Assembly (NCBI GenBank): GCA_900298985.1
Contig: OMHY01000070.1
Location: forward strand, 1-39,315
DNA from: Streptomycetaceae bacterium
Lineage (GTDB): Bacteria > Actinomycetota > Actinomycetes > Nanopelagicales > Nanopelagicaceae
Length of the DNA: 39,315 bases
Direction: 5' to 3'
This document shows, piece after piece, positions 1 through 39,315 of the stretch (the stretch's first letter is position 1; every line of letters starts with the position of its first letter). The position numbers and the translations under genes are program-made. The notes under the pieces are model-generated. The model saw nothing but the letters and a program-made list of their open reading frames with translations. It was not told where the DNA came from and ran no database searches.

Positions 1-3000
1 AATGATGTTATGTACACTGCTCGAGAGAGAAATACTTATTTAAATATTCAAATAGCAGCTGCTTGTCCAAGTGGTTCTACAACTTGCACAGTAGTTACTG
101 GTACCAACACTAATGGTGCAATTGAACCTGCCGGAACAACCAATGCGCTAGATATTTCCTTTGTATTTAATGGTTTAAATAATGAAATTGCAGCAGGTCA
201 ACTAGTTTCAGGTAATGGTATTGCTCCTTATACTCAAGTTGCCGGTGTAGCTTTAGATTCTCTACTGAACACCACTACTGTCACACTATCTACCCCAACC
301 CAAGGATCAATCAGTGGAATAGTTAATTTCATTCAATGGCCAACCAAGAATCCAAACTTAATAACTGGACTTACCCCATTGTTAACTGGATCTAAAGGTT
401 GGAATCCAGTGATTGGTGGAGATTTGGTTAATGTTAATTCTGCTAATAAGCCAATCCCGGCTGTTCTTTATCCCGCAGCCACTAATAATGCAATTAACGG
501 CGACACTAATTCCTATTTAACATTGCCTTATTATGACAATCGGATTCAAACTGGTTCCACTATTACATTTTATGTAGCAGGTGTAGCTTCTTATAATGCT
601 ATCGTCTTATCAAATAATGGTGTATTGCAATCAAGCAATACAGCAAGTGCGCAACTGACAAATCAAAGTATTTCCGGAAATACAATAACAATAAGTGGTA
701 CTCCAACTTATACACCAGTTGTTGGACAATTAGTTTCTATAGTAAATACTCCTGGTTTATCTTTACCTGCAGGTACATATGTCACTAGTGTCACTGGAGC
801 TACAGTTACTCTCTCTAATTCTTTTGTTGGAACCCCAACTACCGCTAATTTGATATTTGATTCCACTGGTTCAATACTGAGAGTTACTTCCATAACAGCA
901 ATTTCACCAGCTGTAATTCCAACTACTCCAGTATTAGGACAAGTATCTTTTGCAACAAATAATTATTGGAGTGGCGGAGAGATAATTCTTGCTGGTGCAG
1001 GAAATGACAGCATTCATGTGACAAATGGAGATAATGTAATTGACCTAACTCATAGTTTAAATACATGTATTTTGGCCTATAAGCCAGATAAAACTATTTA
1101 TAACACTGGTGCCAATGTTTCCTGTGGTGGAGCAATGGGCTTTTCCAGTATTAATCTGCTAGGTAGTGCAATGGATCAAGGATTACTAAACCCTAAAGAT
1201 TTAAAGATTGTAAGAGAAATCATTACACCAGCAACATCTACTGCGGAATCTGTGATATTTCCTTATTCACAAAATCAATACATTATAAATAAGATTCAAC
1301 TAACTAATTTACCTTCCGTTACCACCCAGGTTTGGGAGGTAACAAATATAGTAGATGGAAGTGTGAATAGAATAATATTTGATGGAACTGGTGTAATACT
1401 CTATTTCAATGGGGTAACAACCTCCACTAGCTTTACACTTGGAACTACCTCTTACACACCACCTGCCAATTACCCATATCTATTAACAACTCCTCCAACT
1501 GCTGTAACTGTTGTTCAAGGAGTTCCATATAGTTTGCAGTTATCTGCAGCACCAAACAATTCAATTTTTACCGACCCCACAAGTTCTTTACCGGCTGGGC
1601 TAAGTGTTACTAATACTGGACTTATCTCTGGCACCCCGACTGGATCTGGAATTTATAGTGCAAACATTTCTTTAAGTAGTGGAACGACCGCTACCGTGGT
1701 TTCAAATACAACAGTTGGCTCATTCACGACTTTAACTATCTCAGGCATAACGCCGAGATCAGCATTAATTGGTGATAGCGTCACTGGAACTAATGTTCCG
1801 AGCAACACAACTGTTACAGATTTTGTAGTCGATCCAGTCTTGAATCAAGAAACAATAACATTGAGTACTTTAGCTACTGCAGTTACCCCTGCTACTGCTC
1901 TCACCTTTAATTCCCCCATAGTGCCAATTCGAATTACATTCACAGTTAATGCTCCAAATGTCCCAACCGCAATAATTAATATCCCATCAAGTAGTTTTGT
2001 AAATGTACCATTGAATTTAAATGCTACTGTCAGCAACTTTACCTCCACACCAACTGTAACCTTCACACCACAGGCCGCGGTAACAACTGCTGTTTCTGCA
2101 GTAATTCAATCTTCGCCATCAGTTGGATATGCAACATATACTGTTGCTTCTTCTGCTGGATTAACTGTAGGAGAAAATATTGTAATCACAGGTAGTACTT
2201 TGTCTGTTAATGGAAATAATGGATTTAATGGTACTTTTCAAATAGTCTCAATAAGTGGAAATTCCGTAACTGTAATAAATACTTTTACTACTAATGCAAC
2301 TATAACTTGGGCTGGAAGCGCAACTGCGGCTTATACACCAACAGCTCTTCCAACAGGGGTTACAAATTTAAATAACACTGCCATCGGGCTTAATGGTTTG
2401 GTATCTCTCGGAACACCAACTGTTTCCGGAACTATAAGTGGAACTCTTACTTTTAGTAATGGTACTCAATCAGCTGCAGTGCCATTAACCATAGTTATTA
2501 ATCCAGTTCCACTATTACCGGCACCGATATTTACTTTGAGTTCAAACCCTGGAACACCTACTGCAGATGGTTTCACCTCTACTTTAAGCACGACATCTTG
2601 TGCTACACCAATTACTTTTAATTTAACTTCATCAGCCGGAGTTATAAATGCTGGCTCAAACACTTACCAATGGGTTTGCTCTAATGGAAATCCATTAAGC
2701 AAATTGATAACAATCACTGGGCTCGGCGCAAGTACTAGCGCTACAGTTCAAATAACTGCTTCTTATGTTGGATCAAACACTGCAACCGCTACTTTAGTTG
2801 GTACATCTGCACCTTTAACTTATGCACCAATGAGTATTGGAAGTGTAACTCCTCAAACCAATGGTTTTATTTTCACCGTAGTCAACGTCCCATCTCCGGC
2901 AACAGCCTCCTTTGTAAATTCAGTTGCAGGGGTAACAACTACACTTACTGCTCCGGGAACATATTCAGTTTCACCTCTACCGGCCGGAACGAGTAATCTT

Positions 3001-4443
3001 GCTACTATCAATTACTCAAATGCAAATACTGTAATTGGATCTATTACAGTATTTGGTACGTCATCTCCCCCGGCACCTACTCCAAGAATTACTCCAATAT
3101 TAAGTGGATTAACCTCTCTATATAATGGATTTAGCTTTACAGTAAGTAACGCCGCAGACTTCGCTGCTATTCCCGCAACTGCTACAACCAGTGTGGTTTC
3201 GATTGCCAAATCAACCACTATTTCTCTTATTGGAAATACCTATACCGTACAGGGGTTAAATCCAGGCCAAAATGCATCAGTTACAGTTACCTATAAAGAT
3301 GCATCAAAAAATACCATTGGTACTTCAACTATTTTAGGAGTAGCGAACTCACCAACTTCATCAGCCCCACCTCAAATATTAGTTGTGCCGATTCCAACTC
3401 CTGCGCTCACCCCTAAAATTCTCTGGAAATCACCAACTGATATCACAACTGATGTGGGATTAAGTTCGCAGCAATTAAATGCTCAAGCCTTTGATCCAAA
3501 AACAAATTTACCAATTAATGGAACATTCACTTATTTCCCGACTTTCAACGAGAAATTACCTGCAGGGAAAAATAATTTATTGCTTAATTTTACCCCTCAA
3601 GATACTAATCTCTATAATCAAACTTCAGCGCAAGTATTAATTAATGTTGCAGATGCGGTTTCTTCAGTGAAATTTAATTTGAATTTATCTCATTTGACTT
3701 ATGATGGTGCAGTTCATCCAATAAGTGTTAGTAGTACACCAAGCAATATTTCTTACAGCATTACCTACAATGGTCAATCTAACCCACCGATCAATGCAGG
3801 CACTTATAAAGTTGAAGTTAAATCCAACAATTCAAAATATACAGGTGCGGAATCTGGGGACTTAGTTATAGATAAAGCAACTCCGAGATTAGTATGGAAT
3901 CCCCCAATTTCATGGGATGCAACAATTCCAATTGATAGTTCATTCTTTAACGCCAGTAGCTCATTACCAGGCACTATGAGTTATTCAATTGCGAAGGATG
4001 ATAAATTGAATGCTGGAAATCATGATGTTACCGCTACCTTTACTCCGCTAGATTCTGTTAACTACATAAGTATTTCTACAACTAGGAAAATAGAGTTTTA
4101 TGATAATTCGATGAAAACTCTAAAAGTTTCACAACCCAAAGTCCCAACTTATGTAGAAGGTACGAGATTACCCTCTAAATCTTGGAGTGGAGAGCAGATT
4201 TCTGCATTTAAAGAATTGTTAAATAAGTCTGAAGGTAAATCTGTAGAAATCTATTCATATGTTGCTAATAGTAAGAACAACTTTGCTGATTTAAAGAGTT
4301 CAGCAGATTATGCAATTCAACTAATTCTAAACCTAGAGAATTTAGGTATAAAAGCTAATTACTCGATACATCCTATGGGTTCAACTTTCAACGCTGAATG
4401 CTCCAAATTTAAAAATAAATGTATCAAGCTTGTTGTTAAATAG
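1..4443 (+). CDS. Giant multi-domain Ig-like surface/secreted protein (5' partial)
   Basis: The reading frame is open to the left edge, so the N-terminus and any signal peptide lie outside; the first internal ATG is at 10, and residue numbers here count from it (1477 residues). The composition is rich in Thr, Ser, Asn, Val and Gly with almost no Cys, as in extracellular beta-sandwich repeat proteins. Visible modules: beta-rich units of the type G-x-x-VxGxGI...TVTLS near residues 55-95, 235-285 and 590-640; one RTX-like motif (AGAGND, about 328-333); a He_PIG-type putative Ig domain (about 488-557, with LPAGLSV and GLISGTPT); three tandem units of about 85-95 residues (about 838-1112); then Ig-like, MBG-like and Ig-like modules (about 1134-1370). 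The last 90 residues form a separate alpha/beta domain with two Cys, faintly like an OmpA-type fold (a guess). No LPXTG motif is seen. An adhesin or matrix role is inferred from architecture only; no ligand can be named. Confidence 0.8.
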   Translation, partial: NDVMYTARERNTYLNIQIAAACPSGSTTCTVVTGTNTNGAIEPAGTTNALDISFVFNGLNNEIAAGQLVSGNGIAPYTQVAGVALDSLLNTTTVTLSTPTQGSISGIVNFIQWPTKNPNLITGLTPLLTGSKGWNPVIGGDLVNVNSANKPIPAVLYPAATNNAINGDTNSYLTLPYYDNRIQTGSTITFYVAGVASYNAIVLSNNGVLQSSNTASAQLTNQSISGNTITISGTPTYTPVVGQLVSIVNTPGLSLPAGTYVTSVTGATVTLSNSFVGTPTTANLIFDSTGSILRVTSITAISPAVIPTTPVLGQVSFATNNYWSGGEIILAGAGNDSIHVTNGDNVIDLTHSLNTCILAYKPDKTIYNTGANVSCGGAMGFSSINLLGSAMDQGLLNPKDLKIVREIITPATSTAESVIFPYSQNQYIINKIQLTNLPSVTTQVWEVTNIVDGSVNRIIFDGTGVILYFNGVTTSTSFTLGTTSYTPPANYPYLLTTPPTAVTVVQGVPYSLQLSAAPNNSIFTDPTSSLPAGLSVTNTGLISGTPTGSGIYSANISLSSGTTATVVSNTTVGSFTTLTISGITPRSALIGDSVTGTNVPSNTTVTDFVVDPVLNQETITLSTLATAVTPATALTFNSPIVPIRITFTVNAPNVPTAIINIPSSSFVNVPLNLNATVSNFTSTPTVTFTPQAAVTTAVSAVIQSSPSVGYATYTVASSAGLTVGENIVITGSTLSVNGNNGFNGTFQIVSISGNSVTVINTFTTNATITWAGSATAAYTPTALPTGVTNLNNTAIGLNGLVSLGTPTVSGTISGTLTFSNGTQSAAVPLTIVINPVPLLPAPIFTLSSNPGTPTADGFTSTLSTTSCATPITFNLTSSAGVINAGSNTYQWVCSNGNPLSKLITITGLGASTSATVQITASYVGSNTATATLVGTSAPLTYAPMSIGSVTPQTNGFIFTVVNVPSPATASFVNSVAGVTTTLTAPGTYSVSPLPAGTSNLATINYSNANTVIGSITVFGTSSPPAPTPRITPILSGLTSLYNGFSFTVSNAADFAAIPATATTSVVSIAKSTTISLIGNTYTVQGLNPGQNASVTVTYKDASKNTIGTSTILGVANSPTSSAPPQILVVPIPTPALTPKILWKSPTDITTDVGLSSQQLNAQAFDPKTNLPINGTFTYFPTFNEKLPAGKNNLLLNFTPQDTNLYNQTSAQVLINVADAVSSVKFNLNLSHLTYDGAVHPISVSSTPSNISYSITYNGQSNPPINAGTYKVEVKSNNSKYTGAESGDLVIDKATPRLVWNPPISWDATIPIDSSFFNASSSLPGTMSYSIAKDDKLNAGNHDVTATFTPLDSVNYISISTTRKIEFYDNSMKTLKVSQPKVPTYVEGTRLPSKSWSGEQISAFKELLNKSEGKSVEIYSYVANSKNNFADLKSSADYAIQLILNLENLGIKANYSIHPMGSTFNAECSKFKNKCIKLVVK

Positions 4444-4455
4444 TATGGGAATTCA

Positions 4456-5787
4456 ATGAAAAAAGATGGCTTTAGGAAATTGGTAGCAGTTCTATCATTT
4501 ATTGTATTTTTTATAGTTGCTAACTCACCTATCGCTCAAGCACAAAATAGCGGAGATATTGATTACATCTTTATCAATATTTCCTTGTTTAGCAATGGTA
4601 CTCCTTCAAATCCTAACAATTTTTCCTATACTGACGTAATCACCGCTAGTTCCACTGTAACCTATGAAAATTCCACTAACCCAGCGGAACATCCTTATGA
4701 TCCAAGTAGCGATGACCAATTAACTGTAACAAGTATTCAAGCTCCGGTGATAAGTAGTTGTAACGTCAATTCTCTTGATGCTCTAAATAAGGGTAACTAT
4801 CCCTTTGCCGATGCTGGGATCTATTCTTTGTATGTTACTTACAATGTAACAACCGATATTAGTTCGGAATATCAGATAATAACTAGAGTTAAGAAGATTG
4901 ATGGAACATATCAAAATTTTTCTAACGATCTTGTTAATAAAGAACTGGTAATCCAAATAAGCCCAGTGAATGTGGGATCAATTGGTAATAAAGAAATTTT
5001 TGAAGGAGAAGGAACAACTATAAGTGGCAGTAATTTCCTGCAATATCCAGTTTCTTTAAAACCACATTGGAGCATTGATTCTCTTTTGTTTGACAACTCT
5101 TTAATTGCTCCGGAAGTGGCTGGTACCTATTCTGTTACTGCGGGTGCATTGGATTATGATTCCAATCGAGATGTACCGCTTTGTGATTACAACATCACCT
5201 CTGGACAATTGTTAGTAAAAGTCAGGCCACCCGCACCACCTCCACCCGAACCACCCCCACCTATTCCTCCAGATTCGAGAATTCCAAGAATCCAGCGTGA
5301 TCTTATTTTGGTTCCACCTACCCCGAAAATTGTTCCTAATAAAGTTGCAATCCAAATAATTGGAAATAGTTACATTTATGATGGATCTCCAAAAAATGTA
5401 ATTGTTATTACTGACCCACCCGGAATACCTGTATCCATTACCTATCGAGGGAAAGCAGAACCACCAATTAAAGTTGGTCGATATCAAGTCCGAGTGTTAG
5501 TTATAAAGACAGATACCTATTTAGGCGCAACTAAAAGTAGTTTTATAAATATTTTAAGAGCCAGCCCAATATTAATTTGGCCAAAATTACATTCAATTCG
5601 ATCTAATGCACCCTTAACTGCAAAACAACTAAGCCCCATCTCTAATATTCCAGGTAAATTTATTTTCAAGCAACCTATTGGCACCTTATTGTCACGAGGT
5701 AAACATATTTTACAAGCTACTTTTTTAGCTGCTGATAATAGAGATTACACCGGGGGTTTTGTATCAACATCTATCGATGTTAGTTGA
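4456..5787 (+). CDS. Secreted protein with MBG/Ig-like C-terminal modules
   Basis: The protein has 443 residues and begins with a clear Sec signal peptide: a basic MKKDGFRK head, a hydrophobic stretch, then ANSPIAQAQ as the likely cleavage region near residue 30. Residues 30-255 form an unrecognised beta-rich region with a few Cys. A proline-rich hinge (about 257-275) leads to an MBG-like module (about 293-370, with YDGSPK and KVGRYQV) and an Ig-like module (about 373-436, opening with SPILIW). These two modules in this order match the C-terminal part of the protein encoded just upstream, so the two are related in construction. It starts 12 bases after the upstream stop, with GGGA just ahead of ATG, which suggests one operon. 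Likely extracellular; function unknown. Confidence 0.82.
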   Translation: MKKDGFRKLVAVLSFIVFFIVANSPIAQAQNSGDIDYIFINISLFSNGTPSNPNNFSYTDVITASSTVTYENSTNPAEHPYDPSSDDQLTVTSIQAPVISSCNVNSLDALNKGNYPFADAGIYSLYVTYNVTTDISSEYQIITRVKKIDGTYQNFSNDLVNKELVIQISPVNVGSIGNKEIFEGEGTTISGSNFLQYPVSLKPHWSIDSLLFDNSLIAPEVAGTYSVTAGALDYDSNRDVPLCDYNITSGQLLVKVRPPAPPPPEPPPPIPPDSRIPRIQRDLILVPPTPKIVPNKVAIQIIGNSYIYDGSPKNVIVITDPPGIPVSITYRGKAEPPIKVGRYQVRVLVIKTDTYLGATKSSFINILRASPILIWPKLHSIRSNAPLTAKQLSPISNIPGKFIFKQPIGTLLSRGKHILQATFLAADNRDYTGGFVSTSIDVS

Positions 5788-6104
5788 TCTATTTTATTAA
5801 GATTTTATACTTTTTATTTTTTTTGTTGCCTATATCCATACAAGGAAAGCGGAGTGTTTAGCCGATAAATACCGAGAATTTCTGCGATATTTGACGGTTA
5901 GAAAATGCCCTCTAGTAGGTCATTAAATGGCTGTATTTAGGAACTTCAAGTAATTTTCCATTTTCAAGCATTAAATGGGATTTTGAATCAAGATAAACTT
6001 TTGACCAGAATAACTTAAGAAAATAACTGGCTTGAAATTAAATGTATTTCTAAATTCTCAGTTGATACTCAGATTAAATTAGTGCACAATCTATCTCGAT
6101 GACC
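5788..6104. other. Gene-free spacer, AT-rich
   Basis: No convincing coding sequence was found. A 10-base direct repeat (CATTAAATGG) lies at 5921-5930 and 5969-5978; the second copy forms a weak hairpin with CCATTT at 5958-5963. TTGACG at 5891-5896 followed by TAGTAG at 5913-5918 could be a promoter, but its leader would be long. This spacer separates the secreted-protein pair from the exporter operon. Confidence 0.4.
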
Positions 6105-6110
6105 TAACCT
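6105..6110 (+). promoter_or_regulatory. -10 box of a leaderless promoter for the exporter operon
   Basis: TAACCT lies 7 bases before GTG 6118, the spacing seen before many genes in this window. It supports GTG 6118 over ATG 6112. No good -35 is visible. Confidence 0.4.
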
Positions 6111-6117
6111 AATGCTC

Positions 6118-7914
6118 GTGGCTAAAGCAAGAATTTGGACAATAAATGTAGTTATTTTGACAATCATTGGCGTTGCTGGTTTTTGGGGGTATAAAACTCT
6201 TCATCCATCGCCCACCCCAATAATCCTTACCACTGTTCCTGTTACTCGAGGTGACGTTCAATCAACAGTTTCTGCCTCTGGAAAAGTTGTGAGCCCTGGA
6301 GATATTGGGCTTGCACCCTTAGTTTCCGGAACTTTAAAAACATTAAATGTTGTTGTCGGGCAAAAAGTTAATGCCGGAGAAGTATTAGCAACATTAGATA
6401 CTACAAATTTAAAGTTAGCTGTTGATCAAGCCAAAGCTGCTTTAATTACTGCTCAGTCTAATTTAAATAATGCCCAAGCATCTGCAAATAACGTTCAAAT
6501 TACATTACAACAAGATAAAGATGCAATTACTACTGCACAAACTAATTTAGATAATGAAAAACAAAATTTATCCATCGCAGCTCAAGGCTACCAACAGACG
6601 GTTGACAGCGCCCTAAAAGCATTAAATGATGCTAAGACCAACGCCGCCGCCGCTGCACCGACTTATCAATCAACTGTTGATACCGCACAAAAAGCACTTG
6701 ATACTGCGAATTTCAATTTACAAAATTTAGAGTGGACAAATGTTCAAACTCGCGTGCTTGATGTAAATGGAGCGCCTTTAACTGCACAATTTTGCTTGAC
6801 TTACTTGAATCAATATCAATTTGTAAATCCCAATTTAGTTAATACCTACAATACAAATTGCTCAAATTTAATTAACGATACGAATGCGATTGATACATCA
6901 CAAACCAATTTAAATAATGCAAAATTAGCGCAAGCTTCAAGTTTGGCAAAAGATGCGCAAACTATCCAAAACTTACAGACTGCATACGATAATGCGGTTA
7001 CCAATCAAAAAAATAGTTTAACTAAAGATAGCCAGGCTTTAGCTTCTTATCAAAGTGCCCTAAAGTCGGCGCAGGATGCTTTGACTACCTTTCAAAATAC
7101 CCAAAACTTAAATGATTCCAGCAATTCTACGACGCAATTAGCAATCAATTCAGCGCTCTCGACCATATTGATTGACGATCAAAATCTGGCGATAGCGCAG
7201 AAAAACCTAGCTGCAGCAACGATTACGGCACCGGTATCGGGCACTGTAGCTTCAATTAGCACTTCGGTGGGCGGAAATGTTCCAACAACTTTCAATAACG
7301 CTACAAATACCACAGCCGCAACTGGTTTCATAGTTTTAACAAATACATCTGGTCTTCGAATTTATGCAAGCTTCTCTGAAGCAGATACGGCTAAGTTAAG
7401 CGTTGGTCAAATGGCTACCTTTACCTTTGATTCATTACCTAATGTGAACGCCACTGGAAAATTGATCAATATTGATTTAAGTCCTACTACTTCTTCTGGT
7501 GCAACTACATACGGTGCAACATTTTCAATTGACAATTCTGTTCCTGGATTAAGAAATGGAATGACTTCATCTGCGAACGTTATTACCGGAATGGCGAGTA
7601 ACGTGATTAACGTCCCAGCGACTGCAATTACTTCCCGTGGATTTAATAGTTTTGTAAATGTTGTAACGGGAGTTGGAAAGAAACAAACTATTAAATTAAC
7701 CCCAGTAGTAATTGGACTTAAAGGCGACAGCGCAGATGAAATTATCTCCGGCTTGAAAGTTGGACAACAAGTATCTATCACAACTGCTCGAACAACATCT
7801 AATGGGTTTGCTGTCGGTGGAGTTCCAAATGGATTTAATAATCTAAGCGGCTCTAGCGGTTTGCGAGTTGGTGGTGGCGGTGGATTTGGTGGTGGCGGTG
7901 GATTTGGTGGTTAA
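6118..7914 (+). CDS. MacA/HlyD-like membrane-fusion protein of an ABC exporter
   Basis: An N-terminal membrane anchor (about residues 7-25) is followed by a first half-lipoyl segment with VSGTLKTLNVVVGQKVNAGE, a very long Gln/Asn/Ala-rich coiled coil (about 100-365), the second half-lipoyl segment (ATITAPVSGTVASI), beta-barrel and membrane-proximal domains, and a Gly/Phe tail. Such adaptors link an inner-membrane transporter to the outside; the next two genes supply ATPase and permease. The coiled coil is interrupted by an insert of about 50 residues with two Cys (about 226 and 248) where the hairpin tip should be. At about 598 residues it is much longer than E. coli MacA (about 370). Start: GTG 6118 fits a TAACCT box 7 bases upstream; ATG 6112 is the alternative. 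The substrate is unknown. Confidence 0.85.
   Translation: MAKARIWTINVVILTIIGVAGFWGYKTLHPSPTPIILTTVPVTRGDVQSTVSASGKVVSPGDIGLAPLVSGTLKTLNVVVGQKVNAGEVLATLDTTNLKLAVDQAKAALITAQSNLNNAQASANNVQITLQQDKDAITTAQTNLDNEKQNLSIAAQGYQQTVDSALKALNDAKTNAAAAAPTYQSTVDTAQKALDTANFNLQNLEWTNVQTRVLDVNGAPLTAQFCLTYLNQYQFVNPNLVNTYNTNCSNLINDTNAIDTSQTNLNNAKLAQASSLAKDAQTIQNLQTAYDNAVTNQKNSLTKDSQALASYQSALKSAQDALTTFQNTQNLNDSSNSTTQLAINSALSTILIDDQNLAIAQKNLAAATITAPVSGTVASISTSVGGNVPTTFNNATNTTAATGFIVLTNTSGLRIYASFSEADTAKLSVGQMATFTFDSLPNVNATGKLINIDLSPTTSSGATTYGATFSIDNSVPGLRNGMTSSANVITGMASNVINVPATAITSRGFNSFVNVVTGVGKKQTIKLTPVVIGLKGDSADEIISGLKVGQQVSITTARTTSNGFAVGGVPNGFNNLSGSSGLRVGGGGGFGGGGGFGG
7870..7905 (+). repeat. Two exact tandem 18-base units in the glycine tail
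   Basis: The 18-base unit at 7870-7887 is repeated exactly at 7888-7905 and encodes GGGGGF-type residues at the end of the membrane-fusion protein. Its other frame gives the low-complexity VVAVDL repeat, which argues against starting the ATPase gene at 7868. Slippage here could change tail length by six residues per unit. Confidence 0.85.
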
Positions 7915-8656
7915 TACAAAAAACCTAGCAACCATTAATTCAAACCGCAACGAATCAATACTTCCCGTTATTGAAATTAAAGATGCGGTAAAGCGATATG
8001 GGATGGGAGACAATTCGATCTATGCGCTAGCTGGAGTTAATTTACGAATAGTGCCTGGTGAGTACGTAGCGATTATGGGCCCGTCGGGAAGCGGTAAATC
8101 AACGCTCATGAACATGATGGGTTGTCTAGACATAATGACTTCTGGAAGTTATTTCCTAGATGGAATTGAAGTTAGTAAATTAGATGAGAATGCGCTTGCT
8201 GTTGTGCGGGGACATAAAATTGGATTTATTTTTCAATCTTTTAACTTAATACCTAGAACTAATGCGCTTTTAAACGTGGAGTTACCTATGGCCTACCAAG
8301 GAATAAAAAAAGAGGAAAGAAAATCTAGGGCAATCAAAGCTTTAGAAATAGTCGGTTTATCTGATCGCCTAAGTCACGATCCTTCAGAACTTTCTGGTGG
8401 GCAACAGCAAAGAGTTGCTGTAGCTAGGGCACTTGCGACGCGACCTGCTTTGTTATTAGCCGATGAGCCAACCGGAGCGCTGGATTCAAAATCTACCGCC
8501 GATTTATTAGATCTTTTTGATCAAATAAATGCTGCCGGAAGAACAGTGGTTTTAATTACTCACGAAAATGAGGTAGCAAATAGGGCTAAGCGAGTAGTGC
8601 ATATGCGAGATGGAAAAATAATTTCTGATGAAATAAATGAGGTAAGTATTAAATGA
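7907..8656 (+). CDS. MacB-type ABC exporter ATP-binding subunit
   Basis: A complete LolD/MacB-class ATPase of about 249 residues: Walker A GPSGSGKS, Q-loop FQSFNL, signature LSGGQQQRVAVARAL, Walker B LLLADEPTGALDS and switch His in LITHE. It powers the adjacent FtsX-type permease, probably as a mechanotransmission exporter rather than by classic import. The start is uncertain: GTG 7907 overlaps the upstream stop by 8 bases and has purine-rich sequence ahead of it. An upstream ATG at 7868 only adds a translation of the glycine repeat and was not used. The gene ends in an ATGA overlap with the permease, showing translational coupling. Confidence 0.9.
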   Translation: MVNTKNLATINSNRNESILPVIEIKDAVKRYGMGDNSIYALAGVNLRIVPGEYVAIMGPSGSGKSTLMNMMGCLDIMTSGSYFLDGIEVSKLDENALAVVRGHKIGFIFQSFNLIPRTNALLNVELPMAYQGIKKEERKSRAIKALEIVGLSDRLSHDPSELSGGQQQRVAVARALATRPALLLADEPTGALDSKSTADLLDLFDQINAAGRTVVLITHENEVANRAKRVVHMRDGKIISDEINEVSIK

Positions 8657-9879
8657 ATTTCTTAGAAATGTTTCGATTTGCCTTTGGCGGGTTAAGTACA
8701 AACAAAACTCGCACTTCTCTTACTACTTTAGGAATCGCAATCGGAGTTGCCTCAGTAATAATATTAATCGCAGTTGGAAATGGATCATCTCTTGCAATTC
8801 AAAAATCAATTGATCGGCTTGGAACAAACACTATTACAATTTTAGGTAACCGTGGGGGTTTTGGTGGTGGACGAGCAGCAGCGGCAAGAGCTGTGTCATC
8901 ACAACCACTAACTATTGGTGATGCGGTATCGTTAAATGATTCCATCAAAGCTCCAGATATTAAGCAAGCGGCTCCGGTTGTATCAACTAACGTCACTTGT
9001 TCAAATGGCGCAAACACTTCAACTCCCGGAACGTTTGATGGAACTTGGCCCTCTTGGTTTGAAGCTTCGAACACTTCTATCAAAGTTGGTAATTTTTTTA
9101 GTAATGATGATGTCACTAACGGCCATCGAGTAGCTGTTATTGGCAATACCACTGCGACTGATTTATTCCCAGGACAAAACCCAATCGGGCAAACTATTTC
9201 TTGTAGTGGAGTTAAATTTACCGTAATTGGTTTAACCAACCTCAAAGGTTCCAATGGATTTCAAGATGGAGATTCTTTAGTAGTTGCGCCAATCACTGTA
9301 GTACAAAGGTCTATAACTGGTTTTAGTAATATAAATTCAATTTTAGTCCAAGCAAAATCTGCTTCCGTGCAAAATAACGCTCAAACTGAAATTAATACGA
9401 TTATCGATGCTAGACATAGAATTAAAAATGTAAATAATCGCGACTATCGTACATTAAATCAAGCTTCGCTCTTGGCCACTTCTTCTAGTAATAGTGCAGT
9501 ATTTACTACCTTGCTTGGGGTCGTTGCGGCTATTTCGCTTCTGGTTGGGGGTATTGGAATTACTAACATAATGTTAGTTACGGTAATTGAAAGAACTCGT
9601 GAGATCGGAATACGAAAAGCAATTGGCGCACCTAAGCGCGCAATTCTCTCTCAATTTATTATTGAAGCAACTTTTTTATCCCTTTTTGGTGGTGTGATTG
9701 GTGTATTAGGTGGATTTCTTGGGTCACATTTCACTATTGTGGGAGTAAAGCCAGTAGTCGTGCCTTCTTCGGTCTTACTTGCTTTCGGCGTATCAGTTTT
9801 AATCGGATTATTCTTTGGGGGCTATCCAGCTTCCCGAGCAGCAGCACTTAGACCAATCGAGGCACTTCGTTATGAGTAA
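8653..9879 (+). CDS. MacB-type FtsX-family permease subunit
   Basis: 408 residues with the MacB/FtsX layout: one N-terminal membrane helix (about 20-43), a large extracytoplasmic MacB-PCD-like domain (about 45-275) with two Cys that could pair, and three C-terminal helices carrying the conserved ERTREIGIRKAIGA stretch. It starts with ATG inside the ATPase stop (ATGA). Shortly after the first helix is a RGGFGGGRAAAARA insert, which echoes the Gly/Phe segments of both neighbouring envelope proteins. Together with the ATPase and adaptor it forms a tripartite-like exporter. Actinobacteria lack a TolC-type outer-membrane partner, so the outer end of the pathway is unclear. Confidence 0.9.
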   Translation: MNFLEMFRFAFGGLSTNKTRTSLTTLGIAIGVASVIILIAVGNGSSLAIQKSIDRLGTNTITILGNRGGFGGGRAAAARAVSSQPLTIGDAVSLNDSIKAPDIKQAAPVVSTNVTCSNGANTSTPGTFDGTWPSWFEASNTSIKVGNFFSNDDVTNGHRVAVIGNTTATDLFPGQNPIGQTISCSGVKFTVIGLTNLKGSNGFQDGDSLVVAPITVVQRSITGFSNINSILVQAKSASVQNNAQTEINTIIDARHRIKNVNNRDYRTLNQASLLATSSSNSAVFTTLLGVVAAISLLVGGIGITNIMLVTVIERTREIGIRKAIGAPKRAILSQFIIEATFLSLFGGVIGVLGGFLGSHFTIVGVKPVVVPSSVLLAFGVSVLIGLFFGGYPASRAAALRPIEALRYE

Positions 9880-10768
9880 TGAAAATAATAGAGAAAATAT
9901 TGATTTATTTTCCCCATCAACTTCCGATAATTTGACAAAAATTTTAGAACGAGGAACTTATAAGTGGACTAACCGAGCCACTTATATCTTGTTAGGTTTA
10001 GCAGTTATAGCGGCATCTATTTCAGGTGGTATCTGGTGGGGAGTAAAACATCCGATACCCACTGTTACTCAAGGCGGTTCCTTGCGCTCTATATTTGCTG
10101 GTAGTGGCGGATTTGGTGGAGCAAGCGGTTCAGGTTTTGGGGGTGGATTTGGTGGCGGAAGCCGAGGTTCAGTTATTGACGTAAAAGGAAATACATTAAC
10201 CATCACCTTGAATCAACCAAATCCTAGTATTAAAGCAGGTGATCGAATTTCCATCACAGATAGAAGTTCCGCCGGAGGCAATTTCGGAATCAATCCTAAT
10301 CAATCAAGTTTGAATACAATTAATCAGCAACAAAATAGGAATAATAGCTCTAGAACATCAAATTCTAATTCACAATCACCTACTGGCGCTGAATCTTCTA
10401 ATGCGCCACAAAGTAGTAGAACGAATCAAAATAGTGCGGGACAATCTGCTAACAATGGGCAACAAAATGATTCAGGTTCGCAGAGCAATTCCGCTCCACA
10501 GAATAATTCAGGTCGAACTGGAAGTGACGCTCCAAGAGTTGGTGGGCAAGGTGGTGGACGGGGCGGATTCTTCAGTAACCCTGCATTTATTAAATGTTTA
10601 GCTGACAACGGAGTAACAATAACTCCTGGTGTTAGACCTGATCGAAATGATCCAAAAGTTGCTGCAGCGCTCCAAACTTGCTTTCAACAATTAGGCGCGT
10701 CGGGAGGCTTTGGAAATGGAAATAGTGGGGCTTCAAATTCTCAATCTGCAGCGGGAAATCAGGGCTAG
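9872..10768 (+). CDS. Membrane-anchored Gly- and Asn/Gln/Ser-rich protein of the exporter operon
   Basis: About 298 residues. A short cytoplasmic head is followed by one membrane helix (about residues 35-55). Then come a Gly/Phe segment rich in GFGG, a small beta segment (VIDVKGNTLTITL...GDRISI), a long Asn/Gln/Ser linker, and a C-terminal motif with two Cys (CLADNGVTITPG...DPKVAAALQTC). A Cys-x-x-x-x-G-V...DPK...C pattern of this kind occurs at the ends of other actinobacterial secreted proteins (from memory). ATG 9872 lies inside the permease stop region, with GAGG ahead, so it is coupled to the permease. An upstream in-frame ATG at 9815 would lie deep in the permease gene and is less likely. 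Function unknown; an accessory or substrate role for the exporter is an inference. Confidence 0.8.
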   Translation: MSNENNRENIDLFSPSTSDNLTKILERGTYKWTNRATYILLGLAVIAASISGGIWWGVKHPIPTVTQGGSLRSIFAGSGGFGGASGSGFGGGFGGGSRGSVIDVKGNTLTITLNQPNPSIKAGDRISITDRSSAGGNFGINPNQSSLNTINQQQNRNNSSRTSNSNSQSPTGAESSNAPQSSRTNQNSAGQSANNGQQNDSGSQSNSAPQNNSGRTGSDAPRVGGQGGGRGGFFSNPAFIKCLADNGVTITPGVRPDRNDPKVAAALQTCFQQLGASGGFGNGNSGASNSQSAAGNQG

Positions 10769-10850
10769 AAAATAATCAAGTCATATAGGTAGTGGTTTTT
10801 CACTAGTAAATCACAACTTACGTTCTAAAAAATCTCAGAAATCTCTGGTT

Positions 10851-10856
10851 TAGTAT
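10851..10856 (+). promoter_or_regulatory. Possible -10 box before the ferric-reductase-like gene
   Basis: TAGTAT lies only 4 bases before GTG 10861, closer than the 6-7 bases seen elsewhere. Either the transcript starts just inside the gene or this is chance. Confidence 0.25.
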
Positions 10857-10860
10857 CCAA

Positions 10861-12201
10861 GTGCGAAAAACTCCAAATATTGGGAAGCGTGCAAATGCCG
10901 ACTGGGCATCTATTTTACTTGGAGTAGGTCTTGGCTTGACATTGGCAATTTATGTCAATAGTACAAAAATTTATGATTGGCACTCAGTTTATGCCATAAC
11001 TTTATCCTTATCCCGTATTTGCGCAATGCTCGGTGCCTATTTCTCCCTAGTTGGAGTTGTATTGGTTTCAAGAATAAATTGGATTGAAAAATCAGTTGGG
11101 CACGATCGTTTAGTGCTTTGGCATAGAAAGCTGGGGCCATATTCAATTTATTTAATAACTTTCCACGTGCTATTTGTAATTTTAAGTTATGCAGCAAGCG
11201 ATAGAGTCAAAATAGGGATGGAAACTTGGAGAATTTTATTTAATTATCCATGGATGATTCCCGCATATTTGGCTTTTGGGTTTTTAATTACAGCAGGAAT
11301 TACTTCCTATAAAAGAGTACGAAAAAAAATTTCTTATGAGACCTGGTGGACAATACATCTTTATACATACCTAGCTATCGGATTGGGATATATGCACCAG
11401 GTATTAATCGGTCCGATGTTCATAAGTAGCCAGATTTCTAAATATTATTGGTTATCTCTATATATTTTAGCATTTGGAACAATATTGTTGTGGAGAATCC
11501 TAATTCCGCTAACAAAATCTTTGATTCATAATCTTAAGGTCCAACAAATTGTACATGAAGGTCCAGGAGTATATTCGATAGTAATGAAGGGAAGAAATTT
11601 AGAGAAATTGAAAGCTCAAGGAGGTCAATTTTTTAGCTGGCGCTTTTTATCATCAGGTCAGTGGTGGATGTCTCATCCTTATTCGCTATCGGCTGCCCCA
11701 ACAAAAAATTATTTACGTGTAACCATAAAAGCATTAGGAGATCACTCAGGCCAAATAAAATTAATCAAACCTGGCACAAGGGTAATTTTTGAAGGCCCTT
11801 ATGGAACCTTTGTTGCAGCTAAAGCAAGCAAGGAGCACATTCTATTAGTGGGTGGCGGAGTCGGAATAACTCCTTTAAGAGCATTATTAGAAGAAATAGA
11901 TCCAGAAAAACAAATTGATGTAATTTATCGCACTTCAAATGAAAATGAATTAGTTTTAAGTAATGAACTAGATGAACTATGTAAATTAAAAGGAGCCCGA
12001 ATTCATTATTTAGTTGGTTCAAGAAATGAACATCCGATGTCAGCTAAAAATTTATTAAATTATGTTCCATCTTTAAGAGATTGTGACATTTACGTATGCG
12101 GCCCCACTGCAATGGTAGAAAGTTTACGGCAAGCGGCAAGAGAAATAGGTATTCCAAAAAACAGATTCCACGATGAAGTTTTTGAATTTCATGCGGTCTA
12201 G
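10861..12201 (+). CDS. Ferric-reductase-like di-heme membrane flavoprotein (FRD + FAD/NAD(P) domains)
   Basis: 446 residues. About six membrane helices fill residues 15-215, followed by a ferredoxin-reductase-like cytoplasmic half. Two helices carry His pairs with heme-type spacing: H88 and H102, and H166 and H179, consistent with two b hemes stacked across the membrane. The FAD motif HPYSLSAAP, the nucleotide-binding LLVGGGVGITPLRALLEE and the late CGPTAMVESLR plus FHDEVFEF match the FNR superfamily. The expected reaction is electron transfer from cytoplasmic NAD(P)H through FAD and hemes to an outside acceptor. The next gene encodes an exported FMN-binding protein 10 bases downstream, and an FMN transferase follows, so the likely acceptor is that flavoprotein. 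GTG start; no better start is seen. Confidence 0.87.
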   Translation: MRKTPNIGKRANADWASILLGVGLGLTLAIYVNSTKIYDWHSVYAITLSLSRICAMLGAYFSLVGVVLVSRINWIEKSVGHDRLVLWHRKLGPYSIYLITFHVLFVILSYAASDRVKIGMETWRILFNYPWMIPAYLAFGFLITAGITSYKRVRKKISYETWWTIHLYTYLAIGLGYMHQVLIGPMFISSQISKYYWLSLYILAFGTILLWRILIPLTKSLIHNLKVQQIVHEGPGVYSIVMKGRNLEKLKAQGGQFFSWRFLSSGQWWMSHPYSLSAAPTKNYLRVTIKALGDHSGQIKLIKPGTRVIFEGPYGTFVAAKASKEHILLVGGGVGITPLRALLEEIDPEKQIDVIYRTSNENELVLSNELDELCKLKGARIHYLVGSRNEHPMSAKNLLNYVPSLRDCDIYVCGPTAMVESLRQAAREIGIPKNRFHDEVFEFHAV

Positions 12202-12211
12202 AAAGTAGAAA

Positions 12212-12916
12212 ATGATGAAAAGAGTAATACTAATAAGTATAGGTGCACTTGGAAGTTTAGGTGCTGTTATGACCATAACCCCTCCACAATTCGGAAAAAA
12301 CGGTCCATCTTTAGGAACATCCGGAAATTCAAAAACAACTACGAAACAACAATCAATTACTACAGCGACGACTGCTCAATCCTCAAATCAACCATCAAAT
12401 CAAAATACAAATCTAAACAACGTCCAAGCTAGTAGTAAGGTATCGCCGAAATCCACTAATAAAAACTCAACAAATACTAAAAAGAAGAACCTTAAAAGTA
12501 AAAAAAAGAAATTACCTGTTGCCAATTCTAATTTACAATCACAAAATTCCAATAATTCAACATCTACTAGTAGTTCTGAATCTAATTCGACTAATACCCA
12601 TAAAAACACTGTTCCTTCTAATACCCAATCTTCAGGGATATCCGGGGTATTTAGTGGGGAAATAGCTCAAACCTTTTACGGGCCAGTTCAAGTCCAAATT
12701 ACCGTTAAAGATGGAAAAATTATCGATGCTAAAGGCTTACAGTATCCAACAGAAAGTTTTAGGGACCAAGCAATTAATAGTCAGGCTATTCCATATTTGG
12801 TGCAAGAAACTTTACAAGCGCAAAGCGCTAATATTCAAGGTGTTGGTGGTGCTTCTTATACCTCTCAAGGCTGGCAACAGTCTTTACAATCAGCACTTTC
12901 TAAAGCCGGGCTCTAG
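12212..12916 (+). CDS. Exported FMN-binding domain protein (probable ApbE substrate)
   Basis: 234 residues: an N-terminal signal or anchor helix (about 4-24), a long Ser/Thr/Asn linker with a strongly basic patch (KKKNLKSKKKKLP), and a C-terminal FMN_bind domain (about 145-234). The domain shows VQITVKDGKIIDAKGLQYP and ends in GVGGASYTSQGWQQSLQSAL. In the family the acceptor site is usually (S/T)GAT with FMN bound to Thr; here it reads GGAS, so Ser would be the acceptor. Ser flavinylation by ApbE is known for some fumarate and urocanate reductases. It probably carries electrons outside the membrane, received from the upstream reductase. The anchor has KR but no twin-arginine motif. Confidence 0.85.
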   Translation: MMKRVILISIGALGSLGAVMTITPPQFGKNGPSLGTSGNSKTTTKQQSITTATTAQSSNQPSNQNTNLNNVQASSKVSPKSTNKNSTNTKKKNLKSKKKKLPVANSNLQSQNSNNSTSTSSSESNSTNTHKNTVPSNTQSSGISGVFSGEIAQTFYGPVQVQITVKDGKIIDAKGLQYPTESFRDQAINSQAIPYLVQETLQAQSANIQGVGGASYTSQGWQQSLQSALSKAGL

Positions 12917-12993
12917 ATAAATTTTCTATAATCATTTTTTATCTCTTAAACTTTATAATTAATTTAAAATGTTTTTAATTTTATAGGATAAAA

Positions 12994-13023
12994 TTGAAAA
13001 CCTTACAAAAATTGAAGTAGATT
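12994..13023 (+). promoter_or_regulatory. Leaderless promoter of the ApbE gene
   Basis: TTGAAA at 12994-12999, an 18-base spacer and TAGATT at 13018-13023 are followed by 6 bases and GTG 13030. A second perfect TATAAT lies at 12954-12959 but would give a leader of about 65 bases. Confidence 0.6.
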
Positions 13024-13029
13024 AAGAAT

Positions 13030-13857
13030 GTGAATTTACCATACCCCAAATTTAAGATAGTAAATGGACGTATTCATGCTACCTTTGAAATCTGGGGAAC
13101 TATTATATATTTTGATTGTGCAGGTGATTTTATAGGTCGTTCTTTTAATCAAAGACAAAATAAAAAAATAAAAGAAGGTATAAGAAAAGTTTGTGATTTT
13201 TTTAGTTTAGTTGATGATATTTTTTCAACTTATAAAAATGACAGTGAGGTGTCTAGGTTAAGACGAGGTGAAATATTAAGCAGCGATACTTCGGATTTAT
13301 TTCAAGAAGTGTGGCATTTATCTTTAATTTGGAAAGATATAACAGAAGGTGCCTTTGACCCATGGTCAGTTAGAGATGGATACGATCCATCTGGTCTAGT
13401 TAAAGGTTGGGCGGCAGACAAAGGGGTTAAAATTCTCAAAGATTTTGGTGCTAAAAGCATTCAAATAAACGCAGCTGGTGATTTGTCACTGGCAGGTGGT
13501 TTTCCGAGTCCTGATGACCCGAACGCTCCATGGAAGATCGGAATCAGAGACCCAGAAAATCCTCTTAAAATACTTAAAGTTTTTTCAATTAAGGAAGGCG
13601 CTATAGCTACATCGGGAACATACGAGCGAGGGTCGCACATCATCGATCCATTTACTAATTTAATAGCAATTGGTGCACTTTCAGCTACTGTATATGGACC
13701 AAGTGGAACAGGATGTGATGTACTTGCAACTGCACTAATAGTTTCAGGTAAAGATGGAGTGCGGTGGTTTCAAAGAAAAGAGTTAAGTGATTTTGGATGT
13801 TGGGTTATCGAAAGAAATGAAAGAGCATCTTGGTCTTATAATCACCAATTGACATGA
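13030..13857 (+). CDS. apbE: FAD:protein FMN transferase, ApbE family
   Basis: 275 residues with the ApbE landmarks in order: SEVSRLRRGE, FDPWSVRDGYDPSGLVKGWAAD split around the KG core, INAAGDLSLAGG, TSGTYERGSHIIDPFT, and the late VYGPSGTGCDVLATAL containing the metal-binding Asp. The enzyme moves FMN from FAD onto a Ser or Thr of a partner protein; the obvious partner is the FMN-binding protein one gene upstream. No signal peptide or lipobox is visible, although many ApbE proteins act outside the membrane. Either flavinylation happens before export here, or the enzyme leaves by another route. GTG start supported by a TAGATT box 6 bases ahead and the lack of a better start. Confidence 0.88.
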   Translation: MNLPYPKFKIVNGRIHATFEIWGTIIYFDCAGDFIGRSFNQRQNKKIKEGIRKVCDFFSLVDDIFSTYKNDSEVSRLRRGEILSSDTSDLFQEVWHLSLIWKDITEGAFDPWSVRDGYDPSGLVKGWAADKGVKILKDFGAKSIQINAAGDLSLAGGFPSPDDPNAPWKIGIRDPENPLKILKVFSIKEGAIATSGTYERGSHIIDPFTNLIAIGALSATVYGPSGTGCDVLATALIVSGKDGVRWFQRKELSDFGCWVIERNERASWSYNHQLT

Positions 13858-13979
13858 TATGCGTAATTTTTTATATTAAAAAATATCCAGATAAATATTT
13901 AAGGAATTTAGCCATGCATTTTGACTTCAAATGTAAGTGTACTTAAATGACATCCATCTGTTTATTAAAGATTTCATTC

Positions 13980-14008
13980 TTCAAAATTTTAATTTAGCCA
14001 TATATTAT
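13980..14008 (+). promoter_or_regulatory. Leaderless promoter of the sugar kinase gene
   Basis: TTCAAA at 13980-13985, a 17-base spacer and TATTAT at 14003-14008 stand 6 bases before ATG 14015. This fixes the start against the upstream in-frame ATG at 13937. Confidence 0.6.
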
Positions 14009-14014
14009 CTTCTC

Positions 14015-14980
14015 ATGGATAGGAATATTTGGGTATGTGGTGAAGTCCTAATTGATTTAATCCCAATTGAACGAAAACCTAATGTACCTAAAAAAGCAAT
14101 TGTTGGTGGCGGTCCAGCAAATACTGCAACTGCCCTAGCTAAATTAGGTTGCACCACATTCTTTATTGATGGCATCTCAACTAGTGATGATTTTGGTAAA
14201 TCTTGCCAAGAATATTTAATAAAAAATGGAGTTGATCTATCTCTAGCTTATTTTGTCTCTAAGCCTACCTCTACTGCGGATGTAACTTTAGATGAAAATG
14301 GAGGCGCTAGTTATATATTTACTTTTGATGGTACGGCCACATTTGATTATTTAGAAAGTTGGCTACCAACTACAAACCTTCCAGATCTATTACATATTGG
14401 TACTTTAGCTACCATTATTGAACCCGGTGCATCTATACTTTTGAAGTGGGCTAGAGAGTTATCTAAGAATATACCTATAGTGCTTGATCCAAATATTAGG
14501 CCAACTGTAATTTCAGATAATGTTAAATATCAAAGTTATATTGAGCCTTGGATAGAAATAGCACAATTTATAAAAGTTAGTGAAGATGACATTAATTGGC
14601 TATATCCAAATAAAAGTGAGAAAGAAATAATTTTTAATTGGATAAATCTAGGTGCTAAATTAGTTGTAGTTACTCGTGGTAGTTCTGGTATCTCTGGTTA
14701 TTATTCAATTAATCAGGAGATTAAAAAGGTTCATGTTTCGGGAGTAAAAATTCAAGTAGTAGATACGGTGGGTGCAGGAGATACGGTTGGTGCAATTTTG
14801 GCTAAGGAAATAGTTACTAATCCTAATTTTTATTTAGATTCAAAAAAGTTAGAAAATAATTTAAGACAAGCAGCGATAGCAGCCGCAATGACCTGTTCCC
14901 GGGCGGGTGCAAATACTCCAACCAGCGAAGAGTTAAATGCAGCAACTCTAGAGTTTGAAAAGAAGGGAAATGTTTTTTAG
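14015..14980 (+). CDS. PfkB-family carbohydrate kinase (fructokinase-like)
   Basis: About 321 residues, normal for ribokinase/PfkB sugar kinases. The glycine-rich first signature (VGGGPANTATALAKLG) sits near residues 30-45, and the ATP/anion-hole signature DTVGAGDTVGA near residue 255 contains the catalytic Asp. It phosphorylates a sugar, most likely fructose or a related hexose; the exact substrate cannot be read. ATG 14015 was chosen because of the TATTAT box 6 bases upstream and because the family N-terminus begins here. The epimerase gene starts on the base after its stop codon, so the two are co-transcribed and likely act on the same sugar pool. Confidence 0.85.
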   Translation: MDRNIWVCGEVLIDLIPIERKPNVPKKAIVGGGPANTATALAKLGCTTFFIDGISTSDDFGKSCQEYLIKNGVDLSLAYFVSKPTSTADVTLDENGGASYIFTFDGTATFDYLESWLPTTNLPDLLHIGTLATIIEPGASILLKWARELSKNIPIVLDPNIRPTVISDNVKYQSYIEPWIEIAQFIKVSEDDINWLYPNKSEKEIIFNWINLGAKLVVVTRGSSGISGYYSINQEIKKVHVSGVKIQVVDTVGAGDTVGAILAKEIVTNPNFYLDSKKLENNLRQAAIAAAMTCSRAGANTPTSEELNAATLEFEKKGNVF

Positions 14981-15808
14981 ATGGAATATTTAGTGGGAAA
15001 TGAAATTAATCTAGAGGTTGATTTAGATCATGGAGGTCGCATTACCTCTCTGGAATGGAATGGTATTGAATTTACTTTGCCCTATTCCTCACCTCTGAAA
15101 GGTGGATGTTATGTAATGGGACCTTGGGCAGGAAGAGTTAGAGATGGAAGGTTAAAAACTGCTGCCGGTAAATATGTTGATCTTCCAACACATATTGATC
15201 CACCAAATGCAATTCACGGTTATGGTTTTGATTCCTCTTGGCAATTATTGCGAAATGATGGGCGTAATCGAATTTCAATGAAATTAGATTTGCCGGCACC
15301 ATATAAAGGCGGGATGTTAGAACAAAAAATTGAACTTCTAGATAATGCTTTGCGCTGGAGTATGGAATATTTTCCGGGCGAAGTAGAGCTACCAGCCTGG
15401 TTAGGATTTCATCCTTGGTTTGCTCGGACTTTGAAACAAAATGGAGTTGAGTTAGGTGATGAAGTAGAGATTAATTTCACTGCTCAAAAAATATTAGAAC
15501 GTGGAATAGATCATTTACCAACTGGAAAATTATTGGATTTTTCTCCGGATATTAAAAATAAAGTATTAGATGATGCATTTAAAGGTATGGTTGGTATTCC
15601 TTCAATAGTTTGGCCCGGCATTGCACGTATCGAAATTGAATCAGATGTTGATTGGTGGGTCATATATAACGGTGATGAAGAAGGTGTTTGTCTAGAGCCA
15701 ATGACCGCACCACCAGATGCAGCCAATTTAGACTTATTTGATATTAATGGAAAAATATCAGAAAGTATTGAAGCACTTTTTGTTTTTAACTCTGATTATG
15801 AAATATAG
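14981..15808 (+). CDS. Aldose 1-epimerase family protein
   Basis: 275 residues with the galactose-mutarotase-like pattern: DHGGRITSLEWNG at the N-terminus, MGPWAGRVRDGRL, the conserved His in AIHGYGFD, and a second His in LGFHPWFAR. The family interconverts alpha and beta anomers of aldoses; the substrate here is not defined. It begins directly after the sugar-kinase stop codon and probably supplies the correct anomer to sugar metabolism. The stop codon TAG (15806-15808) lies inside the -10 box of the next gene. Confidence 0.85.
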   Translation: MEYLVGNEINLEVDLDHGGRITSLEWNGIEFTLPYSSPLKGGCYVMGPWAGRVRDGRLKTAAGKYVDLPTHIDPPNAIHGYGFDSSWQLLRNDGRNRISMKLDLPAPYKGGMLEQKIELLDNALRWSMEYFPGEVELPAWLGFHPWFARTLKQNGVELGDEVEINFTAQKILERGIDHLPTGKLLDFSPDIKNKVLDDAFKGMVGIPSIVWPGIARIEIESDVDWWVIYNGDEEGVCLEPMTAPPDAANLDLFDINGKISESIEALFVFNSDYEI

Positions 15809-15809
15809 T
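15804..15809 (+). promoter_or_regulatory. -10 box of a leaderless promoter for the aminotransferase
   Basis: TATAGT stands 6 bases before GTG 15816 and overlaps the stop codon of the upstream epimerase gene. TTGTTT at 15780-15785 is a possible -35 with an 18-base spacer. Confidence 0.5.
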
Positions 15810-15815
15810 TAGTAA

Positions 15816-17177
15816 GTGAGCAAAGTAGCTATAAATAAAGATAATCTAAAAAAATTAATTGAAAAAGAAAACCAAAGATTTTTAAACAATCACAAAATAT
15901 CTGGGGAGTTGTTTAAAAAAGCCCAAGGAGTAATGCCAGGTGGGGTACCAATGTCTTGGATGGCTAAATGGCCTGGTTCTTATCCAGTTTTTGTAGATAA
16001 AGCTAAAGGCGCTCACTTTACAGATGTAGATGGAAATGAATACGTAGATTTTTGTTTAGGCGATACCGGTTCTATGACTGGTCACAGTCCAGCTGCAACT
16101 GTTGCGGAAATCAATCGGCAAATGAACCGGGGAATTACCGCAATGTTACCAACTGAAGATGCGGTAATAGTTTCGCAAGAATTAGCAAATAGATTTGGTT
16201 TACCACTTTGGCAATACACTGTTTCAGCAACTGATGCTAATCGAAATGTTATTCGATATGCCAGAGCAATCACTGGTAGATCAAAAGTTATAGTAATTGA
16301 TTATTGTTATCATGGAAGTGTTGATGAAACTTTTGCTACTTTAAATGATGCAGGTGAAGTAGTACAGAGAATGGGAAATATTGGTGCTCCAGTCCCAGCA
16401 AAAATAACTACCAAAGTAGTTCCTTTTAATGATTTAGCAGCGATGGAAAAAGCATTAGCTGATAAAGATGTAGCAGCGATTTTAATGGAACCTGCCATGA
16501 CCAATATTGGAATTGTGTTACCACTACCTGGTTATTTGAAGGAAGTAGAGGAGTTAAGTAAAAAATATGGAACACTATTAATTATTGATGAAACCCATAC
16601 TATTTCAGCTGGTTGGGGGGGGATGGTACGAAGAGATAACCTGCACCCAGATTTCTTTACTATTGGCAAAGCCATTGCAGGGGGCCTTCCAACTGGTGCT
16701 TTTGGAATGACGGAAGAAGTAGCAGATCGAATTAAATCAATTGTAAGAAGAGAATATATAGATACAGTGGGAATTGGCGGAACTTTAGCGGGAAATGCTT
16801 TGAGTTTAGCTGCAATGCGAGTTACGTTAACGCAAGTAATGACCAAAGATAATTTTACTAAAATGATTGCATTGGCTGATGCATGGAGTGATGGAGTAGA
16901 TGCTGCAATCACTAAATACAATCTGCCTTGGCACTGCAATAGATTAGGTGCGCGTGGCGAATATTTATTTTTAGATCATGCACCATTAAATGGCAGGGAA
17001 GCTGCTGATGCCGGAGATTTTGAATTAGAACAATACTTGCATTTGCGAGCCCTAAATGATGGATTTTTAATTACACCATTTCATAATATGGCCTTGATGT
17101 GTCCAGATACATCAAAAGCAGATGTAGATAAACATACTAAAGCTTTTGATGAAATGTGTGGTGAATTAGTTAGTTAA
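15816..17177 (+). CDS. Class III PLP aminotransferase, GSA-aminomutase-like
   Basis: 453 residues, close to the HemL/aspartate-aminotransferase-family length. It shows VMPGGVPMS near the N-terminus, the phosphate-cup segment YCYHGSVDE, the PLP-ring Asp in LLIIDETHT, and the Schiff-base Lys (about K285) in TIGKAIAGGLPTGAFG. It resembles glutamate-1-semialdehyde aminomutase, but the segment usually carrying NSGTEA reads SATDAN. A different amino donor or acceptor is therefore likely, and hemL is not assigned. It follows sugar genes and runs tail to tail into glnR with a 4-base overlap. No Shine-Dalgarno sequence is present; the GTG start fits the TATAGT box. Confidence 0.85.
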   Translation: MSKVAINKDNLKKLIEKENQRFLNNHKISGELFKKAQGVMPGGVPMSWMAKWPGSYPVFVDKAKGAHFTDVDGNEYVDFCLGDTGSMTGHSPAATVAEINRQMNRGITAMLPTEDAVIVSQELANRFGLPLWQYTVSATDANRNVIRYARAITGRSKVIVIDYCYHGSVDETFATLNDAGEVVQRMGNIGAPVPAKITTKVVPFNDLAAMEKALADKDVAAILMEPAMTNIGIVLPLPGYLKEVEELSKKYGTLLIIDETHTISAGWGGMVRRDNLHPDFFTIGKAIAGGLPTGAFGMTEEVADRIKSIVRREYIDTVGIGGTLAGNALSLAAMRVTLTQVMTKDNFTKMIALADAWSDGVDAAITKYNLPWHCNRLGARGEYLFLDHAPLNGREAADAGDFELEQYLHLRALNDGFLITPFHNMALMCPDTSKADVDKHTKAFDEMCGELVS

Positions 17178-17911
17178 TCTACACTTACTAAATCATTTTT
17201 AGAATCTGCAGAATCAGAGTTGAAGCGATAACCAACGTTTCGCACTGTACCGATCATTCCTTCTTCAGATCCTAATTTAGAACGCAACCTTCTAATATGA
17301 ACATCTACTGTTCTAGTACCGCCGTAATAATCGTAACCCCAAATTTCATGTAACAATTGTGACCTAGAAAAAACTCGACCAGGATGTTGTGCTAGAAATT
17401 TCAATAATTCAAATTCTTTATAAGTTAAATCTAAAACGCGACCACGAATTTTGGCAGTAAAGGTATGTTCATCAATAACTACATCTCCACTTTTTATTTC
17501 ATTAATAGCATTGTTAGCACTTTGACTATCTCTTCTCTCTAACAAAATGCGTAGTCTACTTTCTACCTCTGCCACAGTAGCATTACTTAAAATAATTTCA
17601 TTAAATCCCCAACTAGCACTTAAGGCAGGTAAGGAAGAATCACTTGAAATTAAAATAATTGGTAATCCAACACTAGTATTTGCAACTAATTTGCAAATAT
17701 TTTTGGCAGTTGCCAAATCTTTTCTGCCATCAATTGCCACTAAGTCACAATTAGGTTGATTAATTAGTAAAGCTGGATCGGCCGGCAATATCTCAACTTG
17801 GTGCTGTAAAAAGCCCAAAGCGGGCAAAATTACTGAGAGCACATTATTGACTCCACCATCTCGATTCTTTCGATCGATGGCTAATGTTGTGAGAATAGCA
17901 ATTCGTGCCAT
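17174..17911 (-). CDS. glnR: GlnR-type orphan OmpR-family response regulator
   Basis: 245 residues. The N-terminal half is an atypical receiver domain with LPALGFL and VAIDGRKDLATAK, which matches actinobacterial GlnR rather than a normal phospho-receiver: most of the acidic pocket is missing, with only the Asp of the IDGRKDL segment kept. The C-terminal half is a winged helix with TYKEFELLKFLAQHPGRVF, then WGYDYYGGTRTVDVHIRRLR and GTVRNVGYRF. GlnR controls nitrogen assimilation genes in actinobacteria and has no cognate kinase; none is encoded beside it. ATG 17911 has a TATCCT box 9 bases upstream. It is divergent from the fur-like gene, with 65 bases between start codons. Confidence 0.85.
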   Translation of the reverse strand: MARIAILTTLAIDRKNRDGGVNNVLSVILPALGFLQHQVEILPADPALLINQPNCDLVAIDGRKDLATAKNICKLVANTSVGLPIILISSDSSLPALSASWGFNEIILSNATVAEVESRLRILLERRDSQSANNAINEIKSGDVVIDEHTFTAKIRGRVLDLTYKEFELLKFLAQHPGRVFSRSQLLHEIWGYDYYGGTRTVDVHIRRLRSKLGSEEGMIGTVRNVGYRFNSDSADSKNDLVSVD

Positions 17912-17920
17912 AGCGGGTTA

Positions 17921-17926
17921 AGGATA
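17921..17926 (-). promoter_or_regulatory. -10 box of the glnR promoter
   Basis: On the minus strand TATCCT lies 9 bases before ATG 17911, giving a leader of only about 2-3 bases. It shares the short divergent region with the fur promoter. Confidence 0.4.
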
Positions 17927-17964
17927 CTCTGGAATTAGATTCCATGCTTCGCCCCTTATCTCGC

Positions 17965-17970
17965 TACAAT
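17965..17970 (+). promoter_or_regulatory. -10 box of a leaderless promoter for the fur-like gene
   Basis: TACAAT stands 6 bases before GTG 17977. It would lie inside the gene if ATG 17944 were used, so GTG 17977 is preferred. Confidence 0.6.
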
Positions 17971-17976
17971 AACAAG

Positions 17977-18402
17977 GTGGCTGAGAAAAATGAGATTAGA
18001 AATTTAGGTTTGCGCTTAACTCCACAACGAGAGTTGGTATTGAATGCGGTAAGAGAGTTGGGGCATGCGACACCAGAAGAGGTTGCTGAAAAAGTAAGAC
18101 AGGTCCATCCCGGTATTAATCTCAGCACGGTATATCGAAATCTAGAAACATTAGAAAATGTAGGTTTGGTGCTACACACACATTTAGGTCATGGTGGAGC
18201 TACCTATCATGCATCAGAGGAGCTAACACATTTACATTTAGTATGCAGTGTTTGTGGATCTATTGGTGATGCTCCAATCACCGCTGCTGCTTCTTTTGTA
18301 CAAGGCTTGCTTGATGATTATGGTTTCCATACCGATGTGACACATTTTGCAATTACTGGTACCTGTGAAAATTGTTCAGAAACTATTAATAAAATCTCTT
18401 AA
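17977..18402 (+). CDS. Fur-family metal-responsive transcriptional regulator
   Basis: About 141 residues. A winged helix (LRLTPQRELVLNAVRELGHAT, followed by NLSTVYRNLETLENVGLV) leads to a dimerisation and metal domain with His-rich HASEELTHLHL, a first CxxC (CSVC) and a second CxxC (CENC). The two CxxC pairs indicate the structural zinc site. The regulated metal (iron, zinc or nickel) cannot be told from sequence alone. It is followed by ygfZ, an iron-sulfur-related gene, which makes an iron or redox link plausible. GTG 17977 is chosen from the TACAAT box; ATG 17944 would add 11 residues. Confidence 0.85.
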   Translation: MAEKNEIRNLGLRLTPQRELVLNAVRELGHATPEEVAEKVRQVHPGINLSTVYRNLETLENVGLVLHTHLGHGGATYHASEELTHLHLVCSVCGSIGDAPITAAASFVQGLLDDYGFHTDVTHFAITGTCENCSETINKIS

Positions 18403-18405
18403 ATT
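18400..18405 (+). promoter_or_regulatory. -10 box overlapping the fur stop codon
   Basis: TAAATT begins with the TAA stop of the fur-like gene and ends 6 bases before ATG 18412, a leaderless arrangement for ygfZ. Confidence 0.45.
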
Positions 18406-18411
18406 CTTTTA

Positions 18412-19317
18412 ATGGAAAAAATTTTAGTATCCCAGGGCCCTGATAATGGTGCTGTTTTTCATTTAGGAAATCCTAGTAAAGAAGGAAAATTAATTGATTC
18501 TGGTGAGGCTTGGGCTAATCTGTCCCATTTAGGTTTATTGGAAATTTCCGGTAAAGATAGGTTAAATTGGTTGAATGATTTAACTACGCAATTAACTTTA
18601 GAATTAGGAAAAATTTGGCAAAGAGCTTTTATATTAAATGCCCAAGGCAGAATTAGGTTTGATTTATATTTAATGGATACAGGTGAGTCCACTTTTATCT
18701 TGACGGAAAAAGATTATATTTTGGAATTAGAAAAATTCCTAAACTCTATGAAATTTATGCTCCAAGTAGAGGTTATAAATTTAACTGGACAAAGAAATAT
18801 TCTCTTCATAGATGCAGATGGCGAATTGGCAGGTAAAAGTATTGAGCAGTTAAAGGTTCTAACTGATATTCAATTCCAACAGGAGACTTTAAAATTAGAT
18901 TTAAATAATGAAGTTGGGAGTTGGGCGTTAGAAGCGGATCGAATAGCTAGAAAAATTTTTAGAATGGTTATTGATGGAGATGAAAAGACTATTCCTAATG
19001 AAGTTGAGCAATTGGGAAAGGCAGTTCATATGAAAAAAGGTTGTTATCCAGGACAGGAAACTGTCGCTAAGACTTTTAATTTAGGTGCACCTCCAAGATT
19101 ATTAAAACTAATACATTTTGATGGAATGCAAATTGATTTGCCAGCAATAGGCGCCCCTATTACATTTGAAGGAGCAGTAATTGGCAGAATGGGAAGTAGT
19201 GCCCGACATCATCTATTAGGAAATATCGGTTTAGCCTTATTCAAGAGATCATTTCTTAACTCTCATCCAAATGCTAATTTGATAATTGATGGAATTGGAG
19301 CAGTGGTAGAGCAATGA
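18412..19317 (+). CDS. ygfZ: YgfZ/GcvT-like folate-binding protein
   Basis: 301 residues. The hallmark of YgfZ, K-G-C-Y-P-G-Q-E (KKGCYPGQETVAKTFNLG), sits near residue 211, and the N-terminal half has the GcvT-like WANLSHLGLLEISGKDRLNWL. YgfZ/IBA57 proteins bind tetrahydrofolate and support maturation or repair of some [4Fe-4S] enzymes in the cytoplasm. The full family length is present with no damage. No Shine-Dalgarno sequence is seen; the start follows a TAAATT box. The stop overlaps the start of a tiny membrane peptide gene (ATGA). Confidence 0.87.
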   Translation: MEKILVSQGPDNGAVFHLGNPSKEGKLIDSGEAWANLSHLGLLEISGKDRLNWLNDLTTQLTLELGKIWQRAFILNAQGRIRFDLYLMDTGESTFILTEKDYILELEKFLNSMKFMLQVEVINLTGQRNILFIDADGELAGKSIEQLKVLTDIQFQQETLKLDLNNEVGSWALEADRIARKIFRMVIDGDEKTIPNEVEQLGKAVHMKKGCYPGQETVAKTFNLGAPPRLLKLIHFDGMQIDLPAIGAPITFEGAVIGRMGSSARHHLLGNIGLALFKRSFLNSHPNANLIIDGIGAVVEQ

Positions 19318-19427
19318 AATTGTCAGCTTGGATTTTGGCATTTGCATTTTTTATAGCAGCCTTAGTCTTTTTAGCCCGTGGAGTTAGGATAATTCGCGGT
19401 TTAATTCGTAATCGCAAAACCCAATAA
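19314..19427 (+). CDS. 37-residue single-helix membrane peptide
   Basis: The frame runs ATG 19314 to TAA 19427 and encodes 37 residues. A hydrophobic helix follows the first few residues (AWILAFAFFIAALVFL) and the tail is strongly basic (ARGVRIIRGLIRNRKTQ). The ATG overlaps the ygfZ stop as ATGA, the usual sign of translational coupling, and the peptide fills an otherwise empty spacer of 143 bases. The helix plus positive-inside tail suggests a small inner-membrane protein with its C-terminus in the cytoplasm. No homologue is recognised. Confidence 0.55.
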   Translation: MKLSAWILAFAFFIAALVFLARGVRIIRGLIRNRKTQ

Positions 19428-19448
19428 GACCAACTAAATTAATAGGAG

Positions 19449-19454
19449 TAAAGT
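19449..19454 (+). promoter_or_regulatory. -10 box of a leaderless promoter for the nitrobindin-like gene
   Basis: TAAAGT stands 6 bases before GTG 19461. An AGGAG at 19444-19448 is 12 bases from the GTG, too far to act as a normal ribosome site. Confidence 0.5.
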
Positions 19455-19460
19455 TGTCCA

Positions 19461-19958
19461 GTGGCTTTTCAATTACCTGAAGGTTTGCATCCAGATCTAA
19501 ATCCTTTGGCCTGGATAGTTGGAACTTGGCGCGGGAAAGGTCAGGGTGAATATCCAGGTATTGAACCATTTACTTTTTTTCATGAAGTTACCTTTAACCA
19601 TGATGGCCGAGCATTTCTAAATTATTACTCTCGTAGTTGGATTTCAAATGAAAAAAATGAAATTGTAAAGCCAGGTGATGATGAAGTTGGATATTGGTTT
19701 TTAAAAGATGGAAAAATTATTAACGCATTACTTTCCCATTCTCTGGGAGTGACCGAAGGTTGGGTAGGTGTACTTGATGGTCCAAGAATTCAGTTAGCTA
19801 TGGATCAGGGATATTCACTCCCAAATGCACCAATCGTTACTGGTGGTTCTAGATTATATGGTTTGGTAGAGGGTGAATTATTTTTTGCTTATGACATGGC
19901 TGCAAATGGAAAAACTTTGCAAGCACATATTTGGTCCACCATGGAACGGCAAAATTAA
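19461..19958 (+). CDS. Nitrobindin-like FABP-fold heme-binding protein (DUF1794)
   Basis: 165 residues, the normal size. The family hallmark GTWRGKGQGEYPG near residues 20-32 is clear, followed by PFTFFHEVTF, the beta-barrel strands and a C-terminal His in QAHIWSTMER. Nitrobindins are small ten-stranded barrels that bind ferric heme through a late His and react with NO or peroxynitrite. The assignment to heme binding is from the family. The GTG start is supported by TAAAGT at -12 to -7 and by a stop codon shortly upstream in frame. mshA begins on the base after its stop. Confidence 0.82.
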   Translation: MAFQLPEGLHPDLNPLAWIVGTWRGKGQGEYPGIEPFTFFHEVTFNHDGRAFLNYYSRSWISNEKNEIVKPGDDEVGYWFLKDGKIINALLSHSLGVTEGWVGVLDGPRIQLAMDQGYSLPNAPIVTGGSRLYGLVEGELFFAYDMAANGKTLQAHIWSTMERQN

Positions 19959-21239
19959 ATGTTAAATAAGATTGCAACCTTGATGGTCCACACCTCTCCC
20001 TTAGAACAAGCAGGTATTGGCGATGCTGGTGGCATGAATATTTATGTAGTTGAAAGTGCAAAGAAAATGGTGGCAGCGGGAGTAGGAGTAGATATTTTTA
20101 CTCGGGCTACAAAACCTAATCTTCCAAAAATTGTTGAAATTGCTCCGGGGGTAAGAACTATTCATATAGATATTGATCAATATGAATCTTTATCAAAAGA
20201 GCAATTGCCTTATCATGTAAATGAAATCTCTCACAAATTTTTAGAAACAGTTGAAAATGAAAAACTTGATTATGACCTGATTCATTCTCATTATTGGTTA
20301 AGTGGTAAAGTTGCATTAAATGCTAATCAGAAATTGAAGCTACCGTTAGTGCAAACTATGCACACTATGGCATTAGTTAAAAATATGAATTTAGCGGAGC
20401 AAGATAAACCAGAACCAGAAATAAGAATTCAAGGCGAAGTTGAAGTAGTACAAAAAAGTGATGCAATTATTGCAAACACCGAAGCGGAAGCTTCTTCGCT
20501 AGTTACCTTGTATGAAGCCTGTCCGGAAAAGGTACATGTGGTTTCTCCCGGGGTTGATCTAGATACTTTTTCCGCTAAACCTACTACTGCACGTGCAATA
20601 AATAGAAAGCAATTGGGAATACCAGATAATGCTGTAGTTCTAAGTTTTGTAGGTAGATTGCAACCTCATAAAGGCCCAGATATATTGGTGAAAGCCTTAG
20701 CAAATTTATTTGACCATAATCCACACCTAAAAAGTAAAGTTTATTTATTGATTATAGGTGGATCATCGGGAAATGGATCATCGGGAAAACTAAATTCAGA
20801 GTTAGACAATCTAATTAACTTAAGCAAGTTTTTAGGTATCAACTCCAATGTGAAGTTTGTACCGCCAGTAAATAGAAATGAATTACCGGATTGGTATAAA
20901 ACTTCAGATATAGTTTGTGTACCAAGTTATTCCGAAAGTTTTGGATTAGTTGCATTAGAAGCACAAGCTTGTGGTATTCCAGTGGTTGCAACAGCGGTTG
21001 GTGGATTGAGAACAGCGGTAGCAGATGGAATTTCTGGTTCCTTGATTGATGGACATGATCCCAGAGCTTGGTCCTCAGGTTTATTAAGATTAATACAGGA
21101 ACCAAGCAGGCGAACTATTTATTCTTATGGTGCAATTCAACATTCATCACACTTTGGCTGGATGGCAACTTCTCGAGAGATATTAGGAATTTATGATGAA
21201 TTACTCTCTGCCAGAAAATCTAATTTAGCTGGTGCTTAA
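19959..21239 (+). CDS. mshA: D-inositol-3-phosphate glycosyltransferase MshA
   Basis: 426 residues, a GT4-family glycosyltransferase. MshA makes the first committed step of mycothiol synthesis, joining N-acetylglucosamine from UDP-GlcNAc to inositol 3-phosphate. Diagnostic stretches: VHTSPLEQAGIGDAGGMNIY at the N-terminus, LIHSHYWLSG, QTMHTMALVKN, VHVVSPGVDLDTF, LSFVGRLQPHKGPDIL and the donor-site SYSESFGLVALEAQACGIPV. Mycothiol is the low-molecular thiol of actinobacteria, which is strong support for the phylum. The gene starts immediately after the upstream stop codon and has no promoter of its own that I can see. Confidence 0.92.
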   Translation: MLNKIATLMVHTSPLEQAGIGDAGGMNIYVVESAKKMVAAGVGVDIFTRATKPNLPKIVEIAPGVRTIHIDIDQYESLSKEQLPYHVNEISHKFLETVENEKLDYDLIHSHYWLSGKVALNANQKLKLPLVQTMHTMALVKNMNLAEQDKPEPEIRIQGEVEVVQKSDAIIANTEAEASSLVTLYEACPEKVHVVSPGVDLDTFSAKPTTARAINRKQLGIPDNAVVLSFVGRLQPHKGPDILVKALANLFDHNPHLKSKVYLLIIGGSSGNGSSGKLNSELDNLINLSKFLGINSNVKFVPPVNRNELPDWYKTSDIVCVPSYSESFGLVALEAQACGIPVVATAVGGLRTAVADGISGSLIDGHDPRAWSSGLLRLIQEPSRRTIYSYGAIQHSSHFGWMATSREILGIYDELLSARKSNLAGA

Positions 21240-21255
21240 ATTATTTTTATTAAGT

Positions 21256-21261
21256 TAGAAT
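21256..21261 (+). promoter_or_regulatory. -10 box of a leaderless promoter for gpmA
   Basis: TAGAAT stands 7 bases before ATG 21269. Confidence 0.45.
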
Positions 21262-21268
21262 TATATAT

Positions 21269-22015
21269 ATGAGTATGGAATTAATTTTAATACGTCATGG
21301 TGAGAGTGAATGGAATGCCAAAAATCTTTTCACTGGTTGGGTAGATGTGCGTTTATCACCAAAGGGTGAAGCGGAGGCTAAAAGGGGCGGGGAACTCTTA
21401 AAAGAAAAAGATTTGCTTCCAGATATTTTGCATACCTCTATGTTGCGCCGTGCGATTACTACCGCTCAAATTGCACTTGATAATTGTGACCGACATTGGA
21501 TTCCGGTTAATAGAAGTTGGCGTTTAAATGAAAGACATTACGGAGCGCTGCAGGGAAAAGACAAAGCTCAAACTTTAGCTCAATACGGGGAAGAGCAATT
21601 TAAGTTATGGCGTAGATCTTATGATGTGCCGCCTCCAGAAATTGCTAACGATGACCCTTATTCTCAATTCAATGATGCCAGGTACCAAGAATTAGGCGCG
21701 CAATTGCCTAAAACTGAATGTTTAAAAGATGTAGTAGCGAGATTGCTGCCATATTGGGAAAAAAATATTGTGCCTGATTTAAAACAAGGCAAGAGGGTTT
21801 TAGTTACCGCACATGGTAATTCTCTGAGGGCGTTAGTTAAACATTTAGATGTAATTAGTGATACTCAAATTGCAGAGTTAAATATTCCAACTGGCATTCC
21901 ACTTCTATATAAGTTAGATAGTAACTTTAAGCCCGAAGTTTCCGGTGGAGAGTATTTAGATCCAGAGGCAGCAAAGAGTGCAATTGAAGCTGTGGCAAAT
22001 CAAGGTAAAAAGTAA
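21269..22015 (+). CDS. gpmA: 2,3-bisphosphoglycerate-dependent phosphoglycerate mutase
   Basis: 248 residues, the standard dPGM length. The phospho-His motif [11 protein letters not shown], the [13 protein letters not shown] segment, [13 protein letters not shown], and the second catalytic His in [15 protein letters not shown] are all present. It interconverts 3- and 2-phosphoglycerate in lower glycolysis and gluconeogenesis. The start could be ATG 21269 or ATG 21275; the TAGAAT box 7 bases ahead of 21269 favours the first. It converges on phoU with a single base between the stop codons and no visible terminator. Confidence 0.93.
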
Positions 22016-22016
22016 T

Positions 22017-22670
22017 TTAGTTTTCAACTGAATAAAATTCACCAGTTACTAAATAATAAACTCTTCTGGCAATAGATACCGCATGGTCTGCGCATCTTTC
22101 ATAATATCTACCAAGCAATGTCATATCAATTGCTGGTTCCACTCCATAAGACCATTCATCACTAAGAAGTATTGAAATTAGTTTTCTATGCAACAAATCC
22201 ATCTCATCATCATCTTTTTCTAATTCTAAGGCGCGATTAATATCTCTAAATTCCATTACCGCAGTTAATTTATCAATCAATCTATCCAAAACTTTTCCCA
22301 TGTCAGTAATTACTGGAATAAGTTCATTTGGTACAGATTTATTTGGATAACGCATACGGGCTTGTTTTGCAATGTGATGGGCTAAATCTCCCATTCTTTC
22401 TAGATCAGCACCAATCCTTAAGTTGGAAACCAATACTCGCAAATCTGCAGCTACAGGTTGTTGGCGGGCAATTAGATTTATTGTTCGAGCATCCAAATCA
22501 TGTTGAATATTATCAATGCGTACATCTTCAGCTATTACTTTTTCCGCTAAATTAATATCAGCTGAAAGTAATGAACGTGTGGCATCATTCATCGCCTCTC
22601 TAACCATAGTCGCCATATGAATCTGGGAGCGGCTAATAGAATCTAACTCATCCTGGAAGGCCAAACGCAT
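22017..22670 (-). CDS. phoU: Phosphate signalling protein PhoU
   Basis: About 217 residues with the duplicated PhoU three-helix pattern: MATMVREAMNDATRSLL and RMGDLAHHIAKQAR in the first half, YERCADHAVSIARRV in the second, both carrying the metal-binding E/D-x-x-x-D-type motifs. PhoU restrains the phosphate two-component kinase and links it to phosphate uptake. ATG 22670 is chosen because MRLAFQDELD is where the family begins and a TATCCT box lies exactly 6 bases upstream; a longer frame starting at 22811 would cover the senX3 promoter. It is divergent from senX3-regX3, the expected partner system. Confidence 0.92.
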   Translation of the reverse strand: MRLAFQDELDSISRSQIHMATMVREAMNDATRSLLSADINLAEKVIAEDVRIDNIQHDLDARTINLIARQQPVAADLRVLVSNLRIGADLERMGDLAHHIAKQARMRYPNKSVPNELIPVITDMGKVLDRLIDKLTAVMEFRDINRALELEKDDDEMDLLHRKLISILLSDEWSYGVEPAIDMTLLGRYYERCADHAVSIARRVYYLVTGEFYSVEN

Positions 22671-22676
22671 AGGCAA

Positions 22677-22682
22677 AGGATA
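22677..22682 (-). promoter_or_regulatory. -10 box of a leaderless promoter for phoU
   Basis: On the minus strand TATCCT stands 6 bases before ATG 22670. Confidence 0.55.
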
Positions 22683-22685
22683 ACT

Positions 22686-22722
22686 GTTAACTGGGTAAGA
22701 CCGGCTTTTAATTGTTAACAAT
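22686..22722. promoter_or_regulatory. Two GTTAAC sites, one in a 12-base palindrome (candidate RegX3/Pho sites)
   Basis: GTTAAC at 22686-22691 and again at 22714-22719, the second inside the perfect palindrome ATTGTTAACAAT (22711-22722). They lie just upstream of the phoU -10 box, where a -35 element is missing. The same core occurs twice ahead of ppk. A regulator site is an inference. Confidence 0.3.
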
Positions 22723-22810
22723 TGGCAAACAGTAAATGAAAAAAGACTCCGTTTTGCCGGTTCTACGCTCAATTCCTTGGGTCTAGATAACTTGTGCTCC
22801 CAAAGAGCCA

Positions 22811-22816
22811 TAACAT
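22811..22816 (+). promoter_or_regulatory. -10 box of a leaderless promoter for senX3
   Basis: TAACAT stands 6 bases before GTG 22823. The -35 region is poor, as expected for an activated promoter. Confidence 0.5.
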
Positions 22817-22822
22817 AGTGCT

Positions 22823-23920
22823 GTGGCTTGGTTAAAAAAAAGGGAATTAGCCTCCATAACTCCTATTCAAAAAGGGCAGGTTGACCAATTTGAATTCCCG
22901 CGCCGTCAAATTATTGAATTACTTTCTTTATTTGATGCGGAAAGCTTGTTATTGGATCAAGATAATAAAGTTATTTATTCAACTGATGGTATTACCACTT
23001 TAAATATTGTCCGGGAACAATATCTCATAAATGAATCTTTATTAATGTTAGTCAGAGCTACACGCAGGTCAGGGCAAAAACAAGAAAGTACTATGGAATT
23101 ACCGCGTGGCCCGATTGGTAGTGGCACACATGCATTAAATGTCAGAACTACATTATTAGATGATGATTTCATAGCAATTTTAATTTTTGATGATAGTGAA
23201 ATGCGCAGATTAGATTCAACTAGGCGGGATTTTGTAGCCAATATCTCTCATGAATTAAAAACTCCAATCGGTGCACTAAGTATTTTGAGTGAAGCGGTTT
23301 TGGGAGCAACTGATGATCCAGAAGCTATCACCAGGTTTGCCCAAAGAATGCAGGTGGAATCAGCTCGATTAACTAATTTGGTTCAAGAGATTATTAATCT
23401 CTCCAGATTACAAGATGATGACCCATTAAGGAACGGCAGACCTATAAATATAAATTATGCGATATTAATTGCAATTGATAGATGTCGCACAAGTGCAGAG
23501 CAAAAAAATATTAAAATTGATTATGAGAATAATGAATTTTCGGGGACGATATTAGGGGATTTAGAGCAAATAACTACCGCTTTAGAAAATCTTATAGAGA
23601 ATGCTATTAATTATTCCGCTCCTGGAACAAAAGTTGGAATCGGTACTCGCATTCAAGGAGAGATTTTGGAAATCTCTGTTACTGACCAAGGTATAGGTAT
23701 CGCTCAAAAAGATATTGAAAGAATTTTTGAAAGGTTTTATAGAGTAGATGCAGCCAGATCCCGGGAAACAGGTGGAACTGGACTGGGTCTATCAATAGTA
23801 AAACATGTAATTCAAAATCATGGTGGAGAAGTTTCAGTTTGGAGTAGAGAAAATTCCGGTAGTACCTTCACTGTCAGATTGCCGTTATGGAAAGAAGAAA
23901 ATAAAGGAGAGAGAAATTGA
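22823..23920 (+). CDS. senX3: SenX3/PhoR-type sensor histidine kinase without membrane segments
   Basis: 365 residues: an N-terminal PAS-like region (about 25-125), the H-box FVANISHELKTPIGAL (H143), then the ATPase N-box ENLIENAINY, G1 DQGIGIAQKD, F-box RFYRV and G2 GGTGLGLSIVKH. It should phosphorylate the RegX3 encoded next to it (4-base overlap) in response to phosphate. SenX3/PhoR of relatives begin with one or two transmembrane helices; none can be found here, even though the start is pinned by TAACAT 6 bases ahead of GTG. It therefore appears cytosolic. The divergent phoU and the neighbouring regX3 support the assignment. Confidence 0.9.
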   Translation: MAWLKKRELASITPIQKGQVDQFEFPRRQIIELLSLFDAESLLLDQDNKVIYSTDGITTLNIVREQYLINESLLMLVRATRRSGQKQESTMELPRGPIGSGTHALNVRTTLLDDDFIAILIFDDSEMRRLDSTRRDFVANISHELKTPIGALSILSEAVLGATDDPEAITRFAQRMQVESARLTNLVQEIINLSRLQDDDPLRNGRPININYAILIAIDRCRTSAEQKNIKIDYENNEFSGTILGDLEQITTALENLIENAINYSAPGTKVGIGTRIQGEILEISVTDQGIGIAQKDIERIFERFYRVDAARSRETGGTGLGLSIVKHVIQNHGGEVSVWSRENSGSTFTVRLPLWKEENKGERN

Positions 23921-24597
23921 CCAAAATTTTAGTAGTGGAGGATGAAGCTTCTTTTTCGGATGCACTGGCATATTTGTTAGGTAGAGAAGGATTTGATGTA
24001 TCAGTAGCTCCTACTGGTCAAGATGCTATAACTGAATTTGAACGCTCCGGAGCAGATCTTGTATTACTAGATTTAATGTTGCCTGGTATACCAGGAACAG
24101 AAGTTTGTCGTCAGATTCGCACTAAATCCAAAGTTCCAGTAATTATGTTAACCGCTAAAGATACTGAGGTAGATAAAGTAGTTGGATTAGAACTTGGTGC
24201 TGATGATTATGTAACTAAACCTTATTCCTCTCGAGAATTGTTAGCCCGAATTAGAGCGGTGTTAAGAAGACAATCTCCAGAGGAGATATCTGATGGAGAA
24301 CCGTTGGTTGCTGGCCCGGTCAAAATTGATATTGAAAGACATCTAGTACAAATAAATGGAACCCAAATTTCTTTACCTTTAAAAGAATTTGAGTTATTAG
24401 AATATTTAGTAAGAAATGCGGGAAGAGTATTAACTCGAGTGCAATTAATTGACCGGGTATGGGGTAATGATTATTTTGGTGATACTAAAACTTTAGATGT
24501 TCATATTAAAAGATTAAGATCTAAAATTGAGACCGATCCAGCAAATCCAGTTTATATCCAAACAGTTAGAGGTTTAGGTTATAAATTTGAAGTTTAA
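23917..24597 (+). CDS. regX3: RegX3/PhoP-type phosphate response regulator
   Basis: 226 residues, OmpR/PhoB class. The receiver has the acidic pair ED at 8-9, the phospho-acceptor D52 in LVLLDLMLPG, the Thr in MLTAKD and the Lys in YVTKPYSSREL. The winged helix has LPLKEFELLEYLVRNAGRVL and DYFGDTKTLDVHIKRLRSK. The TTG start overlaps the kinase stop (TTGA) with a strong AAGGAG a few bases upstream, so the pair is translationally coupled. It should control phosphate genes such as phoU and ppk, where repeated GTTAAC motifs are seen. Confidence 0.92.
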   Translation: MTKILVVEDEASFSDALAYLLGREGFDVSVAPTGQDAITEFERSGADLVLLDLMLPGIPGTEVCRQIRTKSKVPVIMLTAKDTEVDKVVGLELGADDYVTKPYSSRELLARIRAVLRRQSPEEISDGEPLVAGPVKIDIERHLVQINGTQISLPLKEFELLEYLVRNAGRVLTRVQLIDRVWGNDYFGDTKTLDVHIKRLRSKIETDPANPVYIQTVRGLGYKFEV

Positions 24598-24598
24598 G

Positions 24599-24614
24599 AA
24601 GTAAATATTTACTT
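24599..24614. terminator. AT-rich perfect palindrome between convergent genes
   Basis: The 16-base perfect palindrome AAGTAAATATTTACTT follows the regX3 stop and overlaps the last codons of the convergent lipoprotein gene. T-rich sequence follows on the plus strand. The stem has little G+C, so terminator activity is only possible. Confidence 0.3.
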
Positions 24615-25127
24615 AGTTTTGTTTTCAGCATTATTGAAGGTGTCCGCTGAAACATTCGCAAAATAACCAGATTTACTTTCTAAAATTGCATTAACATTAA
24701 TTGGTGCCGCATTTTGAAAATTAATTATTGCATTGTATCTCTCGCCAGTTTGGCCTTTTAAACCTGGGATTAAGCCAGCTGCATTTGCTGAAGGTCCTGC
24801 AAAAACTATTGGTTGATTTTGTTTTAGCTCATAACTTGGAGCAGATAATTTAGCTGTAATTCCATTAACTGTAATACCGGTTAATTGATCATTGCTTTGA
24901 CCTTGGTTGATAAAGGTTCCAACTAATACCGCAGAACCATCTGGTTGGTTAACCAATAAGAAATCTCTAACTTTTACCAATCCTGAATCAGCCTCAACAC
25001 CATCAGTTACTTGCTTAATTTGGGAGGTAGGTGCATCTTTTCCAGAGGCACATCCTGTAAGCAAAATTGATGATAATCCGATTAAAGCTAGCGCCACAAT
25101 TTTTTTGCGGGTTAAGTTAGATGTCAT
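24609..25127 (-). CDS. Lipoprotein, actinobacterial PCu(A)C-like/DUF461-type candidate
   Basis: 172 residues. A lipoprotein signal (TRKKIVALALIGLSSILLTGC) ends in the lipobox LTGC, with the lipidated Cys near residue 26. The mature part is a single beta-rich domain with VKVRDFLLVNQPDGSAVLVG and NQGQSNDQLTGITVNG. It resembles the small copper-chaperone-like lipoproteins found near phosphate regulators and carD in other actinobacteria, but no Met/His copper motif is obvious, so metal binding is doubtful. It is anchored on the outer face of the membrane. It converges on regX3. Confidence 0.75.
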   Translation of the reverse strand: MTSNLTRKKIVALALIGLSSILLTGCASGKDAPTSQIKQVTDGVEADSGLVKVRDFLLVNQPDGSAVLVGTFINQGQSNDQLTGITVNGITAKLSAPSYELKQNQPIVFAGPSANAAGLIPGLKGQTGERYNAIINFQNAAPINVNAILESKSGYFANVSADTFNNAENKTK

Positions 25128-25298
25128 CAGAGAAATACGCCCCTTTAAAAGTTTTCTATTTATTGCTTGAACTTATTGTTTGAAGTTAATGCTTGAACCT
25201 AAATAATTCTACCTAATTTGTGTTGGCTAGATACTCACACAAAACGAGGAAACCCTCAAAAGGGGCGAAAATCACCACTTTTCCGCAGTTGGAAATGA

Positions 25299-25369
25299 TG
25301 GTATTATTTACCTCTTATTTACTTCCCCCAACTTCCCTCAAGTGAGTTGATAGCCTTTTCAAGGCTCAA
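25299..25369 (+). promoter_or_regulatory. carD promoter candidate and leader hairpin
   Basis: An extended -10 element TGG-TATTAT lies at 25299-25307 with a weak TTTTCC 17 bases upstream of the hexamer. The resulting leader of about 85 bases contains a clean hairpin, AGCCTT-TTC-AAGGCT (25352-25366), extended by TTG/CAA at 25347 and 25369 after a two-base bulge. A Shine-Dalgarno GAAAGG follows at 25388-25393. No known riboswitch class is recognised. Confidence 0.4.
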
Positions 25370-25399
25370 TTCGCGGGAGAGACGATCGAAAGGTTATTT

Positions 25400-25882
25400 A
25401 TGACATTCAAGGTCGGCGAAACCGTAGTTTATCCACATCATGGAGCAGCTCTTATTGAAGCGATTGAAAAGAGGATAATCAAAGGGGAAGAAAAGACCTA
25501 TCTCGTATTAAAAGTTACCCAAGGGGATTTAACTGTACGAGTTCCAGCCGATAATGTTGATTTAGTTGGTGTCAGAGATGTTGTTGACCGCTCTGGGCTA
25601 GATCGAGTTTTCAATGTATTGCGTCAACCATATACCGAAGAACCAACCAACTGGTCTCGTCGCTATAAGGCAAATGTAGAGAAATTAGCCTCGGGTGATG
25701 TAATCAAGGTAGCTGAGGTAGTTAGAGATCTTTATCGTCGTGATTTAGAAAAAGGTCTTTCTGCTGGTGAAAAAAGAATGCTAGCTAAAGCTAAGCAAAT
25801 CTTGGTTTCTGAATTAGCTCTTGCTGAAAATACTGATGAAGATCGAGCTAGTACAACTTTGGATGAAGTTCTAGCTTCCTAA
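25400..25882 (+). CDS. carD: CarD/CdnL-family RNA polymerase-binding transcription factor
   Basis: 160 residues, the standard actinobacterial length. The N-terminal RNA polymerase-interacting Tudor-like domain ([19 protein letters not shown]) is followed by the helical DNA-contact domain with the conserved Trp in [20 protein letters not shown]. CarD binds the polymerase beta subunit and stabilises open complexes, chiefly at rRNA and other housekeeping promoters. A good ribosome site (GAAAGG, 6 bases from ATG) and a structured leader set it apart from the leaderless genes around it. The carD-ispDF-cysS-rlmB order is typical of actinobacteria. Confidence 0.94.
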
Positions 25883-25917
25883 TTTTTATTATTTCAAATC
25901 TCTCTAAGTAGGTATTC

Positions 25918-27087
25918 ATGACTTCAACTAGCAAAGTTGCAGTCATTATTACCGCTGCTGGTTTGGGTGAAAGACTTAATGCAGGAAAACCTAAAGCACT
26001 CGCTCAAGTAATGGGATTAACACTTTTAGAAATTTCATTTCAAAAAATGAGCCCGATAGCAAATCAAATCCTAGTTACTTATCCAGAAGGTTACATTGAA
26101 GATTTTCAAAAATTATTGGGTGAAAGTGTAGAACTAGTTCCTGGTGGTTCCAATAGACAATTAAGTATTTATAATGCATTGCAATTTTTAGCACCAGATA
26201 TTGAATATGTTTTGATTCATGATTGCGCTCGCGCCTTTGCTAGTACAGAATTAGCATACAAAGTTATTGAGAAGTTAGAATTCGGTGCGCAAGCAGTAGT
26301 TCCTACTTTAAATGTTACTGATACTATAAAAATTCTAAATGAAGACAATTATATTAAGAAAACCCCAAAACGTGACAAACTAGTAATTGCTCAAACCCCT
26401 CAAGGTTTTAGTAAAAAAGTAATTTTAAACAGCCACCAAAAAGCCATAAAGAAAAAAATATTAGGAACTGATGATGCTATGTTGGCAGAATTAGCGGGAT
26501 ATAAAGTTGAAATAGTTGTGGGTGAAGAAAATGCTTTTAAAATAACTTACCCAGCAGATATAAAGAGAGCTCAAAATATTTCGCAGCAAGATCACATAGG
26601 GGTTAATTATAAAGTTGGGATTGGGAGTGATACCCATGCATTTTCCAAAGACCCGGATCGAAAACTTTGGCTAGGTGGTTTGTATTGGGAAAATGAAACT
26701 GGACTGGATGGACATTCCGATGCAGATGTAGCTTTGCATGCAATCTGTGATGCCATATTTTCCGCTTGTGATTTGGGGGATTTGGGCTCAAATTTTGGAG
26801 TGGATCAACCACAATATATTGGAGCTAGTGGGGAATCTTTACTTCAGGAATGTCATTCTCGAGCTAAAAACTCAGGATTTAAAGTTGTTAATGTATCGGT
26901 GCAAATTATTTGCAATAAACCTAAAATTTCAAATCGACGTGGAGAAATAGCCGCTCGAATTAGCAGTATTTTGAACCAAATTCCAGTAACTGTTACCGCA
27001 ACTACCACTGATGGTCTTGGTTTGACTGGCAATGGTGGTGGAATTAGTGCTATTGCGGTGGCTAATGTTTCCTATGAAGGGCTATAA
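25918..27087 (+). CDS. ispDF: Bifunctional IspD/IspF (MEP isoprenoid pathway)
   Basis: 389 residues, a fusion. Residues 1-225 are IspD (4-diphosphocytidyl-methylerythritol synthase) with AAGLGERLNAGKPKAL and VLIHDCARAF. Residues about 230-389 are IspF (2,4-cyclodiphosphate synthase) with metal ligands in IGSDTHAF and LDGHSDADVALHAICDAI and the late TTDGLGLTGNGGG. The two enzymes carry out non-consecutive steps (3 and 5) of isoprenoid precursor synthesis. Mycobacteria keep ispD and ispF as separate adjacent genes. Both active-site sets look intact. The start has no clear ribosome site. Confidence 0.93.
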   Translation: MTSTSKVAVIITAAGLGERLNAGKPKALAQVMGLTLLEISFQKMSPIANQILVTYPEGYIEDFQKLLGESVELVPGGSNRQLSIYNALQFLAPDIEYVLIHDCARAFASTELAYKVIEKLEFGAQAVVPTLNVTDTIKILNEDNYIKKTPKRDKLVIAQTPQGFSKKVILNSHQKAIKKKILGTDDAMLAELAGYKVEIVVGEENAFKITYPADIKRAQNISQQDHIGVNYKVGIGSDTHAFSKDPDRKLWLGGLYWENETGLDGHSDADVALHAICDAIFSACDLGDLGSNFGVDQPQYIGASGESLLQECHSRAKNSGFKVVNVSVQIICNKPKISNRRGEIAARISSILNQIPVTVTATTTDGLGLTGNGGGISAIAVANVSYEGL

Positions 27088-27090
27088 AAT
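27085..27090 (+). promoter_or_regulatory. -10 box overlapping the ispDF stop codon
   Basis: TAAAAT begins with the ispDF stop TAA and ends 6 bases before the cysS ATG, a leaderless arrangement. Confidence 0.5.
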
Positions 27091-27096
27091 AATTCA

Positions 27097-28488
27097 ATGA
27101 GTGCACCATTAAATGACTTAATGCTTTATGACACGCGCGCTCGCGAAATAAGTAAATTTATTCCAATCAAGAATAATCAAGTTTCAATTTATCTTTGCGG
27201 CCCAACCGTGCAATCGTCTCCTCATATTGGGCATGTGAGAAGCGCAGTTAATTTTGATATTTTGCGTCGTTGGTTAAATGAATTAGGTTATAAAGTTTCC
27301 TTGGTTAGAAATGTGACAGACATTGATGACAAGATTTTAAACAAAGCAGTGGTAGAAAAATTAGAATGGTTTGAATTAGCTTACAAATATGAAAGAGAAT
27401 TCACCAACGCTTATCAATTACTAAATGTTTTACCACCAACTTATGAACCTAGAGCCACTGGACACATAACTCAAATGATTGAGTTAATGGAAAAATTAAT
27501 AGAAAATTGCAAAGCCTATGCTCCGGGAAATGGTGATGTCTATTTAAGTGTGCGTTCTTTAGATTCTTATTTAACTTTGTCTAGACAAAATATTGATGAC
27601 TTACAAAGCGCAGCGGATGCAGATGATAGATTTAAAAAAGATGTAAGAGATTTTGCTCTTTGGAAAGGTGCAAAACCTGGAGAACCTTCATGGCCAACCC
27701 CTTGGGGACCTGGCAGACCTGGATGGCATTTAGAGTGTTCCGCAATGGCATTCGCTTATTTAGGAGAAAGTTTTGATATTCATGGTGGAGGATTAGATCT
27801 AATTTTTCCACACCACGAAAATGAAATTGCACAATCAGAAGCTGCTGGTTACGGTTTTGCCAAAAGATGGATGCACAATGCTTGGGTAACTCAAAGTGGC
27901 GAGAAAATGAGTAAATCTTTGGGCAATACTATGCAGGTTACGGAATTAATAAAGCAAGTTAGACCAATTGAATTACGTTGGTATTTAGGAAGTGCCCATT
28001 ACAGATCTATGTTGGAGTTTTCCCCAAATGCACTTCAAGAATCAGCAGTTGCATTTACAAGATTAGAAAACTTTTTAAATCGAGCAAAGGAAATTCTTGA
28101 GAATATTTCTGATAATCAATTGAGCGCAGAGTTTAGTTCGGCAATGAATAATGATTTAGCTGTTCCAGAAGCAATCGCTACTATTTATGAAGATTTGAGA
28201 TTAGGAAATGTGGCGCTGCAAGAAAGCAATAAAACTGAGTTACAAATTAGAGCAAATGCAATTAGGTCAGCACTTCGAATTTTAGGAGTAGATCCTTTTA
28301 CCGCAACTAAATCCGATGCTAGAAATCAAGAAACATTATCGGGATTAGTTAAGCTAGCTATAGCGGAAAGAAAAGCTGCACGGGAAAGAAAAGATTTTGT
28401 CACTAGTGATGAAATAAGAGACAAGCTAGCTAATTTAGGAATCACAATAGAAGATACTCCAAATGGAGTTAGATGGATACAAAATTAA
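27097..28488 (+). CDS. cysS: Cysteinyl-tRNA synthetase
   Basis: 463 residues, class I. Zinc-ligand Cys in LCGPTVQSSPHIGH, the HIGH motif itself, the second zinc region GWHLECSAMA and HGGGLDLIFPHHENE, and the KMSKS motif in SGEKMSKSLGNTMQV are all in place. It charges tRNA-Cys. Length and C-terminal helical part are normal. The paralogous mshC (mycothiol ligase) can be confused with cysS, but the full C-terminal anticodon-binding region and the position between ispDF and rlmB indicate the true synthetase. Confidence 0.94.
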   Translation: MSAPLNDLMLYDTRAREISKFIPIKNNQVSIYLCGPTVQSSPHIGHVRSAVNFDILRRWLNELGYKVSLVRNVTDIDDKILNKAVVEKLEWFELAYKYEREFTNAYQLLNVLPPTYEPRATGHITQMIELMEKLIENCKAYAPGNGDVYLSVRSLDSYLTLSRQNIDDLQSAADADDRFKKDVRDFALWKGAKPGEPSWPTPWGPGRPGWHLECSAMAFAYLGESFDIHGGGLDLIFPHHENEIAQSEAAGYGFAKRWMHNAWVTQSGEKMSKSLGNTMQVTELIKQVRPIELRWYLGSAHYRSMLEFSPNALQESAVAFTRLENFLNRAKEILENISDNQLSAEFSSAMNNDLAVPEAIATIYEDLRLGNVALQESNKTELQIRANAIRSALRILGVDPFTATKSDARNQETLSGLVKLAIAERKAARERKDFVTSDEIRDKLANLGITIEDTPNGVRWIQN

Positions 28489-29231
28489 TGTCGGAATATA
28501 TTATTGGAAGAAATGCAGTAGTAGAAGCACTACGGGCGAAATTAGAAGTACAAGAGTTACTAATCGCTAGCAAAGTTGAAATAGATCAAAGAATAAATGA
28601 AGCCTTGAGTATTGCTCGAAAAGCAAATATCGCAATTAAGGAATATCCTAGAAGTAAAGTAGATGATCTAGTTTCTAGTAAAGAAAATCAGGGGATAGCT
28701 TTAAAAATTGCCCCTTATAAATATGCTCAATTTGATAATTTATTGAATTTTAAAAAAGAGCAAAAATTAATTTTAGGATTAGATGGAATTACAGATCAAC
28801 ATAATTTGGGTGCAATTATTAGAAGTGCTGCCGCTTTTGGTGTTGATGGAGTAGTAATTCCAGAGCGAAGAAGCGCTGATGTTTCTGGTGCAGTTTGGAA
28901 ATCCTCTGCTGGACTTGCTGCAAAAGTAAAGATTGCACAAGTAGTGAATTTGGTTCGTTCAATTGAGCAGGCAAAAAAATCCAATTTCTTTGTAGTGGGT
29001 TTAGATATGGATGGCAAAGAAGAATTACCAAAGTTTTCTCTAGCTCAAGAAAACCTTTATCTAATTGTGGGAAGTGAAGGAAAAGGAATTTCCAGACTTG
29101 CTCGGGAAAAATGTGACTTGATTGTTTCCATTCCTATGAGCGGTAGTGCTGAATCTTTGAATGCAAGTGTGGCTACAGCTATAGCTTTGTACGGTATATT
29201 CCAAATGCGAAATAGCCAGTCCAATAGTTAA
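28488..29231 (+). CDS. rlmB: SpoU-family rRNA 2'-O-methyltransferase (RlmB/TrmH type)
   Basis: About 247 residues: an N-terminal L30-like substrate domain (IIGRNAVVEAL) and a SPOUT knot domain with motif 1 DQHNLGAIIRSAAAFG, motif 2 LIVGSEGKGISRLA and motif 3 IPMSGSAESLNASVATAIALY. RlmB methylates a guanosine in 23S rRNA; other SpoU members act on tRNA, so the exact site is inferred from the cysS-rlmB neighbourhood. ATG 28488 shares one base with the cysS stop (TAATG) and fits the family N-terminus; ATG 28473 would add five residues. Confidence 0.88.
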   Translation: MSEYIIGRNAVVEALRAKLEVQELLIASKVEIDQRINEALSIARKANIAIKEYPRSKVDDLVSSKENQGIALKIAPYKYAQFDNLLNFKKEQKLILGLDGITDQHNLGAIIRSAAAFGVDGVVIPERRSADVSGAVWKSSAGLAAKVKIAQVVNLVRSIEQAKKSNFFVVGLDMDGKEELPKFSLAQENLYLIVGSEGKGISRLAREKCDLIVSIPMSGSAESLNASVATAIALYGIFQMRNSQSNS

Positions 29232-29273
29232 ACCGTTACCATTAGTTAACCTAATAGGAGATTTAAGTTAACC
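29227..29273 (+). promoter_or_regulatory. Cluster of GTTA(A/C)-type repeats before ppk (candidate Pho box)
   Basis: GTTAAACC (29227), GTTACC (29235), GTTAACC (29245) and GTTAACC (29267) lie in 47 bases; the two exact AGTTAACC copies are 22 bases apart, two helical turns. A ribosome site AGGA follows at 29284-29287. The phoU upstream region carries the same GTTAAC core. RegX3 binding is an inference. Confidence 0.35.
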
Positions 29274-29294
29274 AAGATAGAGCAGGATTTCCCC

Positions 29295-31388
29295 ATGAGT
29301 ACTTCTAACAGCATCCTAGATAATAGGTTGCCGAGAGAGGTCTTAATTGATCGAGAACTAAGTTGGCTTTCATTTAATCAAAGAGTTTTAGAGTTAGCAG
29401 AAGATAAATCAGTTCCTCTTCTAGAAAGATGTAGATTTCTTTCAATCTTTTCCTCTAATTTAGATGATTTTTATATGATTAGAGTAGCAACATTAAAAAG
29501 AAAATTAGAAAACGGTGTAACTAAATCAAATACTGCAGGTTATACCCCACAAGAATTAATAGTTGCACTTTCTCAAAAAGTAGAATCATTAGTAAAAAGA
29601 CAGAGTAAATTGTTTCATGATGAAATTTTGCCAGCATTGAAGTTATCAAATATTGAAATTACTCACTGGGATTTGTTAACTGCGGAAGAAAAAAATGGAA
29701 TGCAAAAAGTATTCCAAGAACAAATTTTCCCAGTGCTAACCCCGCTTGCGGTTGACCCTTCCCATCCTTTTCCTTATATTTCCGGGCTCTCTTTAAATTT
29801 AGCAGTAACAGTTATAAATAAAGAAACTGGTGCCGAATTTTTTGCCCGAGTCAAAGTGCCTTCAAATCTTGATAGGTATGTGGAAGTTACTGATAGCAAT
29901 CTGAGCAAATTTATTTCTCTTGAGGAAATCATAAGTGCACATGTTCAAGAGTTGTTCCCCGGGATGGAAATTAAGAACTCTTATTATTTCCGGCTAACTC
30001 GAAATGCTGATCTCGAAATTGAAGAGGAAGATTCTGATGATCTGTTAGCTTCAATGGAACAGGAGCTATTGAGACGTAAATTTGGATCTCCGGTCCGGCT
30101 AGAAGTGGAAACTGGAATTGAACCTGAACTTTTAGTAACGCTGATGCAAGAAGTTGGTGTTGGAGAAGTAGATGTTATCTCTTATGACGGTCCACTTGAT
30201 TTCACTGGTTTAAATACATTAGTTGAATTAAATAGACCAGAGTTGAAATATGAAACTTTGCGTGGCCAAATTCCATGGGATTTACGGGATGTAGATAATG
30301 AATCTACGGAAGAGTTTTTTAAAGCTATTGCTCGCAGGGAAGTTTTACTCCATCATCCCTATGAATCTTTCACCTCTTCTGTGGTGCGCTTTATTAAGAG
30401 TGCAGCAATTGACCCCTCAGTTTTAGCTATAAAACAAACGCTTTATCGCACCAGTGGTGATTCCCCAGTAGTACAAGCATTAATTGAAGCAGCCCAAGCT
30501 GGTAAACAAGTTTTAGCGGTAGTGGAAATTAGAGCCAGGTTTGATGAACAGGCAAATGTGCAGTGGGCTAGAAAGTTGGAAGATGCTGGTGCACATGTGG
30601 TTTATGGATTAGTAGGTTTTAAAACCCACGCTAAATTATCTTTAATTGTTCGACAAGAAGAAAATCAAATTAAAAGATATGTGCATATCGGAACTGGAAA
30701 TTACAATCCTAAAACTGCTCGAATTTATGAAGATTTTGGAATACTTAGTTCAGATCCAATTTTAGGGGAAGATGTAAATAGATTATTTAATCAACTATCT
30801 GGATTAGCACCTCAAACCAATTTCAATCGCTTGCTGGTAGCACCCAAAACATTGCGTTCTGGTTTACTTTCTAAAATTGAAAGAGAAATTAGTAATCATC
30901 AAGCAGGCAAGCCAAGTGGAATTAGATTTAAATTAAATTCTATAATGGATGAGGAATTTATTGATGCTTTATACCGCGCCTCCAACGCAGGAGTAAAAGT
31001 AGAATTAATAGTCCGTGGAATTTGCGCGCTTCGTGCCGGTGTAGCCGGTTTATCAGAAAACATAAAAGTTATCTCAGTATTAGGAAGATTTTTAGAACAC
31101 TCTCGAATTTTTCATTTTATTAATGGTGGTGAAGAAGAGGTTTGGATAGGTAGCGCTGATTTGATGCATCGAAATTTAGATCGCAGGGTAGAGACCATGG
31201 TAAAGGTTGAACAAAATGATCAAAAAAGATTGCTGATAAGAGCAATTGATACCTATCTTTCAGTAAACACTCCCTGTTGGGAAATGAATACGGAAGGTGA
31301 ATGGGAAAAGAAAAATCAAATTTTTGAAGGAAAAGCCCAATTGCCATTTCATGAGCAAGTAATCAATTGGTATAAGGCGAGAGTGTAA
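29295..31388 (+). CDS. ppk: Polyphosphate kinase 1
   Basis: 697 residues, full-length PPK1. The N-terminal helical domain begins RELSWLSFNQRVLELAED, and the two phospholipase-D-like C-terminal domains carry the autophosphorylated His in GLVGFKTHAKLSLIVR, then YVHIGTGNYNPKTARIYEDFG and a late RNLDRRVETMVKVE. It makes long-chain polyphosphate from ATP at the membrane face. A Shine-Dalgarno AGGA lies 7 bases before ATG, so unlike many neighbours it has a leader. The upstream GTTAAC repeats and nearby phoU-senX3-regX3 suggest phosphate control. mutT1 starts on the base after its stop. Confidence 0.94.
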   Translation: MSTSNSILDNRLPREVLIDRELSWLSFNQRVLELAEDKSVPLLERCRFLSIFSSNLDDFYMIRVATLKRKLENGVTKSNTAGYTPQELIVALSQKVESLVKRQSKLFHDEILPALKLSNIEITHWDLLTAEEKNGMQKVFQEQIFPVLTPLAVDPSHPFPYISGLSLNLAVTVINKETGAEFFARVKVPSNLDRYVEVTDSNLSKFISLEEIISAHVQELFPGMEIKNSYYFRLTRNADLEIEEEDSDDLLASMEQELLRRKFGSPVRLEVETGIEPELLVTLMQEVGVGEVDVISYDGPLDFTGLNTLVELNRPELKYETLRGQIPWDLRDVDNESTEEFFKAIARREVLLHHPYESFTSSVVRFIKSAAIDPSVLAIKQTLYRTSGDSPVVQALIEAAQAGKQVLAVVEIRARFDEQANVQWARKLEDAGAHVVYGLVGFKTHAKLSLIVRQEENQIKRYVHIGTGNYNPKTARIYEDFGILSSDPILGEDVNRLFNQLSGLAPQTNFNRLLVAPKTLRSGLLSKIEREISNHQAGKPSGIRFKLNSIMDEEFIDALYRASNAGVKVELIVRGICALRAGVAGLSENIKVISVLGRFLEHSRIFHFINGGEEEVWIGSADLMHRNLDRRVETMVKVEQNDQKRLLIRAIDTYLSVNTPCWEMNTEGEWEKKNQIFEGKAQLPFHEQVINWYKARV

Positions 31389-32294
31389 ATGTCTGATCAA
31401 ATTATTTTGGCAGCAGGTGGTGTGCTTTGGAGAATTAATGGCTCACGTGAATTAGAAATCGCACTCATTCATCGTCCCCGATATAACGATTGGACTTTGC
31501 CAAAAGGAAAAGTTGATCTAGGAGAATCCTTAATTCAAGCGGCCTTCAGAGAAATACTTGAAGAAACTAATATTAAAACGAGGTTCGGCCGCTATTTAGG
31601 TCACGTGGAATATCAGGTGGCAACCGGTTTAAAACAAGTACATTACTGGTCGGCTCGGGCAATTTCACCGATTTCTGATTTTATAGCTAATGAAGAGGTA
31701 GATGAAATACTTTGGTTATCTGCCAAAGATGCAAAGCAAAAATTAACTCGTGAAAGTGATCAGCGAATATTAGAAAAATTCCGCGCCCTGCCACCAGAAA
31801 CCTCTACCTTGATTTTGTTGCGTCATGCTAAAGCTATATCGCGAAGTGAGTGGACCGGTGAAGATGAAGATAGACCTTTAGCTCCACTGGGTGACAACCA
31901 ATCTCATGCATTGGCAAATCAACTAGCACCTTTTGCACCGGATCAAATTTTCACCTCTGATGCGGTGAGATGTTTAAACACTGTTATTCCTTTGGGAGAA
32001 AAATTATCTATCAAAGTTAAAGTGGATCGAGATTTAAGTGAATACAAATTTAATAAAAATGAAGAAAAGACTTTAGAAAAATTCAAAGATTTAAGTAAAG
32101 AATCTGTAGTTATAGAGTTACCAATAGTTATTTGCAGTCATAATCCAATACTGCCTATTGCCCTTAAAAAACTCTTAAAGAAAAGTGATTTAAAAATACC
32201 AAATCAAAATTTAGAACCGGGTGATGCTTGGGTATTAACCTCTTATAAAAAAGAAATAATCCAAGTAGATTATTTACCAGTACCTAAAATCTAA
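31389..32294 (+). CDS. mutT1: MutT1-type NUDIX hydrolase fused to a histidine phosphatase
   Basis: 301 residues in two parts. The first (about 1-135) is a NUDIX domain with the complete box G-x5-E-x7-REUxEE (GKVDLGESLIQAAFREILEE). The second (about 138-301) is a small SixA-like histidine phosphatase beginning LILLRHAKAISRSEW, with a second His in VICSHNPILP. Mycobacterial MutT1 has this same layout and removes phosphate from 8-oxo-dGTP and diadenosine polyphosphates. The gene is fused tightly to ppk and is separated from the convergent ppx by no base at all. Confidence 0.88.
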   Translation: MSDQIILAAGGVLWRINGSRELEIALIHRPRYNDWTLPKGKVDLGESLIQAAFREILEETNIKTRFGRYLGHVEYQVATGLKQVHYWSARAISPISDFIANEEVDEILWLSAKDAKQKLTRESDQRILEKFRALPPETSTLILLRHAKAISRSEWTGEDEDRPLAPLGDNQSHALANQLAPFAPDQIFTSDAVRCLNTVIPLGEKLSIKVKVDRDLSEYKFNKNEEKTLEKFKDLSKESVVIELPIVICSHNPILPIALKKLLKKSDLKIPNQNLEPGDAWVLTSYKKEIIQVDYLPVPKI

Positions 32295-33212
32295 TTATTT
32301 TTCTGACCAGTCCATAAAACGCAAAATTAATCCTTCTCGAAGTGCCCAAGGGCAAATCTCCACTTTTTCAATATCTAAATTTCGCATTACGCTTTCCGCA
32401 ACAAATGCCCCGGCAACAATTTGAGTAGCTCTATTGTTTGAAACTCCCGGAAGTTTTGCTCTCTCCTCTAAATTCATATCAGAGAGTTTTCCTACAACTT
32501 TTCTAAGCGCATCAATTTCAATAATCTTGCTATTAGTATTAAAAAAATCTCCACATAATCTCGCGAGTGTTCGCAAAGTTTTACTAGTTCCAATTGCTCT
32601 ATCAGCCGCTTCATGATGCACCATCGGAGACAAAACTGCCTCAAGTTGGTTTTCAATATGATCTCTTAAATTTCTAATAGATTTAGTAGTGAAAGGATCA
32701 CCTTCGAGAAAGTTTTGAGTTAGCCTGCCTGCGCCTAATGGTAGAGAGATGGATATTTCAGGGCTTTCATCAATCCCCACTGCGAATTCAAGTGAACCGC
32801 CTCCAATATCAATCATTAACAATCTTCCAGCAGACCAACCAAACCATCTACGTGCAGCTAGAAATGTAAGTTTGGCTTCTTCTTCACCGGAAAGTACTTG
32901 TAGGTCAATTTCATTTTGTTTATTAACAAAATCAATTATTTCTTTGCCATTGGAAGCTTCTCTAAGTGCAGAGGTAGCAAAGGGTAGTAGTTCCTCAGTC
33001 CCGGCGGTATTTGCTTGAGCTAAACATCTCTTGATACTGCTATCTAAAGCATTGATGCCATCTGGTGAGATATGGTTATTGGGCAAAAGATATTGAGTTA
33101 ACCGCAACTCTTCTTTGTAGTTAAAAGTTGGAATAGGTCTAGCGCCATAATGAGTATCTACTACCTGTAGATGAATGGTGTTAGATCCCACATCCAGTAC
33201 TCCCAATCGCAT
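32295..33212 (-). CDS. ppx: Exopolyphosphatase / pppGpp phosphohydrolase (Ppx/GppA family)
   Basis: 305 residues, the short actinobacterial Ppx form without the C-terminal HD-like domain. The ASKHA-fold motifs are clear: VLDVGSNTIHLQVVD, FATSALREASNG, LSGEEEAKLTF and MIDIGGGSLEFAVG. It releases phosphate from polyphosphate ends or from (p)ppGpp; which activity dominates is not visible. It stands opposite ppk, so polyphosphate making and breaking are side by side. The ATG is 6 bases after a TAGGTT box. Confidence 0.88.
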   Translation of the reverse strand: MRLGVLDVGSNTIHLQVVDTHYGARPIPTFNYKEELRLTQYLLPNNHISPDGINALDSSIKRCLAQANTAGTEELLPFATSALREASNGKEIIDFVNKQNEIDLQVLSGEEEAKLTFLAARRWFGWSAGRLLMIDIGGGSLEFAVGIDESPEISISLPLGAGRLTQNFLEGDPFTTKSIRNLRDHIENQLEAVLSPMVHHEAADRAIGTSKTLRTLARLCGDFFNTNSKIIEIDALRKVVGKLSDMNLEERAKLPGVSNNRATQIVAGAFVAESVMRNLDIEKVEICPWALREGLILRFMDWSEK

Positions 33213-33218
33213 GGGAGT

Positions 33219-33224
33219 AACCTA
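33219..33224 (-). promoter_or_regulatory. -10 box of a leaderless promoter for ppx
   Basis: On the minus strand TAGGTT stands 6 bases before ATG 33212; CAGACA at 33242-33247 is a fair -35 with a 17-base spacer. Confidence 0.5.
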
Positions 33225-33251
33225 TCTGGTTTTAATAGATTTGTCTGAATC

Positions 33252-33920
33252 CTATTTTTTACCGGGCAATACTTTGTCTATACCAAAGAATATCAACCCT
33301 AGTATCCAGGCAAAAATGAGAATAAAAACAGTAGTAATTAATACTTTAATGTAACCATATTGCACTACATCCATAAAACCATATGGATAGCGGTGGGTAA
33401 TCGCACCTTTAATAAATGTAAGTGCAATATATGCGATCGCTACATAAAATACTTCGGAAGTAGTTTTGAATTTCCACTCTTTACGTGGATATATAAAAAT
33501 AAAAAGCAAAATACCGACCAGTGGAGTTAAATAATGCTCTAGTAAATTAGAGATCACGTTTATACCTTGTGGATGCTCCTTAGATGCCAAGAGAAACTAA
33601 TTAACTATTAGAGTTACAGTCATCATAACAAGTGAAATATGATGAATAAATTTATCACGGTTCTTGTTTGTAAATCCATTGCGGGCGATTAAGGTAAATG
33701 AAATTGCCATTGCAATATTTGACCACTCGGTAAAATAACAAAGCCAATCAAAAGTCCTGGGGATTATGGAAATTGCGCCACTTGGATATGTTCCAAATAA
33801 ATGAGGGTATACATCTTTGGATGGTGAGATGTTGAAAGCGGTAGCGATTAATGAAAGTAAAGTTCCTACCCAAGCAACAAGTGCCGCCAATGAATAGATA
33901 GTTTTTGTATTAGATTTCAT
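33252..33920 (-). pseudogene. Pr6Pr-family membrane protein interrupted by one in-frame TAG
   Basis: ATG 33920 opens a frame of 107 codons that ends at TAG (33597-33599). The same frame continues without further stops to 33252, giving 222 codons if read through, the usual Pr6Pr length. The first half holds membrane helices and DWLCYFTEWSNI; the second half holds NLLEHYLTPLVG, THRYPYGFMDVVQYGY and a last helix. The break reads IVN-stop-FLL, where relatives have a continuous Asn-Leu-Leu-Leu-type helix end (from memory). A TTG at 33590 could restart translation. The first half has a good ribosome site (GGAGAGGA). No base insertion is involved, so a recent nonsense change is the simplest reading. 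Family function is unknown. Confidence 0.72.
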
Positions 33921-33949
33921 CTGTAAATCCTCTCCAAGTGATTAGTGAA

Positions 33950-33955
33950 AGTATA
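33950..33955 (-). promoter_or_regulatory. -10 box for the Pr6Pr gene
   Basis: On the minus strand TATACT lies about 29 bases before ATG 33920, with a normal short leader and Shine-Dalgarno. The -35 is weak. Confidence 0.35.
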
Positions 33956-34028
33956 AAGATTGAATCGCTTAAAAATCAGCAGTTGGGTTTTGGTTTTCCC
34001 TAATTTATTGGTATTTTTAGCAGGTTAC

Positions 34029-34100
34029 GCCTCCCTAGCTCAGTGGTAGAGCATCCGCCTTGTAAGCGGAAGGTCGTCAGTTCAATCCTGACGGGGGGCT
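34029..34100 (+). tRNA. tRNA-Thr (anticodon UGU)
   Basis: 72 bases fold into a complete cloverleaf: acceptor GCCTCCC with GGGGGGC (one U-G pair), anticodon stem TCCGC/GCGGA around loop CTTGTAA with anticodon TGT at 34061-34063, and T-arm GTCAG-TTCAATC-CTGAC. The discriminator base is T and CCA is not encoded. A membrane-protein gene begins 4 bases later. Confidence 0.95.
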
Positions 34101-34104
34101 CTAT

Positions 34105-34524
34105 ATGTTTAATCTAAAGTATAAACTTACCAAGCGCCAGAAGTTTTGGGAGCGCTTATGGACTGGTTCTATTTTCATTTACACCATTGTGGCAACTATT
34201 GTAGTTTGGAAAGGTCTTTCCAAATATGGAGTAAACCCTTGGATCTTTGCAGTTATTGATGCTATTACCTCTTATACCTACGGTATTACAAGTGCCCGAA
34301 TGGTGATTGCGTTAATAGCAAAAGATATGAAGTTAGCCCGCAAATGGGCGGTAGGGGCAGCGGTTTCATTTGTTACTCCGCAGGCTTATATTCTTATTGC
34401 TGCGCAAAATGCACCTGCAGAGGTTTATAAAATAGTGATTGGGGTAATTCTGGTCTTATTTATATTCACCGCAATCAGCTTGATTATTGATATCAAAAGA
34501 AAGAAAAAGGCGAATAAAGAGTAA
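34105..34524 (+). CDS. Small four-helix integral membrane protein of unknown function
   Basis: 139 residues. A basic head (KYKLTKRQKFWERLW) precedes a helix (about 20-38), a conserved-looking GVNPWIFAVIDAITSYTYG segment with a second helix, and two more helices near 80-97 and 107-128, ending in a basic tail. The positive ends suggest both termini are cytoplasmic. It begins 4 bases after tRNA-Thr and has no ribosome site outside the tRNA, so its mRNA probably arises from processing of a tRNA transcript. I do not recognise the family. Confidence 0.75.
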   Translation: MFNLKYKLTKRQKFWERLWTGSIFIYTIVATIVVWKGLSKYGVNPWIFAVIDAITSYTYGITSARMVIALIAKDMKLARKWAVGAAVSFVTPQAYILIAAQNAPAEVYKIVIGVILVLFIFTAISLIIDIKRKKKANKE

Positions 34525-34544
34525 AAGTATTTGGATAGCCGTGA

Positions 34545-34550
34545 TAGTTT
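34545..34550 (+). promoter_or_regulatory. -10 box of a leaderless promoter for the MFS gene
   Basis: TAGTTT stands 7 bases before ATG 34558. It would lie inside the gene if TTG 34531 were the start. Confidence 0.35.
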
Positions 34551-34557
34551 TCTCAAT

Positions 34558-35811
34558 ATGAAAAATCGGCGGATTCATCCAGCATGGATCGCAGCGGGAA
34601 TTACTTGGCTAACTTTGGTTGCAGCTGCAGGTTATAGGTCCGCACCTTCAGTATTAATTGTGCCTTTAGAAGAATCTTTTAAATGGTCACGTTCTCAAAT
34701 CTCTCTTGCGATATCAGTAAATATTATTTTGTATGGATTAACCGCTCCGTTTACTGCAGCTTTAATGGAAAGATTTACAGTAAGAAAAGTAGTCATGGCT
34801 GCACTTGGAACTGTAAGTATTGGAGCGCTCCTTACAATCTTTATGACTAAGCCTTGGCATTTCTTGTTGCTTTGGGGAGTGATAGTTGGAATTGGGACTG
34901 GATCTATGGCATTAGTCTTTGCAGCAACTATTGCCAACAGATGGTTTGTTAAAAAAAGAGGAATTGTTGTAGGTGCTCTCACCGCTGCCGCCGCCACTGG
35001 ACAATTGATTTTCTTACCGGGGCTTTCTACTTTGGCGATGAATCATGGTTGGAAAAGTGTTTCTATAACAATTGCGGTAGCAGCAGCGTTAGCAATTCCA
35101 TTAATTTGGTGGGGATTAGCGGAAGCTCCACAAGATTTAGGAGTTAAGCCTTATGGAGCAAATCAGGATTGGAAACAACCGGAAAAAAATATTGAACCAT
35201 ATGCTAAAACTGCAATCAGAGTTCTTCAAAAAAGTTCTAGAAAACTTAATTTCTGGCTGCTTTTCGCTACTTTTTTTGTTTGTGGGCTATCAACTAATGG
35301 ATTGATCGGAACTCATTTTATTCCAGCTGCACATGATCATGGAATGAATGAAGTTGTAGCAAGTTCCTTGCTTGCTTTGGTTGGAGTATTTGATGTTGTG
35401 GGTACTTTAGCCTCTGGATATTTAACTGATCGAGTTGATTCCAGAAAACTATTATTTGCATATTATTTGTTGCGCGGAATCTCACTATTACTTTTGCCAT
35501 CAATTCTTTTTTCCACTGTTCATCCATCTACATTGGTCTTTGTAATTTTCTATGGTTTAGATTGGGTTGCAACTGTGCCACCAACTATTAATCTTTGTAG
35601 AAATGTAGTTGGTCCCGATAAGGCTACAGTTGTTTATGGATGGGTATTTAGTGGCCATCAAATTGGTGCATCTGTAGCTGCCATAGGTGCAGCAGTTTTG
35701 CGAGTTAAGTTTGGGGATTATTCAATATCTTTTTATATTGCAAGCGCGCTTTGTATTTTAGCTTCTTTTGCGGTTCTGAAAATTACAAGTCCATCTGGGT
35801 TCCAAGTGTAA
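34558..35811 (+). CDS. Major facilitator superfamily transporter
   Basis: About 417 residues with twelve predicted helices in two halves. Features include the N-terminal RIHPAWIAAGITWL, YRSAPSVLIVPLEESFKWSRSQ, the loop 2-3 region MERFTVRKVVMAALG, and a central cytoplasmic loop near 200-230. It looks like the monocarboxylate/OFA-type MFS group, but the substrate cannot be named. ATG 34558 is supported by a TAGTTT box 7 bases upstream; TTG 34531 would add nine residues. Its last 29 bases overlap the 3' end of kup on the other strand. Confidence 0.85.
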   Translation: MKNRRIHPAWIAAGITWLTLVAAAGYRSAPSVLIVPLEESFKWSRSQISLAISVNIILYGLTAPFTAALMERFTVRKVVMAALGTVSIGALLTIFMTKPWHFLLLWGVIVGIGTGSMALVFAATIANRWFVKKRGIVVGALTAAAATGQLIFLPGLSTLAMNHGWKSVSITIAVAAALAIPLIWWGLAEAPQDLGVKPYGANQDWKQPEKNIEPYAKTAIRVLQKSSRKLNFWLLFATFFVCGLSTNGLIGTHFIPAAHDHGMNEVVASSLLALVGVFDVVGTLASGYLTDRVDSRKLLFAYYLLRGISLLLLPSILFSTVHPSTLVFVIFYGLDWVATVPPTINLCRNVVGPDKATVVYGWVFSGHQIGASVAAIGAAVLRVKFGDYSISFYIASALCILASFAVLKITSPSGFQV

Positions 35812-37645
35812 TAACTCTATTCTCTGGTAATCCAAAATAGGAAGATGCAGTAGCCGAATTTCTATGGAGAAAAGCAAAAGTTTTTTCTGTGAGCCCACGT
35901 AATTTACCTGCGGAAGATTCTACTATTTTTCGATCTGCAAGATAATAAGTGCACTTAGCCTCTTCTGAAAAAGTCATAACATAATTTGTAATTGCTTTTG
36001 GTACATCAACGTCCTGCATATATCCGCCCCAGATATAAAGTTGGCGAACTTTATCACTTATGATTTTAACTCTTGGCTCAGAGGTAACGTAAGGTACATC
36101 TCCCTGAACCACAGTAACAATAAGAATCTGACTAGGGCAAGAATGTAAATTATTGATTTGAGAAGATAAGGCTTGAGGAACTTTCAAAGCTGATGTTGAT
36201 AAGTAGACTCCAGTTTCTTCAATTATTGCAATTTTCTTTTTACTAATTAAACGCTCGATGTCTTCCCAAGTTAGAATTTGCTCCTTTGTTGCCGCTTCTA
36301 GGGCTCTTTGACCAGTTCTCCACGCCCACATCAGATAAGTAATTAAAAGACCAATTAATAATGGCAACCAAGCACCTTTGAATATTTTTGTAACAGTAGC
36401 TAGGAAAAATGATAAATCTATTATAAGTAATCCTGGAATTACTATATAAAGTAATCTCTTGTCCCATTTTAATTTCTCTACGGCAACATAACCAAAGGCT
36501 AAAGTGGTCATTAGCATAGTAGTGGATATTGCAAATGAGTAAGCATTTGCCAGAGCGCTAGAAGCCCTAAAATTTATAACTAAGAATATTGATCCTAATC
36601 CTATGATTAAATTAATTACTGGAACATATATTTGTCCAAATACAGTAGAACTAGTGTGAACAATTTTCATTCTGGGCAATAGTCCTAAGCGAATCGCTTG
36701 CCTTGCTAAAGAGGCGACACCAGTTATGAGTGCTTGAGATGCAATAATCGTAGCCATAGTGGCTATTATTACTAAGTAGATTTTCTCTCCCTTTGTCTGC
36801 GCTGTGGCAAAAAATAGATTTACATTAGTACCAGGATTATCAATTGCAATCACAGCTTGCCCAAAATAATTTAGCACTAAACAGGGAGCAACTATTACAA
36901 ACCAACTAATTCTAATTGGTCGTTTACCAAAATGACCTAAATCTGCATAAAGTGCCTCAGCACCCGTAATAGCCAGAATTACCGAAGAGAGGATAATAAA
37001 AGTGTGTAATTTATGATGGCCTATATATTCAAGGGCGTAAGTGGGAAGAAGTGCTTTCAACACCTGAGGTCTATGTTGTAAATGTATATAGCCAAAATAA
37101 CCGATAGTTAAAAACCAGATCAAAATTATAGGACCAAAAATCTTTCCAATTGCATTAGTACCTTTAAACTGTACTGCAAATAAAATAGTAAGAATTGCCA
37201 CAGTTAGAGGAACCGTGAAGTGCGCAAAACTATTGTCTATTGCCTCCACACCTTCGGTTGCAGATAAAACTGAAATAGCGGGAGTTAACATTCCATCAGC
37301 TACTAAAAGTGCCGTACCTAGCATTAAAGCAATAATAAAATAATAGTTAAAACCTTTATCTGCATTTCTCATTTTATGAGGAAGTAGTGCAAATAAGGAA
37401 AGTATTCCACCTTCTCCATTATTGTCTGCACGCAGAACAAATGATAAGTATTTAACGGAAACTACCAACATTAGTGACCAGAAAATTAAGGATATAACAC
37501 CGTAAATATCATAAACACTCGTGCCAGATGTATCTAAAGATTGACGAAGAGCATAGATTGGACTGGTTCCGATGTCTCCAAAAACAACTCCCAAGGCACC
37601 AAGAGTGAGCATAGCAAGAGAAGTGTTTTTAGTTGTATGTTGCAT
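35783..37645 (-). CDS. kup: KUP-family low-affinity potassium transporter
   Basis: 620 residues. The KUP hallmark GVVFGDIGTSPIYALRQSL lies at the N-terminus, followed by about twelve helices (RADNNGEGGILSLFALLP, ITGAEALYADLGHFGKRPI) and a cytoplasmic C-terminal domain with YFGLPENRVITLGTQ. It takes up potassium, probably with protons. A ribosome site AAAGG lies 5 bases before ATG and TATTAT about 20 bases upstream, so the leader is short; there is no room for a c-di-AMP riboswitch. The C-terminus overlaps the convergent MFS gene by 29 bases. Confidence 0.94.
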   Translation of the reverse strand: MQHTTKNTSLAMLTLGALGVVFGDIGTSPIYALRQSLDTSGTSVYDIYGVISLIFWSLMLVVSVKYLSFVLRADNNGEGGILSLFALLPHKMRNADKGFNYYFIIALMLGTALLVADGMLTPAISVLSATEGVEAIDNSFAHFTVPLTVAILTILFAVQFKGTNAIGKIFGPIILIWFLTIGYFGYIHLQHRPQVLKALLPTYALEYIGHHKLHTFIILSSVILAITGAEALYADLGHFGKRPIRISWFVIVAPCLVLNYFGQAVIAIDNPGTNVNLFFATAQTKGEKIYLVIIATMATIIASQALITGVASLARQAIRLGLLPRMKIVHTSSTVFGQIYVPVINLIIGLGSIFLVINFRASSALANAYSFAISTTMLMTTLAFGYVAVEKLKWDKRLLYIVIPGLLIIDLSFFLATVTKIFKGAWLPLLIGLLITYLMWAWRTGQRALEAATKEQILTWEDIERLISKKKIAIIEETGVYLSTSALKVPQALSSQINNLHSCPSQILIVTVVQGDVPYVTSEPRVKIISDKVRQLYIWGGYMQDVDVPKAITNYVMTFSEEAKCTYYLADRKIVESSAGKLRGLTEKTFAFLHRNSATASSYFGLPENRVITLGTQMDL

Positions 37646-37714
37646 TGTCGCCTTTCCAACAAAATAATAATAGATCGACGACCAGACTTCCCGTCACACC
37701 GAGAAAATCTTATC

Positions 37715-37744
37715 AATTCTATTTAATTCTATTCAATTCTCTTG
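37715..37744. repeat. Three tandem 10-base units across the pirin stop codon
   Basis: AATTCTATTT, AATTCTATTC and AATTCTCTTG lie end to end and span the pirin stop codon (37733-37735). Confidence 0.6.
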
Positions 37745-38791
37745 AATATCTTGCGGAGTGTGATGAATATTATGAATTTCCTGAGAAGTTTTCGTGCTAC
37801 CTAATTTGTGTGAACCATCTTCGCTACTTCTATTTAGCTTGTGATTAGTTGCTGGAATTTTTCCTAATAACCCATTTTGAAAATCTTCAAATGCTTGCAA
37901 AACTTCTCTTTTACTGTTCATTACAAATGGACCCATCCAAGCCACAGGTTCTTTGATTGGTTCTCCTCCTAAAATAAAAACATCTAAATAAGGGGAGCGG
38001 GATTCTTGTGAATCAGCGGCACGAATTAATAATTCATCACCATCACCAAAGACTGTTAATTGACCCATTTGTACTGGATTTAATTGAGTACCCATATATC
38101 CATTTCCAGACAAGGTATAAACCAAAGCATTGTAATTTGGATTCCAAGGTAAATTTAATTGTGCACCAGGTTGAATTGTTGCGTGCACTAAAGTTATTGG
38201 AGTTTGAGTAGAACCAGGACCTTTATGTCCATCAACTTCTCCCGCAATTATTCTGATTAACGCTCCACCATCATGAGATGCAAGGAGTTTTACTTCACTC
38301 GCTCTTAAATCTTGATATGCAGGCGGAGACCATTTTTTTGACGCGGGTAAATTGACCCAAAGTTGAAAACCATGAAAGAGTCCGCCGGAAACAACTAAAT
38401 GCTCAGGGGGAGTTTCAATGTGCAATATTCCGGCGCCTGCTGTCATCCATTGCGTATCTCCATTGGTGATAGTTCCACCGCCACCATTGCTATCTTTGTG
38501 ATCAAATATTCCATCAATAATGTAAGTAACAGTTTCAAAGCCGCGGTGTGGATGCCAAGGAGTTCCTTTTGGTTCACCAGGTGCATATTCCACTTCGCCC
38601 ATTTGATCTAAATGAATAAATGGATCTAAATCAGTTAGAGGGACACCGGCAAATGCACGGCGAACTGGAAAGCCTTCTCCTTCATAGCCTTGAGGTGCGG
38701 TAGTAATTGATTTAACAGTTCTTGTTCTTGCACCAGGTTTGGAAAATACTCGAGGCAATATTGTTATATCTGGAACTGTTACAGCTGGCAT
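37733..38791 (-). CDS. Pirin-family bicupin
   Basis: 352 residues. The N-terminal cupin has the metal-binding pattern TPWHPHRGFETVTYIIDG and AGAGILHIE (three His and a Glu), and FAGVPLTDLDPFIHLDQMG precedes it. The second cupin (about 185-280) lacks those ligands, as usual in pirins. The C-terminal 60 residues are polar and rich in His, Ser and Asn and look unstructured. Pirins bind iron and some oxidise quercetin or act as redox sensors; the role here is not known. A strong ribosome site (GGAAGAGAG) precedes ATG, with TATAAT upstream. Confidence 0.9.
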   Translation of the reverse strand: MPAVTVPDITILPRVFSKPGARTRTVKSITTAPQGYEGEGFPVRRAFAGVPLTDLDPFIHLDQMGEVEYAPGEPKGTPWHPHRGFETVTYIIDGIFDHKDSNGGGGTITNGDTQWMTAGAGILHIETPPEHLVVSGGLFHGFQLWVNLPASKKWSPPAYQDLRASEVKLLASHDGGALIRIIAGEVDGHKGPGSTQTPITLVHATIQPGAQLNLPWNPNYNALVYTLSGNGYMGTQLNPVQMGQLTVFGDGDELLIRAADSQESRSPYLDVFILGGEPIKEPVAWMGPFVMNSKREVLQAFEDFQNGLLGKIPATNHKLNRSSEDGSHKLGSTKTSQEIHNIHHTPQDIQEN

Positions 38792-38828
38792 TTAACTCTC
38801 TTCCAAGGTTTAATTTAACTTTCAACTA

Positions 38829-38857
38829 ATTATATAACAAATAAAAATGCCGGTCTA
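38829..38857 (-). promoter_or_regulatory. Promoter of the pirin gene
   Basis: On the minus strand TAGACC (38852-38857), a 17-base spacer and a perfect TATAAT (38829-38834) precede a leader of about 30 bases with a good ribosome site. Confidence 0.5.
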
Positions 38858-38871
38858 TTCCAAATTCGGAT

Positions 38872-39315
38872 CTAATTTAGAGCTTGAGCTTTGCTTTGCC
38901 AAATTAGAGCGACGCTTACAATCACAATTCCAATACCAGCGGTCCAAGTAAAAGGTTCACTTAATAAAGTCACTCCCAAAATAGTTGCAGTTAAAGGATC
39001 TGCTAATTGCAAAGTTGCAACCGGTCCAGTTGAAGCATGTTGCAATCCTAAAGTTTGAAATGAATTTGCAAATGCCATGGAAACTAAACCTAGAAATAAA
39101 GCAACCAATATTCCACGCAAACTAAAAATCCAATGAAAACTGTGCCCCCAAGCAAATGGAATTAAGCAAATTGAAGAGATTAAATATGCAGTTGCCGGGA
39201 CCTCTAATTGATATTCCTTGCGCCTCATTTCTAACCGAGCGGCATTTAAATAAAAAGCCACTCCAAAACCAGCGGTAAGTGCCATAAAAAAACCAAGCAA
39301 ATCTTTGAAATGAAT
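38872..39315 (-). CDS. EamA/DMT-family transporter, C-terminal half (partial)
   Basis: The frame is open to the right edge; a TTG at 39300 is internal and not taken as the start. About 148 residues are visible with five hydrophobic helices, the last carrying the EamA signature LADPLTATILGVTLLSEPFTW and ending in a short basic tail. EamA proteins export small metabolites such as amino acids with ten helices in all, so about half is missing. The substrate is unknown. Confidence 0.82.
   Translation of the reverse strand: MHFKDLLGFFMALTAGFGVAFYLNAARLEMRRKEYQLEVPATAYLISSICLIPFAWGHSFHWIFSLRGILVALFLGLVSMAFANSFQTLGLQHASTGPVATLQLADPLTATILGVTLLSEPFTWTAGIGIVIVSVALIWQSKAQALN

Follow-up and report, generated by a model that had tools for sequence, protein, structure and literature searches.

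Clusters in which a PF01794 cytochrome with a C-terminal NAD-binding domain adjoins genes for an FMN_bind protein and for the flavin transferase ApbE have been described as MsrQ-like, and electron flow out of the cell is predicted for them (Meheust et al. 2021, PMC8238504). The flavinylation site is given there in the form [S/T]GA[S/T], and the substrate motif of ApbE has been published as D-x-x-[S/T]-G-A-[S/T] (PMC12052999 section 8). SaFMN3 of Streptomyces azureus is an N-terminally anchored protein of three tandem domains that carries IDAVSGAT, with Asp and Thr, and is encoded beside a flavin transferase gene; its domain 2 is available as structure 8p2a, with FMN bound covalently to Thr72 (PMC10339131). 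In K. pneumoniae, an ApbE without signal peptide acts in the cytosol on a fumarate reductase that is itself soluble and cytoplasmic (PMC12052999).

A cluster of this kind is present in the window, by which we mean the whole 39,315-nucleotide stretch of DNA that was analysed. Three consecutive genes lie head to tail on the + strand. They encode FRD, an NADPH-oxidase-like transmembrane di-heme reductase with a cytosolic FAD and NAD(P)H domain (10861..12201, 446 aa), an N-terminally anchored FMN_bind electron carrier (12212..12916, 234 aa) that starts 10 bases after FRD, and, 113 bases after the end of FMN_bind, ApbE, an FAD:protein FMN transferase without export signal (13030..13857, 275 aa). 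The trio belongs to the MsrQ-like flavinylation clusters, whose broad conservation across Actinobacteria has been reported before, and its probable role is to pass electrons to the exterior via flavin fixed to a surface protein. It departs from the clusters of PMC8238504 in its site, QGVGGAS, which falls outside the [S/T]GA[S/T] form, and in its leaderless ApbE. The initial annotation had named the same three consecutive genes, each of which is supported by Pfam, and its general theme, in which a membrane reductase passes electrons to an FMN_bind protein flavinylated by ApbE, is well supported by the domains, their order, their co-occurrence and the match to 8p2a. As a kind the cluster is unremarkable; it is somewhat odd in the window and more so in the lineage, throughout which the site modified by ApbE seems to be relaxed. 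Genome-wide search of the draft genome from which the window derives (1.35 Mb, 134 contigs, 89% complete) returned a single FMN_bind place and a single ApbE gene, both those of the window.

The reductase scored 59.6 bits for Ferric_reduct (PF01794), 41.9 for NAD_binding_1 and 29.4 for FAD_binding_8, and carries HPYS, GPYG, GGGVGI and CGP sites. His88 (codon 11122..11124, + strand) with His102 (11164-11166) and His166 (11356..11358, + strand) with His179 (11395-11397) are predicted to ligate the hemes on the strength of their invariance across 21 aligned relatives, which fits the earlier description of FRD as di-heme. The closest solved chains were 8qt6, 8qq7 and 8qta, titled 'FAD-binding FR-type domain-containing protein' (E ~1e-14), which we take to be S. 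pneumoniae NOX. FRD shares with these bacterial NADPH oxidase-like reductases a membrane heme domain fused to an FAD/NAD(P)H domain and differs in being genetically tied to a putative flavinylated carrier. Such NOX-like relatives lend some weight to the view that the trio serves mainly as an NADPH oxidase, which would release reduced oxygen species to the exterior, FMN_bind being the end that reacts with oxygen; this view concerns the acceptor and not the flavin relay. O2 does reoxidise reduced SaFMN3 at 1.2 per second (PMC10339131), but the reaction of a free flavoprotein with O2 tells little of its natural acceptor, and an iron transporter accompanies other MsrQ-like clusters (153 of 1797; PMC8238504); we consider the oxidase doubtful, though deserving of serious thought. 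A VIT1 iron transporter was not found among the 10 window proteins scanned with Pfam. Two neighbouring genes were considered and set aside. A thioredoxin-like neighbour proved inconsistent as a clue to the electron acceptor, adjoining FRD in three relatives (L040, L095 and L338) and lying farther away elsewhere, and identification of the upstream ORF as ExtJ was rejected at a score of 19.9, below the cut-off of 52.5.

The FMN_bind protein was recognised by PF04205 at 29.1 bits against a cut-off of 22. A hydrophobic signal anchor at residues 5-23 (12224..12280, + strand, hydropathy 2.06) follows MMKR, and the protein has a Ser/Thr/Asn/Lys-rich linker that is taken to be flexible. The AlphaFold model of the domain (pLDDT 96.1) was matched best among solved structures by 8p2a in Foldseek (TM 0.91/0.96, rmsd 0.9 A, 48% identity), and profile alignment set the site of the family opposite IDAVSGATYTS, where the window reads IQGVGGASYTS. 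Because the modelled domain matches a structure with FMN on Thr72, the acceptor is placed by homology at Ser215 (codon 12854-12856) within the predicted flavinylation site QGVGGAS (12836..12856, + strand), in which GGAS represents residues 212-215; the family alignment described below gives the same placement. In 8p2a, Tyr14 and Ile45 stack on the flavin ring, Ser42 bonds flavin N5, and atoms of Gly70, Tyr73 and Thr74 also bind the flavin (PMC10339131). The window counterparts of Tyr14, Ile45, Gly70, Tyr73 and Thr74, read from the alignments, are identical; Ser215 replaces Thr72, Gln209 replaces Asp66 and an Asp replaces Ser42. The window protein thus shares with SaFMN3 the domain fold, the flavin pocket, the anchor and the adjoining transferase gene, and differs in having one domain instead of three. 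Attachment to the nearby Thr217 (GGASYTS), which at least 90% of the aligned rows from family and class share, is highly improbable, since in 8p2a its counterpart Thr74 hydrogen-bonds to the flavin carried on Thr72 (PMC10339131 section 9) and no published motif ends at Thr217.

With Ser215 as the predicted acceptor, the site satisfies the G-A-[S/T] portion of the motif (G213-A214-S215) and fails two of the five specified positions, as Gln209 stands in place of Asp and Gly212 in place of the Ser/Thr three residues before the acceptor. The initial annotation had singled out the Ser acceptor and the leaderless ApbE as surprising and had overlooked the odder feature, namely the motif Asp, six residues before the acceptor, which is Gln209. 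On the alignments presented here it is the loss of this Asp, joined in some relatives by loss of the motif Gly, that is the unusual feature. Asp66 of 8p2a is not among the flavin contacts described in section 9 of PMC10339131, which would fit a role of the motif Asp in recognition by ApbE as opposed to flavin holding.

In order to place the window site in context, 101 genomes of its family were profiled for FMN_bind. The domain was present in 52 of them at 79 places, and the 78 outside the window were retrieved as 76 regions. Across 86 aligned family domains the acceptor position was Ser in 66 and Thr in 20, hence Ser or Thr in every row, and no different conserved acceptor Thr was seen. The Ser of GGAS is accordingly present as first described, but is not unusual, being allowed by the published motif and carried by the family majority. 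The first motif position was Gln in 46 domains, Asn in 11, Ser in 10, Ala in 6, Pro in 5 and another residue in 8; Asp was found in none. Three residues before the acceptor, Ser was observed in 47 rows, Gly in 36 and Thr in 3. In the rest of the class, 61 of 74 unique domains with the motif frame (from 90 loci) had Asp, and the acceptor was Thr in 61 and Ser in 11, the remaining 2 rows being misframed by the pattern. A further phylum sample gave Asp in 24/29 rows and Gln in 5/29, all of the latter reading QA[IV]TGAT as counted from the listing; Gln at this position is therefore not unique to the family of the window. The sample was extended with 80 named loci, chiefly from freshwater actinobacterial MAGs, two of them titled Candidatus Nanopelagicaceae, together with the complete genomes of IMCC25003 and IMCC26103, which we take to be acI strains. 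FMN_bind was found in 73 of these loci and ApbE in 61, and in the enlarged set of family and named loci Asp occurred in 2 of 136 unique domains. The motif-frame pattern misframes 3 family and 2 class rows, and 19 frameless domains (16 phylum, 2 named, 1 class) were set aside.

A FastTree phylogeny of FRD was computed from 114 rows (52 family, 35 named, 27 class), taking same-strand FRD matches no more than 1.2 kb away and removing duplicates. All 87 family and named rows formed one clade (99), and the clade without Asp further included 4 class rows from three other families (f25, f38 and f39; support 95). Loss of Asp required at least 3 changes on this tree and the Ser/Thr acceptor at least 12. 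Most simply, this clade would have lost Asp a single time, at an early stage, and the acceptor would have flipped repeatedly between Ser and Thr.

ApbE of the window scored 120.5 bits for PF02424, and its AlphaFold model (pLDDT 89.7) was matched best by the fold of V. cholerae ApbE, 6nxi (TM 0.71). Ser195 (13612..13614, + strand), His203 (13636-13638) and Asp230 (13717-13719) align to V. cholerae Ser241, His257 and Asp285, the roles of which are described in PMC12052999 section 7. Among 31 aligned ApbEs, including the partners of eroded sites at L333, L298 and L288, Ser195 and His203 were invariant and Asp230 was conserved in at least 90%; in L044 Glu replaces the Asp. ApbE was found in 52/52 FMN_bind-positive family genomes of the 101 (Fisher p 1.3e-20, without correction for relatedness). 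Published mutants support the idea that a site lacking Asp is tolerated: Asp to Ala had a minor effect in K. pneumoniae fumarate reductase, replacement of Gly by Ala or of Ala by Val left ~50%, and Thr to Ser cost 10-55% of flavinylation; Ser itself can serve ApbE as acceptor (PMC12052999 section 8).

The drift could also mean that the motif is decaying, FMN_bind no longer being covalently flavinylated and holding its flavin loosely or not at all, with ApbE kept for another substrate or activity. The family-wide loss of Asp, the loss of Gly in several relatives and two genomes whose ApbE has no adjoining FMN_bind (G023 and G035) fit such decay. It is made quite improbable by the Ser or Thr retained at the acceptor in 86/86 rows, by the ApbE kept in every FMN_bind genome, by the preserved flavin pocket and ApbE catalytic residues, and by the window's own genome, which has no other FMN_bind. 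Flavinylation of Ser215 by an ApbE of relaxed requirements is preferred. Columns of ApbE that might have changed together with the loss of Asp were also inspected. The conserved Met that starts 'MGT' is replaced by Trp (W22) in 48/48 family and 28/29 named pairs (one gap); of the Asp-bearing class pairs, 15/18 have Met (3 gaps), and the 6 class pairs without Asp have Trp in 3, Met in 1, Leu in 1 and a gap in 1. Exceptions are L392, with Asp and Trp, and L400, with Met but no Asp. Many other ApbE columns likewise separate the clades, and as ancestry of the clade explains the pattern equally well, the co-change was kept as a lead only.

Export was evaluated by crude hydropathy, not by a signal-peptide predictor. 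The ApbE frame of the window opens just three codons ahead of its GTG start, and no hydrophobic segment precedes the domain. Over the 60 residues ahead of the domain, none was found in any of 48 class ApbEs, nor in 46 of 50 family ApbEs, the other 4 being stop-to-stop frames that read back over the FMN_bind gene. The absence of an export signal reported earlier thus holds, but a leaderless ApbE is the norm (48/48 in the class sample) and not an oddity, and export as a lipoprotein, though typical of ApbEs, does not define them. Among 85 family FMN_bind proteins, by contrast, 78 carry a hydrophobic stretch ahead of the domain, 4 do not and 3 are of insufficient length for a verdict; 65/65 class proteins carry one. 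The stretch mostly follows directly after basic residues, and FMN_bind relatives have a basic-plus-hydrophobic N-terminal start similar to that of the window; such basic residues ahead of the stretch suggest that the domain faces outside. As ApbE lacks an export signal and FMN_bind has one, the most likely place of flavin attachment is the cytosol, either prior to export or while it is under way. The window and K. pneumoniae ApbEs are alike in having no signal peptide, and differ in that the substrate is membrane-anchored in the window. Alternatively, ApbE might leave the cell along a path not yet recognised and flavinylate the exported domain outside, in textbook fashion, given that characterised ApbEs are typically periplasmic (PMC12052999) and that outside flavinylation is assumed for SaFMN3 (PMC10339131 section 7). 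The hydropathy counts above and the existence of cytosolic ApbEs, that of K. pneumoniae for example (PMC12052999), speak against such export, which is unlikely. The export step counts against attachment in the cytosol, since a domain flavinylated there would have to be carried across the membrane, and no twin-arginine (Tat) motif was seen in the N-terminus of the window FMN_bind. An argument from genome content that Tat export is ruled out was dropped, since TatC is present in 97/101 family genomes, although not found in the 89%-complete draft of the window.

Taken as a whole, the locus is best explained as an MsrQ-like (NOX-like) extracytosolic flavin electron-transfer cluster, with a rough probability of 0.8. 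NAD(P)H would reduce the cytosolic FAD of FRD, as expected for its family, and electrons would cross the membrane via two b hemes on His88/102 and His166/179. The hemes would in turn reduce FMN that ApbE is predicted to esterify to Ser215 of the anchored FMN_bind. The linker would let this domain reach an outside acceptor, most plausibly O2 or Fe(III), and the ApbE of the lineage would accept a relaxed site without Asp, usually with Ser. The two failed motif positions and the Asp at the counterpart of Ser42 in 8p2a count against this explanation. The ApbE genes of G023 and G035, with neither FRD nor FMN_bind beside them and no Pfam FMN_bind anywhere in the genome, do so as well, and ApbE may there have another role.

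Further erosion of the site was observed in acI relatives. Eleven domains of the named loci lacked the motif pattern, one of which (L308) is an ordinary VSGAT that the pattern overlooked; the others read QGVSRAS, TGVSSAS, LYVSRVT, SCRSRAS, SCRSQAS or TAVTHAT. In the SCRS forms the motif Gly is lost and LPC-x5-CRS stands immediately before the acceptor, giving a Cys pair (C-x5-C). Some relatives with the Cys pair and without the Gly still have the operon and the ApbE catalytic residues. A Pfam scan of the eroded FMN_bind proteins of L333 and L298 found no family, and the family profile, which itself includes some of these sequences, detected the eroded kind at E 4e-23 to 5e-17. Flavinylated electron carriers may be undercounted in this abundant freshwater lineage, because ApbE sites are recognised by D-x-x-[S/T]-G-A-[S/T] and Pfam is blind to the two most eroded acI forms scanned. 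No account of sites without Asp, or of this cluster in acI bacteria, was found in the literature searched, in which subscription journals were thinly covered. The natural series from DxxSGAT to SCRSQAS, most members of which lie beside their own ApbE, makes the substrate needs of ApbE directly testable, and the pairing of a leaderless ApbE with an anchored substrate raises the questions of where flavin goes on and how a flavin-bearing domain is exported. Tentatively, and at odds well short of even, these observations may be joined in a single reading. ApbE of this family, which consists of Nanopelagicales-type freshwater actinobacteria, and of allied families would follow a rewritten recognition code and modify sites without Asp and, in acI strains such as IMCC25003 (L333), also without Gly (SCRS[RQ]AS[YF]TA, with the new C-x5-C pair), in the cytosol before export of the carrier, and the acI Cys pair beside FMN could form a flavin-disulfide relay.

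The C-x5-C form is split between two distinct regions of the FRD tree, which makes an old second FMN_bind copy or transfer likely. Eight family genomes have ApbE without a Pfam FMN_bind. In five of these (G010, G015, G036, G039 and G047) a diverged FMN_bind lies between FRD and ApbE; in G053, ApbE is cut by the contig end, and G023 and G035 are the two mentioned above. Tandem FMN_bind genes were observed in L049, L060 and L101.

A form of the FMN_bind protein carrying a Cys pair was observed in acI-type genomes, which belong to a freshwater actinobacterial group. The sequence LPC-x5-CRS[RQ]AS[YF]TA is present in the FMN_bind proteins of loci L333 (7293–8018) and L298 (7318–8010), and likewise in those of L301, L332, L187, L190, L197, L199 and L200. 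In these proteins the Gly of the ApbE motif is gone and a Cys pair has been acquired next to the acceptor; a Pfam scan of the L333 and L298 proteins, the two that were scanned, matched no family. The L332 record is titled as a Bifidobacterium breve MAG, yet the FRD tree places it among acI sequences, and this genome is probably mislabelled.

ApbE was retained at loci L402 and L403 (genomes G023 and G035), where it adjoins a thioredoxin-like gene. Compared with locus L040, FRD and FMN_bind are absent between these two genes, and ApbE is an orphan in both genomes. TatC, present in 97 of the 101 family genomes, was not found in the 89%-complete draft genome of the window itself, which is likely a gap.

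Directly upstream of FRD, the window carries MacAB-like exporter genes identified with Pfam (HlyD, ABC ATPase and FtsX permease; 6112–10768). The same stretch also encodes an anchored low-complexity protein with two Cys at its C-terminus. In 11 of the 53 family loci having FRD, HlyD is instead encoded immediately 3' of ApbE, not upstream of FRD, usually accompanied by the rest of the MacAB-like unit. The position of the exporter unit has shifted from one side of the trio to the other among family loci. After the trio follow pfkB, aldose epimerase, a putative aminotransferase-like gene, a GlnR-like regulator and a putative Fur-like gene (13937–18402), an order kept 3' of the trio in many family loci.
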